From positions 1-57,942 of the forward strand of contig JAFRBB010000036.1 in NCBI GenBank assembly GCA_017405085.1: a stretch of 57,942 bases of DNA. The letters run 5' to 3'. Positions within the stretch are counted from its first letter, which is position 1, and every line of letters begins with the position of its first letter. Positions 1 through 57,942 of this stretch are shown piece after piece. The DNA is from Eubacteriaceae bacterium. Lineage in GTDB: Bacteria > Bacillota > Clostridia > Eubacteriales > Eubacteriaceae. The translations under genes were made by a program, and so were the position numbers. A model generated the notes under the pieces. It saw nothing but the letters and a program-made list of their open reading frames with translations. It did not search any database and was not told where the DNA came from.

Positions 1-51
1 TTACGAGATGCCATTATTATTGTACTCATTGTCCTTTCTGCTCTTTTTTGA
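1..51 (+). CDS. C-terminal tail of a membrane protein (partial)
   Basis: Frame +1 is open from the window edge and ends at TGA 49-51. The 16 visible residues are LRDAIIIVLIVLSALF, a hydrophobic stretch that would fit the last membrane helix of a protein starting outside the window. An inverted repeat follows at about 56-95 (GTAC..CACTTTAT / ATAAAGTG..GTAC). It lacks a T-run, so I do not call it a terminator. The family cannot be identified. A chance open frame is possible in so short a piece. Confidence 0.35.
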   Translation, partial: LRDAIIIVLIVLSALF

Positions 52-220
52 TAGAGTACATCACTTTATATAAAAAATAAAGTGCGTACATTACTTGGTT
101 TATCATTACCGGTAACTTACACACTTTATTTTACACTCTCTATTACAACGAGAAACGCAGCAAAGCATCCCTTGGCTACCGGAGTCCGATCGAGTATCGA
201 AACGAAATGCTCGCTGCATA

Positions 221-248
221 GAAAAACTCCGGCGATTTCTCGCCGGAG
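221..248 (-). terminator. Rho-independent terminator of the ChW/GDPD operon
   Basis: A perfect 9-bp stem (CTCCGGCGA / TCGCCGGAG, 4-nt loop) at 227-248 is followed on the minus strand by a T-run (222-226). It lies about 75 nt past the stop codon of the secreted phosphodiesterase gene. Confidence 0.85.
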
Positions 249-321
249 CAAAAGTCTAACATTTGGGGGTCACCTCATTTTCATACAGCGGTTTTTGTCA
301 TTTCACTACAATATTTGTTAA

Positions 322-2433
322 TTAATTCAGCGTAATATAGTCCACCTTCATATTTCTGAAGCCGGCGCATTGTTGATCGGGAACCGTCCAAACCCCGGCT
401 TTGATGCCGTTATTGTGGCAAAGGTCGATTTCCCGCTGCGTCACGCCGCTGTACTGACTGCTGACGGCGCAATTGCCCGAAATGGATTTGGCCGTCTGCA
501 CAAATTCATCATTGATGCTCATGGTCAAATACATCAGCTCAACGCCGGGATAACGGGCTTCCATCTGTCTGAGCGGTTCCGAGAAGAACGAAATCACCAC
601 CATGTTGGACGCGTTATAACCATATTCCGCAAGATTCGCTTCCAAGTTGGCGTAGGCTTCGTCGGAGATGGTTTCGGCTTTGATTTCAATCACCGGGATG
701 ATGCCTTGGGCATTACACACCGACAGATATTCCGACAGGGTCGGAATCACCAAATCCTCCGTGGCGCACTGCGCGATGTTCGCCCCTGTATCAATGTGAT
801 ACTGTCTGAGTTCGTCAAGGGTCATATCGGTGATGGCGCCGCTGCCATCGGTGGTGCGGTCGATGACCGAATCGTGCATGATCACCCATTGGTTGTCCGC
901 CGTCGGCCAGATGTCGCATTCGGCGTATTGCCATTTGTTGTTTTTAAAAGCCGCCAGGGAATTTTCCGGATACTGCGAGGAGAGGCCCCGATGCCCGATG
1001 TATTGCGTCACTTCCGACAAAGCAAGCGGTGTCGACAGCGCGCCGATGAAATGATCAACGCCGTCGGTGTCTTTCAAATAGGCGTGGGTGATGAGGTGCT
1101 GACCGTTATAATGATCGTCGCGAATGTTCAAATCCAATTGGAACGTGGTCGCGTCGACGCGGTTTGCCGTGTGCCAGACAATGTCGTCCTGTCCCGCTTC
1201 GTAAGTCCAAGTGGGAAGGATAATCTCCCGAATGTTGGCCCCTTCCGGCACCCCGATGGTGAAGCGGTATTCCGTGTTCGTTCCTTCCAACATAGCGGCG
1301 GAAATCGGCAGAGGCTCGACCTCAAACCCGTCGGATACCGCCACGTGCTCGGTGGTGCCGTCGTCTTTGCGGATGTCGCAGCTCACGCGATAGCTGCCGC
1401 TTTGGAAGCCGAAATCGGCGATGCTCGCCTCGGCGGACCAGGTGCCGTTTTGATGGGTGTCGGCGGTGTATTCGCGCTTGTCCGTCTGATCGCCGCCATC
1501 GGGAAGGACCGTATAGGTCACGGATTCAATTTGATCGGGCATGCTGGTCTCAACGGCCATTTTAAACGTGCCCGGTCCGCTCATCTCCACAAAGCTTCCG
1601 ATGGCTCTCGACGACATCGTGTTGACCGACGCCCCTTTGCTGACCAGACCGATTTGAATGGCTTCCACGCGTTTTTCCTGACCTTCGGCGCCGGCGGATT
1701 CGCCGTTTTTCACCCAATCCATCCAGCCGATATCCTGCACGTGCACGCGGTAATACAAATCATATTGACTCGCCATTTCGCCGGTGAGCCGAAGCTGAAC
1801 GGCATCGAGACGCAGCTCCTTGCCGACGGTGCCGGACATTTCACCGTTTTTGTACCACTTGCTCTCCCAGCCGATGTCCTGAATGTTGGCGCGATACTCA
1901 ATGCTGCCCTCGGCTTTGGCGTTGTCCAGCTTCACTTTGAACGCCTCCATGCGAAGGGAGCGGCCGGTGGTGCCGGCGGATTCACAATCACGGACATTGT
2001 CCATCCAACCGATATCCTGCACGTGAGCCGAGTAGACCACATGGGGAATGTCGGCTTCCGACGCAGTGGTTTTGACCGATTGATTATCGGCGTTTGTCGC
2101 GCCCGACGCATCGGTCCCGGTGTTTGAGGGTTTGGCGGCGGTGTCGTCGGACTTAGGCGCCGCGCTGTCGGTTTTGACCTGTGTGCTGCCGGCGGATCCT
2201 GCCGCCGCGCTGTCCGTTTTCGTTTCGCTTTTGCCGCCTTGCGCCGCGTTGTTCTTTTCGGATTTCGCCTTTTGGATATCCTCCGCCGTGGGCTGCCCGG
2301 GAATGTTGATGACCGTCCGGACAATGCTGCCCTTGCCGCCTTCGGCGCCCGAGCCGGCCGATTGGGCCCATGCTGTCAGGCCGAAAGCGCAAATGAATAA
2401 AATAATAACAATGGATCCGATCACTTTTTTCAT
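322..2433 (-). CDS. Secreted ChW-repeat glycerophosphodiester phosphodiesterase
   Basis: 703 aa. Residues 1-23 look like a Sec signal peptide (MKKVIGSIVIILFICAFGLTAWA). A low-complexity Ala/Ser/Thr/Lys linker (about 25-128) follows, then three clostridial hydrophobic W (ChW) repeats near 133-170, 180-216 and 228-264, each with a Q-D-I-G-W core. Two regions resembling GBS_Bsp-like beta domains occupy about 275-475. The C-terminal 223 residues are a GDPD domain with HRG at 481-483, PEN at 489-491, the E-x-D pair and the later HD. GDPD enzymes cleave glycerophosphodiesters to glycerol-3-phosphate and an alcohol; ChW repeats are thought to bind surface or extracellular ligands. The protein is probably exported and may act on lipid or teichoic acid-derived diesters (inference). 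The ATG overlaps the stop of the upstream small gene (ATGA), which suggests translational coupling. Confidence 0.88.
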   Translation of the reverse strand: MKKVIGSIVIILFICAFGLTAWAQSAGSGAEGGKGSIVRTVINIPGQPTAEDIQKAKSEKNNAAQGGKSETKTDSAAAGSAGSTQVKTDSAAPKSDDTAAKPSNTGTDASGATNADNQSVKTTASEADIPHVVYSAHVQDIGWMDNVRDCESAGTTGRSLRMEAFKVKLDNAKAEGSIEYRANIQDIGWESKWYKNGEMSGTVGKELRLDAVQLRLTGEMASQYDLYYRVHVQDIGWMDWVKNGESAGAEGQEKRVEAIQIGLVSKGASVNTMSSRAIGSFVEMSGPGTFKMAVETSMPDQIESVTYTVLPDGGDQTDKREYTADTHQNGTWSAEASIADFGFQSGSYRVSCDIRKDDGTTEHVAVSDGFEVEPLPISAAMLEGTNTEYRFTIGVPEGANIREIILPTWTYEAGQDDIVWHTANRVDATTFQLDLNIRDDHYNGQHLITHAYLKDTDGVDHFIGALSTPLALSEVTQYIGHRGLSSQYPENSLAAFKNNKWQYAECDIWPTADNQWVIMHDSVIDRTTDGSGAITDMTLDELRQYHIDTGANIAQCATEDLVIPTLSEYLSVCNAQGIIPVIEIKAETISDEAYANLEANLAEYGYNASNMVVISFFSEPLRQMEARYPGVELMYLTMSINDEFVQTAKSISGNCAVSSQYSGVTQREIDLCHNNGIKAGVWTVPDQQCAGFRNMKVDYITLN

Positions 2434-2807
2434 TGACTGTTCTCCTTTAACGCGTCATAGCTCTCCAAATACGAGGTGGGCAGGCCAACGAGGGTTTTTC
2501 GCACCCTTTGATTTTCCTCCGCCGAAAGCGTCATGGAAGCCAGCGCGGACACAGCGGCACTCAAGGCTTCGCTGTTTTTGACTTTTCCGTTCTTTTTATA
2601 ATAATCGGCGTTCTCCTCGAGGATTTTCATCTTCGCTTCCGCGTCACTGGTCTGCGCGTCGCTTGGCGCGTGAACCGAATTGCTCGGTTTGGGCGAGACG
2701 GACGGGGAAGGACCGCCGGGAGACGATCGAAACACAAAGACGCCGGCAAGGACCCCCGCGGCGATCAGCAAGACGATCGTCAAGATAATGATTGTTTTTT
2801 TTGACAT
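2430..2807 (-). CDS. Small anchored/exported protein of unknown function
   Basis: 125 aa from the ATG at 2807, which has an AAAGGA ribosome binding site 8-9 nt upstream. An earlier in-frame TTG at 2825 lacks such a site. The N-terminus (MSKKTIIILTIVLLIAAGVLAGVFVF) is one membrane helix, followed by a Pro/Ser-rich linker and a predicted helical C-terminal region rich in Ala, Glu and Lys. It is the first gene of a two-gene operon with the ChW/GDPD protein, overlapping it by 4 nt, so the two may act together at the cell surface. I recognise no family. Confidence 0.7.
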   Translation of the reverse strand: MSKKTIIILTIVLLIAAGVLAGVFVFRSSPGGPSPSVSPKPSNSVHAPSDAQTSDAEAKMKILEENADYYKKNGKVKNSEALSAAVSALASMTLSAEENQRVRKTLVGLPTSYLESYDALKENSQ

Positions 2808-2867
2808 CAAGATGATTCCTTTCAATCATTGCGGCATAAAAGATACACCGGCAATATGCTACATTTT

Positions 2868-2895
2868 ATTATAATTCATGCTTCGGGCTTTGCAA
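2868..2895 (-). promoter_or_regulatory. Promoter of the ChW/GDPD operon
   Basis: On the minus strand TTGCAA (2890-2895) and TATAAT (2868-2873) are separated by 16 bp, about 60 nt upstream of the ATG at 2807. This fits a sigma-A promoter. Confidence 0.65.
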
Positions 2896-2948
2896 GCATC
2901 TAAAAAACATCAAATGTTACAACCATGTAACCAATGATAAAAACGTAA

Positions 2949-3014
2949 ATAAAAAACCCGATATAGATTAAATATCCGTAAATTTTACGAATTTTTTAAT
3001 CTCACATCGGGTTC
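2949..3014 (-). terminator. Terminator after rpiB
   Basis: AACCCGAT (2955-2962) pairs with ATCGGGTT (3005-3013). Further complementary arms lie inside (GATTAAA / TTTAATC), giving one long hairpin, and a T-run follows on the minus strand. It begins 16 nt after the rpiB stop. Confidence 0.75.
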
Positions 3015-3029
3015 ACCCTGTCAAAATAT

Positions 3030-3488
3030 TCAGATGGTCCGGTTGTATTTTGCTTCAATGGCGGCGATTTTGTCCAGTCGGTTCTGATGACGGCCGCCTT
3101 CAAAATCTGTCGAGAAAAAGACCCGGGCGATGTCCTTGGCCAGTTCCTCGCCGATGACGCGCCCGCCCAGCACCAGCACGTTGGCGTTGTTGTGTTTTCG
3201 GGTCATCATCGCCTCGTATTCATTGGTGCACAGCGCCCCGCGAATGCCGGGGATTTTGTTGACGGCGATGCTGATGCCGATGCCGGTTCCGCAGACGCAA
3301 ATGCCGTAGTCCGCTTCGCCCGCCGCCACAGCCTCACCGACCAGTTGGCCGTAATCGGGATAATCCACCCGCTCGCCCTGACAGCCCAAATCCGCAACCT
3401 CATGGCCTTGCTCGGTCAAATAGTCTCTCAGAACATTTTTGAGCAAATAGCCGCCGTGATCCGCACCCATCACAATTTTCACCTTCAT
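3030..3488 (-). CDS. rpiB: Ribose-5-phosphate isomerase B
   Basis: 152 aa, the usual length for RpiB/LacAB isomerases. It interconverts ribose-5-phosphate and ribulose-5-phosphate in the cytosolic non-oxidative pentose phosphate pathway. Visible motifs are MGADHGG (residues 7-13), the CGTGIGISIAVNKI loop with the conserved Cys at 67, and RKHNNANVL near 98-106. The longer open frame runs upstream into the patatin gene; I chose the ATG at 3488 because MKVKIVMGADHGG matches family starts and a GGAGG lies directly before it. The patatin-like gene is 76 nt upstream on the same strand. The partner enzyme Rpe is encoded at 28.6 kb. Confidence 0.93.
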   Translation of the reverse strand: MKVKIVMGADHGGYLLKNVLRDYLTEQGHEVADLGCQGERVDYPDYGQLVGEAVAAGEADYGICVCGTGIGISIAVNKIPGIRGALCTNEYEAMMTRKHNNANVLVLGGRVIGEELAKDIARVFFSTDFEGGRHQNRLDKIAAIEAKYNRTI

Positions 3489-3564
3489 CACCTCCGGCTT
3501 TTTTTCCATTATATCACGAATCAACGCGCGCGCAAACAACGATCTCGAGGCGCCCCGGCGGCAA

Positions 3565-4434
3565 TCAAACCGCGAGGCGGTCGGCGTCTTTTGCCAAAAA
3601 AGCTTTGAGCGCCGATAGATTTTCCTCCATCTCCGCCACGCCCAAATCATAAACCGTCTGCAGCTTCCGGGGATCGTGGGACACGCGTCCGATGGGGAGG
3701 ACATCCTTCGGACGAATCACAAAAACCTTACCTTCCCGTTCCTTGCGGACCACGTCCCGCACCAACGCGTTGTATAAAATATGGCGAAACCGCATGGCCC
3801 GGGCCACAACGGGATAATCCTTAAGGAGCGCGTCAAAACCGCCCAGACCGCTTTGCCGGTCTTTGCGATAGGCCGCGGGCTGGGTCAAAATGACCACATT
3901 GCGGGTGGTGCCCTGAGCCTCGGCCCATTTGAGGGGAATGGGATCGGCAATCCCGCCGTCCAACAGCGCCATATCGTCAATCAGCACTGGACGGGACACC
4001 AAAGGCATCGACGCCGACGCTCGGAACCATTCAAGATCCTCTCCGTCGCCCAGATCGCACCGGTGATAGACCGGGCGCCCGGTTTTGGCGTCGGTGGCCA
4101 CCACATAAAAAGCCATTGGATTGGCGCGGTAGGCCGCCACATCAAAAGGATCCAAAGTCTCCGGCAATTCGTGATAGCAAAAATCCGCGCCGTACAAATC
4201 CCCGGTCTTAATCAGCGATCGGATGCTGCAATACCGCGGATCCTTGGCGAAACGCTTGTTGTAGCGCAGCGCCCTCCCGGGCTGGCGGGATTTATAATTG
4301 CACCCGAAAGCGGCGCCCGCCGACACGCCGACGGCCATGTCATAGGTGATGCCTTCTCTCATCATCACGTCGGTCACCCCGGCGGTAAACATGCCGCGCA
4401 TGGCGCCGCCTTCCATAATCAAAGCTGTTGTCAT
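3565..4434 (-). CDS. Patatin-like phospholipase family protein
   Basis: 289 aa. The patatin signatures are visible: the oxyanion loop GGAMRG (residues 9-14), the nucleophile elbow GVSAG (G-x-S-x-G) and the catalytic Asp in DGG of ALLDGGIADPIP. These enzymes are Ser-Asp dyad lipid acyl hydrolases. The protein has no signal peptide and is probably cytosolic or peripheral to the membrane. The ATG at 4434 is chosen because AAGGAG sits about 8 nt upstream; the in-frame start at 4473 lacks one. It resembles the YjjU/RssA-type bacterial group. The substrate cannot be told from sequence. Confidence 0.9.
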   Translation of the reverse strand: MTTALIMEGGAMRGMFTAGVTDVMMREGITYDMAVGVSAGAAFGCNYKSRQPGRALRYNKRFAKDPRYCSIRSLIKTGDLYGADFCYHELPETLDPFDVAAYRANPMAFYVVATDAKTGRPVYHRCDLGDGEDLEWFRASASMPLVSRPVLIDDMALLDGGIADPIPLKWAEAQGTTRNVVILTQPAAYRKDRQSGLGGFDALLKDYPVVARAMRFRHILYNALVRDVVRKEREGKVFVIRPKDVLPIGRVSHDPRKLQTVYDLGVAEMEENLSALKAFLAKDADRLAV

Positions 4435-4783
4435 CTCGTCTCCTTGTATTTTTGTATTGATCCTCTGTTTCAAAAACCTTCAATTTCATTGCCGGCGGCT
4501 GCCGCCGATCCGGGCAAAACTCATCATTTAAATACTTTATCCAAAAACCTGGGGTTTTTCAAGGTTTCCCTCGCCAAAATCCGTCGGCGTGATTGAACTT
4601 TTTAAGATACCTAACTTTCCCGCCATTCAACACGCGCGAAAAAGCACCGAATAAATCATCATTTTTTGACTTTTTGTATATTTTGTCTAAAAAATATGCT
4701 AAAATAAACGTGCATCGAATGAACACGATATGACGACGTCCCAAGCGGGACACAATCCATTCTATGATGATAAGGAGATAACC
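4435..4783. other. Intergenic region between divergent genes
   Basis: Holds the start regions of the patatin gene (minus) and the Cys-rich membrane protein (plus). A short hairpin (AAAAACC-TGG-GGTTTTT, 4543-4559) and an AT-rich stretch with TTGACT (4666) and TAAAAT (4700) are seen, but no pair has good promoter spacing. Confidence 0.5.
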
Positions 4784-5578
4784 ATGACGATGACGCCCAT
4801 GCTCAAACGGTACCTGGTCAAATTTGCCGTCCGTTTGGCCGTATTTTTCGGCACGTTTTTTATCTATCTGACCAACCACAGCAACTTTGTCAGCATCATC
4901 ACATCCCCCGTGGCCTTCGGCATCGCGCCTTACCACGTCTTTTGGGCCTGCATGATGGGGGTCATGCTACTGCACATTTTCCCGATCAAAAGCATGTCCA
5001 TGGCCATGCTCAAACGCGACGAGCCCAATTACGTCCCGCAGCCGAACTACAACACCGAAAAGCTCAAAGCCTACATGGCCGACAAAAACCGCCGCGCCCT
5101 CTATGTTCTGCTCATCTGGCTGGGCTTCAACGCCATCTGGGCGGTGCTCTATTTCACCGGCGTTATCGGCCTTGCCGAGATCATCATGCTCACGACCTTC
5201 TATTTTCTCAGTGACTACATCTGCATTTTGATCTATTGTCCTTTCGGCTACATCGTCCAAAACAACAAATGCTGCATCAACTGCCGCATCTACGACTGGG
5301 GACATTTCATGATGTTCACCCTGCTCATCCTGGTGCCCAACTTCTTCGCGCTGACGCTGTTCGCCATGGGGCTCATCGTCCTGCTGCGCTGGGAATACGC
5401 CGTGGCCAAATACCCCGAATTCATGTGGGAGGGCAGCAACCGCGTCCTTCAATGCCGCAACTGCCAGGACAAAACCTGCCAGATGAAAAAGAAAGTCACC
5501 GCAGAGCTTCCGGGATTTTTACATCCCTATCACAAATATCCCAAAATCAGAAGACGTCCCGAAAACGTCAAAGACTGA
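4784..5578 (+). CDS. Membrane protein with two cysteine clusters, unknown function
   Basis: 264 aa from the ATG at 4784, which has AAGGAGAT about 7 nt upstream. About five membrane helices are visible (roughly 14-30, 42-66, 103-128, 131-152, 173-202). One Cys group follows the fourth helix: C147, C152 (in CPFG), C163, C164 and C167. A second lies in the soluble tail: C224-x2-C227-x4-C232. The positive-inside pattern would place both on the same face, so they could jointly bind a metal or Fe-S cluster (inference). The tail ends Lys/Arg-rich. It stands alone with a terminator behind it. I do not recognise a named family. Confidence 0.8.
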   Translation: MTMTPMLKRYLVKFAVRLAVFFGTFFIYLTNHSNFVSIITSPVAFGIAPYHVFWACMMGVMLLHIFPIKSMSMAMLKRDEPNYVPQPNYNTEKLKAYMADKNRRALYVLLIWLGFNAIWAVLYFTGVIGLAEIIMLTTFYFLSDYICILIYCPFGYIVQNNKCCINCRIYDWGHFMMFTLLILVPNFFALTLFAMGLIVLLRWEYAVAKYPEFMWEGSNRVLQCRNCQDKTCQMKKKVTAELPGFLHPYHKYPKIRRRPENVKD

Positions 5579-5608
5579 CGGCATCAACGCCGCATGACGA
5601 AAGAACAA

Positions 5609-5644
5609 AACAACGGAGCGGCAAATCGTCATCCGTTGTTTTTT
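5609..5644 (+). terminator. Terminator of the Cys-rich membrane protein gene
   Basis: The stem ACAACGGA / TCCGTTGT is followed by a T-run (TTTTTT), 30 nt after the stop codon. Confidence 0.75.
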
Positions 5645-5848
5645 AGGCTTAGCCGAGCGCCAAAACGATGCGTCATCATCGGCGCGGCATCAAACGCGAA
5701 GCGCGCGAAAGGCCATCAAAGCGCGCAGATCGGAAAGCACTGACCAAAACAAGCCCGCCTTTAAAAAAAGCAAATCAAACGAAAACACAACCGAAACATC
5801 ACACCCATGGGCGATCACGCGCGCCAAAATCCGCCGGAACATCTATCT

Positions 5849-6214
5849 TTATAAAAAAGACTTGTTCTTCACGATAGGCTGACCTTCATCAAGCCACGCA
5901 ATCTCTTTTTCCACTTGCCAAAAAGTCTTGCCTTCAAAAACAGGGGCCTCCAGAAATCGCTGTTTGATTCTGTCCATATCTGTGTCTGAAATTTCGAAAA
6001 CTCTTTTCCAGGTTAAAGTCCCATCAGGTTCCAGCAAAGAATGATAATAGGTATTGTTTTCGTTTTCAGCGGCCCATTTATCGATGAAGAATGTGGTGGT
6101 ATTGGTGGTAAGGTCACTTTGTGCTTCGCACCAATAGATAAATCCGTTATAAAAAAGAGTTGCCTCTGTATACCAGCCTGTATCCAGGAACTGGTCCAAT
6201 AGCCCGTTAATCAT
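5849..6214 (-). CDS. Small acidic protein, possible immunity partner
   Basis: 121 aa, soluble, rich in Trp, Tyr, Phe, Asp and Glu, with no signal peptide and no family I recognise. Its ATG overlaps the stop of the toxin-like gene upstream by 4 nt (ATGA), the usual arrangement for a toxin followed by its immunity gene. The acidic composition fits that reading, but this is inference from position only. It is the last gene of a three-gene unit with the toxin-like and DUF4417 genes. Confidence 0.65.
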   Translation of the reverse strand: MINGLLDQFLDTGWYTEATLFYNGFIYWCEAQSDLTTNTTTFFIDKWAAENENNTYYHSLLEPDGTLTWKRVFEISDTDMDRIKQRFLEAPVFEGKTFWQVEKEIAWLDEGQPIVKNKSFL

Positions 6215-6612
6215 AATCCGTATTCCTCCAGATATTTTTTGTACTTTTTATAGATATCTGCATGTTCTGTTTCGGAAAGTCTTCCGCCCATCACCCGTTC
6301 AAGGTTTTTCTTGAAGGTATGGTAATGAAGCACATATTCATGTCGATTCCCGGTTAGTGATTGCTCCGGGTGATATGCGATCTCTATGATGGGAAATCCG
6401 GTCTCATCATAGACGCGCATTTCTCTGAATGAGCCGTCGGGGTTTTCCTTTATGTACTTACTATTGGGACTGTGAGCATAGTCGGGAAGACCATGCTGCT
6501 TTGACGTTGTGCCGGTCAATACTTTTGCATCGTAGACCATTTTGCCGTCTTTAGACTGGTATTCGTCTGTTGTCACGTGACCGTTTTTGGTCACAGCTCC
6601 GCGCGAGGACAT
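6211..6612 (-). CDS. Toxin-domain-like small protein
   Basis: 133 aa from the ATG at 6612, with AAAGGAG about 8 nt upstream; the earlier in-frame start at 6729 would overlap the DUF4417 gene deeply. The middle reads P-N-S-K-Y-x-K-E-N-x-D-G-S-x-R-E-x-R-V-Y-D-E-T-G-x-P-I-x-E-I-x-Y-H-P-E, then N-R-H-E-Y-x-L-H-Y-H. This resembles C-terminal toxin cassettes from Firmicutes polymorphic toxins and phage morphogenesis proteins (pattern DLY..R.YD..G....DIDY.HG...H.FPH.H), as I recall them. Several conserved His residues could be catalytic. It has no secretion domain, so it is either a detached cassette or acts inside the cell. Confidence 0.6.
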   Translation of the reverse strand: MSSRGAVTKNGHVTTDEYQSKDGKMVYDAKVLTGTTSKQHGLPDYAHSPNSKYIKENPDGSFREMRVYDETGFPIIEIAYHPEQSLTGNRHEYVLHYHTFKKNLERVMGGRLSETEHADIYKKYKKYLEEYGL

Positions 6613-6616
6613 TATA

Positions 6617-7324
6617 TCACACTCCTTTCGGGATGGAACCATCCCAGTTAAACAGTTTCGGTTGCCAATAATTCCGATTCTTATCCCATGTTCCGAAGGA
6701 TTCTTCATAGAGAACATAACACACATCATTGTCCATTCCCTCTATGCGGTCTCCTACGCAAATAATCCGAGTATGGGGAAAACGATTGCGCATTTCGTAA
6801 TAGCCGGTAATAAACTCAATATAGGACATGGTATTATTGGCTCCAAGCGTAGAGATAATAAATACGCCACCATCTCTCAAGCCAGAAAAGCAAACATCAT
6901 ATGTATCTGAGTTAGTCCAGCCGACTGTTGGAATGACAAGTTTTCCATGTGTTTGCATGAAGACTCCGGACCAACGGTTATCATAGGTCGCATCAAGAAT
7001 GCTCTTGAAATCCATCTTCGAATCCATGCTAAAGTCAAAAGAGGATACGGCATAATAAGGTGCGGCACGAGCAAGGAACTTCATTGGATCGTTATAAGCA
7101 CGACGTAATACGTCATCATAGCAGAATGCGTGAACGATTTTCTTGTTGGCGTTTTTGTCTTTTCTGTTTAAGTTCTTCATGTTGATAAGCCATAAACCAT
7201 TATTCATTGCTGAAATGTCGATTGGCTGTGGTTCGATAACTGGGATTCCGAACGGATCCCGCTCAACATATTCCGGCAGTGGCCTCATAAGGCGCAGATA
7301 TTGTTTGTAATCATATGTCGGCAT
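6617..7324 (-). CDS. DUF4417 family protein
   Basis: 235 aa with an excellent ribosome binding site (AAGGAGGTGCTTT-ATG). It shows the DUF4417 pattern as I know it: an F-C-Y-D-D-V segment (about 68-72), a SSFDFSMD stretch, GVFMQTHGKLVIPTVGW, YDVCFSGLRDGGVFIISTLG and a late region ending in CVGDRI. The family is common in phages and mobile elements and has no established biochemical role. It is the first gene of a tight unit: its stop is 4 nt before the toxin-like ATG. Base composition is more AT-rich than the flanking core genes. Confidence 0.8.
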   Translation of the reverse strand: MPTYDYKQYLRLMRPLPEYVERDPFGIPVIEPQPIDISAMNNGLWLINMKNLNRKDKNANKKIVHAFCYDDVLRRAYNDPMKFLARAAPYYAVSSFDFSMDSKMDFKSILDATYDNRWSGVFMQTHGKLVIPTVGWTNSDTYDVCFSGLRDGGVFIISTLGANNTMSYIEFITGYYEMRNRFPHTRIICVGDRIEGMDNDVCYVLYEESFGTWDKNRNYWQPKLFNWDGSIPKGV

Positions 7325-7404
7325 AAAGCACCTCCTTGTTTTCTGGTAAGCTTACTGGCTTACATTTGTTTAAAAATATATAGCGGTTTCTCCGCCATAA
7401 GTTA

Positions 7405-8004
7405 TTATAAAAACGATAGTTGTCTGTATTCATCATCTGTTACAGGTAGCATTATTATTTTTAGATCATATAAACGAAGATAAGCCGCTTGCTCCGACAC
7501 ATTAAACACTTGAGTTAACTTCTTGATTGCAGGATATGCTTCTAAAGGGGAGGTGAAGGTCTTATTTGAATCCATTATATTTTTAACAGCAGTCTCAGGC
7601 ATCAGAATAGCAGCGGAAAATTTATCAGCCTGCCATTCCATCCATTTTTGTTCATCCCAGTTTTTTGTGATTGAGCCATGATAATTGGTATTGATTTCTC
7701 TACATTGAATATATTGATCACACAAATTAAACATTGTTAACTGATTAGGATCGTAATCATGATAGTCCCTATGGAAAATCCAGTGTCCAACTTCGTGCCC
7801 CAAAGTAAAACGATATCGATGTTCTTGATGATCTTTTAACAAATTTGGATCTATGATAACTGTTCCGTGGTCTGCGTGGATATAATCTGCTTCTCCTAAT
7901 TCCGGAGAATAATCAATGACATATTGCTCTGCAATATCGTTTATTTCTTTGCCACTCAAGATAGGTACTTTTTGTGAATTCTTTCTGTCATGAGGTTTAT
8001 ACAT
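7405..8004 (-). CDS. ImmA/IrrE family metallo-endopeptidase
   Basis: About 199 aa. The zinc motif HEVGH (H-E-x-x-H) lies near residue 70 in FTLGHEVGHWIFH, with a downstream acidic helix (EWQADKFSAAILMP) that supplies the third ligand in this family. ImmA-type peptidases cleave XRE repressors to switch on mobile elements or stress genes. The frame opens with TTG directly before the ATG; I take the ATG, with AAGGAAAG upstream. The gene just before it on the same strand is a disrupted XRE regulator, the expected substrate. The C-terminal region (about 150-200) has no motif I recognise. Confidence 0.88.
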   Translation of the reverse strand: MYKPHDRKNSQKVPILSGKEINDIAEQYVIDYSPELGEADYIHADHGTVIIDPNLLKDHQEHRYRFTLGHEVGHWIFHRDYHDYDPNQLTMFNLCDQYIQCREINTNYHGSITKNWDEQKWMEWQADKFSAAILMPETAVKNIMDSNKTFTSPLEAYPAIKKLTQVFNVSEQAAYLRLYDLKIIMLPVTDDEYRQLSFL

Positions 8005-8024
8005 CAATCAAGCTTTCCTTCGTT

Positions 8025-8387
8025 TTAGTCAGCGATAAAATCCTGCCAGTCTTTTTCACTTGCGCTCAAATCTCTGACAGTGCGAAGTGCTGAAGATACA
8101 TAATCATGATATTTAATGTATCCGGGGATATCCGGAGTTATATCGGATTTCTTTTTATCGGCCAAATCAAACATAAGGGCTTTTTCATCTGCTGTCAGTC
8201 CAAAATATTCTACCAGCTTAATTAATTTCTCCAAAGCTAGTGCGTCGCGTCGATCTTTTTCGATGTCTACTGATATAAGGCTATAAGGCGCAAACGCCAA
8301 GTACAGTAACAAGTTCACGATAAGAATCACTCTTCGCTATCCTTTATCGGTGAAGAAAAACACGAAATTCTTATATTTTTCATTCAT
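8025..8387 (-). pseudogene. Frameshifted XRE-family transcriptional regulator
   Basis: A perfect start (GGAGG, 8-nt spacer, ATG at 8387) opens MNEKYKNFVFFFTDKG and then hits TAG. In another frame the DNA continues as IAKSDSYRELVTVLGVCAL, a helix-turn-helix-like segment, and stops. The rest (DIEKDRRDALALEKL ... KDWQDFIAD) is open in the first frame. Joined, these pieces give an XRE regulator of about 115 aa of the type usually paired with ImmA peptidases (LSDIEKGRR..P...LEKI...L.L). Two compensating frame changes cut the DNA-binding domain, so no intact repressor can be made from this copy. Without raw reads an assembly error cannot be excluded. Confidence 0.75.
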
Positions 8388-8557
8388 CAAAGAATCCTCC
8401 ATATCGTAATGAACAGGTGTTCTCGCAACATAACACAAGCACAAATATCGCAAGGGCGGTCGTCAAAAAATATGGCGTAAACACATTTTTAATGGACTTT
8501 TTTACTATCGAGTCCGTCCGTTGCCGCTTTTTCTCATTCGTCGCAAAACACTTGTGT

Positions 8558-8563
8558 TATACT
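8558..8563 (+). promoter_or_regulatory. Extended -10 promoter of the comB-like gene
   Basis: TGTTATACT fits an extended -10 (TGn-TATACT) 33 nt upstream of the ATG at 8596. No good -35 is visible. Confidence 0.45.
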
Positions 8564-8595
8564 TTAAGCACAACGATCAATAAAAGGACAACAAA

Positions 8596-9330
8596 ATGGA
8601 AATCAACATATTACAAGGAAAAGAGGGTGCGTCTCTGGCGCAGGGCCTTGCCGTCATCATCGACGTCTACCGCGCCTTCACCCTGGAGTGCTACGCCTTC
8701 GCTGCCGGATGCGAAGCCATCGTTCCCGTCGGCGATTTAGATGAGGCGTTAAAACTCAAAAACCGCCATCCCGATTGGCTGTTTATCGGGGAGCGAGGCG
8801 GGGCCATCACCCCCGGCGCCGATTTCGGCAATTCTCCCGCCGACATCCGCGACGCAGACCTAGCCGGCAAAACCCTCATCCATACCACCAGCGCCGGCAC
8901 CCAGGGCCTCGACCGAGCAAAAACCGCCGCCGACACCGTCATCACCGCGAGCTTTGTGAACGCCCGGGCCGTCGCCGATTATATCCGCGCCGAATCGCCG
9001 GAAACCGTCAGCATCGTCGCCATGGGTGAAGCCGGCCTTCGGCCAACGGACGAGGACACCCTCTGCGCCGAATACATCCGGGCGCTGCTTTTGGGCGACG
9101 CGCCGGATCCCGCCGTCTATCTGGACAAACTCAAAGCCGCCGGGGCGCATTTGACAGACCCGGCCAAAGGGCACATTTATCCCAGAGGCCCCGAAGACCT
9201 CGCCTTGTGTCTGGCTGTCAACCGCTTTGATTTCGTCATCGAAAACACCGATGCCGTCATCGACGGCCAACCGATACGGCTCAACAGGCGCGTCAATTGC
9301 CCGTCGGTCAAGCCAACCGATCAACAATGA
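8596..9330 (+). CDS. ComB-like 2-phosphosulfolactate phosphatase family protein
   Basis: 244 aa, matching the usual ComB length. Family features are the N-terminal IIDVYRAFTLECYAFAAGCEAIVPV, GERGGAITPGADFGNSP (a Gly-rich metal/phosphate-binding stretch), the T-SAGTQGLDRAK segment and the EDTLCAEYI helix. Characterised members remove phosphate from 2-phosphosulfolactate with Mg2+ in coenzyme M or sulfolactate synthesis. Many bacterial copies occur without other coenzyme M genes, as here, so the true substrate is open. The start has AAAGGA 8-9 nt upstream. GC is high, like the neighbouring ZIP gene. Confidence 0.85.
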   Translation: MEINILQGKEGASLAQGLAVIIDVYRAFTLECYAFAAGCEAIVPVGDLDEALKLKNRHPDWLFIGERGGAITPGADFGNSPADIRDADLAGKTLIHTTSAGTQGLDRAKTAADTVITASFVNARAVADYIRAESPETVSIVAMGEAGLRPTDEDTLCAEYIRALLLGDAPDPAVYLDKLKAAGAHLTDPAKGHIYPRGPEDLALCLAVNRFDFVIENTDAVIDGQPIRLNRRVNCPSVKPTDQQ

Positions 9331-9417
9331 CAATCTTTCGGAATTCGGCAGCCTGTCAAAACACAGGCTAAAAAACAAGACAGCCAAAAGCCGGTTTTAC
9401 ATTTCAACACACTGTGT

Positions 9418-9423
9418 TATAAT
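9418..9423 (+). promoter_or_regulatory. Extended -10 promoter of the ZIP transporter gene
   Basis: TGTTATAAT (extended -10) lies about 115 nt upstream of the ATG at 9537. No clear -35 is seen. Confidence 0.45.
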
Positions 9424-9536
9424 AAAGCCGCGCGAGGATCCGCGTGTTTTTATTCGGCATATTGTTAGAAATGACGTACTTATCTGATCGGCATTTGGTC
9501 TTTACCAGTGAACGATCAACATCAAACGGAGGGCTT

Positions 9537-10325
9537 ATGCAATCTGTGATTCCCGTTATTCAGGGACTGCTCATCCCCTTTTTGGGGACCACACTCGGTT
9601 CCGCGCTGGTCTTTTTCGTCAAAGGCGATTTAGATCCCCGGGTGGAACATATTCTCACCGGTTTTGCCGCCGGTGTCATGGTGGCGGCTTCAGTATGGAG
9701 CCTGCTCATCCCCGCCATGGAACAATCCGCTTCTATGGGACAATCCGGGTGGCTTGCCGCCGTCGTCGGTTTTTGGATCGGCATCTTGTTTTTGCTGCTG
9801 CTCGACCACGCCATTCCCCACATGCACGTGGGCACCGGTGAGCGGGAAGGCCCCCGGACAAAACTCTCCAAATCCATCATGCTGGTTTTGGCCGTCACCC
9901 TGCACAACCTGCCCGAAGGCATGGCCGTCGGCGTGGTTTTCGCCGGCTATCTCGCCGGAACCGGCGGGCTTACCGCCGCCTCCGCCATGGCGCTGGCCCT
10001 GGGCATCGCCATCCAAAACTTTCCCGAAGGCGCCATCATTTCGCTGCCACTGAAGGCCGAGGGCCTCAGCCGCGCCAAAGCCTTCGGCTACGGCGTTCTC
10101 TCCGGCGTGGTGGAACCCATCGGCGCGTTGCTCACCATTTTGGCATCCGCGGCCTTTTTGCCGGTGCTGCCCTATATGCTCTCCTTCGCCGCCGGCGCCA
10201 TGATGTACGTCGTCGTGGAAGAGCTCATTCCCGAAACGGCAAACGGCCCCCATTCCAATCTGGGCGTCATCGCCTTTGCCGCCGGATTTACGCTGATGAT
10301 GGTCTTAGACGTTGTGCTCGGATAA
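9537..10325 (+). CDS. ZIP family metal transporter
   Basis: 262 aa with about eight membrane helices. ZIP motifs are clear: HNLPEG in helix IV (HNLPEGMAVGVVFAG), QNFPEG in helix V and EELIPE in a later helix. The His-rich loop DHAIPHMHVG precedes helix IV. These proteins import Zn2+ and related divalent cations (Fe, Mn) into the cytoplasm. I chose the ATG at 9537 because GGAGGG precedes it and MQSVIPVIQGLLIPFLGTTLG matches family starts; the longer frame from 9444 has a polar leader. The next gene encodes a small heavy-metal-binding protein. Confidence 0.92.
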   Translation: MQSVIPVIQGLLIPFLGTTLGSALVFFVKGDLDPRVEHILTGFAAGVMVAASVWSLLIPAMEQSASMGQSGWLAAVVGFWIGILFLLLLDHAIPHMHVGTGEREGPRTKLSKSIMLVLAVTLHNLPEGMAVGVVFAGYLAGTGGLTAASAMALALGIAIQNFPEGAIISLPLKAEGLSRAKAFGYGVLSGVVEPIGALLTILASAAFLPVLPYMLSFAAGAMMYVVVEELIPETANGPHSNLGVIAFAAGFTLMMVLDVVLG

Positions 10326-10464
10326 GGCCGCCAAACCAGCGATTATCCTTATAACATCATCACACAAATTTGATATATTATTTTTGATTCGGCCGATCGA
10401 ATCAACAAAAAAAATAATATGCCGTTTTTCGTTTATCAATCATTTCATTATCAGGAGGATAACC

Positions 10465-10710
10465 ATGATCAAAACCACCGCAACCATCGAAGGCATGCAC
10501 TGCGGCATGTGCGAGACCCACATCAACGACGCCATTCGCAAAGCCTTTACCGTCAAAAAAGTCAAAAGCAGCGCCAAAAAAAACACAACGGAAATTGTCT
10601 CCGAAGAACCCATCGACCAAGGAAAATTCGCCGAAGTCATCAAAGAAACGGGCTATGAGTTAAAAGGCATGACCTCGGAGCCTTATAAACGAAAACTGTT
10701 CGGATTCTAA
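10465..10710 (+). CDS. HMA-domain (CopZ-like) metal-binding protein
   Basis: 81 aa from the ATG at 10465 behind CAGGAGGAT. The motif GMHCGMC (residues 10-16) is the M-x-C-x-x-C site of heavy-metal-associated domains that bind Cu(I) or similar soft metals through the two Cys residues. The fold length (about 70 residues) fits one ferredoxin-like HMA domain, with a short tail ending KRKLFGF. No copper ATPase is adjacent. The nearest partner is the ZIP transporter 139 nt upstream, which usually carries zinc or iron, so the metal is uncertain. Confidence 0.85.
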   Translation: MIKTTATIEGMHCGMCETHINDAIRKAFTVKKVKSSAKKNTTEIVSEEPIDQGKFAEVIKETGYELKGMTSEPYKRKLFGF

Positions 10711-10768
10711 ATAGCTATTGTAACCGCTCATATAACAAATAACATCATAAAAGCGAAACAAATCAAAA

Positions 10769-10808
10769 AACGCGCGCCCTTCCAAAGGATGAGCGCGCGT
10801 TTTTTTTA
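10769..10808 (+). terminator. Terminator of the HMA-domain gene
   Basis: An ACGCGCGC / GCGCGCGT stem with a 15-nt loop (CTTCCAAAGGATGA region) is followed by TTTTTTTT. Confidence 0.85.
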
Positions 10809-10961
10809 ATGGTCTCACAGGAACGCCTTGATCCGCGTCCGATTTTTTAAAATGACAACCGAACCGGAAGGACAGACAAGCCTGAGATCACGTCATTATC
10901 AGATGTTGCCAATCGATAGCGAAGACTTGTGTCAAAGCGTTCATTGATATAGATAGACAGC

Positions 10962-13406
10962 TTACTGCTTTCTCAACTCCGCCCCCATGGTGTGGGTGAG
11001 GGTGCGCATCACGCGGTCGGCGCATTTTTCGATTTCGGCGGAGGTCAAAGTCTTTTCATCGGAGCCGATGGTCAGACGAATGGTGACGGATTTTTTACCC
11101 GCGGGGATTTGTTTGCCGCGGTATTCATCGACAAAATCAGCGGCTTTGAGCAGCGCGCCGGGCTTTTGCTTGCCCAGGGCGGCTTTTTTAATATCTTCCC
11201 ATTTCGCGTCTTCGTCAAGGAGCATGGAAATATCGTATTCGATCATCGGATATTCCGCCAGATGGGTAAATTTGTTCGTCCGCGACGTATAGGGCACCAG
11301 CGCCGTCATATCCAGTTCAAACAGAACCGCGTTGATTTTTTTGATGCCGCAGGCCATGGCCGCCTTTTTGTTCAAGAGGCCGAAATCACCGATTTTTTCG
11401 TCGCCTTTAAAGATATTCAGCCACACCACGTGATCCGCCCAATAGGGTTTGTCGTCGCCTTTTTTCAGGGTCAAAGGTTCCATGTGGGTATAGCGGGCCA
11501 TGTATTCCAAAACGCCTTTGGCTTCCCGGAAAAGCATGGTGATGTCTTTGCCGTCCGAGGCGAAAGCCCCTGCTAAATGACGTCTTTGTTCCGGCAAAAA
11601 TTCGGTTTCGTCGTAGAGGTTGGTATAATTTCGATCAAAAAAGACTTCGGCTTCCTCAAAGATTTTAAATTCATTGAAATAGCGCTCGTTTTTGCCGACG
11701 GCCTCCGCCAGATTGGGCAGCAGGGTAGAGCGGACAAAACTTTCGTCCGGCGCCGGCGGCGTCGAGAGCTTAAGCACCCCTTCGGTATCGGGGAGAATGG
11801 CATGGACACAGTCGTCTTTCATCCAGGGATAGGTATAGACTTCCTGCATGCCGCAGCGAAGCGCCAAATATTCTTTAATCCGGTACGCAAGGTCTTTGTC
11901 GCGCTGATTGACAGCGTGGTCAAAAGCCGTCGTAAAGGGCGTCGCTTCAAAATTATCATAGCCATACATCCGGGCAACTTCTTCCATGATGTCGTCGATG
12001 ATGGCGATATCGCCGGTGGAACGCCATGTCGGAGAGGTCACGTGCATGTTGTCGCCGTCAATCGCGATGGCAAAACCCAAACTTTCCAATTTGTATTGAA
12101 TGTCATCATTACCCAATTGTTTTCCCAGACGGCGGGCCAGCCAATCAAGGCTGACATCAATTTGTGTCGGTTCGAGCTTTTTGACGTATTTGTCGCAATA
12201 GCCGACAACGGTCATGTCGGGATACTGTTCTTTAAATAAGGACAGTGCCATGGACAGCGCCTGATCGCAGCGTTCGGGATCGATGGCTTTTTCGTAGCGT
12301 GATGACGCCTCGGTGCGGTTGTCATAGCGCAGCGCCGTCCGTCTGATGCCCGTCGATTCAAAATTGGCGACTTCCAGGATAACGTTTTGCGTCGTGTCCA
12401 AAATGGAATCCTTGGCGCCGCCCATCACGCCGGCTAAAGCGACGGCTTCCTCATCATCTGCGATGACCAAATCGTCAGAACACAGCGAGAGATCTTTGTC
12501 GTTGAGCAATTTGATGGTCTCGCCGTCTGCCGCGCGCCGCACCGTGATGTGCCCTTTGATGAGATCCGAATCAAAGGCATGGGTGGGATTGCCGGTGGCC
12601 AGCATGACATAATTGGTGATGTCCACCAGCGCGTTGATGGGGCGCATCCCCACTTTCCAAATTCGGTTTTTCATGGTGTAAGGCGCGGGTTTGACACCGA
12701 CACCGGTCATCTTGACGCCGATATAACGCGGACAGCGGTCGGGATCATCAATGTCAATTGTAAAGTCGGAAGTGACATCGGGAACGATGGGTTCGATGGG
12801 TTTGAGCGGAAGTTCATAAAGCGCGGCGATTTCCCTGGCAATACCGTAATGCCCCCAAAGGTCGGGGCGGTTGGTCATGGACTTATTGTCAATTTCAAAA
12901 ATAAAGTCTTCCATATCGAGCGCTTTGGCCAAAGGCGTTCCGGGCAGCGCGTCAAAAGCCGAAAGATCCAGAATTTCCGCTTCCTCCGCCGGGAAAAGAT
13001 CGCCGAGACCGATTTCGTCCGACGCGCAAATCATGCCGTAGGATTCGACGCCGCGAAGCTTGGCGTTTTTGATGACCACAGGCTCGCCTTCACCGTGCCA
13101 GCGCACCATGGCGCCGGGTTTCGCCACGGCAACATTCATGCCCGGGGTAAGATTGATGCCGCCGCAGACAATGTCTTTCATCTCGTCATCGCCGATATCC
13201 ACGCGGCAAATCCGCAATTTGTCGGCGTTGGGGTGGGGAAGCACTTCGATGATTTTACCGACGACCATATCGTCAAAGCGACGGGCGAGCTCCTCCATCC
13301 CTTCCACTTCCACGGTGTCCATTGTCAATGTATAGGCGAGTAATTTTAAATCGATATCTTTGGGAATATCCACATAATCACAAATCCAGGATAATGATAA
13401 TTTCAT
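10962..13406 (-). CDS. pheT: Phenylalanine-tRNA ligase beta subunit
   Basis: 814 aa, usual size. Domains in order: the N-terminal tRNA-binding domain (about 40-150, VGKIIEVLPHPNADKLRICRVD), the B3/B4 editing region (about 200-400, including YIGVKMTGVGVKPAP and NALVDITNYVMLATGNPTHAFD), B5 (about 410-480), the catalytic-like core and a C-terminal anticodon-binding FDX-ACB domain. With PheS it forms the alpha2beta2 enzyme that charges tRNA-Phe and hydrolyses mischarged Tyr. It starts 10 nt after the pheS stop with TAAGGAGGAAGCC before the ATG. The operon is under the T-box leader at 14.7-15.0 kb. Confidence 0.97.
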   Translation of the reverse strand: MKLSLSWICDYVDIPKDIDLKLLAYTLTMDTVEVEGMEELARRFDDMVVGKIIEVLPHPNADKLRICRVDIGDDEMKDIVCGGINLTPGMNVAVAKPGAMVRWHGEGEPVVIKNAKLRGVESYGMICASDEIGLGDLFPAEEAEILDLSAFDALPGTPLAKALDMEDFIFEIDNKSMTNRPDLWGHYGIAREIAALYELPLKPIEPIVPDVTSDFTIDIDDPDRCPRYIGVKMTGVGVKPAPYTMKNRIWKVGMRPINALVDITNYVMLATGNPTHAFDSDLIKGHITVRRAADGETIKLLNDKDLSLCSDDLVIADDEEAVALAGVMGGAKDSILDTTQNVILEVANFESTGIRRTALRYDNRTEASSRYEKAIDPERCDQALSMALSLFKEQYPDMTVVGYCDKYVKKLEPTQIDVSLDWLARRLGKQLGNDDIQYKLESLGFAIAIDGDNMHVTSPTWRSTGDIAIIDDIMEEVARMYGYDNFEATPFTTAFDHAVNQRDKDLAYRIKEYLALRCGMQEVYTYPWMKDDCVHAILPDTEGVLKLSTPPAPDESFVRSTLLPNLAEAVGKNERYFNEFKIFEEAEVFFDRNYTNLYDETEFLPEQRRHLAGAFASDGKDITMLFREAKGVLEYMARYTHMEPLTLKKGDDKPYWADHVVWLNIFKGDEKIGDFGLLNKKAAMACGIKKINAVLFELDMTALVPYTSRTNKFTHLAEYPMIEYDISMLLDEDAKWEDIKKAALGKQKPGALLKAADFVDEYRGKQIPAGKKSVTIRLTIGSDEKTLTSAEIEKCADRVMRTLTHTMGAELRKQ

Positions 13407-13416
13407 GGCTTCCTCC

Positions 13417-14478
13417 TTATTTAAATTGACTCAAAAACCGAAGGTCCGCGCTATGGAACAGCCTGACATCGTCAACGCCATAACGCATCATGACCAAACG
13501 GTCCAGTCCGATATTGACGTAAAAGCCGGTGTATTCGGCGGGATCGAGTCCAGCGGCGCGAAGCACGTTGGGGTGAGGGGTGCCGCCGGGCATCACTTCG
13601 ATCCAACCCACATGCTTGCAAACCGAGCAGCCTTTGCCGCCGCACACCTGACAGCCCATGTCAATTTCAAACCCGGGTTCCACAAAGGGGAAAAAGCCGG
13701 AGCGCATGCGAACAGGGACTTCCTTGCCGAAAACCCTGTTTAAAATGGCGGAAATCATGACCTTGCCGGAGGTGAAGGTGATATCCTTATCCACGATCAG
13801 CGCTTCATACTGAAAAAACGCTCTTTCGTGATGGGCGTCGGTGGTCTCGTTGCGATAGACCCGTCCGGGATAGACAAAACGATACGGGGGCTTATGGGTC
13901 TGCATATAGCGCACGCTGGCGCCGGTCAAATGGGGACGCAGACAAAGTTTCTCCGCGGTGCTTCCGCTGTCGTGGCCCTCGAGCCAATAGGTGTCCATGC
14001 TTTCCCTGGCCGGATGATTGGGCGGGAAATTGAGCTTGTCAAAGGCGTAAAGCTCACTGGTGATTTCGTCCTCTTCAAAAATTTCAAATCCCATGGATCG
14101 GAAGGCGTCGTTCAAATCGTAGCACATCTGAGTGATGGGATGAAGCCCGCCGGATGCCGGCATGATGCCGGGCAGCGTGTAGTCAAAATCATCGCTGACT
14201 TCCGAGGCCTTGAGCTTGAGCTCCATCTGTTTGTCCTCCATGATGGCGGTGACCTCTGTTTTGACGCGGTTTAACATCCGGCCGGCTTCCTTGCGCATTT
14301 CCATATCCAGATTCGGAATTTCTTTCATCAAACGGCTGACCGCGCCTTTTTTTCCGATGAAAGACGCTTTGATGTTTTGCAGATCATTTTCATTCGCGGC
14401 GCTCATCACCGCGTTTTTGGCATCTTCCAGCACAGCGGTGATTTTGTCGCGCATCGATTCTTTGTTGGATTCGCTCAT
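13417..14478 (-). CDS. pheS: Phenylalanine-tRNA ligase alpha subunit
   Basis: 353 aa. A coiled-coil N-terminal region (about 1-90) is followed by the class II core: motif 2 (FRNETTDAHHERAFFQYEALIVD type) and motif 3 (G-I-N-x-GLDRLVMMRYGVDDVR type, here VNIGLDRLVMMRYG). It forms the catalytic subunit with PheT. The start is placed at 14478 (MSESNKESMRD) because GGAAGT lies 8-9 nt upstream; the frame extends to 14538, but that part falls in the leader. A Cys cluster (C-Q-V-C-G-G-K-G-C-S-V-C) near 290-300 is typical of many PheS proteins. Confidence 0.97.
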   Translation of the reverse strand: MSESNKESMRDKITAVLEDAKNAVMSAANENDLQNIKASFIGKKGAVSRLMKEIPNLDMEMRKEAGRMLNRVKTEVTAIMEDKQMELKLKASEVSDDFDYTLPGIMPASGGLHPITQMCYDLNDAFRSMGFEIFEEDEITSELYAFDKLNFPPNHPARESMDTYWLEGHDSGSTAEKLCLRPHLTGASVRYMQTHKPPYRFVYPGRVYRNETTDAHHERAFFQYEALIVDKDITFTSGKVMISAILNRVFGKEVPVRMRSGFFPFVEPGFEIDMGCQVCGGKGCSVCKHVGWIEVMPGGTPHPNVLRAAGLDPAEYTGFYVNIGLDRLVMMRYGVDDVRLFHSADLRFLSQFK

Positions 14479-14655
14479 TTTATTACTTCCTGTTAATGTG
14501 TATTTGCCCCTTGGTTTATGGCCATCGGCCATGGGCATGGGACATCCCGTTGCCTCATGTCAAAACTGAAGGATAATGATTAGAACTTTACTTTCACGGG
14601 CTTTGGCGTCCCTAAGAAAATCAGTCAATCTTCCTTTCTAAACTGCGGGGAATTT

Positions 14656-14990
14656 TAAAAAATAAAAATCCCCTGATGATCATTTCATCAAGGGACGAGA
14701 AAACTCGCGGTACCACCCTCGTTCGACGTCTTGGCCTTTCGGAAAAACATCGCGCTCATTGATTGTGTTTCATCGATTTAACGCCTTCGCTTGAATATCA
14801 TAACTTTTGATATCCGCAGCACGCTGCAGCAAAAGCTTTTCATCGACAAGCTCCGGTACCGAAATTCGAACGCGGCGGCCGCGGGAAACTTTCAACCGGT
14901 GATTTCCCTCTCTGCGGGCGGCTTATACCGTGCCTACTGACGTACCTTCATAGCCGTAAACTGTAGACTAGTTTCCCACAAACAACCTCA
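14656..14990 (-). promoter_or_regulatory. T-box riboswitch of the pheST operon
   Basis: On the minus strand AGGGTGGTACCGCG (14706-14719) is the conserved T-box sequence that pairs with the uncharged tRNA 3' end. Just after it is a terminator: TCCCTTGATGA pairs with the TCATCAGGGGA side (14669-14696), then a T-run (14658-14669). Upstream, CAGTAGGC (about 14930-14936) fits the stem I AGUA bulge and CAGAGAGGG the distal stem I region. TTC triplets occur where a Phe specifier is expected, but I did not fold the stem. Uncharged tRNA-Phe should favour the antiterminator and raise pheST expression. Confidence 0.92.
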
Positions 14991-15314
14991 TTTGTCAATT
15001 GTCTTTTTTGATTGACACTGTCATCTGACAAAAATGTCCAGAGAATCGCGGCGCCTTAAGTTTACGCCGCCGCGACGCATTTAGGGCTTACAAAATGGCC
15101 ATTTCCCCCGGTTTTATTTGCATTTTTCGCTAAAGCATGGTAAGGTAACGGCAACCGTTATCCGTGAACGCGCGGCCATCAAGCAAATGGAAATGGTTTT
15201 TGTGCCGTCCAGTCACTTTACGCGATGACATTGCCGCTCTGATAACAGAATCACGAAGATGGCGGGAAATTTATCTTTATATTAAAAATATAAAGAGTGA
15301 GGAGTTTATATGTA
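14991..15314. other. Intergenic region between pheST leader and membrane GDPD gene
   Basis: Contains a TTGACA element on the minus strand near 14993-14998, probably part of the pheST promoter, though no -10 at good spacing is evident. A GC-rich hairpin at about 15047-15076 (TCGCGGCG / CGCCGCGA arms) has no T-run. Nothing else is recognised. Confidence 0.45.
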
Positions 15315-17225
15315 ATGGAGAAAACGCATCAAAAAGGATTTACCGGGTGGGTCAAAGAAAGCGTCGCGCTGATTAAACCCAACTTGGCGGTATTGATTAT
15401 TTTTGAATTTTTCTACACGGTCTTCGGCCACGGCGCGGTTTTCGGCGCCGGCAACTGGCTGATGAACCGCGTGATGCAGTCCGCCGGCTTTACCTTTGTC
15501 GAAGGCGGAAACCTTTTGAACATTCTGACCAATCCGCTGTGTCTGGCAACGGGGATTTTGATCGCGGTAGTCTACGCCTTTTATACCGTCATCGAGTTTA
15601 CCGCATTGATTTCAACGTATCAGGCATCCCGCGTCGGACAAACCATCACATTGTGGGGACTGACCAAAACATCCGTCAAAAACGCCGCTTCGGCCTTTAT
15701 TCCGAGAAACTGGCTGTTTTTCCCCTATATGTTCATCTTGTTGCCGCTGTTTAGCTTCGGCGGTATGTCCAATTTTATCGATTCCTATTCGATTCCCGAA
15801 TTCATTGCCGACTTCATCATCGAAAAGCCTGTTTTGTTGGCGCTGGTCATTGCCGCGTCCATCGCGCTTTTTATTTTGATCGTCTTCCTGACATTTTTGC
15901 CGCATTTCTTCACCCTGGAAGAACATGCCTTTATGCCTTCCGCCAAAAAGAGCATCGCCCTCGTCCGCGGCAAATTTATCAAAACCTTCGGGTATTTCGC
16001 AGGCTCCGCCGCGATTTCCTACATCCTGACAACGCTGTTGCTTCTGCCCGTCGTGTTTCTCGCCTCTTTTGTAACGGGTCTTCCGGCTGTCAAGACATTG
16101 TTTAATACCATTGTCAACACCGATTTGCTCATTTTGCTCGGAAATCCTGAAACGGCGGCTGCCACAACAACGATCATTATCGTTTCGGCCCTCATCTCAA
16201 TCATCGCGCTCTTCATCAGCATCATCAACGCGCCGGTGTTATACGCGATGCTCACCTCCGCCTTCTATCGCCTGTGTGACGAAAAAGGCGTCGACGTCAC
16301 CGATGACATTCCCGAAAGCCTGCGGGTCAATCCCGATGCTCCGGCGAGAAAAGGCGTTAAAATCGCCGCACTTTGCATTTGCCTCTTATGCTTCCTGGGT
16401 TATCGTGGTTATACATTGGGCGATAAACTTTTGAGAGGCGGCTTCGGCAACTTCGGCCGGATCCAGGTGGCCGCTCACCGCGGCGCTTCCAAAACGGCGC
16501 CGGACAACACCCGGGCGGCTTTCCAAAAGGCCATCGATATCGGTGCCGATTATGTGGAACTTGACGTCGTGGAAACCAAAGACGGCGTGCTCATCATCTC
16601 TCATGACTTGGATCTCAGCCGGAAATGCGGCATCGACCGTCAAATCGGTGAGATGAACTACGATGAACTGAAAAATCTCGACATCGGTTCTCACTTCAGT
16701 CCCGAATTTTCCGGAGAACGGTTTATGACGTTGGATGAAGCCATTGATATGTGCGACGGCAAGATCAAAATGAACATCGAGCTCAAACCGGCGCCCACCG
16801 ATCATCAATTCGTCGAAAAAGCCGTCGAAATCTTCCAAAAACACAACTTTTACGATAAAGGCTTCTTCGCTTCTCTCGATCTCGACACCCTCAAAAAAGT
16901 CGAACAAATCGACCCGAGAATCAACACTTGCCTCGACACCTTTGTGGCGGCGGGAGAAATCGAGCTTTGCGAAGTAGATATCTACAGCGTGGAAGCGACG
17001 TTTTTAACCGAAAAACTTTTAGACCGCATCCATAGCTCCGACAAAACCTGCTGGGTTTGGACGGTCAATGACGAAAGCAACATGGATACCGTCATGGATC
17101 AGCCCATCGAAGGCATCGTCACCGACGACCCGTCCAAAGCCCTGGGCGTGTCGAAAGAAAAAAATGTTTCCCGCGGGGAATACATGCAGACCGTCTTATT
17201 TAACGCCATGTCTGAAATTATGTAA
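15315..17225 (+). CDS. Membrane-anchored glycerophosphodiester phosphodiesterase
   Basis: 636 aa. The N-terminal about 370 residues carry seven or eight membrane helices and match the membrane domain found in front of GDPD domains in Gram-positive bacteria. The C-terminal domain begins with HRG at 388-390, then PDN-T, the VELDVVETKDG segment with the E-x-D pair and SHD. It ends with the W-T-V-N beta strand (CWVWTVNDE) and GIVTDDP. The active site probably faces outward, releasing glycerol-3-phosphate from lipid- or lipoteichoic acid-derived diesters (inference). The ATG at 15315 has GAGGAG about 11 nt upstream. This is the second GDPD in the window; the other, at 0.3-2.4 kb, is secreted. Confidence 0.93.
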   Translation: MEKTHQKGFTGWVKESVALIKPNLAVLIIFEFFYTVFGHGAVFGAGNWLMNRVMQSAGFTFVEGGNLLNILTNPLCLATGILIAVVYAFYTVIEFTALISTYQASRVGQTITLWGLTKTSVKNAASAFIPRNWLFFPYMFILLPLFSFGGMSNFIDSYSIPEFIADFIIEKPVLLALVIAASIALFILIVFLTFLPHFFTLEEHAFMPSAKKSIALVRGKFIKTFGYFAGSAAISYILTTLLLLPVVFLASFVTGLPAVKTLFNTIVNTDLLILLGNPETAAATTTIIIVSALISIIALFISIINAPVLYAMLTSAFYRLCDEKGVDVTDDIPESLRVNPDAPARKGVKIAALCICLLCFLGYRGYTLGDKLLRGGFGNFGRIQVAAHRGASKTAPDNTRAAFQKAIDIGADYVELDVVETKDGVLIISHDLDLSRKCGIDRQIGEMNYDELKNLDIGSHFSPEFSGERFMTLDEAIDMCDGKIKMNIELKPAPTDHQFVEKAVEIFQKHNFYDKGFFASLDLDTLKKVEQIDPRINTCLDTFVAAGEIELCEVDIYSVEATFLTEKLLDRIHSSDKTCWVWTVNDESNMDTVMDQPIEGIVTDDPSKALGVSKEKNVSRGEYMQTVLFNAMSEIM

Positions 17226-17306
17226 GGAACAGAATCATTCAGAATTCGATCATGACATAATGATTTAAAAAGACAGAAACATTCGATAAAACAGGAGAAT
17301 TCAATC

Positions 17307-17843
17307 ATGAATGAAAAAAAAGGATTGCCGCTCTGGCGCATTCTCTTTTGCGTCGGCGCTTTGATCATCGACGTTGCGATGATTTTTCTCGCCGTTCGGT
17401 TTTTTAATTATCACACGTTGGATATTTACGGACAAATCGTTTTTAAACACGCTTGGCCCCTGGCCTTCATCCCATGTTTGGCCTTGTCAATCGTCGGTTT
17501 AATCATCAACCGGGAGTTCACGGCGATTCGCGCTTTTGCCGTGCAGCTCGCGCTGACGATCCTTTTTGGATCATGGCTGGCTTTTTCCCAGAATACCATG
17601 CTTTTCAGTTCGCCCGATGCCGGCATCTTCCGCATTTTCAGCGTAGCAAGCATTTGTTTGATCGCGGCTCTTGTGCTCTATCAATTGGATATTGTTCTTA
17701 ACAACCCGATTCGCCGATTCTTCTTTGATCAAAAATCAACGAATCCCATTCCGGCCATCAACACAGACTCAATGAGCCTTGCCGAGAAAAAGGCACTGTT
17801 AAAAACCGTCAACGAAAGTCTCAAAAACGACAGAGTAGACTGA
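17307..17843 (+). CDS. Small membrane protein, unknown function
   Basis: 178 aa with four hydrophobic helices (about 10-31, 46-66, 72-92, 101-122) and a cytosolic, charged C-terminal tail of about 50 residues ending SLAEKKALLKTVNESLKNDRVD. The start has ACAGGAG about 9 nt upstream. It follows the membrane GDPD gene by 81 nt on the same strand, probably as one transcript, and a terminator follows. No family is recognised. Confidence 0.75.
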   Translation: MNEKKGLPLWRILFCVGALIIDVAMIFLAVRFFNYHTLDIYGQIVFKHAWPLAFIPCLALSIVGLIINREFTAIRAFAVQLALTILFGSWLAFSQNTMLFSSPDAGIFRIFSVASICLIAALVLYQLDIVLNNPIRRFFFDQKSTNPIPAINTDSMSLAEKKALLKTVNESLKNDRVD

Positions 17844-17928
17844 TCATTATACACCTTGTAGATGCTTTCATGCTTTGATGTGATATTTATTTTTTCCCAC
17901 CGGAAAAACAACGTCACGATAAAAAATC

Positions 17929-17972
17929 AAACCGCCCCGCCACGATTTGTTTTCGGCGCGGCGGTTTTTTTA
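17929..17972 (+). terminator. Terminator before oriC
   Basis: AAACCGCC pairs with GGCGGTTT, an inner CGCC / GGCG arm extends the stem, and TTTTTTT follows. It ends the membrane GDPD unit and insulates the origin. Confidence 0.8.
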
Positions 17973-18144
17973 ATAAAATCATCGCATAGCTCACAACATC
18001 GAAGACCTGGGTATAAAAGTACCAGACGAAAGCCCATGCTTTACAAAGAAATAACGCCGTTTGATCGGTTGATACAATCCAAATGATCAAATATGTTTAT
18101 CGTCATCGCTCAGGCAAACAATTAGGTTTTTCACAATTTCCCAA

Positions 18145-18276
18145 AAATCCACAGATAATTATCCACAATTATTATTTTTCTGTTGATAAATTTGTGGATT
18201 TTTGTGAAAATAGATTTAAAAGAACGACAAACGCGTATTTTTGATGCGGACAAAACTATAAACAGCTTGTGAATAA
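18145..18276. promoter_or_regulatory. DnaA-box cluster upstream of dnaA (oriC part 1)
   Basis: A perfect DnaA box TTATCCACA (18159-18167) lies on the plus strand and TGTGAATAA (18268-18276, TTATTCACA on the minus strand) nearby. Weaker boxes are AAATCCACA (about 18145), TGTTGATAA (18181-18189) and TGTGGATTT (18193-18201). The region is AT-rich. DnaA binding here fits an upstream incA/B-like half of a bipartite Firmicutes origin. Confidence 0.85.
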
Positions 18277-18294
18277 AAGATAACCATCTAAAAT
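18267..18294 (+). promoter_or_regulatory. Probable dnaA promoter
   Basis: TTGTGA (18267-18272) and TAAAAT (18289-18294) with a 16-bp spacer. The -35 overlaps the DnaA box at 18268-18276, which would allow DnaA to repress its own gene. The leader to the GTG is about 130 nt. Confidence 0.55.
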
Positions 18295-18433
18295 AATACA
18301 CATTTTATTCCCGAGCTATGTTCATCATCGGACAACCGTTTCACCGTTACGCGGGTTCAAACCTCATTATCATCCGCGGCCGATTGAAGCCAAACCGGTC
18401 CGCGCAGTCAATATTCAACGATCGGAGGTATCC

Positions 18434-19810
18434 GTGGACAAAAATATTCATCATATATGGGAGGAAACCTTAAACGTCATTCGAGAAGACGTTTCTGTTA
18501 CGAAAATCAGCTTTACGACATGGTTCGCGAGCCTTGAGCCTTTAGATATGATCGATCGGGTCTTATACGTCAAAGTATCCGACGGTTTCACCCTTTCCAT
18601 TCTTTCCGGCAGGTATCAATCCCTGGTAGACAACGCGCTGCTCATGGTCACCGGACAGGCGTCTCAAGTCAAATTTGTTTTAAGCGCGTCCGAAATCCCA
18701 AATCATACCCAATCAAAGGAAGACGCGCCCTCCCATCAGGAAAATACGGCTCAGCAAGACAATTCGGCGACACCGGATTTACCATATCGCAACAATTTGA
18801 ATCCCAAATACAGCTTTGATAAATTTGTTATCGGCGAAAACAACCGGTTTGCCCATGCCGCCTGCGTAGCGGTATCCGAAGCCCCGTCGGAACGCTACAA
18901 TCCGCTGTTTATCTACGGCGGTGTCGGTCTCGGAAAAACCCATTTGATGCAGGCCATCGGCAATTATATCCTGGAGTATACCCCAGGTAAAAAAGTGGTG
19001 TATATTTCCTGCGAAACTTTCATTAATGAATTTATCGAAGCGATTCAAAACAAAGACAACAACGCTTTTCGAAATCGCTACCGCAGTGTCGATATTCTCT
19101 TAATCGATGATATTCAATTTCTTGCCGGAAAAGACGGAACCCAGGAAGAATTTTTCCATACCTTCAATGCGCTGCACGAGGAAAACAAACAAATCGTCAT
19201 CAGCTCAGACAGACCTCCGAAGGAAATTCCCAACCTGGCCGAACGCCTTCGTAGCCGCTTTGAAATGGGACTGATCACCGATATATCGGCTCCGAATTTC
19301 GAAACCAGAATGGCCATTCTCCGAAAGAAAGCCGAAGCGGGCCCGGAATACATTCCCGATGATGTGCTAAGCTTTATCGCCGATCACATTCATTCGAATA
19401 TCCGGGAACTCGAAGGGGCGCTGACCACTGTGATCGCTTATTCCAAACTCCATGGCGATAAGCTGACCCTCGATGTAGCCAAAGAGGCCCTGCACGATCT
19501 TTTCACCACCAAACAGCACGAAATCAACGCCGATTACATTAAAGAGATCACTGCGAAATATTTCAACGTCACCGTTGCCGAAATCAACGGCAAAAAACGC
19601 ACCAAAAACATCACCCTTCCCAGGCAGGTCGCCATGTATCTCTGCCGTGAAATGACCAATATGTCACTGCCGAAAATCGGAGAGGAATTTGGCGGACGTG
19701 ACCATTCGACCGTCATTCACGCATGCTCGAGAATATCCGACAACATTGAAAAAAGCGGAGACTTTAAAAATCTTGTGGTCCGCATCCAAAATGAAATCCA
19801 AGGCAGCTAA
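18434..19810 (+). CDS. dnaA: Chromosomal replication initiator DnaA
   Basis: 458 aa with a GTG start behind CGGAGGTATCC. Domain I (about 1-80) interacts with helicase and regulators. A Gln/Asn/Pro-rich linker covers about 85-120. The AAA+ domain III has Walker A GGVGLGKTH (162-170), Walker B LLIDDIQFL (about 223-231) and sensor/arginine-finger segments (LRSRFEMGL). Domain IV ends with the DnaA signature GGRDHSTVIHA (about 425-435), which reads DnaA boxes. It binds the boxes on either side of its own gene and opens the DNA at the trio element before dnaN. Confidence 0.98.
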   Translation: MDKNIHHIWEETLNVIREDVSVTKISFTTWFASLEPLDMIDRVLYVKVSDGFTLSILSGRYQSLVDNALLMVTGQASQVKFVLSASEIPNHTQSKEDAPSHQENTAQQDNSATPDLPYRNNLNPKYSFDKFVIGENNRFAHAACVAVSEAPSERYNPLFIYGGVGLGKTHLMQAIGNYILEYTPGKKVVYISCETFINEFIEAIQNKDNNAFRNRYRSVDILLIDDIQFLAGKDGTQEEFFHTFNALHEENKQIVISSDRPPKEIPNLAERLRSRFEMGLITDISAPNFETRMAILRKKAEAGPEYIPDDVLSFIADHIHSNIRELEGALTTVIAYSKLHGDKLTLDVAKEALHDLFTTKQHEINADYIKEITAKYFNVTVAEINGKKRTKNITLPRQVAMYLCREMTNMSLPKIGEEFGGRDHSTVIHACSRISDNIEKSGDFKNLVVRIQNEIQGS

Positions 19811-19837
19811 ATCAGGACATCCAAAAACCGAAAAAAG

Positions 19838-20005
19838 ATATTCACATTTTTCCACATGACTATCCCCAAGCGTTTCACAGTTTTTAAACAAAGACAAAAC
19901 GTCTCAAAAGCGCTTGATTGCTTTGTTTTAACGGTTGTCCACACTATCCCCAGGGCTTATCATTACGACTACTAAAAATAATATATAATATAATATAAAT
20001 AAAAA
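19838..20005. promoter_or_regulatory. Basal unwinding system of oriC (DnaA boxes, DnaA-trios, AT-rich DUE)
   Basis: One-mismatch DnaA boxes occur at 19838-19846 (ATATTCACA) and 19848-19856 (TTTTCCACA). Then TTGTCCACA (19935-19943) abuts CTATCCCCA (19944-19952). A GGGC spacer is followed by triplets TTA TCA TTA CGA CTA CTA (19957-19974), i.e. TAG-like trios on the other strand, and then an AT-only run (about 19975-20005). This order of boxes, GC spacer, trios and AT-rich tract matches the DnaA-trio architecture described for Bacillus subtilis. Confidence 0.85.
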
Positions 20006-20016
20006 AGAGGTATCCC

Positions 20017-21117
20017 ATGAAATTCGATTGCGCAAAAGACACCCTCATCCAAGCCGTTAATATCGTCTCACGCAGTGTATCATCCAAGGCTGTACAACCC
20101 GTTTTGGAAGGTATCTTGTTTCAAGTCGATCACGATCGGTTGGAACTTACCGCGACCAATATGGAAATCAGCGTCAAAACCGCTATTCCCGTCAATTGTG
20201 ACGAAGCGGGCAGTGTTGTCCTCCAGTCCAATTTGATTGCCGATGTCGTTCGAAAACTTTCGGGCAGCGATGTCTTTTTTGAAATAGACGACACCTATCA
20301 GACCAAAATAGAATGCGGTTTGTCCACTTTCAATCTCCGGGGACTCCCCGATGATGAATTTCCCGGTTTTCCGCCGATTGCCGATGACGATGAATTCATC
20401 ATCGACAGCGTTGAGTTAAAAAGCATGATCAACGACACGGTTTTCGCTGTTGCCCAGCGGGAAAACATTCCTGTTTTAACCGGCATGAAATTGGAAATTT
20501 CCGGTGATCAAATCCGCGTCATCGCTTTGGACGGTTATCGTCTGGCGGTGCGCGAAGGAAAACTCATCAAACCTGCTTCCGAAGATCTCTCCGTCATCGT
20601 GCCGGGAAAAAGCATGTCGGAATTGGCCAGACTTCTTCCCGATGCAGAAGAAAACATTGTCGTCAATCTGTCCAAATCACAGATTTTCTTCGAAATCGGC
20701 GAAACCCGTTATACCTCCCGTCTTTTGGAAGGTGAATTCATCAATTTCCGCAATATCATTCCAAAAGAAAAGAATACCTCCGTGGTCATCGACCGTCAGG
20801 AATTGCTCCTCGGTACCGAACGGACGGCTTTAATGGCAAGAGTCGGAAAGAATAATTTGATCAAAATGGATTTTGAAGGCGACAAGGTCATTTTAACCTC
20901 CAACGCCGAAGATGTCGGAACGGCCAGAGATATGGTGCCGATTCAAAAAACCGGTGACGATATCCGCATCGCTTTTAATTCCAAATTTGTCATCGATGTT
21001 CTGCGTGCCCTTAAATCCGATAAAATCACCATGGATTTCACCAATCAAGTCGGTCCGATGACCATTGAAGGCGAAGGTTATACGTATCTTATTTTACCCG
21101 TCAGGGTGATGAATTAA
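20017..21117 (+). CDS. dnaN: DNA polymerase III beta sliding clamp
   Basis: 366 aa, standard length, three clamp folds of about 120 residues each. Family features include the ALDGYRLA motif (about 170) and the C-terminal YLILPVRVMN ending that shapes the peptide-binding cleft. The dimer encircles DNA and tethers polymerase and repair enzymes. It follows dnaA by 206 nt, which hold the unwinding element. The start has AAAGAGGTATCCC upstream. No terminator follows for about 520 nt. Confidence 0.98.
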   Translation: MKFDCAKDTLIQAVNIVSRSVSSKAVQPVLEGILFQVDHDRLELTATNMEISVKTAIPVNCDEAGSVVLQSNLIADVVRKLSGSDVFFEIDDTYQTKIECGLSTFNLRGLPDDEFPGFPPIADDDEFIIDSVELKSMINDTVFAVAQRENIPVLTGMKLEISGDQIRVIALDGYRLAVREGKLIKPASEDLSVIVPGKSMSELARLLPDAEENIVVNLSKSQIFFEIGETRYTSRLLEGEFINFRNIIPKEKNTSVVIDRQELLLGTERTALMARVGKNNLIKMDFEGDKVILTSNAEDVGTARDMVPIQKTGDDIRIAFNSKFVIDVLRALKSDKITMDFTNQVGPMTIEGEGYTYLILPVRVMN

Positions 21118-21642
21118 TTCATTAATCATCAAAGATGTTCCCGATTTGAATTTATCCTGTCCGGCAATTTAAACAACGCGTTGAATAAACCGAAGGGTAC
21201 CGATAATCGTCAAGAGTTGTTCTTATATAAAAGCCGCAACTAAAAGTTGAAACTCGTGTCGCGTTTTGATCAGCGGGATGAAAGGATTTAACGGTGCGAT
21301 TTTTATCGTCATCAATCGTTTCGGTTAACAAAAACAGGTGAGGAATTAGATTCTCGCGTTATCGTTTGGGTTAACGATTTAGAATGATAATGGTAACGGA
21401 ATGATTTTACGTACGCTCACCTTTGACATAATACTATGAGTCATTGTGATGATGAATTGATATGGATATGAAAAGAATCCGATAGTTGTTGATTATTTTC
21501 GGGGAAATTATGGTGTTTTTGCCGTGATGTATCATAGAAAAACATTGAGAACGATATGCAGGATTGCGTTATTCATCCAAATATAGCTTTTTACGGCATT
21601 TTTTTACAATAAACATACACTTTTACTTTAAATTAAAAAAAT
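21118..21642. other. Gene-free stretch after dnaN
   Basis: About 525 nt with no supported gene, no RNA gene and no clear DnaA box. Many stop codons occur in all frames. It may hold degenerate sequence or an untranslated 3' region. Confidence 0.5.
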
Positions 21643-21684
21643 CGGCTTAAAATCTAAATTTTTTTAGGATTTTAAGCCGTTTTT
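21643..21684 (+). terminator. Strong terminator between dnaN and the S4 gene
   Basis: A perfect 12-bp stem CGGCTTAAAATC / GATTTTAAGCCG (21643-21679), 13-nt loop, then TTTTT. It separates dnaAN from the recF group. Confidence 0.9.
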
Positions 21685-21696
21685 CTATTTTTATGG

Positions 21697-21702
21697 TATA
21701 AT
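21697..21702 (+). promoter_or_regulatory. Extended -10 promoter of the rlbA-recF unit
   Basis: TATGGTATAAT gives an exact TGn-TATAAT extended -10. The -35 region falls in the terminator arm and is not consensus. It is about 110 nt upstream of the S4 gene. Confidence 0.5.
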
Positions 21703-21810
21703 TGACAAGAAAATCAAAATCTTCTATGAATTGCCGGATTATTCGGCAAAGATAGATGATTAATAACTAAAGTGAGACGGGTTTATGCGTTTCACAGATT
21801 GCGAAGCAGA

Positions 21811-22032
21811 ATGGAAACAATCATTATTCAAACGGAAACCATTACCCTCGGTCAATTTTTAAAATATGCCGGTATCGTCGGCTCCGGCGCGGAGGCCAAA
21901 CAAATCATCAATGACGGATACTGTCTGTTAAACGGTGAGGTCTGCACGCAGCGCGGAAAAAAATGCCGTGCCGATGACGTCATCGGCGTGGACGGCATCG
22001 GTGATTTCATCTTGAAAGCGGACATCTCATGA
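21811..22032 (+). CDS. rlbA: S4-domain RNA-binding protein (RlbA/YaaA-like)
   Basis: 73 aa from the ATG at 21811 (METIIIQTETITLGQFLKYAGIV), matching B. subtilis YaaA-type proteins. The S4 pattern L-G-Q-F-L-K-Y-A-G-x-V-x-S-G-x-E-A-K-x-x-I-x-x-G-x-x-x-x-N-G-E-V is complete. A GTG start at 21772 would add 13 residues but has no better ribosome binding site. These small proteins lie between dnaN and recF in most Firmicutes and are linked to ribosome assembly. The stop overlaps the recF ATG by 4 nt (ATGA). Confidence 0.9.
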   Translation: METIIIQTETITLGQFLKYAGIVGSGAEAKQIINDGYCLLNGEVCTQRGKKCRADDVIGVDGIGDFILKADIS

Positions 22033-23204
22033 AAGTGCGGTCGCTGACGATGCGGCATTACCGCAACTATACGGATCAAACCGTTGTATTTGATGAAGGG
22101 GTCAATATTTTCTCCGGTGAAAACGCGCAGGGCAAAACCAATTTGATCGAAGCGTTGTTTTTTTTGTCCAGAGGTTATTCTCACCGCGCCGTTCGCAAGC
22201 AGGAAATCATCACCTTCGACGAATCGGACATGTATGTCAGCGCTGAGGTGACCCGCGGAGACGTGCGTCACAACATCCGGTATAAAACAGATCAAAGCGG
22301 CAAGGAGCTGACCCTCGATCAAAAAAAGGCGAAGCATTCCCAAGTCAGCCGGACATTTCCGGTGATTCTCTTTGAACCCGATGATTTGCACATCATCAAA
22401 GCCGGACCCGAGCGCCGCAGGCGTTTTATCGACGAAGAACTCAGTGAAGCGATTCCGGCTTATCGCAAGGTTTTAAAGCAATATCGCCGGGCGTTAAAGC
22501 AACGAAACGCGCTGTTAAAAGCCATTCGGCAGGACGCCACCTTGACCGTGATGTTAGACGGATGGGATGAACAGCTAGTTGCCCTCGGCAGCAAGCTCAT
22601 TTCCTACCGGCTGGCCTACCTCAAGCGGCTTAACACCGCCGCCAAAAAAATCCATCGGATCTTAAGCGGCGAGCGTGAGGAGCTTTCGTTGATGTATCAA
22701 AACAACGTCATTGACCGCCCGGCTTATCAAAGGGATATCGAAAAGGCTTTCGCGGAAAAAATTGCCGAATCCAGAGAAACGGATTTGGAAAAAGGAACAT
22801 CCGTCACCGGTCCTCATTTGGACGATATCGTCGTGATGATCGGCGGCAGGGAAGCCAGGCGCTTCGGATCCCAAGGACAGCAGCGCACCGCGGCGATTGC
22901 CCTGAAGCTCTCCCAGATTGACATCTATGAGGCCTTGACCGGTGAGCTTCCCATTGTTTTGCTCGATGATATTTTATCGGAGCTTGACGAAAGCCGACAA
23001 CGCAACATTTTAAAGCTCATTGACCGCAATCAATCCGTGATCACCTGCACCAACGCGGATTTTATGCGCAGGCATCATCCTGAAGGCATCGCAGTTTTTA
23101 CGGTTCATAACGGCGTCATTTCTCAAGGCGGAAAGGGCGATCAAACGGAAGAACTCCCGTCTGGGACAGAGGATGAAAAAGAAGATTCGCAGGATATCAA
23201 TTGA
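22029..23204 (+). CDS. recF: DNA replication and repair protein RecF
   Basis: 391 aa. Walker A is GENAQGKTN (about 32-40), the ABC-like signature is FGSQGQQRTAAIALKL (about 280) and Walker B is IVLLDDILSELDESR (about 308-322). It is an SMC-like ATPase that loads RecA at single-strand gaps with RecO and RecR. The tail (GGKGDQTEELPSGTEDEKEDSQDIN) is about 25 residues longer than usual, acidic and probably disordered. It is translationally coupled to the S4 gene. Confidence 0.97.
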   Translation: MKVRSLTMRHYRNYTDQTVVFDEGVNIFSGENAQGKTNLIEALFFLSRGYSHRAVRKQEIITFDESDMYVSAEVTRGDVRHNIRYKTDQSGKELTLDQKKAKHSQVSRTFPVILFEPDDLHIIKAGPERRRRFIDEELSEAIPAYRKVLKQYRRALKQRNALLKAIRQDATLTVMLDGWDEQLVALGSKLISYRLAYLKRLNTAAKKIHRILSGEREELSLMYQNNVIDRPAYQRDIEKAFAEKIAESRETDLEKGTSVTGPHLDDIVVMIGGREARRFGSQGQQRTAAIALKLSQIDIYEALTGELPIVLLDDILSELDESRQRNILKLIDRNQSVITCTNADFMRRHHPEGIAVFTVHNGVISQGGKGDQTEELPSGTEDEKEDSQDIN

Positions 23205-25546
<2,342 letters not shown>

Positions 25547-25797
25547 GATGGCATCGAATTTATCCGAATAAACACATTCACGAAGATAAAAATTAAAACC
25601 AAAATCTAAGCCAAATAATGACTGTATTTTATACAGACGGACAGGATAATAAAACGCTTTGCAGATTATTTAAACGCGGCTATAAAAATATAAAAATATC
25701 GACGTGAAAGAATTGACAAAATATAAATCAAATCAATTGAACGTGAACAATCATGACAAAGCAGATTAACGAATAGATTTTATAAAGAAAGGCTATT

Positions 25798-28317
25798 ATG
25801 GATAAAGACGAAAACATGAGCATGCTCGGCGATCGAGTGCGCGATGTCAACATTGAAGATGAGATGAAAAACTGCTACATCGATTACGCGATGAGCGTCA
25901 TCATCGGTCGCGCGCTGCCCGACGTCAGAGATGGATTAAAGCCCGTACACCGCCGCATTCTCTACGCGATGAGCCAAACGGGCATGACTCCGGACAAACC
26001 CTTCAGAAAATCCGCGAGAATCGTCGGGGAAGTTCTCGGGAAATATCATCCCCACGGCGACAGTGCTGTATATGATGCCATGGTCCGCATGGCTCAGGAT
26101 TTTTCCACCCGTTATATGACCGTTCAAGGTCAGGGAAACTTTGGGTCCATCGACGGTGACGGCGCGGCGGCCATGCGTTATACCGAAGCGCGGCTTTCAA
26201 AAATCGCGATGGAAATGCTGCGGGACATCAATAAAGAAACCGTTGATTTTGTGCCCAACTTTGACGAGAGCGAAAAAGAGCCGATGGTTCTTCCTTCGCG
26301 TTTTCCCCATTTATTGGTCAACGGTTCTCAGGGGATTGCCGTCGGGATGGCCACCAATATTCCGCCTCACAATCTGGGTGAGGTCATCGACGGAGTCACC
26401 GCGTATATCGATAATCCCGATATTGAGCTTTCGGAACTCATGACAAAAATCAAAGGTCCGGATTTCCCGACCGGTGGCGTCATTCTCGGCAAGGCCGGCA
26501 TCCGCGAAGCCTATGCCACGGGCCGCGGCCGCATCAAGATCCGTTCCAAGGTGGAAATCGTTGAACGCAAACGCGGCAAGACCCAAATCGTCGTGTCTGA
26601 ATTGCCTTATATGGTTAACAAGGCCAAGCTCATCGAAAAAATTGCCGATTTGGTCAAGGAAAAACGCGTGGAAGGCATCACCGATATTCGCGATGAAACC
26701 GACCTGAAAAAAGGCATCCACATTGTCATCGACCTTAAGCGCGATGCCAACGCGACCATTATTTTAAATCAACTCTATAAATACACGCAGCTTCAAGACA
26801 CCTTCGGTATCATCATGATTGCCCTTGTGGACGGGCAGCCAAAAGTGCTCTCCCTCAAAGAGGTTCTCGGACATTATGTGTCCTATCAGGAAGAGATCAT
26901 CACCCGCAGGACCAAGTTCGAGTTAAAGAAAGCGGAAGCCCGCGCTCATATTTTGGAAGGGCTGCGCATCGCGCTTGACAATATTGATGAAGTCATCAGC
27001 ATCATCCGCTCATCCGCCGATGCCAAAATCGCCAAGACTCGCTTGGTTGAGCGTTTCGCCCTGACAGAAATTCAAGCTCAGGCCATTCTCGATATGCGTT
27101 TGCAACGTCTCACGGGTCTCGAACGTGAAAAAATCGAAGAAGAATATGCCGAGCTCATGGCGAAAATCAAAGAATACAAAGCGATTCTGGCTGATGAACG
27201 TCTTGTTCTCGGCATCATCAAAGATGAATTAAACGAGATCAAGAACAAATATGGCGATGCCCGCCGTACTTCCTTCGATATTGACACCGACACCTTGGAT
27301 GTGGAGGATCTGATCGAAGAAGAGGAAGTGGTCATCACCATGACTCACGTGGGTTATATCAAACGCATTGCCGCCGACACCTATCGCGCGCAAAACCGCG
27401 GAGGAAAAGGCATTTCGGCCCTTTCCACCAGGGAAAACGACTTTGTTGAACATCTCTTCATCACGTCGACTCACGATTATCTCTTGTTCTTTACCAATAA
27501 AGGTAAGTTCTACCGGCTCAAAGCATACGAAATTCCTGAAGCCGGACGCACAGCCCGCGGCACGGCGATTGTCAATATTCTGCAATTGGATCCCGATGAA
27601 TCCATCACAACCATGCTGCAGGTTAAATCCTTTGACAACGACAAGTATCTGCTCATGGCCACCAAACGAGGCATTATCAAAAAATCCGCGTTGTCGGATT
27701 ATGATACCTCCCGGAAAAACGGCGTCATCGGCATCAATCTCAAAGAAGATGATGAACTCATTCGCGTGCGCATCATTGACGGCAGCGAGGATGTGGTCAT
27801 CGGCACCCATTTGGGTTATGCCATTCGCTTTAAATCCGAAGATGTTCGGGCGATGGGCCGCACTTCCATGGGTGTGCGCGGTATCGGCCTTCGCGCCGAT
27901 GACGAAGCGGTCGGCATGGATGTACTCACCGGCGGAGACTATATTCTCTGCGTGGCGGAAAAAGGCTACGGCAAACTCACCAAGGACAGCGAATACCGCA
28001 TTCAGGGCCGTGGTGGAAAGGGCATTCAAACCTACCGCTGCACGCCGAAGACAGGCTATCTCGTCGGATTCTGTGTGTTGGAAGATGGCGGCGAGCTGAT
28101 GATGATCAACAACGAAGGCGTTGTCATTAAACTTCGCGGCGATGACATTTCAAAAGTCGGCCGAAGCACCCAAGGTGTGCGTCTCATGCGCCTCAAAGGT
28201 GAAGAACGAATCGTGACCATCTGCAAAGTCAATCAGGACAAAGACTTAAATGAAGATCCGGAAGAAGAAGAAAGTCAAATGTCAATGTTAAATCAAACGG
28301 AAAACCCCACCGAATAA
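25798..28317 (+). CDS. gyrA: DNA gyrase subunit A
   Basis: 839 aa. The winged-helix/catalytic part has Y128 in [13 protein letters not shown] as the DNA-breaking tyrosine. The quinolone region reads [17 protein letters not shown] with S89 and D93, the residue types seen in sensitive enzymes. The C-terminal beta-pinwheel shows repeated blades and the GyrA box QNRGGKGI (about 531). A short acidic tail ([11 protein letters not shown]) ends the protein. It starts 251 nt after gyrB behind AAAGAAAGGCTATT. A bidirectional terminator follows. Confidence 0.98.
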
Positions 28318-28423
28318 GCTAAGACTATCCTTAACTGAAGGGGATGAGGACATCACAATAAACAATAACATTGATTTTTTATCAAATACAAACCACGGTT
28401 GATTTCAACAACGCATAATACAT

Positions 28424-28453
28424 TAAAAAACGGCAGTGCTCTGCCGTTTTTTG
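28424..28453. terminator. Bidirectional terminator between gyrA and rpe
   Basis: A perfect AAAAAACGGCAG / CTGCCGTTTTTT hairpin with a 4-nt loop. It has T-runs on both strands and can end gyrA (plus) and rpe (minus). Confidence 0.85.
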
Positions 28454-28615
28454 ATTATATGCTGGGTGATTGTTTTTTCTCGGTGAGGAAACCTTTTATT
28501 TAATCATAATATCCAAATCGATTGTAGTGCGCTTTGATACTTCAGCGTCTCATAATCCGAAGAAGTGATGTGTCGGTCATCAATTTGGTAATATTTAACG
28601 AAGAATATTGGAATC

Positions 28616-29275
28616 TTATTTCGTGTGCGAATCTATGATGGTGCGGAATTGATCCACATTGTTTTTGATGTTTCCTCGGAAGAGGCAAGATCCGGATACA
28701 ATGGTGTCGGCACCGGCGGCAAGCGCATCGGGCAGGGTATCAAAATTGATGCCGCCATCCACTTCTAAGCGGATCGGGCGTTTTCCGATCAGCGTTTTGA
28801 CAGCTTTCAGGCGCTCGGAACTTTGGGGAAGGTAGCTTTGCCCGCCGAAACCGGGATAGACGCTCATCACGAGAATCATGTCAATACCGTCAAGATAGGG
28901 CTCGACGGCTGTGACCGGTGTATCGGGGGAGATTACAACACCGGCTTTAATACCATGAGATTTAATTTTGCTTAAACAAGCGTCAGTGTCGTCTTCACAT
29001 TCGACATGCACGGTGATGCTGTCGGCGCCGCCTTCGGCGAAAGCGTCAATATAGGACAGCGGATGACTGATCATCAAATGGACATCGAAGGGAATGGAGA
29101 CGGATGAGCGAAAGTTTTTCATTTGATCGGGTCCGATGGTGATATTGGGCACAAAATGACCGTCCATAACATCGACGTGAATCCAATCGACGCCGGCAGC
29201 CTCGGCGGCTTTTAAATCACGACCAACATGGGCAAAATCGGCACTGAGCATTGAAATTGAAATGACAGGTTTCAT
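28616..29275 (-). CDS. rpe: Ribulose-phosphate 3-epimerase
   Basis: 219 aa TIM-barrel enzyme interconverting ribulose-5-phosphate and xylulose-5-phosphate. Visible motifs are SMLSADFAHVGRDL (residues 6-19), HVDVMDGHFVPNITIGP (metal-binding His and Asp), DVHLMI, VMSVYPGFGGQSY and LEVDGGIN. The ATG at 29275 is chosen by homology (MKPVISISMLSADF) and AAGGAG about 10-11 nt upstream; the frame extends 222 nt further, but that part does not look coding. It stands alone between gyrA and the UbiB-like unit. Confidence 0.95.
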   Translation of the reverse strand: MKPVISISMLSADFAHVGRDLKAAEAAGVDWIHVDVMDGHFVPNITIGPDQMKNFRSSVSIPFDVHLMISHPLSYIDAFAEGGADSITVHVECEDDTDACLSKIKSHGIKAGVVISPDTPVTAVEPYLDGIDMILVMSVYPGFGGQSYLPQSSERLKAVKTLIGKRPIRLEVDGGINFDTLPDALAAGADTIVSGSCLFRGNIKNNVDQFRTIIDSHTK

Positions 29276-29636
29276 GGGTGTAGGACTCCTTTTTTGCAAT
29301 ACAAAGCCAAAGCTATAGATATATTGTAGGGTAAACGACGCGAAAACAAAAGGGTTTTTCGTGTTTATCACAATATTTCTGATGATGATATATATGGCGC
29401 TTTTAGACACAATCTTAAAGTAAGCTTTAGGACGCCAAACGTTGTGTCCGTTGTGTGTCCTTTCGTGTGATACGATGAGATTACCAAAACCAATCACATA
29501 TCATAATACCTCCCAATTGATAAGATATCTCGTTTTATCTTATTCATTTCTCTTAAACGAAGGCTGGCGAATTGCCGGTCTTTGTTTTTTATGGATCGGT
29601 TGTCAGGTCATGTCTTTAACCTGTTGATGGCCTATC
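29276..29636. other. Intergenic region upstream of rpe
   Basis: About 360 nt with the rpe leader at its left. A repeated GTGTCC/GTTGTGT pattern occurs near 29440-29465. No gene or clear promoter pair is seen. Confidence 0.4.
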
Positions 29637-29675
29637 AAAAAATCCTCTTGTGCCGAAATCGACACAGGAGGATTT
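29637..29675 (-). terminator. Terminator of the UbiB-like unit
   Basis: On the minus strand AAATCCTCCTGTGTCG pairs with CGGCACAAGAGGATTT, followed by a T-run. The hairpin begins at the stop codon of the kinase-like gene. Confidence 0.8.
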
Positions 29676-31335
29676 AGCGTTTGGTAATGAATATATTGAA
29701 GATGAGATAAAATGCGAGCCCCATGGCAAAAACAAAACCGATGAGCCCCAAAGCGGGAATATCCAAAATCTCCGGTTTCATATTGGTGGTCGCGATAAAG
29801 CTGGAGCCGATGAGCAAACCGACGATAATGAGAGATGTAACAATACGAGAGACCAAAAGGTCGATTTTACGCATCAAATCACTATAATCGGACAGCTTTA
29901 TGTTGATGCTGGTGTCGCCGTGAAGCACTGTCCGGATGAGGGAAATGGCATAACCCGGAATTTCAAGGGTTGCTTGGGCACCGGAGTAAAGATTCCGGCC
30001 GAAATCAAACAGGGTGGCCTTGAGATCGAGGTTTTTAATCTCATTGCGGTAGAGATGCTTCATGAGAATCGACACAAGGTTGGCGTGGGGATTTAGTAGC
30101 GCTATAACGGATTCGATGGTGATACAGCTTCGCATGAACATGGTGATGCCTTTTGGAATCGATATGTGGTGTTCTGATGCGAGGTCGAGTAAATCCGTCA
30201 AAAACGTGCCGAGTTCAATGCTTTCAAAATCCATGTTGCCGTAACGGTTTAAGAAATTATCAACGTCGGCGTACATGCGAATATGATCGATGGGCTCGGT
30301 GTAGTCTCCGATTTCCAATAAAGCGTTTTTGAGGGTTTGGGCATTTTGCGTGGCAACGGCGGAAATCATGTTTTTCAGCGCGTTGGAATCTTTGCGGGAT
30401 AGTGTACCCATCATGCCGGTATCGATCCAAACGATGACACCATCACGGATGATGATGTTGCCCGGATGGGGATCGGCATGGAAAAACGCGTCGTCGATGA
30501 CTTGTTTAATGTAGTTCTCCGCCATGTTGTCGGCCAGGGTGTTTAGATTAACTTTTGCCGCGCGAAGCGCATCTAAATCACCGACGGAGATGCCGTCAAT
30601 GTATTCCATCACCAGCATTTTGGACGTGCTGTATTGATGATACATTTTGGGACAGGCCACATAGCTGATATCTTCGTTGTAATCGGCGAATTGATCGGCA
30701 TGACGCGCCTCGATGAGAAAGTCCATTTCCTGACGGGCGGCAAACCACATTTCATCCAGCAGCATGTTGAGGTCCAATGCGTCGCTGATAATTCCCGTGA
30801 TTTTGATGAGGGATATGGCACGATGCAGCAGGCCGATATCCATTGCCATGACTTCATAAATGCCCGGTCTTTGTACCTTGACGACCACTTCATCACCGTT
30901 TTTTAATATGGCATGATGCACCTGGGCGATTGAAGCGGATCCTAAGGGTTTTTTATCAAATTTGGAAAAAAGCGACGACATGGAGTCGCCGTATTCCGTT
31001 TCGATTTGTTTTTTAACGGTTGCGAAGGACATCGGTTTGACATCGGAACGCAGTTTTTCAAGCTCTTTGCAATAGGCTTCGGGCAGAATGTCCGAGCGCA
31101 TAGAGATAATTTGGCCGAACTTAACAAAGGTCGGACCCAAATCCTCGATGATCAGTCGAAGTTTTTCCGGCGTCAGACCTTTGGTGATTTCGTGCCGGTT
31201 CAGAATAGACATGATCTCCCCAAGGCGTTTTCGGCGGTAGCCTCTCGGTAATTTTTCTTCTATATCGGCATTGCCTTGAGGAGAATCGGTGTCGTTAAAC
31301 TCTTTAAAGTAAAGAGAAGCCAGACGATTCGACAT
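29674..31335 (-). CDS. ABC1/AarF/UbiB family kinase-like protein
   Basis: 553 aa. Family motifs are KFGQIISMRSDILP (about 71-84), the Ala-rich nucleotide loop LGSASIAQVH (about 131-140), VVVKVQRP with the conserved Lys, HADPHPGNIII (about 290) and WIDTGMMG, where the metal-binding motif is D-T-G rather than the more usual D-F-G. Two hydrophobic helices close the protein (about 500-550), so it is membrane-anchored. UbiB proteins in other bacteria support ubiquinone synthesis through an atypical ATPase; in Firmicutes the role is less clear and may concern lipid or quinone handling. It starts 4 nt after the phasin-like gene. Confidence 0.92.
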   Translation of the reverse strand: MSNRLASLYFKEFNDTDSPQGNADIEEKLPRGYRRKRLGEIMSILNRHEITKGLTPEKLRLIIEDLGPTFVKFGQIISMRSDILPEAYCKELEKLRSDVKPMSFATVKKQIETEYGDSMSSLFSKFDKKPLGSASIAQVHHAILKNGDEVVVKVQRPGIYEVMAMDIGLLHRAISLIKITGIISDALDLNMLLDEMWFAARQEMDFLIEARHADQFADYNEDISYVACPKMYHQYSTSKMLVMEYIDGISVGDLDALRAAKVNLNTLADNMAENYIKQVIDDAFFHADPHPGNIIIRDGVIVWIDTGMMGTLSRKDSNALKNMISAVATQNAQTLKNALLEIGDYTEPIDHIRMYADVDNFLNRYGNMDFESIELGTFLTDLLDLASEHHISIPKGITMFMRSCITIESVIALLNPHANLVSILMKHLYRNEIKNLDLKATLFDFGRNLYSGAQATLEIPGYAISLIRTVLHGDTSINIKLSDYSDLMRKIDLLVSRIVTSLIIVGLLIGSSFIATTNMKPEILDIPALGLIGFVFAMGLAFYLIFNIFITKR

Positions 31336-31339
31336 GAGA

Positions 31340-31759
31340 TTATTTGTCGTTTTCCGCCGGTGCTTCTTCTTTCACCGGTGCATCTTCCGCTTCGGCGTCA
31401 GCGGCGGGTTCGGTCACATCTTCCGCTTCGGCCGCTTCAGCTTTTTTAGGAGCTTCAGCTTCTTTTTGAACGATTTTGTTTTTGATTTGTTTGAGCTGAT
31501 CTTCGGTGAAGCTTCCCAAACTTAAAACAAAATCTTCGAATTTGGGTTTGACGTCATTGTTGAGCTTGCTGATGGTTTCGTCATAATTTTGTTTGACTTC
31601 GGTTTTGATTTTTTCGTTGCGGGATTTGCCGTCTTCGACAGATTCTTTCCCTTTTTCGATAAATTTGTTTAAGACGTTTTCCGCGGCTTCGTAGCAGTAT
31701 GTACCGGCGCCGACGCCAGCGTAGTATAATGATTTAAGTCCTTTTGAAAGAGATGCCAT
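31340..31759 (-). CDS. Phasin-like small protein with acidic tail
   Basis: 139 aa from the ATG at 31759, with GGAGGTATT before it. The N-terminal 25 residues (MASLSKGLKSLYYAGVGAGTYCYEAAENVL) could form an amphipathic or membrane-associated helix. Residues about 28-95 are a charged heptad-like coiled coil resembling phasin-superfamily proteins. The tail is a Glu/Ala/Asp/Pro-rich disordered stretch ending EEAPAENDK. It is co-transcribed with the UbiB-like kinase (4-nt gap), a pairing I recall from other Firmicutes. The function is not established. Confidence 0.7.
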   Translation of the reverse strand: MASLSKGLKSLYYAGVGAGTYCYEAAENVLNKFIEKGKESVEDGKSRNEKIKTEVKQNYDETISKLNNDVKPKFEDFVLSLGSFTEDQLKQIKNKIVQKEAEAPKKAEAAEAEDVTEPAADAEAEDAPVKEEAPAENDK

Positions 31760-31793
31760 AGTGAATACCTCCATTAATAATTGAATTAATTGT

Positions 31794-31799
31794 ATTATA
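31794..31799 (-). promoter_or_regulatory. Extended -10 promoter of the phasin-like/UbiB unit
   Basis: On the minus strand TGTTATAAT gives an exact extended -10, 35 nt upstream of the ATG. No clear -35 is seen. Confidence 0.5.
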
Positions 31800-32172
31800 A
31801 CACATATTATCTCAAAAAAAGAATCGGATATCCAACCGATTCTATACAAATCTATTAATTTATATAATATTTTTAACTTTTCCGCTTATTGTTTTTGGTC
31901 GAAGCGTCTTTCCGTTAAAACAAACAGTAAATTTGACAAAAAATGCCGAAAGGTGGGAAATAGGGGGATTTTTTAAAATATGTTTGCTTACAAGGGTTGA
32001 AAGCCGATCATTTTAATTTTAATTAAAATTATGGTATAATACGTTCACTTTGATTTTGGTTGAAGCTACAATGAAATCTTACCAATCGGATACAGCCAAA
32101 CGGATATAAGTTTTATTTTCCTTTGAATTGATTCGGTGTTTCAAACAGAGTAACCGTAATGGAGGGATATAT
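31800..32172 (+). promoter_or_regulatory. Divergent intergenic region with the MATE gene promoter
   Basis: ATGGTATAAT at 32031-32040 is an extended -10 (TATAAT 32035-32040) facing the MATE gene, with a TTTAAT at -35 position. The leader is about 125 nt. The rest is AT-rich with no gene. Confidence 0.45.
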
Positions 32173-33975
32173 ATGCGTGTGATAGACATAATTGATAAAT
32201 ATAGGCCGGGGAAAAACATTATCGTGGATGCATTTTTGGATTCACTGTTGGTATTTGTGCTCACATCTCTGACTAGCTCAATCGGTTCACTCATTGACGG
32301 TGTGATCATCGGTCAATTCTTGGGGGTTGACTCGATTTCGGCTTTTGGTCTTGTCAATCCTCTCACCTTTGTTTTTGTTTTGTTTGGTTCAATTATATCA
32401 TCGGGCTCAAGAAACAGATTTACAAAGCTGATCGGCGAAGGAAAACTCGATGAGGCAAGAGGAATATTCACGTTGTCATGGCTCTTTTCGGTGGGGATGC
32501 CACTGATATGCATGGTGCTCATCATCATATTTTCAAGACAAATCAGTGTTTTGCTCGGTGCCTCGGGCAACGCAGCCAATTTGCTGGATAAAACACAAGC
32601 ATATTTGATCGGTATTGCCATCGGTCTGCCCGCAATGAACGGCATCCGTGTGCTGTCTGCGTATATGATCATAGACAACGATAAAAACAGAACGATTATT
32701 GCGACACTCATCATGACTGTCGCAAATGCATTGATGGATCTGTTTGTGGTATTTGTTATCCACGGAGATACCTTTGAAATGGGTTTAACAACAAGTATCG
32801 GCTATTACATCTCACTGTTTGTTTTGCTGCTGCATTTTACAAAGAAAGACATTTTGCTCAAATTTGACTTTCGCTATATCAAATTAGAAAAAATCACAGA
32901 AATCATAAAGGTGGGACTTCCGACGGGTGTCTGCAGAATCGGCAACACCTTAAGATCCACCCTGATGAACAATATGCTTGCTGTTGTTGCCACCTCCGGC
33001 GCTATCGCGGCATATACCGTGCATCGTTCGGCAGACAGCCTTTTCAATCCTATCACCATCGGCATGGGAGACACCGTGGCGATGATGGCAGCTATCTTTC
33101 TCGGGGAGGAAGACAGAGAAAAAATGAAAATGCTTCTGAAGACATCGGTTGCCGCGACATATGCCTATACCCTTTTGATAGCGATTGTGGTGTTTTTCGC
33201 AGCTCCTATATTTGCTTCGCTGTACATAAAAAACGCCCCTGATGCATTGGAGTATGCCACAAGAGCGGTGCAATGCTACGCAATCGGTATGCCCCTCTAC
33301 GGGTTAAACGTGATATATCAAACTTATTTACAGGGTATTGGAAAAAGCACTTTGTCATCAATTGCCGGTTTTTTGCTGGAAGGGGTGCTTTTGGTGTTAT
33401 CCGCATTTGTCATGCTCCCCATCTTCAAGCAGGAAGCCATATGGATTGCTTTTCCCGTAACGCAAGTATTGATGCTTATCATATTCGGTATTATGATTGC
33501 GCTGTATTGTCACAAAAATAAGATAAAGCGCAAAGGCTTTTGGAATAAGTTGTTGCTTTTGCCTGATCATTTCGATGTTCCCGATGAGGACAAAATAGAT
33601 AAAACCGTAGACAATATGGATGAAATCATGAAACTTTCGGAGGAGGTTCGCGGTTTTTGCGAGGCACACGGCTGCGACTCAAAAGTGAGCCATCTCATTC
33701 GTTCGTGCATTGAAGAACTTGCCGGATATATCATTCGGCACGGCTTCGCGGACAGCAACGACCACAGCATTGATCTGAGAATTCTCAAAAAAGGCGATGA
33801 CTACATCATAAGAATGAGAGATAATTGCGCATTGTTAACTCCCCAAAAACAATTAGAACTGTTTTCAAACGAGGATGACGCTACATGTACCCGTTTAAAA
33901 GAAATCTTTGGCATGTGTAAGGATGTTCAGTATACATCCATTCTAAAATTAAACAATATAATCATAAAAATATAA
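32173..33975 (+). CDS. MATE-family transporter fused to a C-terminal HATPase-like domain
   Basis: 600 aa from the ATG at 32173 (TGGAGGGATATAT upstream). About 12 helices over residues 1-455 match MATE (NorM/DinF-like) antiporters, beginning SLTSSIGSLIDGVIIGQFLG. The last about 130 residues are soluble. SCIEELAGYIIRHGF resembles the N-box of serine-kinase/histidine-kinase-type ATPases, and DYIIRMRDNCALLTP resembles the D-x-x region of the G1 box; the Gly-rich lid is poor. So this may be an ATP-sensing or anti-sigma-like regulatory domain (inference). Codon use (many ATA, AGA, AGG) and lower GC differ from neighbours, suggesting transfer. The transported substrate is unknown. Confidence 0.85.
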   Translation: MRVIDIIDKYRPGKNIIVDAFLDSLLVFVLTSLTSSIGSLIDGVIIGQFLGVDSISAFGLVNPLTFVFVLFGSIISSGSRNRFTKLIGEGKLDEARGIFTLSWLFSVGMPLICMVLIIIFSRQISVLLGASGNAANLLDKTQAYLIGIAIGLPAMNGIRVLSAYMIIDNDKNRTIIATLIMTVANALMDLFVVFVIHGDTFEMGLTTSIGYYISLFVLLLHFTKKDILLKFDFRYIKLEKITEIIKVGLPTGVCRIGNTLRSTLMNNMLAVVATSGAIAAYTVHRSADSLFNPITIGMGDTVAMMAAIFLGEEDREKMKMLLKTSVAATYAYTLLIAIVVFFAAPIFASLYIKNAPDALEYATRAVQCYAIGMPLYGLNVIYQTYLQGIGKSTLSSIAGFLLEGVLLVLSAFVMLPIFKQEAIWIAFPVTQVLMLIIFGIMIALYCHKNKIKRKGFWNKLLLLPDHFDVPDEDKIDKTVDNMDEIMKLSEEVRGFCEAHGCDSKVSHLIRSCIEELAGYIIRHGFADSNDHSIDLRILKKGDDYIIRMRDNCALLTPQKQLELFSNEDDATCTRLKEIFGMCKDVQYTSILKLNNIIIKI

Positions 33976-34307
33976 AAACAGGGCTTTAACGGATGCGAAA
34001 AAACACGTTTTCGGCTTTTTTCGTATGATGCAATGCAAAGCATCGTTCGCGTGAACGCTTGTCATGTTTTGTCTTTTCGGCGATGTTTTAAATTATTCCT
34101 AACACTGGATTGGCAACGGGAATGCTCAAAAAAGCAAGAGCGATTTTTCAAAATTTGTCATCCCTGCCGTCAAAAGGATCAAAAAAAAGCGAACAACGCG
34201 CGGGCGTCATTCTCTTTTTCATCATTATTGCCGGTGATTTAAAATTGGTTATGACAAACAAAAGATTCTCGTTATGCGGCATCAGATGCGATTGAGAGAT
34301 CGCGATG
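33976..34307. other. Intergenic region between MATE gene and ogt
   Basis: Holds the convergent 3' ends. A weak terminator-like hairpin lies at 33996-34021 (CGAAAA / TTTTCG, then a T-run). No gene is supported. Confidence 0.4.
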
Positions 34308-34799
34308 TCAGAGAAAATTGTTTTCCTCGATAATGCGCATTTTTTCCAAATCGATTAAATCTTTTTTGATGTCCAGGCCACCGACATAGCCGGTCAAAAG
34401 ACCGTTGGTGCCGATGACGCGATGACATGGAATAATAACGGCCAAAGGATTTTTGTTGTTGGCGCGGCCTACGGCTCTCGGCGCACTCGGACTGTCGATG
34501 GCGTTGGCGATGTCCTGATACGAGCGGAGTTGACCGTAGGGAATTTGGCGGATAACGCGCCAAACGCGTTTTTGAAAAGCGGTGCCTCTGGCTTCAAGGG
34601 ACAGATTGAAGGTTTTGCGATGCCCTTCAAAATATTCGTTTAGTTGTGATTTTGTCTGTTCCAAAATCGGACGGCTTTCGGTTTCCTCTTTGATTTTGTC
34701 TTCCACCCATTTCACACCGATGAGTACCGAATCCGTCGACGTTAGCATTAATAAACCCGGTGGGGTTTCTAAATATTGCACATAACGCATTTCATCCAT
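34308..34799 (-). CDS. ogt: Methylated-DNA-protein cysteine methyltransferase
   Basis: 163 aa. The alkyl-acceptor site PCHRVIG is present (about 123-129), preceded by RAVGRANNKNPLAVII and the helix-turn-helix part FQKRVWRVIRQIPYGQLRSYQDIA. It repairs O6-alkylguanine by irreversible transfer of the alkyl group to the Cys. I place the start at MDEMRYVQ (34799), since AAAGGAG is 9 nt upstream of that ATG and directly abuts the earlier one at 34808. It is a single gene, divergent from rpmH. Confidence 0.94.
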   Translation of the reverse strand: MDEMRYVQYLETPPGLLMLTSTDSVLIGVKWVEDKIKEETESRPILEQTKSQLNEYFEGHRKTFNLSLEARGTAFQKRVWRVIRQIPYGQLRSYQDIANAIDSPSAPRAVGRANNKNPLAVIIPCHRVIGTNGLLTGYVGGLDIKKDLIDLEKMRIIEENNFL

Positions 34800-35081
34800 T
34801 GGTCTCATCTCCTTTATGTCTCATCTCCATTATGGGAGGGAATACGAGTATGCCGGTGGCTTGAAGAATATATAATTGTACAGATTATATTGTAAAGCAT
34901 TCTCACAAAAAACGCAAGCGATTTCAATGGATTTAAGGTTATTTTTCAAACAATGTAAATCTCTTGCGCTGTTCTCATATCATTGATTTGTCATCAATAT
35001 ATTATTTTAATATTTGCTTTGATGCCACGTCACGATAGATGCGTGTGATTGATGATATTATGGAAAAATATTAAAGTTTGG

Positions 35082-35109
35082 CTTCAATATAAGATATCTT
35101 ATATCGAAG
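35082..35109. repeat. 28-bp palindrome upstream of rpmH
   Basis: CTTC-A-ATATAAGAT / ATCTTATAT-C-GAAG: the central 18 bp are a perfect palindrome with 4-bp matching arms outside one mismatch. It lies 36 bp upstream of the rpmH -35 and could be a protein-binding operator. Confidence 0.7.
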
Positions 35110-35144
35110 AATTCTCGTTTTAATGAAACAATTTCAAAAAAATC

Positions 35145-35173
35145 TTGACATCATTTCTCTGTCAATATATAAT
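35145..35173 (+). promoter_or_regulatory. Consensus sigma-A promoter of rpmH
   Basis: TTGACA (35145-35150), a 17-bp spacer, TATAAT (35168-35173): a perfect consensus, about 63 nt upstream of the rpmH ATG. Confidence 0.92.
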
Positions 35174-35236
35174 TTCATGGTAAAAAAGCAAATGTTATAA
35201 ATTGACATAAAATCTGGAGAAGGAGGGTTGTCATAC

Positions 35237-35371
35237 ATGAAGCGTACTTTTCAGCCTAAGAATAGACAGCGTAAAAAAGAGCATGGCTTTAGAAAAAGAA
35301 TGTCAACACGAAATGGTCGACTCGTATTGAAAAGAAGAAGACAAAAAGGCAGAGCAAAATTATCTGCTTAA
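35237..35371 (+). CDS. rpmH: 50S ribosomal protein L34
   Basis: 44 aa, the typical length. The protein is almost entirely basic: it starts [19 protein letters not shown], then R-M-S-T-R-N-G-R and ends GRAKLSA, the standard L34 pattern. The ATG at 35237 has AAGGAGG 10-11 nt upstream. It is driven by a perfect sigma-A promoter and followed at once by a terminator, so L34 can be made in excess over RnpA. In B. subtilis this gene is divergent to dnaA; here it lies 17 kb away on the same strand. Confidence 0.97.
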
Positions 35372-35375
35372 TTTG

Positions 35376-35410
35376 AAAGACCGTTTGCTTTGAGGAACGG
35401 TCTTTTTTGC
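35376..35410 (+). terminator. Terminator/attenuator between rpmH and rnpA
   Basis: A 10-bp stem AAAGACCGTT / AACGGTCTTT followed by a T-run, 5 nt after the rpmH stop. Partial read-through would supply rnpA. Confidence 0.85.
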
Positions 35411-35448
35411 TATTCTGTTTAGGGCGACAGATGCGGGAGTGAGGCTTT

Positions 35449-35796
35449 ATGGTTTCAGATTCGCTAAAAGGCGATAAAACATTTCAACGGGTTTTTAAAC
35501 ACGGCAAGCAATTCGGAAACCGGCATTTCTACTTTTATTATATTGACAATCAAGACAATCAAAACCATCTCGGTATTATTGTCAGCAAAAAGGTATCCAA
35601 AAAAGCCGTTGTGCGTAACCGTGTCAGACGTCGGATCCGGGAGGCTTTTCGCTTGGCCGGACCGAATGTCAAACAAGGCTACAACATGATTATCATTGCC
35701 AAAAACCGTTGTGCCGACGCTTCCTACGCAGAGCTTGCCAAATCTTTGTCCCATTTGTTTTATAAAACACATTTGGAACTCAAAAAAAGGAAGTGA
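35449..35796 (+). CDS. rnpA: Ribonuclease P protein component
   Basis: 115 aa. The family core [23 protein letters not shown] (about 43-65) is present, with the N-terminal F-Q-R-V-F-K-H-G-K strand. It binds the RNase P RNA and helps cleave the 5' leader of pre-tRNAs. It starts 77 nt after rpmH and ends 4 nt before the yidD GTG region, giving a tight unit with yidD and yidC. Confidence 0.96.
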
Positions 35797-35800
35797 TTTT

Positions 35801-36022
35801 GTGCGGCGAATTATCAGCGTCCCCTTTCTTTTACTCATTCGTTTTTATCAGGTTTGGATTTCTCCCATGTTGCCAAAAACTTGTCGTTTTATGCCGACTT
35901 GCTCGGCATATGCTTACGAGGCCATCACCAAATACGGCATATTGAAAGGCGGTTTTCTCAGCATTAAACGCATCGCGAAATGCCATCCCTTTCATCCCGG
36001 CGGTTATGATCCCGTACCTTGA
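35801..36022 (+). CDS. yidD: Membrane protein insertion efficiency factor YidD
   Basis: 73 aa from a GTG at 35801, with AAAGGAAG about 10 nt upstream; the longer frame starts inside rnpA. The family pattern is complete: [31 protein letters not shown] (conserved Cys pair), then [24 protein letters not shown]. It is a small amphipathic protein at the inner face of the membrane that aids YidC. It lies between rnpA and yidC as in most bacteria. Confidence 0.95.
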
Positions 36023-36058
36023 TTCACTCGACGTTTTAAGGAGAAAAAATAAAATAAG

Positions 36059-36955
36059 ATGCTAGACTTTCTCTATCAATTTTTTGGATTCATACTGTTT
36101 CAGATTCACAGCGTCATCGGCAATTACGGTATCACCATCATCGTCTTTACGATTTTGGTTAAAACCGTTTTGCTTCCGCTCAATATCAAACAGAGTAAAT
36201 CCATGCGCGTCATGCAGTCACTCCAACCGGAAATCGAGAAACTGCAGGCCAAGTACAAAAACAATCCGGAAAAACTTCAGTCCGAAACGATGAAGCTCTA
36301 TAAGCTTTATAATGTCAACACCTTATCGGGCTGTTTGCCGACCCTTGTTCAGCTTCCCATCATCATGGGCCTGTTCGGCGCTCTCAGAGAGCCCACCAAA
36401 TGGGTCTTTACCAACGGCGGCGCCGAAGCCGTCCAGCAGTCTTTCCTCTGGCTGCATAACCTGAGCGATCCGGACCCCTATTATATTTTGCCGATTCTTT
36501 GCGTGGTTTTAACCTTCCTCACCCAAAAATTCACGATGAATGTTCAGGGCAGCGGATCTCAACAACAAACGCAAAAGATCATGATGTATGTTACGCCGCT
36601 GATGATCGGTTGGTTTGCCATCAGCATGCCGGCTGGTGTTTCCCTTTACTGGGTTGTGCAAAATATCTATACTTTTGTGCAGCAAATGATCGTCATGCGT
36701 ATTCCGGTCAAAACGATTTCGGTTGATGAAGCCGAACGCAATATGGAAGAAGAAGAAAAACGCAAGCGAAAAGAAACAAAAGCCATGCGTAAAGAGCAAA
36801 GCCAGATGCGCCAGGATATGATGGCCGCTCAAATGGGCAAAGCTCCCAAAAAAGAAAAAACCGTCAGCAGGCCGAAGACCAAACCGGCTTCGGGAAAAAC
36901 CGTTAAACGCAAAACCATCACAAAAATTCCGCAAAACGACGAACGATCTCAATAA
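36059..36955 (+). CDS. yidC: Membrane protein insertase YidC/Oxa1 family
   Basis: 298 aa, the short Gram-positive form without the large extracytoplasmic domain. Five hydrophobic segments fit the Oxa1 core, including GNYGITIIVFTILVKTVLLPL (with the conserved hydrophilic-groove region after it), LPTLVQLPIIMGLF and MSMPAGVSLYWVV-like GWFAISMPAGVSLYWVVQNIY. The C-terminal about 80 residues are very basic (KRKRKETKAMRKEQ ... KTVKRKTITK) and should contact ribosomes. I see no lipobox at the N-terminus. The AAGGAG lies 15 nt from the ATG, rather far. Confidence 0.95.
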   Translation: MLDFLYQFFGFILFQIHSVIGNYGITIIVFTILVKTVLLPLNIKQSKSMRVMQSLQPEIEKLQAKYKNNPEKLQSETMKLYKLYNVNTLSGCLPTLVQLPIIMGLFGALREPTKWVFTNGGAEAVQQSFLWLHNLSDPDPYYILPILCVVLTFLTQKFTMNVQGSGSQQQTQKIMMYVTPLMIGWFAISMPAGVSLYWVVQNIYTFVQQMIVMRIPVKTISVDEAERNMEEEEKRKRKETKAMRKEQSQMRQDMMAAQMGKAPKKEKTVSRPKTKPASGKTVKRKTITKIPQNDERSQ

Positions 36956-36996
36956 TGAGTCGTTCGTAAGATATTTGTTAAGGGGGATAAAAATTT

Positions 36997-37623
36997 ATGA
37001 ACGAACCTGTAAAAGGGACAGGAAAAACCGTTGATGAAGCATTGGCTCAAGCGCTTGCGACGTTGGCGTTAACCAAAGATGAAGTCATCTATACGGTTTT
37101 ACAGGAACCCGATTCCGGTGTTTTCGGCATTTTCGGAAAAAAAGAAGCTATTGTTGAAGTATCTCCGATAGTCAATCCTGCCAAAAAAGCTCAAACTTTT
37201 TTATCTGACATGCTCGGCGCAATGGGGATTGATTGTGTGGTTTCAGCCAAACTCAATGATGATATCCTCAATATCGATTTAAGCGGCGAAAACATGGGAA
37301 TATTAATCGGCCGCCGCGGTCAAACCTTGGATGCCATTCAATATTTAACAAGTTTAATTGTCAACAAAAAATCCGATCAATATATCCGCGTCATCATCGA
37401 TACGGAAAATTATCGTCGAAAACGTCAAAAGACTTTGGAAATGCTTGCCAAAAAAATGGCTCGCAATGTGATGCGTAATCGCCATAAAATCGCGTTGGAG
37501 CCGATGAATCCTGCGGAACGCCGCATCATTCATTCGACGCTTCAGGATTATGACGATATTTACACTTACAGTGAAGGCGATGATCCTTACCGCTACGTCG
37601 TGATTGATCTTCAAGACAAATAA
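36997..37623 (+). CDS. jag: RNA-binding protein Jag/KhpB
   Basis: 208 aa. Order of domains: Jag-N (about 1-55, VKGTGKTVDEALAQALATL and the GVFGIFGKKEA segment), KH (about 70-140, with the G-x-x-G loop in IGRRGQTLDAIQYL) and R3H (about 145-205, R-H-K-I-A-L-E-P-M-N-P-A-E-R-R-I-I-H). It binds RNA with KhpA and affects cell-wall and division control in Firmicutes. It follows yidC by 41 nt, and a terminator follows. Confidence 0.95.
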   Translation: MNEPVKGTGKTVDEALAQALATLALTKDEVIYTVLQEPDSGVFGIFGKKEAIVEVSPIVNPAKKAQTFLSDMLGAMGIDCVVSAKLNDDILNIDLSGENMGILIGRRGQTLDAIQYLTSLIVNKKSDQYIRVIIDTENYRRKRQKTLEMLAKKMARNVMRNRHKIALEPMNPAERRIIHSTLQDYDDIYTYSEGDDPYRYVVIDLQDK

Positions 37624-37636
37624 TGAATTAAAAGAT

Positions 37637-37662
37637 ATCGCCTGTTTAAGGCGATTTTTTTA
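37637..37662 (+). terminator. Terminator after jag
   Basis: ATCGCC / GGCGAT stem with a 7-nt loop, then TTTTTTT, 13 nt after the stop. Confidence 0.8.
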
Positions 37663-37868
37663 TCACTTGCGTTGACCGAAAAAAGCGATGGTTTTTAACA
37701 TGAAAATCATCATGCGTTTGACCGGTTTGATTTTGTTAAAAAGCTTTTCTCGGTATATCGTCCGATTTATGATTGTTATTTGAATTTTAACTTGCATCAT
37801 GATTGTTATCCAAAATAAAGCTTGACAAGGTTAATGATTCATGACGGCGGTTTGACAAAGGAGTTTAT

Positions 37869-39230
37869 ATGATAGGTGAACATCACGAAGACGTCATAGC
37901 GGCCATAGCGACCGGCGCCGGAGAAGGGGGAATTGGTATTGTACGCCTTTCGGGAGAGCATGTGCTGGATGTTTTGAGTCGCGTGTACACCGGGGCGCAA
38001 AAGCCCGAGTCCTTCGAAAGCCACACGATTCATTACGGGCATATTGTGCATCCTCAAAGCCAAAGCATAATCGATGAAGTGCTGGTTTCCTTCATGGGCG
38101 CTCCCAGATCCTATACGGCTCAAAACACGGTGGAAATCAATTGTCATGGCGGTATGGTTGTTTTAAACGCGGTTTTAGACGCGGTCATTGAAGCGGGGGC
38201 GAGGCTTGCCGAACCCGGTGAATTTACCATGCGCGCGGTGGAGAACGGTCGGATTGATTTATCTCAGGCGGAAGCGGTGTTAAACATCATCAATGCCAAA
38301 ACAGAAAAAAGTTTGCGATATGCCGAAAAGCAGCTGGCCGGAGGTTTGTCACAAAAATATACAGCGATTGATGATGAACTCATCCATATGCTGATGATGG
38401 TTGACGCATCCATTGACTATCCGGAGTATGACATTGATGGGATGACGGAAAATGAAATAATATCCGCTATTGATCGATGTGTTGGCTTGGTTGATGATTT
38501 GCTTCGCACCTCTTCCACCGGAAAGATTATGCGAGAAGGCATCAGCACCCTCATTTTAGGGGAACCCAATGTGGGAAAATCTTCACTATTTAACGCGTTA
38601 ATCACCGAAGATCGGGCTTTAGTCACAGCCATTCCCGGCACTACAAGAGATTTTGTCGATACTTATCTCAATTTGGAAGGGATTCCTTTTAGACTGATCG
38701 ATACAGCGGGCATCAGAGAGACGGCGGATGTTGTTGAGCGTCTCGGGGTTGACAGGGCATTAAGCTTAATTGACGAAGCGGAACTGATTATCGATATGCG
38801 CGATGTTTCACGTGAAACACAAGTCAACGAAATGATCGATCATCAATTACAACAAAAAAAACGAATTATCGTCTATAATAAAATTGATTTAAATTCCGAA
38901 AACACATATTCCGATTGTGATGTTGCTCTCTCTGCCAAAACAGGAGAAGGGGTTGATGAGCTAAAAGCCAAAATGGTGGAAGCGGTGCAAAAATCCTATC
39001 CGATGAGTGATGACAGTGATGTGGTGTTAAACAAACGACATGCTGATGCCCTTACTGAAATCCGCTCACATTTAACTGAGGCAAAAAATACGCTGCAAGC
39101 AGGCTTGTCTGTCGATATGGCGGCCATCGATTTAAATGAAGCATTGGTGAAACTTCGGGCTATAACTGGTAAAAGCGTCGGAGAAGACATTATCGATCGT
39201 ATCTTTGCCAATTTTTGTTTGGGAAAATAA
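37869..39230 (+). CDS. mnmE: tRNA modification GTPase MnmE
   Basis: 453 aa. The N-terminal folate-binding domain (about 1-120) is followed by a helical domain interrupted by the G domain: G1 GEPNVGKSS (about 223-231), the G2 TTR in GTTRDF, G3 DTAGI, G4 NKID and the C-terminal FCLGK with the Cys used in the reaction. With MnmG it makes the 5-carboxymethylaminomethyl group on wobble uridines. A perfect parS site is embedded at 38804-38819, read as part of R-D-V-S-R-E-T-Q. The start has AAAGGAG 8 nt upstream. Confidence 0.98.
   Translation: MIGEHHEDVIAAIATGAGEGGIGIVRLSGEHVLDVLSRVYTGAQKPESFESHTIHYGHIVHPQSQSIIDEVLVSFMGAPRSYTAQNTVEINCHGGMVVLNAVLDAVIEAGARLAEPGEFTMRAVENGRIDLSQAEAVLNIINAKTEKSLRYAEKQLAGGLSQKYTAIDDELIHMLMMVDASIDYPEYDIDGMTENEIISAIDRCVGLVDDLLRTSSTGKIMREGISTLILGEPNVGKSSLFNALITEDRALVTAIPGTTRDFVDTYLNLEGIPFRLIDTAGIRETADVVERLGVDRALSLIDEAELIIDMRDVSRETQVNEMIDHQLQQKKRIIVYNKIDLNSENTYSDCDVALSAKTGEGVDELKAKMVEAVQKSYPMSDDSDVVLNKRHADALTEIRSHLTEAKNTLQAGLSVDMAAIDLNEALVKLRAITGKSVGEDIIDRIFANFCLGK
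38804..38819. promoter_or_regulatory. parS site inside mnmE
   Basis: TGTTTCACGTGAAACA, a perfect 16-bp palindrome identical to the B. subtilis parS consensus, in the coding sequence of mnmE. It is a ParB loading site near oriC. Confidence 0.95.
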
Positions 39231-39326
39231 AAGACAAAGTATTGTAATAAAAAACCTAGGCAGAAAAATATCAATAATACATTCATCATATAACCGCTGG
39301 ATTTAAAATATCAGAAAGAAGAAAAT

Positions 39327-41222
39327 ATGAGTTATAACGCAAAAACATATGACGTGATTGTCATTGGCGCGGGGCATGCGGGATGTGAAGCCGCATTGGC
39401 TGCCGCGCGTCTCGGACATCAAACATTGCTTTTGACCATCAATTTGGATTCTGTGGCGATGATGCCCTGCAATCCCGCTATCGGCGGAACAGGGAAAGGG
39501 CATTTGGTCAGAGAAATTGATGCCTTGGGTGGAGAGATGGGAAAAAACATCGACGCGACCATGATCCAATGCCGTATGCTGAACACTGCGAAGGGTCCGG
39601 CGGTCCATTCGCTGCGCGCCCAGGCCGACAAAAAAGCTTATCAATTCCGGATGAAGGAAGTGATTGAAAATCAAAAAAATCTTCTGTTAAAGCAACAGGA
39701 GGCCACTGAACTCATTATCAAGGATGGCAAAATCACCGGTGTAGAAGTACAGACCGGTGCAATTTACGGCTGTAAAGCCTGCATCGTCTGTACCGGTACC
39801 TATCTCAAAGGTAAAATTTTTATCGGAGACGTGCAGTATGAAAGCGGGCCCAACGGCTTGTTCCCGGCGCGGTTTTTATCCCAAAGTCTGAAAGACGCCG
39901 GCATTTCACTTCAGCGATTTAAGACGGGAACACCCGCCAGGGTCGATGCCAAAACCCTTGATTATGACGAAATGACGATTCAACCCGGCGACGAAACCAT
40001 CACACCTTTTTCCTTTGAGACGGAAAGCATTGACATTGATCAGGTGCCGTGCTATCTCACCTACACCAATCAGGAGACCCATGATATCATCAACGCGAAC
40101 CTAGATCGCAGTCCATTGGTTAAAGGTGATGTGGTGGGTGTCGGCCCGCGTTATTGTCCGTCCATCGAAACCAAAGTCATGCGCTTTCAAGATAAAGAAA
40201 GACATCAAATTTTCATGGAGCCCGAAGGCCTCCATACAAGAGAAGTCTACGTTCAGGGCATGTCCTCCTGTCTGCCTGAGGATGTTCAAATCGCGCTGTA
40301 TCGCACAGTGCCGGGGATGCACCATGTGGAGTTCATGCGCTCGGCCTACGCCATCGAATATGACTGCATCCATCCGACGGAACTTTATGCCACTTTGGCT
40401 CACAAAAAAATCGACGGTCTGTATTTTGCCGGACAAATTAACGGGACATCCGGTTATGAGGAAGCGGCGGCCCAGGGTCTAATCGCCGGGATAAATGCGT
40501 CGCTTAAAATTCAAGGCAAAGAAGAAATCATTCTTGATCGCTCCGAAGCCTATATCGGTGTTCTGATTGATGATATCATCAATGAAGACGCTGAAGAGCC
40601 CTACCGGATGATGACATCCCGAGCTGAATACAGATTGCTGTTGCGTCAGGATAATGCTGATAGACGACTGACCCCTATCGGGCACGAGGTCGGACTTATC
40701 TCCGATGAACGCTATCAAAAATTAGTAAGTAAAACTGAAGCGATCAATAGGGAAATTGCGCGTGTTAAAAAAATCACGGTAAAACCCAGCGCGGAAAACA
40801 ACGCCATATTAAAAGATCTTGGAGCCACACCAATCTCCTCGGGCGTAGCCTTAGACACATTGTTAAAACGACCGCAAATCACCTACGAAAATACAGCGCC
40901 CTTTGATCCGGAAAGGCAACCGCTGCCGGATCCGGTAAAAGAGGCCGTGGAAATTGAAATTAAATACGAAGGCTATATTCACAAACAAATCGCTCAGGTG
41001 AAAAACTTTAAAAAAGCCGAAAGCAAAAAGTTGCCAAAAGACCTAGATTACCGCTCGATTGGCGGTCTTCGACTGGAGGCTTGTGAAAAGCTTGAACGGA
41101 TTCGGCCGATGTCCATCGGTCAGGCATCCAGAATATCGGGCGTTTCACCGGCAGATATCGCGGTCCTTCATATTTATTTAAATCATCGATATCAAGAGAA
41201 AAAACATGAGTCTGAAAACTGA
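39327..41222 (+). CDS. mnmG: tRNA uridine modification enzyme MnmG
   Basis: 631 aa. The FAD-binding Rossmann motif [17 protein letters not shown] (about 13-29) starts the protein. Family motifs [24 protein letters not shown] and [12 protein letters not shown], and the conserved Cys region [11 protein letters not shown], are visible. The C-terminal helical domain binds MnmE and tRNA. It is the FAD partner of MnmE in wobble-uridine modification. It follows mnmE by 96 nt and overlaps rsmG by 17 nt, so rsmG is probably translationally coupled. Confidence 0.98.
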
Positions 41223-41913
41223 TTATCAAAGTCTTTGGGAAAAACTACCGGTGAACATGAGCGATGTGCAGTTTGAAAAACTCGAAAAATTAATGAACGC
41301 TGTGTTAGAGATGAACCAAAGATTAAACCTAACCCGTATGACAAATCCAGATGACTTTATAACAGGCCATCTATATGATTCTTTGGCGGTGAGTATGCCG
41401 AAAGGGGAGACTGTTTTGGATGTTGGGACCGGCGGCGGATTTCCGGGGCTACCCCTTGCGGTGTGTTATCCCGAGCGTCGGTTTACGCTTCTGGATGCCA
41501 CAGCCAAAAAAATAGAGGCAGTCAAACAGATTGCCGATACTGCGGAGATTCATAACGTCGATTTTTTGGTTGGAAGAGCGGAAATGTTATCCCGAGATGA
41601 AAAATACAGAGAATCCTTCGACATTGTGACATCCAGAGCTGTCGCTGCCTATGGCGTTTTGTCAGAACTATGCCTGCCCTTTGTCAGAACCGGAGGTTTT
41701 TTTCTGGCATGGAAAGGTCCCGGCGCGCAGGATGAAATCATCGAATCCGGAAAAGCCGCAACAATCCTCGGCGGAAAACAACCTGAAATAAAAGACAAAA
41801 ATGTACTGAAAAACCACGGTGTTCATGTTATAATTTTCTGTGAAAAAAAGCATGAAACACCAAAGAAATATCCAAGATCTTTTGGTCAAATCAAAAAGAA
41901 ACCTTTGAAATAG
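41206..41913 (+). CDS. rsmG: 16S rRNA (guanine-N7) methyltransferase RsmG
   Basis: 235 aa. The SAM-binding loop [18 protein letters not shown] (about 69-86) and the later [10 protein letters not shown] (about 139-148) are present. It methylates G527 of 16S rRNA; loss gives low-level streptomycin resistance in several bacteria. The start lies in the last codons of mnmG. The C-terminal Lys-rich tail ([23 protein letters not shown]) matches the family ending. A parS site starts at the stop codon. Confidence 0.97.
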
Positions 41914-41929
41914 TGTTTCACGTGAAACA
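41914..41929. promoter_or_regulatory. parS site between rsmG and noc
   Basis: A second perfect TGTTTCACGTGAAACA, directly after the rsmG stop and 21 nt before the noc ATG. Besides segregation, ParB or Noc binding here could affect transcription of noc-parA-parB. Confidence 0.95.
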
Positions 41930-41950
41930 TCTGCAATACCGGAGACACAA

Positions 41951-42817
41951 ATGAGATTTTTTAAAAAAGATAAAAAGACAGAAAAAGCTTTGGAACCCGA
42001 GATGAAAACAAGCGAAGCTATCGGGATAACGATCAAAGACATTCCTGTTGACAGCATCATTCCAAATCCGAATCAACCAAGGAAAAGCTTCAAAAGAGAA
42101 CAGTTGGAAGAATTGGCAGAGTCAATTAAAATCTTTGGTGTGATATCTCCGATACAGGTTCGCAAAATTGATGAATCGGCCTATGAACTCGTATCAGGCG
42201 AAAGACGGCTGCGAGCTGCCAAATTGGCAGACCTCAAGACCATTCCCGCCATTGAAATGAGCATCGGCGAAAAAGATTCGGCGGTTATTGCGATCATTGA
42301 AAATGTTCAGCGCGAGGATTTGACTTTTTTTGAAGAAGCGGAAAGTTATCGGCAATTGATGAAATACTACGAAATGACTCAAGAAGAAATTGCGGGTCGC
42401 CTCGGAAAATCACAATCCTTTGTCGCTAACAAAATCCGTCTGTTAAAACTATCTCCAAAAATTGTGCAAAAAATTAAAGATGCGGGGTTGAGCGAGCGTC
42501 ATGCCAGAGCGCTCATTCGCGTTCCCGACGAGGATATTCAAAGCGATGTGATTGATCAAATCCTCAAAAAAGATCTGAACGTTAAGAAAACAGAAGCCTT
42601 AGTCGAAGAAATCCGCAACAATGTGCTGACCAATAATTATGATGAAAAAATCACCCGCGAAAAAAAAGCGCGGGTAAAATCCTTCATCAACGCGCAGATT
42701 TATATCAACACGATCAAATCTGCCTATAAAGAAATCAAGCAAAGCAGAAAAGACGTCTCTTATCAGGAAAAGGAAAAAGACGACAGCATTCAAATTGTGA
42801 TTACCATTCCAAAATGA
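41951..42817 (+). CDS. noc: Nucleoid occlusion protein Noc (ParB family)
   Basis: 288 aa. It has a short basic/amphipathic N-terminus (MRFFKKDKKTEKAL) that fits Noc's membrane-binding helix. The ParB/CTPase motifs follow: IIPNPNQPRKSF, LVSGERRLRAAKLA and NVQREDLTFFEEA, then a helix-turn-helix (MTQEEIAGRLGKSQSFVANKIRLLKL). It is a paralogue of the ParB gene two genes downstream. The N-terminal helix and the position before parA favour Noc, which stops division over the chromosome; a second ParB cannot be excluded. The start has CGGAGA nearby. Confidence 0.9.
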   Translation: MRFFKKDKKTEKALEPEMKTSEAIGITIKDIPVDSIIPNPNQPRKSFKREQLEELAESIKIFGVISPIQVRKIDESAYELVSGERRLRAAKLADLKTIPAIEMSIGEKDSAVIAIIENVQREDLTFFEEAESYRQLMKYYEMTQEEIAGRLGKSQSFVANKIRLLKLSPKIVQKIKDAGLSERHARALIRVPDEDIQSDVIDQILKKDLNVKKTEALVEEIRNNVLTNNYDEKITREKKARVKSFINAQIYINTIKSAYKEIKQSRKDVSYQEKEKDDSIQIVITIPK

Positions 42818-42867
42818 AAAACGAGCAAAATGATGCATGGTAATTCAAACAAAGGAGAAAATAGGAG

Positions 42868-43647
42868 ATGTCAAAAATAATCGCGATATTTAATCAAAAG
42901 GGTGGCGTCGGCAAAACGACCACAAATATGAATTTAACTACTGCCCTTGCCATGGAAGGTTATCGTGTGCTGACGGTGGATACCGACCCGCAAGGGAACA
43001 CAACCAGCGGGTTTGGATTTGAAAAAGAAAAAATCGATAAAAATATATACGATACCCTCATTAATGGGGACGACGTCAAAAATATCATCTTAACCACCGG
43101 CTTTAAAGGGCTGCACATTTTACCGTCCAATATTGATTTGGCCGGCTCGGAAATTGAGCTTGCCGACATAGAAGGCAGAGAATCCCGCCTTCGGGATGTC
43201 TTGTCATCCGTATCGAAATACTATGACTACATTTTTATCGATTGTCCGCCATCTTTGGGGCTTTTGACCATCAATGCGTTGGTGGCTTCCGACGCGGTGC
43301 TCATACCGATTCAATGTGAATACTATGCCCTCGAAGGCGTTGGTCAGTTGCTTAATACAGTGTCATTGGTCAAAAAAAGTTTAAATCCCCAATTGAGTAT
43401 CGAAGGAGTATTGCTCACCATGTATGATTCCCGCACAAATTTATCGGTTCAAGTGGCCGAGGAAGTGCGCGGGTATTTTAAAGGAAAAGTTTATCAAACC
43501 AATATACCCAGAAATATTAGGTTGGCGGAAGCACCCAGTTTCGGGCAGACTATCTTTGAATACGCACCGCAGTCCAAGGGATCCAAGGCCTATTTGGAAT
43601 TGGCCCGTGAATTTATAGAAAGACAGGAAAGACATGGCCAAAAATAA
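42868..43647 (+). CDS. parA: Chromosome-partitioning ATPase ParA (Soj)
   Basis: 259 aa. The deviant Walker A KGGVGKTTTNMNL (about 11-23) starts the protein; Walker A' is TDPQGNTTSG and Walker B is YIFIDCPPSLGLLTINAL. It binds DNA without specificity when ATP-bound and is driven off by ParB; in Firmicutes it also affects DnaA activity. AAAGGAG lies upstream. It overlaps parB by 14 nt. Confidence 0.97.
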   Translation: MSKIIAIFNQKGGVGKTTTNMNLTTALAMEGYRVLTVDTDPQGNTTSGFGFEKEKIDKNIYDTLINGDDVKNIILTTGFKGLHILPSNIDLAGSEIELADIEGRESRLRDVLSSVSKYYDYIFIDCPPSLGLLTINALVASDAVLIPIQCEYYALEGVGQLLNTVSLVKKSLNPQLSIEGVLLTMYDSRTNLSVQVAEEVRGYFKGKVYQTNIPRNIRLAEAPSFGQTIFEYAPQSKGSKAYLELAREFIERQERHGQK

Positions 43648-44527
43648 AGGTTTAGGCAAAGGCCTTCGCGCTTTGATTTCAGAAAATGTCGATTTAGACG
43701 ATAATGGTGTCGTCAAACTCAATCCGGACAATATCCCGGAGAACGAATCATTGGTTGTCGACATTGCGCTATCAAAGGTCAAACCGAATCCCAAGCAGCC
43801 CAGACGACATTTTGAAAAGAAACCCTTGGAAGAGCTCGCGGCTTCCATTAAAGAACACGGAATATTGCAACCCCTGCTCGTTCAAAAAGAAAAAGAAATC
43901 TATATGATCATTTCCGGGGAACGACGGTTTCGCGCCGCGCATCTTGCCGGACTCAAGACCGTGCCCGTCATCATCAAAGATTTATCCCCGATGGATGTTT
44001 TGGAGATATCGCTGATAGAAAATTTGCAGCGTGAAGATCTCAATGTGATGGAGGAGGCATTGGCCTACAAAGTCCTCATGAACAACTACAATCTCACTCA
44101 GGGAGAGGTCGGCATTAAAATCGGAAAAAGCCGAGCGGCTGTGGCCAACACCATGCGCCTTTTAAATCTGCCGGAGTCGGTGCAAAGTCAAGTGGTGGCC
44201 GGCAAGCTCAGTTCGGGACATGCCAGAACGCTATTGGGATTGGATGACGACAAACAGATTGTCAAAGCGGCAGATATTGTCATTCAAAAAAAACTCAATG
44301 TTCGGGAAACGGAAAAACTCATCAGTGAAATGAAAAAAACCCGTAAGCCCAAAACAAAGCATCAGCCGGACCCATATCTGTTGGATGCTGAGGAACAATT
44401 AAAAGATCATTTCCATACAGATGTTAAAATAAAATCTAAAGATAACAAGGGTAAAATAGAGTTGGCCTTTTATTCGGCCGATGATTTAAATCGACTGCTT
44501 GATTTGCTAAAACTAAGTGGGAGGTAG
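43634..44527 (+). CDS. parB: Chromosome-partitioning protein ParB (Spo0J)
   Basis: 297 aa. An N-terminal KNKGLGKGLRALI tag that stimulates ParA is followed by the CTP-binding part (KPNPKQPRRHFEKKPLEELAASIKEHG, ISGERRFRAAHLAGL, NLQREDLNVMEEA) and the helix-turn-helix (LTQGEVGIKIGKSRAAVANTMRLLNLP). A C-terminal dimer domain closes it. It loads at parS, two perfect copies of which lie upstream at 38.8 and 41.9 kb, and spreads as a CTP-dependent clamp. Confidence 0.97.
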   Translation: MAKNKGLGKGLRALISENVDLDDNGVVKLNPDNIPENESLVVDIALSKVKPNPKQPRRHFEKKPLEELAASIKEHGILQPLLVQKEKEIYMIISGERRFRAAHLAGLKTVPVIIKDLSPMDVLEISLIENLQREDLNVMEEALAYKVLMNNYNLTQGEVGIKIGKSRAAVANTMRLLNLPESVQSQVVAGKLSSGHARTLLGLDDDKQIVKAADIVIQKKLNVRETEKLISEMKKTRKPKTKHQPDPYLLDAEEQLKDHFHTDVKIKSKDNKGKIELAFYSADDLNRLLDLLKLSGR

Positions 44528-44536
44528 AAGCCTGTT

Positions 44537-45499
44537 ATGAAGCAAACCAATTTCAGAGCCAAACGCAAACGCGGCGCATTAACCAATGCGTTAATCGCGA
44601 ATTTTCTAAATATTGTGATCATCGCGGTATTTAAATTAATCATTAATGTGATCGGGCCCGGGCATTACAATGTACCTTTCGGAATCATCCAATTATTGTT
44701 GATTACCGCATTTTGGGTAGGGTTTAATTATTACCAATTCAAAGACGCGGGGCAGGAGAGCCCAGGGGATTATGCTTTTTATTTGCTGATGTGCATGATT
44801 CCGACACTGTTTTTTACTTTGCTGTCGATCATTGTCAGTAGTATCAATGTTGGCGGTTCATTCAGCAGCACCTGGAATTTGCTTACTTTTGTTGTGGCGC
44901 CGGCTTTATACTTATATATCCCCTACGGCATCATCTATCGGTTAATCGGCAATAGTCTGCCGATGGCTGTGTTTATGCTGATTTGCATTGTGTATATTTG
45001 TGCCGCTCAATTCATCGGATATTTCATTGGTAAGAAAAGCCGCCAGGAAGCCATGGCCCGCATTAAAAAACGCCGGGAAATTGAAGAAAGACAAATGGCA
45101 GAGCAGGCTGAAATGGCCGAACGAGCCAAAAAGCAAAGAGAAACCGAAGCGTCACGCATGGTCAGACAGGGCATGAGAAGGCGGATGAATCCGAAACCGA
45201 ATCGCAGAGATCCTCTCGGCGATATCGAACAGCCGGCCGTTATTCAAACAGAAGCCTTTGAGCCCATTACCGATGAAATGATTGCCAAAGTCAAAGCGGA
45301 ACAGGAAGCAAAAAAAGAAGCGAGACGCAAGGCGGCCGAAGCGCGCAGAGCCAGAATCAAAAGAATGGGTGTGCCCGCAGGTTCAAGAAAGAAAAAAGAA
45401 GCCGAAGCAGAACAGCCTCAGCAAACACCTGACACAAATAATGCGTCCAATGACGACGGGCCGAAATGGGTCATACCCGGAAAAGGCAAACAAAAATAA
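44537..45499 (+). CDS. Membrane protein with charged C-terminal coiled coil
   Basis: 320 aa. About five helices lie in residues 12-165 (for example ALIANFLNIVIIAVFKLIINVIG and YAFYLLMCMIPTLFFTLLSIIVSS). Residues about 165-320 are soluble, very rich in Lys, Arg, Glu and Ala (KKRREIEERQMAEQAEMAERAKKQRE), probably a coiled coil plus a disordered tail. It starts 9 nt after parB, behind GGGAGG, so it is in the partition operon. No family is recognised; a scaffold role at the membrane is possible. Confidence 0.75.
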   Translation: MKQTNFRAKRKRGALTNALIANFLNIVIIAVFKLIINVIGPGHYNVPFGIIQLLLITAFWVGFNYYQFKDAGQESPGDYAFYLLMCMIPTLFFTLLSIIVSSINVGGSFSSTWNLLTFVVAPALYLYIPYGIIYRLIGNSLPMAVFMLICIVYICAAQFIGYFIGKKSRQEAMARIKKRREIEERQMAEQAEMAERAKKQRETEASRMVRQGMRRRMNPKPNRRDPLGDIEQPAVIQTEAFEPITDEMIAKVKAEQEAKKEARRKAAEARRARIKRMGVPAGSRKKKEAEAEQPQQTPDTNNASNDDGPKWVIPGKGKQK

Positions 45500-45567
45500 T
45501 AACGGATTAAACAAGGTCAGGGGCAAGCGCTCTTGGCCTTGTATCATATTTTAAACAGGGAAGAGCA

Positions 45568-46197
45568 ATGAGTTTTAATATGACGGATCTGATCTGCATT
45601 GCCGTATTGGTGGCGATGTTTGTGTGGGGATATAGCCGAGGGGCCGTCAGCACATTGATTGGCTTGATCGGCCTTGTGGTATCGTTGGTCCTTGTTCGTT
45701 TTTTGGCTCCGATACTTACAAATGCCATTTTTCAAATTCCGATGGTCGATCAATTCTTCACGGAAAAAATCGGCTTGTGGGTGGCATCGCAAATCGCGGC
45801 ACTGGAAAGCGCTTTGGGGTCGCAACCCGGTTATGGTGTGCTGTTACCGGCGTTAACAGCCACCGGTATGGAGTCGGCATTAATTTCAAATTTGACTGCC
45901 TACGCCGTTGCCTTTGTGAAAGAAGTGATGGGATTTTGTCTGTTTGGGATCCTTTTGATCGTTTGTTTTTTGCTGTTTCAAAAGCTCAAAAGAGACAGCA
46001 AAATGTTAAACCGTGTCCCGGTTTTGGGCAAGGCAAATCGCATAGCGGGTGCGGCGTTGGGCGTGATTACCGGCTTTGTCATTCTATTTGTTTTGGTACG
46101 GCTGGTTTATTATTTCGCTTTAATCACAACGAATGCATCTCTTGTCGCTTTGCTGGATTCCGGCATGATTTCCCGCGGGCTTTTAACCTTAATATAA
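45568..46197 (+). CDS. CvpA family membrane protein
   Basis: 209 aa with four helices in the CvpA pattern. MTDLICIAVLVAMFVWGYSRGAVSTLIGLIGLVVSLVL gives the typical first two helices with the G-x-x-R-G turn. Then there is an extracytoplasmic loop, and two more helices after about 110 (VLGKANRIAGAALGVITGFVILFV). Founding members are linked to colicin V production and membrane or cell-wall stress; the molecular role is unclear. It lies 68 nt after the coiled-coil membrane gene. Confidence 0.85.
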   Translation: MSFNMTDLICIAVLVAMFVWGYSRGAVSTLIGLIGLVVSLVLVRFLAPILTNAIFQIPMVDQFFTEKIGLWVASQIAALESALGSQPGYGVLLPALTATGMESALISNLTAYAVAFVKEVMGFCLFGILLIVCFLLFQKLKRDSKMLNRVPVLGKANRIAGAALGVITGFVILFVLVRLVYYFALITTNASLVALLDSGMISRGLLTLI

Positions 46198-46572
46198 AAG
46201 ACTGTAAGCACGGGCTCCAAACATGAAATAAAAGGCATGCCGTTAGACGAGATTAATCGCCGTTGTTTTTGAAACCTGGCATTGATAAAGGGGAGCGGTG
46301 AAAATGACGAATCTGTCGTGTGATATGATGGTTCGGCATTGATGGATGTGAAAGACACATAATGATCGAAAAGCCGATATGAAAGCGGAGTGAGTTTATA
46401 TTAAATCCGCCAAACAGGAAAACCAAGTGGAAAATGCATAACGGGATTGACGAAGCGGCGCTCACCTAAGCGCTTTACGGCTTTGGAAGATAAATGATTG
46501 CGAAAGGACAAAAAAGCTCGCAAATCAAAAGAATAATTAACGGACAAAATGATCGCGGAAAGAGAGGTGCTG
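46198..46572. other. Gene-free stretch before mscS
   Basis: 375 nt with short frames only. Many GC-rich words of coding appearance (GGAAAACC, AAAGCGGAG) suggest decayed coding sequence, but no family can be read. No terminator is seen. Confidence 0.4.
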
Positions 46573-47448
46573 ATGAAATTTCAAAATGTTATGGACGCTT
46601 TGGCCTATTACTCAAAATATTTTAATCCGGAGGAAGTCCTGATCAAACTCGCCTCCGTTATTGTGACGATCATCATTGTCGTGATTATCAACCGTTTGGC
46701 AGTGGCGGCGGTGAACTATTATTATAAACTGAAAGAACGAAGCAAGTTTGTCAAAACGGAATGGGATATTAAACAAACCAGAACAATGGCTAACATGGTC
46801 AGGTCTTTTGTGTCCGTCAGCATTCTAATCATCGGCTTATTGACTGTGTTGTCGTATTTTGTCGACATTGCTGCGCTGTTGGCGGTGGCGGGCGTTGGGA
46901 CCGTTGCCATTGGGTTTGGCGCCAAGGCTATTGTTGAAGATCTCATCAGTGGATTTTTGATTCTCTTCGACAAAACATTTTTGGTTGGAGATTATGTAGA
47001 AATTAACGGTGAAACCGGGAGAGTGGAAAATATCGGCGCGAAATCCACCACGCTGAAGGAGATTGACGGCAGCCGATATATTGTCTCCAACGGGCAAATT
47101 ACCAATGTCATCAATTATTCAAGGGATTACAGACAGCGGACGGTCTTGGTCAGTGTCGCTTACGAAGAGGATACGCAGCGTGCCATCGCGGTACTGAAGG
47201 AACTTTGTGTGACAATGCGCGAAACCTATCCGGATTTGTACCCGGTGGAGCCGCGTGTGCTTGGCGTGATGGATTTGGAAAGCTCCGGTGTGTCCATTGG
47301 CATTATTTCCGAAACGCTGCCCGAAAACTTCAGAATCGGAGAAAACACATTGAGATTGCATGCCAAGGAAACACTGATGGCGGCGGGGATTGAAATTCCC
47401 TATGACCGGGTTGTTGTGATCGATGGTAAGCAAGCGAAGAAAGGATAA
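46573..47448 (+). CDS. MscS-type mechanosensitive ion channel
   Basis: 291 aa. Three N-terminal helices (about 20-45, 70-95, 96-120) include the pore-lining TM3 VAGVGTVAIGFGAKAIVEDLISGFLIL with the Gly/Ala packing pattern. The beta domain follows (FLVGDYVEINGETGRVENIGAKSTTLKEIDGSRYIVSNGQI), then the alpha/beta cage. It releases solutes on osmotic downshock. The start at 46573 has GAGAGGTG upstream; an earlier in-frame ATG at 46549 is less likely. It resembles YkuT/YnaI-type small MscS proteins of Firmicutes. Confidence 0.94.
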   Translation: MKFQNVMDALAYYSKYFNPEEVLIKLASVIVTIIIVVIINRLAVAAVNYYYKLKERSKFVKTEWDIKQTRTMANMVRSFVSVSILIIGLLTVLSYFVDIAALLAVAGVGTVAIGFGAKAIVEDLISGFLILFDKTFLVGDYVEINGETGRVENIGAKSTTLKEIDGSRYIVSNGQITNVINYSRDYRQRTVLVSVAYEEDTQRAIAVLKELCVTMRETYPDLYPVEPRVLGVMDLESSGVSIGIISETLPENFRIGENTLRLHAKETLMAAGIEIPYDRVVVIDGKQAKKG

Positions 47449-47452
47449 TGTA

Positions 47453-47653
47453 TTGGAAATTAAGAAATATGCCGTTGGCGATATTGTCGAAATGAAAAAG
47501 CCTCATCCTTGCGGGGAGAAGCGTTTTAAAATTATCCGAACCGGAACGGATATTAAACTCAAATGCGTCGGATGCGATCATCTGGTAATGATGCCCCGGC
47601 CGAAATTTGTCAAAATGCTAAAAAACATCGTGGAATCTTCAAATCAAAACTGA
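47453..47653 (+). CDS. DUF951 family protein
   Basis: 66 aa if it starts at the TTG at 47453, which has AAAGGAT 9 nt upstream and gives LEIKKYAVGDIVEMKKPHPCG, the usual family beginning. The frame also opens at an ATG at 47423 inside mscS. DUF951 features are K-K-P-H-P-C-G, then IKCVGCDHLVMMPRPKF with three Cys in a zinc-ribbon-like arrangement. The family is conserved near rpsF in Firmicutes and may bind nucleic acid; the function is unproven. Confidence 0.88.
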   Translation: MEIKKYAVGDIVEMKKPHPCGEKRFKIIRTGTDIKLKCVGCDHLVMMPRPKFVKMLKNIVESSNQN

Positions 47654-47758
47654 AAAATTAAAAACGATTGAACTCAAAAATGATAATACGCAGCCATCAT
47701 ATTAAAGTAATTGCGCGTTGCCATTGGAAATTTGTCATTGAAAAGATTCAGAAAAAGC

Positions 47759-47819
47759 TTGCAAAATTTTCATTATTTGATATAATAATTTGGTATCCTT
47801 GCACAGGTTAGGCCTGTGC
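47759..47819 (+). promoter_or_regulatory. Promoter and leader hairpin of rpsF-ssb-rpsR
   Basis: TTGCAA (47759-47764) and TATAAT (47781-47786) with a 16-bp spacer. The transcript then carries a hairpin GCACAGG / CCTGTGC (47801-47819, 5-nt loop) 25 nt before the start codon. It does not match the known S6:S18 leader closely, but its position suggests a role in autoregulation. Confidence 0.7.
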
Positions 47820-47844
47820 CAAAAGTCCAAAAGGAGGTGAAAAC

Positions 47845-48135
47845 ATGAAGGCATACGAAACATTATTTGTTTTGGTACCCGATATGGAAAAAGAAGCCAT
47901 TGAAGCACAAATCGCCAAAGTGAAAGCGGTCATTGAAAAAGCCGGTGAAGTCGAAAGCGTTGACGAATGGGGCAAACGTACCCTCGCATACGAAATCGAT
48001 AAAAAATACACCGAAGGCTATTACGTTTTGATCAATTTCAAAGCTGAAAAATCCGTGCTTGACGATTTGAATCATCTGTATCGAATTACCGACGGTTTCA
48101 TTCGTGATTTGATTGTTTTACGCGAAGAAAACTAA
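47845..48135 (+). CDS. rpsF: 30S ribosomal protein S6
   Basis: 96 aa, typical of bacterial S6. It starts MKAYETLFVLVPDMEKEAIEAQIAKV and has the strand DEWGKRTLAYEI and the C-terminal strand RITDGFIRDLIVLRE. It forms a heterodimer with S18 in the platform of the 30S subunit. The ribosome binding site is AAAGGAGGTGAAAAC. First gene of rpsF-ssb-rpsR. Confidence 0.98.
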   Translation: MKAYETLFVLVPDMEKEAIEAQIAKVKAVIEKAGEVESVDEWGKRTLAYEIDKKYTEGYYVLINFKAEKSVLDDLNHLYRITDGFIRDLIVLREEN

Positions 48136-48166
48136 ATTGTCAGTCAAACAAGGAGTGAAATAAATC

Positions 48167-48628
48167 ATGAATAAGGTCATTTTGGTCGGTCGTTTGGCAA
48201 GAGATCCCGAACTGCGCACCACCGGCGGCGGACAATCGGTTTGTCGTTTTGCTGTGGCGGTTGATCGCCGTTTTAAACGTGACGGACAGCCGACAGCGGA
48301 TTTTATCAACGTTGTTGCCTTTGGAAAACAAGCTGAGCTCATTAACCAATATTTGGGAAAAGGGAGACGCATTGCCCTTGAAGGGCGCATCCAAACAGGA
48401 TCTTATACGGCACAAGATGGTAGCAAGCGCTACACGACAGATGTTATTTTAGATAGTTTTGATTTTATCGACTCCCGCAATGACGGCGGCTATGGACAAG
48501 GCAGTGGCGGCAATTTCCAAAGCGCTAACAACGCCGCGCCGGCCGGCGGTCAAAACGGGGGAATGTCCATGGATGATGTGGACAGTGATTTCCATCTGAT
48601 GGCCGATGATGATGATTTGCCGTTTTAA
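48167..48628 (+). CDS. ssb: Single-stranded DNA-binding protein
   Basis: 153 aa. The OB fold (about 1-105) shows MNKVILVGRLARDPELRTT, FAVAVDR and IALEGRIQTGSYTAQDGSKRYTTDVI. A Gly/Gln/Asn-rich linker follows and the acidic tip DDDDLPF, which docks RecO, PriA, RecQ and other partners. It is the main cellular SSB by position between rpsF and rpsR. Start behind AAGGAG. Confidence 0.98.
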   Translation: MNKVILVGRLARDPELRTTGGGQSVCRFAVAVDRRFKRDGQPTADFINVVAFGKQAELINQYLGKGRRIALEGRIQTGSYTAQDGSKRYTTDVILDSFDFIDSRNDGGYGQGSGGNFQSANNAAPAGGQNGGMSMDDVDSDFHLMADDDDLPF

Positions 48629-48646
48629 TTTTTAAGGAGAAATATC

Positions 48647-48868
48647 ATGGCTAAACCATTTAAGAAAAGAAGAAAAGTTTGCGAATTTTGCGAACGACAT
48701 GAAGAAAACGTCGATTATAAAGACGTGGCTACCCTCAGAAAATTCATTTCTGAACGTGGTAAAATTTTACCCAGACGGGCAACCGGAACTTGCGCCAAAC
48801 ATCAGCGTAAAGTCACGCAGGCCGTTAATCGCGCGCGTAACGTTGCGCTTTTACCCTATCAAGAATAA
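48647..48868 (+). CDS. rpsR: 30S ribosomal protein S18
   Basis: 73 aa. Basic N-terminus ([17 protein letters not shown]) with two Cys, as in some Gram-positive C+ forms, and the core [50 protein letters not shown]. The C-x2-C and later C-x-x-H could bind zinc. It pairs with S6 in the 30S platform. Start behind TAAGGAGAA. A terminator follows directly. Confidence 0.97.
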
Positions 48869-48871
48869 TCG

Positions 48872-48906
48872 AAACGCTCCGTTTTTTGCGGAGCGTTTTT
48901 TTAGTT
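48872..48906 (+). terminator. Terminator after rpsR
   Basis: Stem AACGCTCCG / CGGAGCGTT with a 6-nt T-rich loop, then a T-run. On the other strand it could weakly end acyP transcription. Confidence 0.85.
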
Positions 48907-49005
48907 GTTGCCAGTTATGATATAACGATGGAAGATGCGCTTTTGTCAAGTCGTCTAATCGAGAAGCACAGGGCATAGATGAGTGATTATAATAGGAAGA
49001 AAATT

Positions 49006-49278
49006 TTAATAGGTTATCTTAAAGCTCGTGTCTGTCGGGTCGGGCGCGATTTCTTTGATGCTGTGGTCGTCAATGCGGATAAAATAGTCGTTTTTTAAAA
49101 GGGATTTTATGAAGGCGTCAAGTTCATGCTTTTCACCTTGAACTTCCATGGCGACATCGCCGTTGCTTAAGTTTTTGACCCAGCCCGTCAGGCCGAATTC
49201 TCGGGCGGACATGGATGTGCGGTAACGCAGGCCGACGCCCTGAACGCGGCCGCGAAGGATAATATAATAGCGGTGCAT
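49006..49278 (-). CDS. acyP: Acylphosphatase
   Basis: 90 aa. The catalytic signature GRVQGVGLRYRTSMSAREFGLTGWVKNLSNGDV contains the phosphate-binding Arg (near residue 18-20) and the catalytic Asn (in VKNLSNG). The short (90-residue) two-alpha, four-beta fold is complete and ends SFKITY. It hydrolyses carboxyl phosphate bonds such as acetyl-phosphate-type acyl phosphates. The start at 49278 has AAAGGA 9 nt upstream; the longer frame upstream is not coding. Single gene opposite to its neighbours. Confidence 0.95.
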   Translation of the reverse strand: MHRYYIILRGRVQGVGLRYRTSMSAREFGLTGWVKNLSNGDVAMEVQGEKHELDAFIKSLLKNDYFIRIDDHSIKEIAPDPTDTSFKITY

Positions 49279-49529
49279 GGCATTTTGTCCTTTCTGTCTG
49301 TTTAGAGGATGACTGTCTTTTTTTCGAATAAATCGTGATTCATCAAACAATGAATGATTGGATCCGAACGCATTGAGGCCATAAAAGCTTTTGCTATGTC
49401 GTATTCTCATATGGCTTCGTGAATGTGTTATCATTGAGGTGTTCCCGGTTAAAGGTCTATGATCGTTTATCATAGCTTAGCGTTAAGGGGCGCGTCAAGA
49501 AAAAATGGCAAAATACATCACAGATGTGG

Positions 49530-49535
49530 TATAAT
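49530..49535 (+). promoter_or_regulatory. Extended -10 promoter of the yybS-gdpP unit
   Basis: TGTGGTATAAT is an exact extended -10 (TGn-TATAAT), 33 nt upstream of the ATG. No good -35 is seen. Confidence 0.5.
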
Positions 49536-49567
49536 AATCAATAAAACTAAAATTTAATGAGGTAAAG

Positions 49568-50530
49568 ATGAAACCAAGAGCAATTACAGAGGGGGCTTTA
49601 ATTACGGCGATTGCCGTTGTTTTGGCATTGGGATGCTATTATATTCCGATCCTCTACTTATTCTATGTATTGGTTCCGACGCCGATCGCCGTTTTAGCCA
49701 GGCGACAAGGCGTCGGCACGGCAGCGGTTTCGGCCCTTGCCGCCGGCGCCATCACCTTTTTGTTTATCGATCCGCTGACCGCCGCGACTTACATGCTGTA
49801 TTTTGTTTTTGTCGGCGTTTCCCTCGGATGGTGTTATGCCAACGAGAAAAACGGATTTACGCGAATGGTTGTCGGGTATTTGGGCGCTTTTATCACAGTG
49901 ATGCTTTCGATTGTCATCATCAGCACCGTCAGCGGAATCAATATCATGACACAAATCGGGGAAGCGATTGATTTGTCGAGCGGACAGGCTGTTGAGATTT
50001 ATCGTTCGGCATTGCCGGCGGATCAAGTCGGCGCTTTATCGGAATCGGTTAAAACCCTAGCGGCACAAATGAAAATGATGATGCCGGCCGTTTTTTTAAT
50101 TTTGCCGTTTTTCATCGCTTGGTTTAATGTGCTGCTGTCAGATTTTATTCTGATTCGAACCCGAAACAGAGTTGAGCCCCTTAGGCCCATCAGTCGTTGG
50201 GAAGCTCCGGTCTCATTGCAGGTCTTTATGGCTCTGATGCTGGTTGTGACCATTGTGCTTCAATTGATGCCAACGGAAGCGGTGCCGCAGGTTTATTCGA
50301 CAACCATATCGGTGTTGTCGGATGTGGTGTTTACGCTTCAGGGTTTTTCCTTTGTGTTTTGGTTTATATTTCGCAAAAGACCAAAAGAAAGTCTGCTCGT
50401 CAAAGTGATCGTTGTGTTTATTGTGATGACGGTTCCCTTTGCGTCGCTAATTCTCAGATTTATCGGTATCTTTGATATGTTTAGCGGTATTCGCAAAATC
50501 ATTGCGTATCGTGATGGTGATAGCCAATGA
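49568..50530 (+). CDS. DUF2232 family membrane protein (YybS-like)
   Basis: 320 aa with about eight helices and short loops. It begins MKPRAITEGALITAIAVVLALGCYYIPILYLF, the typical DUF2232 start, and carries the VGTAAVSALAAGAI-like segment. B. subtilis yybS lies in the same place before gdpP (yybT). Its function is unknown; some relatives resemble energy-coupling S components. The stop overlaps the gdpP ATG by 4 nt, so the two are translationally coupled. Confidence 0.87.
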   Translation: MKPRAITEGALITAIAVVLALGCYYIPILYLFYVLVPTPIAVLARRQGVGTAAVSALAAGAITFLFIDPLTAATYMLYFVFVGVSLGWCYANEKNGFTRMVVGYLGAFITVMLSIVIISTVSGINIMTQIGEAIDLSSGQAVEIYRSALPADQVGALSESVKTLAAQMKMMMPAVFLILPFFIAWFNVLLSDFILIRTRNRVEPLRPISRWEAPVSLQVFMALMLVVTIVLQLMPTEAVPQVYSTTISVLSDVVFTLQGFSFVFWFIFRKRPKESLLVKVIVVFIVMTVPFASLILRFIGIFDMFSGIRKIIAYRDGDSQ

Positions 50531-52503
50531 ATAGATATAAGATATTATTGATTATTTTTGCGTCATGCCTTATTGTTTTCGGATCGATGATGGTAAAAAC
50601 CATGCCGATTATCGGTGTTTGCGTTGGTTTGATCGGCGTGGCGGAATTGTTTATCGCGCTGTTTTATCATCAGGACGGCAATTTGGAAGCCAAGGCGGAC
50701 GCGGAGAATTTTTCAAAGGAAATTTTCCAAGTCAACCGGGATCGTCTCTATGGGCTGTCCATTCCGATGGTTGTTTTGAATCAATCCGGTGTTTCATTGA
50801 TTATTAACGACGCGTTTAAAGAATTAATGGGACAGGATATCGCCAAAAAAGGCATTAACTATTTTGAATTGTTTAACATTGATCTAAACGACGTCAACCA
50901 TAACACCATCAAAACGACTGTTTTTCAAGATAAAACCTATGCCTATGTGGTGTCGTCCTTTTCCAAGCGGGACAGGTCTTTTTATCTTCTTCATTTTGCC
51001 GATGTAACCGCCCATCAAAAGTTAATCGAGGGAGGCACCTCCGGAGATGTGGTCTTCGGTTATATTCTCATTGATAACTACGATGATATTGCCGAGCAAC
51101 TCTCGGCCGGTGAGCGCTCGGTGCTTTTCAGCCAGATTGATGTGATGATTAATCATTGGGCGGATCGTAATAACGCGGCTATTGTCAAATACGATTCGGA
51201 TCACTATCTGGCCATTTTCACCAAGAAGGATCTGGAGGTTTTCAGACGGGATCATTTCCATATTCTGGACGAAGCCAGAGAACTCGGCAGTTCCTATCAA
51301 TTGCAGGTGACGCTGAGTATCGGCATCGGAATTTCGGAGGAAGCCAAGACGATTCGGGAGAGCAATGAGCTTTCTCATGCTGCTCTCGACATTGCCCTTG
51401 CCAGAGGCGGCGATCAATGCGTCGTGCGGGAGGATGATAAAAACGCTTATTACGGGGGCAAGACCGAAGCCAAGGAAAAACGCACCAAGGTGAAAGCCCG
51501 GGTAAAAGCCCACGTCTTAAAAGATCAGATCTCGCAAGCGTCCAATGTGATTATCATGGGGCATCAAAACCCCGATATGGATTGTCTCGGCGCCGCGGTG
51601 GGGTTGCTTCGGGCATGCAAATGCATGAATAAAGAAGCGCGGTTTGTCCTAAGGGAAATCAATCCGAGCATTTCGGCTTTGATGGATTATCTCAGTATTG
51701 ATGAAGATTATGCCGAAAGTTTCATCAAACCCAAAGAAGTGAATGACTTTGTTGACGACGGCACTCTGCTCATTGTGGTGGATACCCAAAGTCTCGATTA
51801 TGTGGAAATGCCTGATCTTGTCCAGGCCATCGAAAAGATTGTGATTATCGATCATCACAGGGCGTCCGGAACAACCATCAAAAACACGATTTTTTCATAT
51901 CAGGAAGCATACGCTTCTTCCACGTGCGAGCTTGTGACCGAGCTGCTTCAATATTTTGACATTAAAGATATCCTGACAAAGGTGGAGGCCAATGCCCTTT
52001 TGGCCGGGCTTTGCATGGACACCAAAATGTTTACCCAAAAAACCGGGGTCCGAACCTTTGAGGCTGCCTCGGTGTTAAAACGCCGGGGAGGGGATACGGT
52101 CTTCGCCAAGACCATGCTCCAGGATGATATTGAAACCTATAATGCCAGATCCCGCGCTGTGGCGGGAGCGGAATTCTATTATGATCGCCGCGTTGCCATT
52201 TCGGAAATTGAAAGTGATTCCGACGAGGCGAATCTAATCGCGGCTCAGTCCGCGGATGAACTGCTAAACATCAGAGGCGTCATCGCGTCATTTATCGTGA
52301 TGAAAACGCCGGAGCGGGGCATTATCATCAGCGGCCGTTCCCTGGGGAAAATCAATGTGCAAACCATATTGGAAAAACTGGGCGGCGGCGGACATATGAC
52401 GATGGCCGGTGCGCAGCTGACGGATGTGGATGATTTGCAGGAAGCAAAACACAGAGTTCTCGGCGTGGTTGATCTGTATATGAAAGAGAGCGAACAGGCG
52501 TAG
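50527..52503 (+). CDS. gdpP: Cyclic-di-AMP phosphodiesterase GdpP (YybT family)
   Basis: 658 aa. Two N-terminal helices (about 6-50) are followed by a PAS-like domain (about 75-160), a degenerate GGDEF domain (about 170-305, no intact GG[DE]EF) and the DHH/DHHA1 phosphodiesterase. DHH motifs are MGHQNPDMDCLGAA (about 341-354), VVDTQ and IIDHHRA (about 438-444); the DHHA1 signature is GGGGHMTMAGAQ. It lowers c-di-AMP, which controls potassium and osmotic balance and beta-lactam tolerance. It is the last core gene before the integrative element; rplI and dnaB, usually next, are not in the window. Confidence 0.97.
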   Translation: MNRYKILLIIFASCLIVFGSMMVKTMPIIGVCVGLIGVAELFIALFYHQDGNLEAKADAENFSKEIFQVNRDRLYGLSIPMVVLNQSGVSLIINDAFKELMGQDIAKKGINYFELFNIDLNDVNHNTIKTTVFQDKTYAYVVSSFSKRDRSFYLLHFADVTAHQKLIEGGTSGDVVFGYILIDNYDDIAEQLSAGERSVLFSQIDVMINHWADRNNAAIVKYDSDHYLAIFTKKDLEVFRRDHFHILDEARELGSSYQLQVTLSIGIGISEEAKTIRESNELSHAALDIALARGGDQCVVREDDKNAYYGGKTEAKEKRTKVKARVKAHVLKDQISQASNVIIMGHQNPDMDCLGAAVGLLRACKCMNKEARFVLREINPSISALMDYLSIDEDYAESFIKPKEVNDFVDDGTLLIVVDTQSLDYVEMPDLVQAIEKIVIIDHHRASGTTIKNTIFSYQEAYASSTCELVTELLQYFDIKDILTKVEANALLAGLCMDTKMFTQKTGVRTFEAASVLKRRGGDTVFAKTMLQDDIETYNARSRAVAGAEFYYDRRVAISEIESDSDEANLIAAQSADELLNIRGVIASFIVMKTPERGIIISGRSLGKINVQTILEKLGGGGHMTMAGAQLTDVDDLQEAKHRVLGVVDLYMKESEQA

Positions 52504-52649
52504 TCGTCGCTAAAAAGACGTCGTCGATCAACAAACACATTTGATTGAATAGCGCGAGTCGGTAAAAAGGACGCGTCAAGCAAATTAGACCAAGCGGGTA
52601 TAAGCCCACGAGGCTTCGAACAAGAGAACAGGTATGGACCTTTGATCCC

Positions 52650-52678
52650 TTGACGAACTCGGGTAAAACTTTTATAAT
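52650..52678 (+). promoter_or_regulatory. Near-consensus promoter at the element junction
   Basis: TTGACG (52650-52655), a 17-bp spacer, TATAAT (52673-52678). It points to the right, into the integrase 3' end, where no plus-strand gene lies. It was probably the promoter of the chromosomal genes that followed gdpP before the insertion. Confidence 0.8.
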
Positions 52679-52707
52679 TTGTAATACAGGAAATTTAAAA
52701 TAACATC

Positions 52708-52738
52708 AAAAAAACGGCTGTTTAAAGCCGTTTTTAAA
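52708..52738. terminator. Bidirectional terminator at the element's left end
   Basis: AAAAACGGCT / AGCCGTTTTT (10-bp stem, 6-nt loop) with A/T-runs on both sides. It can stop transcription from the promoter at 52650 and also end the integrase mRNA on the minus strand. Confidence 0.8.
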
Positions 52739-52753
52739 TTTTAGAGTATCATG

Positions 52754-52786
52754 TTTCCCGCATTTTTCCCGCATTTTTGCCGAAAA
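52754..52786. repeat. Tandem 11-bp CCCGCAT repeats next to the integrase 3' end
   Basis: TTTCCCGCATT is repeated exactly at 52754-52764 and 52765-52775, followed by a degenerate third copy (TTTGCCGAAAA). It lies 20-50 bp from the integrase stop, where arm-type integrase sites and attL are expected. Confidence 0.7.
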
Positions 52787-52800
52787 ACATCAAGTTTGGG

Positions 52801-53871
52801 TCATTTTTGACCGGGGAATCGGATGTTTCGGATGGTGTCATCCACCGTGTCGTGGACATAAATTTTTTGGGTGGTCTGCGTCGAGGCATGACCCATAACG
52901 CGTGATATGGTCAATAAATCCGTTCCCGCCTGGTACAATAATGTCCCGTAGGTGTGACGGAGTTCATGCGGGCGTAGTTGCGGGAAATCGGGATTTTTTT
53001 CGATTACCATTTTTTGGAAATTTGAATAATTCTTTTTTCGATAGTCAGATGGCTTCACGCCGCCGAAGATCAGCGCATCAGCGTGAAATTCCGGACAGTT
53101 TGCGAGATAGTCAACCGTTTCAGCATCCAGGGGGATCGCACGCAGGGACGTCGTCGTTTTCCCATACGGTTTTTCCCCATCCCGATCGGTCAATGTTCTT
53201 CGAATGTGAAGTAATTTTTTTTCGAAATCGAAATCGCAACCTTTTAACCCCAAAAGTTCGGCAATCCTTACTCCAGTTTTTAGGATGACAAATGGACCCA
53301 ATCCGTCCGGATGCGTTTTAGCCAGATCCAATACCGCCCGATATTGGTCCATTGTGTACGCGCGCTTTTTGGCGGGTTTCCGGCCAGCCGGCGATTTTAA
53401 ATTGATAGTGGGATCAGCCGTAACCAGCCCGTTAGAAATTGCAGTTCGAAAAATTTGTTTTAACAACGTGTGGTATAATCGCAAGACCCCCTCAGTGCGA
53501 TCTTTTTTTGACGCGTAAAATCTAACAATATCAGCCTCGCGAATCGCGGTTAACGGCGCGTCTTTAAAAAAATCGGAGAAAATTTTTATCGAATTCTTAT
53601 AGGATATCTCGGTGCTTTTCTCCACACGGCCCGATTTGTAGGTCTCATACCATGTCCGCGCCCACGCCGAGAAAGTCACCGGTTTTCCGGGTGTCACCAT
53701 CGTTGCCCCAGTTGCCTGATCTATTTTGAATTTTTCAATTTTTTCCGTCAACTCTTTTTTTGTTGGCGCGTAGAAGTCTTTTCGTATCGCGCGCCCATAC
53801 ATATCGCGCCCGATAGTCACGGTTTTCCGGTAGCGCGTTCCCGGTGATTTTCCTTTCTTTTTCATTGCCAT
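52801..53871 (-). CDS. Tyrosine integrase of the integrative element
   Basis: 356 aa. An N-terminal AP2-like/arm-binding part (about 1-60) and a SAM-like core-binding domain (about 65-150) precede the catalytic domain with R202 (in TGVRIAELLGL), a Lys near 238, H302-x-x-R305 (HELRHTYGT), H328 (GHAST) and the nucleophile Y338. The set is complete, so the enzyme should be active. It resembles phage and ICE integrases of Gram-positive bacteria. The start at 53871 has AAGGGAG 5-6 nt upstream. It is transcribed towards the chromosomal junction, the usual layout at attL. Confidence 0.95.
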   Translation of the reverse strand: MAMKKKGKSPGTRYRKTVTIGRDMYGRAIRKDFYAPTKKELTEKIEKFKIDQATGATMVTPGKPVTFSAWARTWYETYKSGRVEKSTEISYKNSIKIFSDFFKDAPLTAIREADIVRFYASKKDRTEGVLRLYHTLLKQIFRTAISNGLVTADPTINLKSPAGRKPAKKRAYTMDQYRAVLDLAKTHPDGLGPFVILKTGVRIAELLGLKGCDFDFEKKLLHIRRTLTDRDGEKPYGKTTTSLRAIPLDAETVDYLANCPEFHADALIFGGVKPSDYRKKNYSNFQKMVIEKNPDFPQLRPHELRHTYGTLLYQAGTDLLTISRVMGHASTQTTQKIYVHDTVDDTIRNIRFPGQK

Positions 53872-54228
53872 TTTTTCTCCCTTTTAAAAAAACCCTTCAT
53901 ATTTATATATATACTTATTTATATATTGGATCATCCCGCATGCGGGATGACGCAAGCGATACAATCCGAGATTATCATGATTTTATCGTCCATGTCAATA
54001 TGATAAATCTCGATATTTTCTAAATTTTTTATATAAAAAAACTTTATTTTAAGACTTTTATCTTAAAAATTCATTAAATTTCACAACTTTTTTTTATTTT
54101 TTGAGCTGAATCCGAAAAAACCGTGTATAATTCACGTCGTAAAACAAATCCGGCGGGATAACGACAATATAAATACAAAATATGCATTTTTTGATCCCAC
54201 CAATTTAAAAAGAAAGGAATTAAAAAAA
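53872..54228. other. Divergent control region of the element
   Basis: AT-rich. It holds a perfect 20-bp palindrome at 53931-53950 (TCATCCCGCA / TGCGGGATGA), an imperfect inverted repeat at about 53967-54013 (CGAGATT-ATCAT / ATGAT-AAATCTCG) and a small hairpin at 54047-54068 (TTTTAAGA / TCTTAAAA). TTGAGC (54101) and TATAAT (54126-54131) could be a rightward promoter, though the 19-bp spacer is long. No repressor gene is seen. Confidence 0.6.
53931..53950. repeat. Perfect 20-bp palindrome upstream of the integrase gene
   Basis: Two halves TCATCCCGCA and TGCGGGATGA. Its centre contains the same CCCGCAT word as the repeats at 52754-52775. It lies about 60 bp upstream of the integrase start, so it may be an operator or an integrase/excisionase site. 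Confidence 0.75.
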
Positions 54229-54501
54229 ATGGCAACCAAATTAGAATTTGACAAAACAAACATGCGGTATTTACCGCCAAATGTTTACTCCGTGGGAATC
54301 ATCGATGTTGACACCAATAATTCCAATGAATTCATTGTGACGTTACGTATTAACCCCGCGTATCCGTTGAAGATCAAATTGACCAAAAAAGCGACGGACA
54401 AATCATCTAAAAATGAAATCCGCGCGTTTTTGGATGCTTTGAAATCCGGGCGTTATGTGAAGTATATCCACAATAATATCGATATATTATATGTGATTTA
54501 A
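54229..54501 (+). CDS. Small element protein, unknown function
   Basis: 90 aa, with a good ribosome binding site (AAAGAAAGGAATT, then ATG). It begins MATKLEFDKTNMRYLPPNVYSVGIIDVDTNN and is predicted as mixed beta/alpha; the middle (IVTLRINPAYPLKIKL) looks like beta strands and the end is Lys-rich. First gene rightward from the control region, in the place where elements often encode small regulators, but no DNA-binding motif is evident. Confidence 0.65.
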   Translation: MATKLEFDKTNMRYLPPNVYSVGIIDVDTNNSNEFIVTLRINPAYPLKIKLTKKATDKSSKNEIRAFLDALKSGRYVKYIHNNIDILYVI

Positions 54502-54513
54502 CTCCAACAGCAG

Positions 54514-54538
54514 CCGGGGCGGCTAATCACCGCCCCGG
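54514..54538 (+). terminator. GC-rich hairpin between two element genes
   Basis: A perfect 9-bp stem CCGGGGCGG / CCGCCCCGG with a 7-nt loop, 13 nt after the first small gene. No T-run follows, so it may act as an mRNA stabiliser or attenuator rather than a full terminator. Confidence 0.6.
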
Positions 54539-54563
54539 AAATTGAGAAAGAGAGGGATGACAA

Positions 54564-54827
54564 ATGACAACAATAGAAACACCAAAATTAATTACAGATG
54601 CAGACCGGCATTTCATTGACATCGTAACACGCGACACATCGCCGTATTTATCAACACGACAGGCAGCGGATGCGCTGGGGATACCGCAGCGACGTTTCCA
54701 AGATATAACAGCACAGGGCGTTCCCTTTGGTTTTGTGACGGTGTCCGGTACAGGGCGCAGGGACGGCCTGTTTTTGAAATCAGTCTTATGGCGTTGGTAT
54801 TTCGGATCGGGAGGTGATGCAGCGTGA
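54564..54827 (+). CDS. Helix-turn-helix-like small protein
   Basis: 87 aa. The segment YLSTRQAADALGIPQRRFQDITAQG (about 30-54) looks like a MerR/excisionase-type winged-helix DNA-binding motif, with residues after it (VPFGFVTVSGTGRRDGLFLKSVL) fitting the wing. It could be an excisionase or small regulator of the integrase (inference from the motif and the place). The start follows AGAGAGGGATGACAA. The stop overlaps the next gene's GTG by 4 nt. Confidence 0.65.
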   Translation: MTTIETPKLITDADRHFIDIVTRDTSPYLSTRQAADALGIPQRRFQDITAQGVPFGFVTVSGTGRRDGLFLKSVLWRWYFGSGGDAA

Positions 54828-55183
54828 AATTGATGTTAAAAATCCCGGACGCCACATTGAACCGCTATATCGGGGCAGAACGAAAAAACAAGTTTTACGG
54901 CGCGACGCTGAAAAAACGCGAAACCGACAGCGCAGCGGAACAGATCAAAATCGCGATGCTGGCGGGGACACGGTTTACATGGCCCGCAAGGTTGAAATTT
55001 ATCTGGCATTTGAAAAATTCACGCACGGATCCCGACAATATCGCTTTTACCAAAAAATTTATTTTAGACGGAATGCAAGACTGCGGTTTTTTGGAAAATG
55101 ACAATGTAAAAAATATCACGGGATTTACAGATGATTTTATAGTTGACGGAAAAAACATTGTTGAAATTCAAGAAATACATTAA
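54824..55183 (+). CDS. RusA-like Holliday junction resolvase
   Basis: 119 aa with a GTG start overlapping the previous stop. RusA features are N-R-Y-I-G-A-E-R-K-N-K-F, then WHLKNSRTDPDNIAFTKKFILDGMQDCGFLENDNVKNITGFTDDFIVD. The D-P-D-N catalytic motif and a late Asp (ND-N) are the metal-binding residues known for RusA. It cuts four-way junctions during phage-type replication and packaging. The family match is fairly strong even though the N-terminus is divergent. Confidence 0.82.
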   Translation: MKLMLKIPDATLNRYIGAERKNKFYGATLKKRETDSAAEQIKIAMLAGTRFTWPARLKFIWHLKNSRTDPDNIAFTKKFILDGMQDCGFLENDNVKNITGFTDDFIVDGKNIVEIQEIH

Positions 55184-55207
55184 TTAAAAAAAGGAGGTAC
55201 AAAAACA

Positions 55208-55402
55208 ATGACACTATTACCACAGGCAAAACGTAGACAACCGGGTGCAATCACACGGCAAATCAGATAAATCTCTGGGGTGGAGTCAGTGCTACCGACA
55301 CCGGCGGTAAAGTCTTGCGTGAAAAATGCGTTAGAGTTTTTGCCAGCACACGCTCACAAGACGGCGGGGTTAAGAAGCGTCACGCTACCACAAAAAAATT
55401 AA
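55208..55402 (+). pseudogene. Small reading frame split by a stop codon
   Basis: AAAGGAGG and ATG at 55208 open MTLLPQAKRRQPGAITRQIR, then TAA (55268-55270). The same frame continues with ISGVESVLPTPAVKSC ... VTLPQKN to a TAA at 55400-55402. Either there is a 20-residue peptide with a very strong start, or a roughly 64-residue gene carries a nonsense codon. No family is recognised. A GTG at 55280 could restart but has no good ribosome binding site. Confidence 0.4.
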
Positions 55403-55407
55403 CAAAA

Positions 55408-55545
55408 ATGGAGTCTAGCCCCGCAAATTGTTTTATTGATAATTCAGATATAACAGGAAAAACCTGCCCCTATTATTTAGACAAAGAATGGTATATCGCA
55501 GAGGCCCACAAGAGACTGGCGGGGTTTGGTATAGGCGGTGATTAA
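55408..55545 (+). CDS. Small Cys-containing protein before the primase
   Basis: About 45 aa from the ATG at 55408; the frame is open from 55315. It has C-F-I-D-N-S-D-I-T-G-K-T-C-P-Y-Y and ends AEAHKRLAGFGIGGD. Composition looks coding, but the true start is uncertain, since no good ribosome binding site is seen before either start. It overlaps the primase frame by a few nt, typical of phage modules. Unknown function. Confidence 0.45.
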   Translation: MESSPANCFIDNSDITGKTCPYYLDKEWYIAEAHKRLAGFGIGGD

Positions 55546-55546
55546 G

Positions 55547-57475
55547 ATGACAACAACATTATATAAAGGATACGTCAAGACTAAAAATAAGAAATCAGTT
55601 GAAAAATTTAAAGACATCCCACCTTCACAACTCCGGACCCTTTCTCAAGCGCAAGAATGCGATAGTTACGGCGGGGTTCTTGCAGAGGATACATTACTAA
55701 TCGATATCGACGATCAAACACAATCCGAGATACTTTTCAGGATCGTCCAAGACGGCCGGATACCATGCAAGGTCATTAAAACCACCCGTGGGAAACACTT
55801 CATTTTCAAGAATAACGGTGATTTTACGCGGTGTGGGACTGATATCAGATTGGCAATCGGCCTATTCGCAGATATAAAAATCGGGTCTAAAAATTCCTAC
55901 GAAATTTTGAAAATTGACGGGTCTTTACGGCCTGTTGAGTATGATACCGGCGAATATGGGGAAGCACCGAAATTTTTGTCACCGGTTAAGTCCGATAAAG
56001 ATCTTTTAACCATGGGTGACGGTGATGGACGGAATTCCGCGCTATACGGCTATAAGATGACCCTGCATAAAAGAGGATTTGATGCTGATCAAATTACACA
56101 GACAGTTGCCATAATCAATCGCTACATTTTCAAAGTGCCACTACCGGATATTGAGATGGAGACGATTTTAAGACAAGAGGATTTTTCAGAAATTCCACCG
56201 GCATTTTACGATGAAAACGGCCGGTTCTTGCACGCCGTATTCGGAGACCACATGATTAAAAAGTATTCGATGGTCCGGATGGATGACAAACCGTATATTT
56301 TTAACGGGAAAGTGTATCGCAGCACAGAGCATGATATATACCAAAAAATGATTCAAGAACTAAAAGTTGTAAAGGCCGCACAGAGGGTTGAAACATACAA
56401 ATACATAGACTGTTTACTGGACAATGTCGAAGCCCCGCCGCGAGATAGATTTATCGCATTTAAAAACGGGGTGGTTGACCTAACAACGGGCAATCTTCTA
56501 CCACATGGTCCGGAGTTTCTACTCACAAATTTAATTCCTTTTAATTATGATCCCACGGCTCATAGCGATCTTTTAGACAAAACGCTAATGAAATTAGCGT
56601 GCGGTGATCCGGAAATGGTGCGCGTTATGGTGGAAATGGTCGGCTATTGCATGTTTGGGGAAAACACGTTTCAGAAATCGTTTTTTTTGACAGGCAGTGA
56701 GGGATCCAACGGGAAAAGCACTTTCCTGAATCTCTTGAAGTATATGTTAGGCAAGGAAAACTATTCAGCATTAGACGTATCACAGCTTGCAGAGAGATTC
56801 AGTACCGTTATGTTGGATGGAAAACTTGCCAACATCGGCGACGATGTGGACGAGAGTTATTTGTCCGGACCGCAACTAAGAACGTTCAAGCTGGCCGTGA
56901 CGGGAGAGACGATCAAGGCCGAACAAAAAGGACAGGCCGCCTATGACATGGAAAGCCGCGCCAAGTTGATTTTTTCAGCCAACAAGCTGCCGAGATTTGA
57001 AAGTGGGGGGTTAAAGGCAATAATCCGGCGGCTAGTGATTATTCGTTTTGATGCCCATTTCACCCCAGCCGATCCCGATTATGACCCCAATTTAATTTAT
57101 AAACTACGTACACCCGAAGTCGCCGAAGCATTAATTGCGTATGGAGTAGACGCGCTAAGAGAGGTTATCAAGAGCAAGAGATTCACAGAGCCGGCTAAGG
57201 TCAGAAACGCGGTTAAGGCGTTTGAGAAGGAATGCAACCCCGTTATATTATTTGTTGAAGATTTAGATATTGACGGTGAGATTATTGGTAAATCCACCAA
57301 AGATGTGTATTTGAGATATTCAGTATGGTGCGAAGAAAACGGGCATAAACCGCTGTCCAACACGTCATTCACTCGCGAAATTAAATCTATTTTACGATGC
57401 GAGACAAAGCCGGCGTCGGTGAAAGGTATGGACGGATCATGGAAAACAGCGAGAATCTTCGTTAGTATTGACTAA
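55547..57475 (+). CDS. Phage/plasmid primase-helicase, P4/D5 family
   Basis: 642 aa from the ATG at 55547 (a GTG three codons earlier is possible). The N-terminal about 150 residues look like a primase-polymerase domain: LLIDIDD with two Asp residues, GKHFIFKN and RLAIGLFADIKIGSKN. A primase C-terminal linker follows (GDGDGRNSALYGY). The D5_N / SF3 helicase part has Walker A GSEGSNGKST (about 383-392), Walker B-like GDDVDE and the ANKLPRF sensor with later Arg residues. A C-terminal winged-helix region closes it. This is the replication initiator of phages, satellites and PICI-like elements. It is followed by repeats that could be the origin. Confidence 0.93.
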   Translation: MTTTLYKGYVKTKNKKSVEKFKDIPPSQLRTLSQAQECDSYGGVLAEDTLLIDIDDQTQSEILFRIVQDGRIPCKVIKTTRGKHFIFKNNGDFTRCGTDIRLAIGLFADIKIGSKNSYEILKIDGSLRPVEYDTGEYGEAPKFLSPVKSDKDLLTMGDGDGRNSALYGYKMTLHKRGFDADQITQTVAIINRYIFKVPLPDIEMETILRQEDFSEIPPAFYDENGRFLHAVFGDHMIKKYSMVRMDDKPYIFNGKVYRSTEHDIYQKMIQELKVVKAAQRVETYKYIDCLLDNVEAPPRDRFIAFKNGVVDLTTGNLLPHGPEFLLTNLIPFNYDPTAHSDLLDKTLMKLACGDPEMVRVMVEMVGYCMFGENTFQKSFFLTGSEGSNGKSTFLNLLKYMLGKENYSALDVSQLAERFSTVMLDGKLANIGDDVDESYLSGPQLRTFKLAVTGETIKAEQKGQAAYDMESRAKLIFSANKLPRFESGGLKAIIRRLVIIRFDAHFTPADPDYDPNLIYKLRTPEVAEALIAYGVDALREVIKSKRFTEPAKVRNAVKAFEKECNPVILFVEDLDIDGEIIGKSTKDVYLRYSVWCEENGHKPLSNTSFTREIKSILRCETKPASVKGMDGSWKTARIFVSID

Positions 57476-57491
57476 CATTTACCACAGATTT

Positions 57492-57690
57492 TATTACACT
57501 TATTACGGATGTATTACACTTTTTCAGACAAAGTGTAATACGAAAAAACGGCGTCGTTAAGCCATTTATCCTTATTTATTACACTTATTACACTTTAATA
57601 TTACTAGTAATAATTTATATATTATATACCTATATATATTTTATAAAAATGAGCGGTAGGTGAAGGGTGTAATATCTGTAATAAGTGTAA
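57492..57690. repeat. Iteron-like repeats downstream of the primase gene (candidate element origin)
   Basis: TATTACACTT occurs directly at 57492-57501, 57512-57521, 57577-57586 and 57586-57595, and inverted (AAGTGTAATA) at 57531-57540. Related GGTGTAATA and AAGTGTAA copies lie at about 57665-57690. The pair at 57511-57541 makes a 12-bp inverted repeat (GTATTACACTTT / AAAGTGTAATAC). An AT-rich tract (about 57596-57650) adjoins. Iterons next to a primase-helicase gene fit a replication origin. Confidence 0.7.
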
Positions 57691-57942
57691 CAACGATATC
57701 AAAAAACGGCGGATAGTGGCAGTATAATGGTGTAAAATTGAAAACCAAAAAACGAGCCAAGTGCTCCGCCTTTAGGTATAATGTAAATAAGCAAAAAACA
57801 CATTACCAAGGAGGCAAAACACATGGCTCAACTCAATATTACACTAAATCAAGACGAAATTCTACAATTACTTTCAAAAGATAAGGATGCCGCATTCGCA
57901 AAGCTCCTTCAGGAAAGTCTTAACTGCATCTTGAAAGCCGAA
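57690..57942 (+). mobile_element. IS256-family insertion sequence, left part (cut by window edge)
   Basis: The transposase start and its promoter-like leader (GGTATAATG about 57776) are present. The terminal inverted repeat should lie somewhere in about 57690-57745 but cannot be fixed without the other end. Confidence 0.6.
57823..57942 (+). CDS. IS256-family transposase, N-terminal part (partial)
   Basis: 40 residues to the window edge: MAQLNITLNQDEILQLLSKD, then K-D-A-A-F-A-K-L-L-Q-E-S-L-N-C-I-L-K-A-E. This matches the well-known start of clostridial IS256-family (mutator-type DDE) transposases. The ribosome binding site AAGGAGG lies 7 nt upstream. The catalytic DDE residues are outside the window, so activity cannot be judged. 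Confidence 0.85.
   Translation, partial: MAQLNITLNQDEILQLLSKDKDAAFAKLLQESLNCILKAE

Follow-up and report, generated by a model that had tools for sequence, protein, structure and literature searches.

The right end of the window, which is the whole stretch of 57,942 nucleotides analysed here from a Eubacteriaceae bacterium, is probably the left portion of a tailed-phage-derived integrative element, deleted for most of its DNA polymerase gene and located in the leader of the rplI-dnaB operon. We regard this element, on balance, as a degraded prophage or a prophage-derived replicon and not as an autonomous phage, and its phage ancestry is deduced from the presence of a phage polymerase remnant. 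As a mobile element it is of a common type, and only its landing site is somewhat out of the ordinary.

The window corresponds to one whole contig (C9) of a 2.2-Mb assembly composed of 70 contigs and 96% complete; position 57942 is the contig end, a fact which had not been noticed in an earlier reading of this DNA (the sequence-only reading). In the left part of the window are found mnmE, mnmG, parA/parB-type genes, rpsF, ssb and rpsR, and from position 18434 dnaA, dnaN, recF, gyrB and gyrA, all named by sequence and gene order without family search, while a DUF2232 gene recognised by family search is located between the rpsR side and gdpP. The left chromosomal flank of the element is gdpP itself (c-di-AMP phosphodiesterase; 50527-52503, plus strand), which carries the Pfam domains GGDEF_GdpP, DHH and DHHA1 and is 84% identical to the copy of a congener (G001). 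The element lies about 34 kb from dnaA, in agreement with the origin-region context proposed previously.

The first gene of the element encodes a tyrosine integrase of 356 amino acids (52801-53871, minus strand; Pfam PF00589, 1e-19; PHROG integrase, 4e-58), complete as had been claimed, with its 3' end facing gdpP and the R...HxxR...H...Y motifs present. Relatives 35-41% identical to it were found both in prophages and in integrative elements of the same family; by eye, further prophage-like elements, and elements which carry ParA- and relaxase-like genes, also have integrases of this group. As this group is present on several kinds of element, the integrase alone cannot type the element. Two small genes on the plus strand had been described as regulator-like. 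For one of them the description stands in weakened form: the early HTH proteins of eight elements whose integrases are related were combined into a profile, which among the window ORFs matched best (E 5e-4) the 87 amino acid product of 54564-54827. This product, with its distant resemblance to the HTH type, may be an early HTH protein, either RDF-like (PHROG RDF, E 0.12) or an early regulator. The other, a 90 amino acid ORF at 54229-54501, could be assigned to no family (best Pfam E 0.14), and a Cro/CI-type repressor was not seen anywhere from int to the primase gene. The RusA-like Holliday-junction resolvase of 119 amino acids (54824-55183, plus strand) was confirmed by a match to PHROG 1682 (3.6e-32) and by its DPDN motif.

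Directly upstream of the primase gene, where in phages the full polymerase gene is found close by, the C-terminal ~74 of about 570 residues of a phage DNA polymerase (PHROG 1252) are encoded at 55303-55518 on the plus strand, the remnant lying in the open frame 55315-55545. The remnant is 43% identical to residues 485-558 of the polymerase of Paenibacillus phage LincolnB (3e-13), 40% to the polymerase of a prophage in a Clostridia MAG (L060; 2e-14) and 33% to that of a prophage in a genome of the host's family (G009), and polymerase matches were obtained solely to tailed phages or prophages. There was no significant match for the remaining ~86% of the gene, and in place of the complete replication polymerase of a LincolnB-like module only the stub is present. 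The small ORF at 55303-55518 was considered as a regulator and rejected, being the polymerase stub. A further short ORF with a ribosome-binding site (55209-55303) enters the stub in a different frame and is possibly the scar of the deletion which removed the polymerase.

The primase-helicase of 645 amino acids (55538-57475, plus strand) is of the D5/P4 type, as read before, with matches to TIGR01613 (1e-62), DUF5906, D5_N, Pox_D5 and PHROG 864 (7e-160), an IDIDD motif and an intact Walker A (GSEGSNGKST). Its full-length relatives are found in tailed phages or prophages (LincolnB, Staphylococcus phage PI-Sepi-HH2 and the G009 prophage on contig C48), while the sampled matches to Streptococcus satellite primases comprise part of the helicase domain only (32-49% of the query, 27-32% identity). 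The stretch which follows (57476-57710, taken on the plus strand) is non-coding and is a probable replication origin, in which TATTACAC iterons, four forward and two reverse, flank an AT-rich core located near 57594-57643. This 8-mer occurs six times on both strands in 57476-57711, a count reached in 0 of 300 dinucleotide shuffles, and all six occurrences of TTATTACACTT with at most one mismatch in the entire window fall in the origin stretch, compared to 0.8 expected. The repeats previously called iteron-like are thus true iterons in both orientations.

The succession of integrase, primase and iterons had been taken as the layout of a satellite. The layout is indeed there, but the satellite identity was not borne out, since LincolnB and PI-Sepi-HH2 have the same layout. 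A PICI/SaPI-type satellite, which would replicate from an iteron origin with a primase-helicase of its own and depend on a helper phage for packaging, is nevertheless the strongest of the alternatives, even if an unlikely one. The compact arrangement from int to primase with a leftward int at one end would suit it, the lack of a full polymerase is expected if host or helper performs the synthesis, and the intact frames of integrase, RusA and primase fit an active satellite equally well. The origin of PICIs is located 3' of the replication gene and has two iteron sets flanking an AT-rich region (PMC6092414), which is also the arrangement observed here; as this plan is common to full tailed phages and PICIs, it is not diagnostic between them. 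Against a satellite stand the primase comparison, in which the satellite matches cover less than half of the query and LincolnB covers 95% of it at 40% identity, and the polymerase remnant, which suggests phage ancestry. PICIs are further characterised by regulators such as Stl or AlpA, packaging and interference genes, an attachment site unused by prophages, phage-dependent induction and packaging in helper particles (PMC6092414), and in the 5 kb available no stl- or alpA-type regulator and no packaging or interference gene was seen.

Immediately beyond the origin, an IS256-family insertion sequence begins, which was missed in the sequence-only reading. The last ~232 bp of the contig (57711-57942, plus strand) are its left end, and its transposase N-terminus (57823-57942) is interrupted where the contig stops. 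At least seven other contigs terminate in a near-identical or related copy. The assignment to the IS256 family is given by a mutator-type transposase (Transposase_mut, 1.3e-5, on the copy in contig C28) and by 8-bp target duplications: among the ten right ends of the IS read in the host assembly, exact duplications pair contigs C26-C28, C17-C31 and C54-C41, and two further pairs are found with one mismatch. No duplication partner for the flank of the window IS was present among the ten right ends; barring recombination between IS copies, the assembly therefore lacks the right side of the element. On seven right-end contigs the genes flanking the IS were mostly chromosomal, one of these contigs having cas genes, and neither a phage structural gene nor rplI was recognised among them. 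In contig C3 (L123) cas4-, cas1- and cas2-like genes directly adjoin an IS256-family copy.

The absence of rplI and dnaB beside gdpP, already reported, extends to the whole window and to the entire 2.2-Mb assembly. A single weak DnaB_C match (28 bits) was rejected as dnaB and is probably RadA. When gdpP and the 7.7 kb which follow it in G001 (rplI, dnaB, rsmI-like and metG-like genes) were compared to the host assembly, only gdpP matched, in a search sensitive enough to detect a 148-bp stretch at 77% identity. Most likely rplI, dnaB and more than 7 kb of downstream chromosome sit on the missing contig.

Structural phage genes had been noted as absent from the first 5 kb of the element, and none were found there. 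In the whole assembly, which lacks the right arm, there was no match to the TerL protein of the G009 prophage (a search without positive control) or to the SPP1-portal family. Nor were near-identical copies of the element detected in viral contigs, phages or plasmids. The same genome contains, entire within contig C11 (L095, 12700-17900), another small integrative element of about 5 kb, with genes for a VapE-like primase, an HTH protein, an Xre-type repressor and a tyrosine integrase and with no structural genes seen; the N-terminus of its primase shares 32% identity with the window primase. In contig C20 (L098) tandem genes encoding similar, secreted-looking proteins of ~1200 amino acids lie beside a truncated integrase.

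Less probable still than a satellite is a full-length temperate prophage of which the window would show the left arm, with a short early region, a polymerase lost or replaced, and structural genes to the right of the IS in the missing contig. Homologous modules do occur in full tailed phages, and the sequence to the right of the IS lies outside the assembly; as this missing side most likely also contains rplI-dnaB, a large unbinned stretch exists in which such genes could lie. The truncated polymerase, the lack of a repressor between int and the early genes and the IS just past the origin speak against it, as do the terminase and portal searches, bearing in mind that the missing contig is outside the assembly searched.

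In all 16 relatives examined, from the same family or order, gdpP, rplI and dnaB are contiguous; 14 of them have about 0 bp between gdpP and rplI, one has 38 bp and G001 has 352 bp. G001 and the 15 others thus represent the site without the element, which gives good support to the earlier proposal of an element landing between gdpP and rplI-dnaB near oriC. The probable host promoter region of the rplI-dnaB operon has been kept at the left edge of the element (52643-52694, plus strand). Its alignment to the sequence directly upstream of rplI in G001 gives a local score of 25.5, the maximum of 500 shuffles being 23, and its promoter TTGACG-17-TATAAT (52650-52678) has a counterpart in the gdpP-rplI spacer of G001. 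The similarity to the empty site ends at about 52695-52709, where we place the left junction (attL side), followed by a terminator-like hairpin with T runs on both strands (52710-52735, annotated on the minus strand) between int and the host promoter. A copy of this hairpin, 86% similar, is present in contig C11 of the same genome. Because the homology of the promoter to G001 ends at the left edge, the element appears to be inside the rplI leader, directly 3' of the promoter. The integrase and this left edge point to site-specific integration. In the window there is no tRNA or tmRNA which could serve as attB, none of the closest integrase relatives sits near gdpP in its own genome, none of the 16 relatives has a comparable element site between gdpP and rplI, and a small literature search gave no relevant report of integration at rplI or gdpP. 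The 352-bp spacer of G001 (L063, 2944-3292), which has its own promoter where nearly all relatives have about 0 bp, might be an older insertion scar.

A chromosomal rearrangement, e.g. a recombination of IS256 copies, in place of a site-specific insertion between gdpP and rplI is very improbable: the genome does contain many IS copies and the IS at the window end is without duplication partner among the right ends found, but the left edge is in the rplI leader, next to an integrase and at a place where no IS is present, the counterpart of the congener's promoter is still in position, and a rearrangement at the IS would alter only the sequence past 57711.

In the history which we favour, recombination by the tyrosine integrase would have put the element into the rplI-dnaB leader, just 3' of the operon promoter. 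The element would have kept int, the putative early HTH protein, RusA, the primase-helicase and the iteron origin, and would have lost most of the polymerase gene and the repressor block; the IS256-family insertion is situated immediately beyond the origin. The integrase is predicted to integrate and excise the element. The primase-helicase may bind the iterons, melt the AT-rich core, prime and unwind, with synthesis carried out by the host polymerase and branched intermediates resolved by RusA. The element is probably defective. It is conceivable, though we think it highly doubtful, that by separating the rplI-dnaB promoter from its genes the element makes expression of the replicative helicase operon depend on the integration state. 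Excision would then restore the native promoter, the integrated state would rely on a promoter at the right end of the element, and the whole would amount to a mobile-element switch on dnaB close to the origin.

The element is a clear example of a phage replication module of which integrase, primase-helicase and origin are left, while a C-terminal stub still testifies to the lost polymerase, and such a stripped module is the intermediate type expected between prophages and satellites. Judged from the relatives examined and the small literature search, the location near oriC just past the rplI-dnaB promoter is unusual. The case is also a reminder that the decisive half of an element may be concealed when a contig stops within an IS.

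Compared to known systems, the element has an intact recombinase at one end and an empty site in a relative, as is usual for tyrosine-integrase elements. With the PICI/SaPI satellites it shares compactness and the layout of int, primase/Rep and iteron origin, and it differs from them in a primase closer to those of tailed phages; their packaging and regulatory genes were not seen in the 5 kb available. Staphylococcus phage PI-Sepi-HH2 has a leftward integrase at one end, a primase 35% identical to that of the window and, 3' of the primase, an AT-rich core flanked by iterons (CATAAGACA) in both orientations; it is, in distinction, a 36-kb element with 11.8 kb of early genes and downstream structural-type genes, e.g. 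for a ClpP-like protease. The G009 prophage, located away from gdpP and with no iteron array directly 3' of its primase, combines on one element and in the same order as in the window a leftward integrase of the same subfamily (39% identity), the polymerase (33% between its C-terminus and the remnant) and the primase-helicase (39%), and has an early HTH protein as well. Unlike the window it carries, in the interval between integrase and primase, genes for an S24-type repressor, a helicase, a nuclease, a methyltransferase-like protein and a full polymerase, and elsewhere terminase-like, portal and tail genes. Between int and primase lie 13.8 kb in G009, 11.8 kb in PI-Sepi-HH2 and 1.7 kb in the window. 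LincolnB (Wanderervirus, Gochnauervirinae) is a complete tailed phage with a full polymerase and another iteron sequence, and it provides relatives of both primase (40% over 95%) and polymerase C-terminus (43%), together with an AT-rich, repeat-bearing non-coding stretch 3' of the primase.
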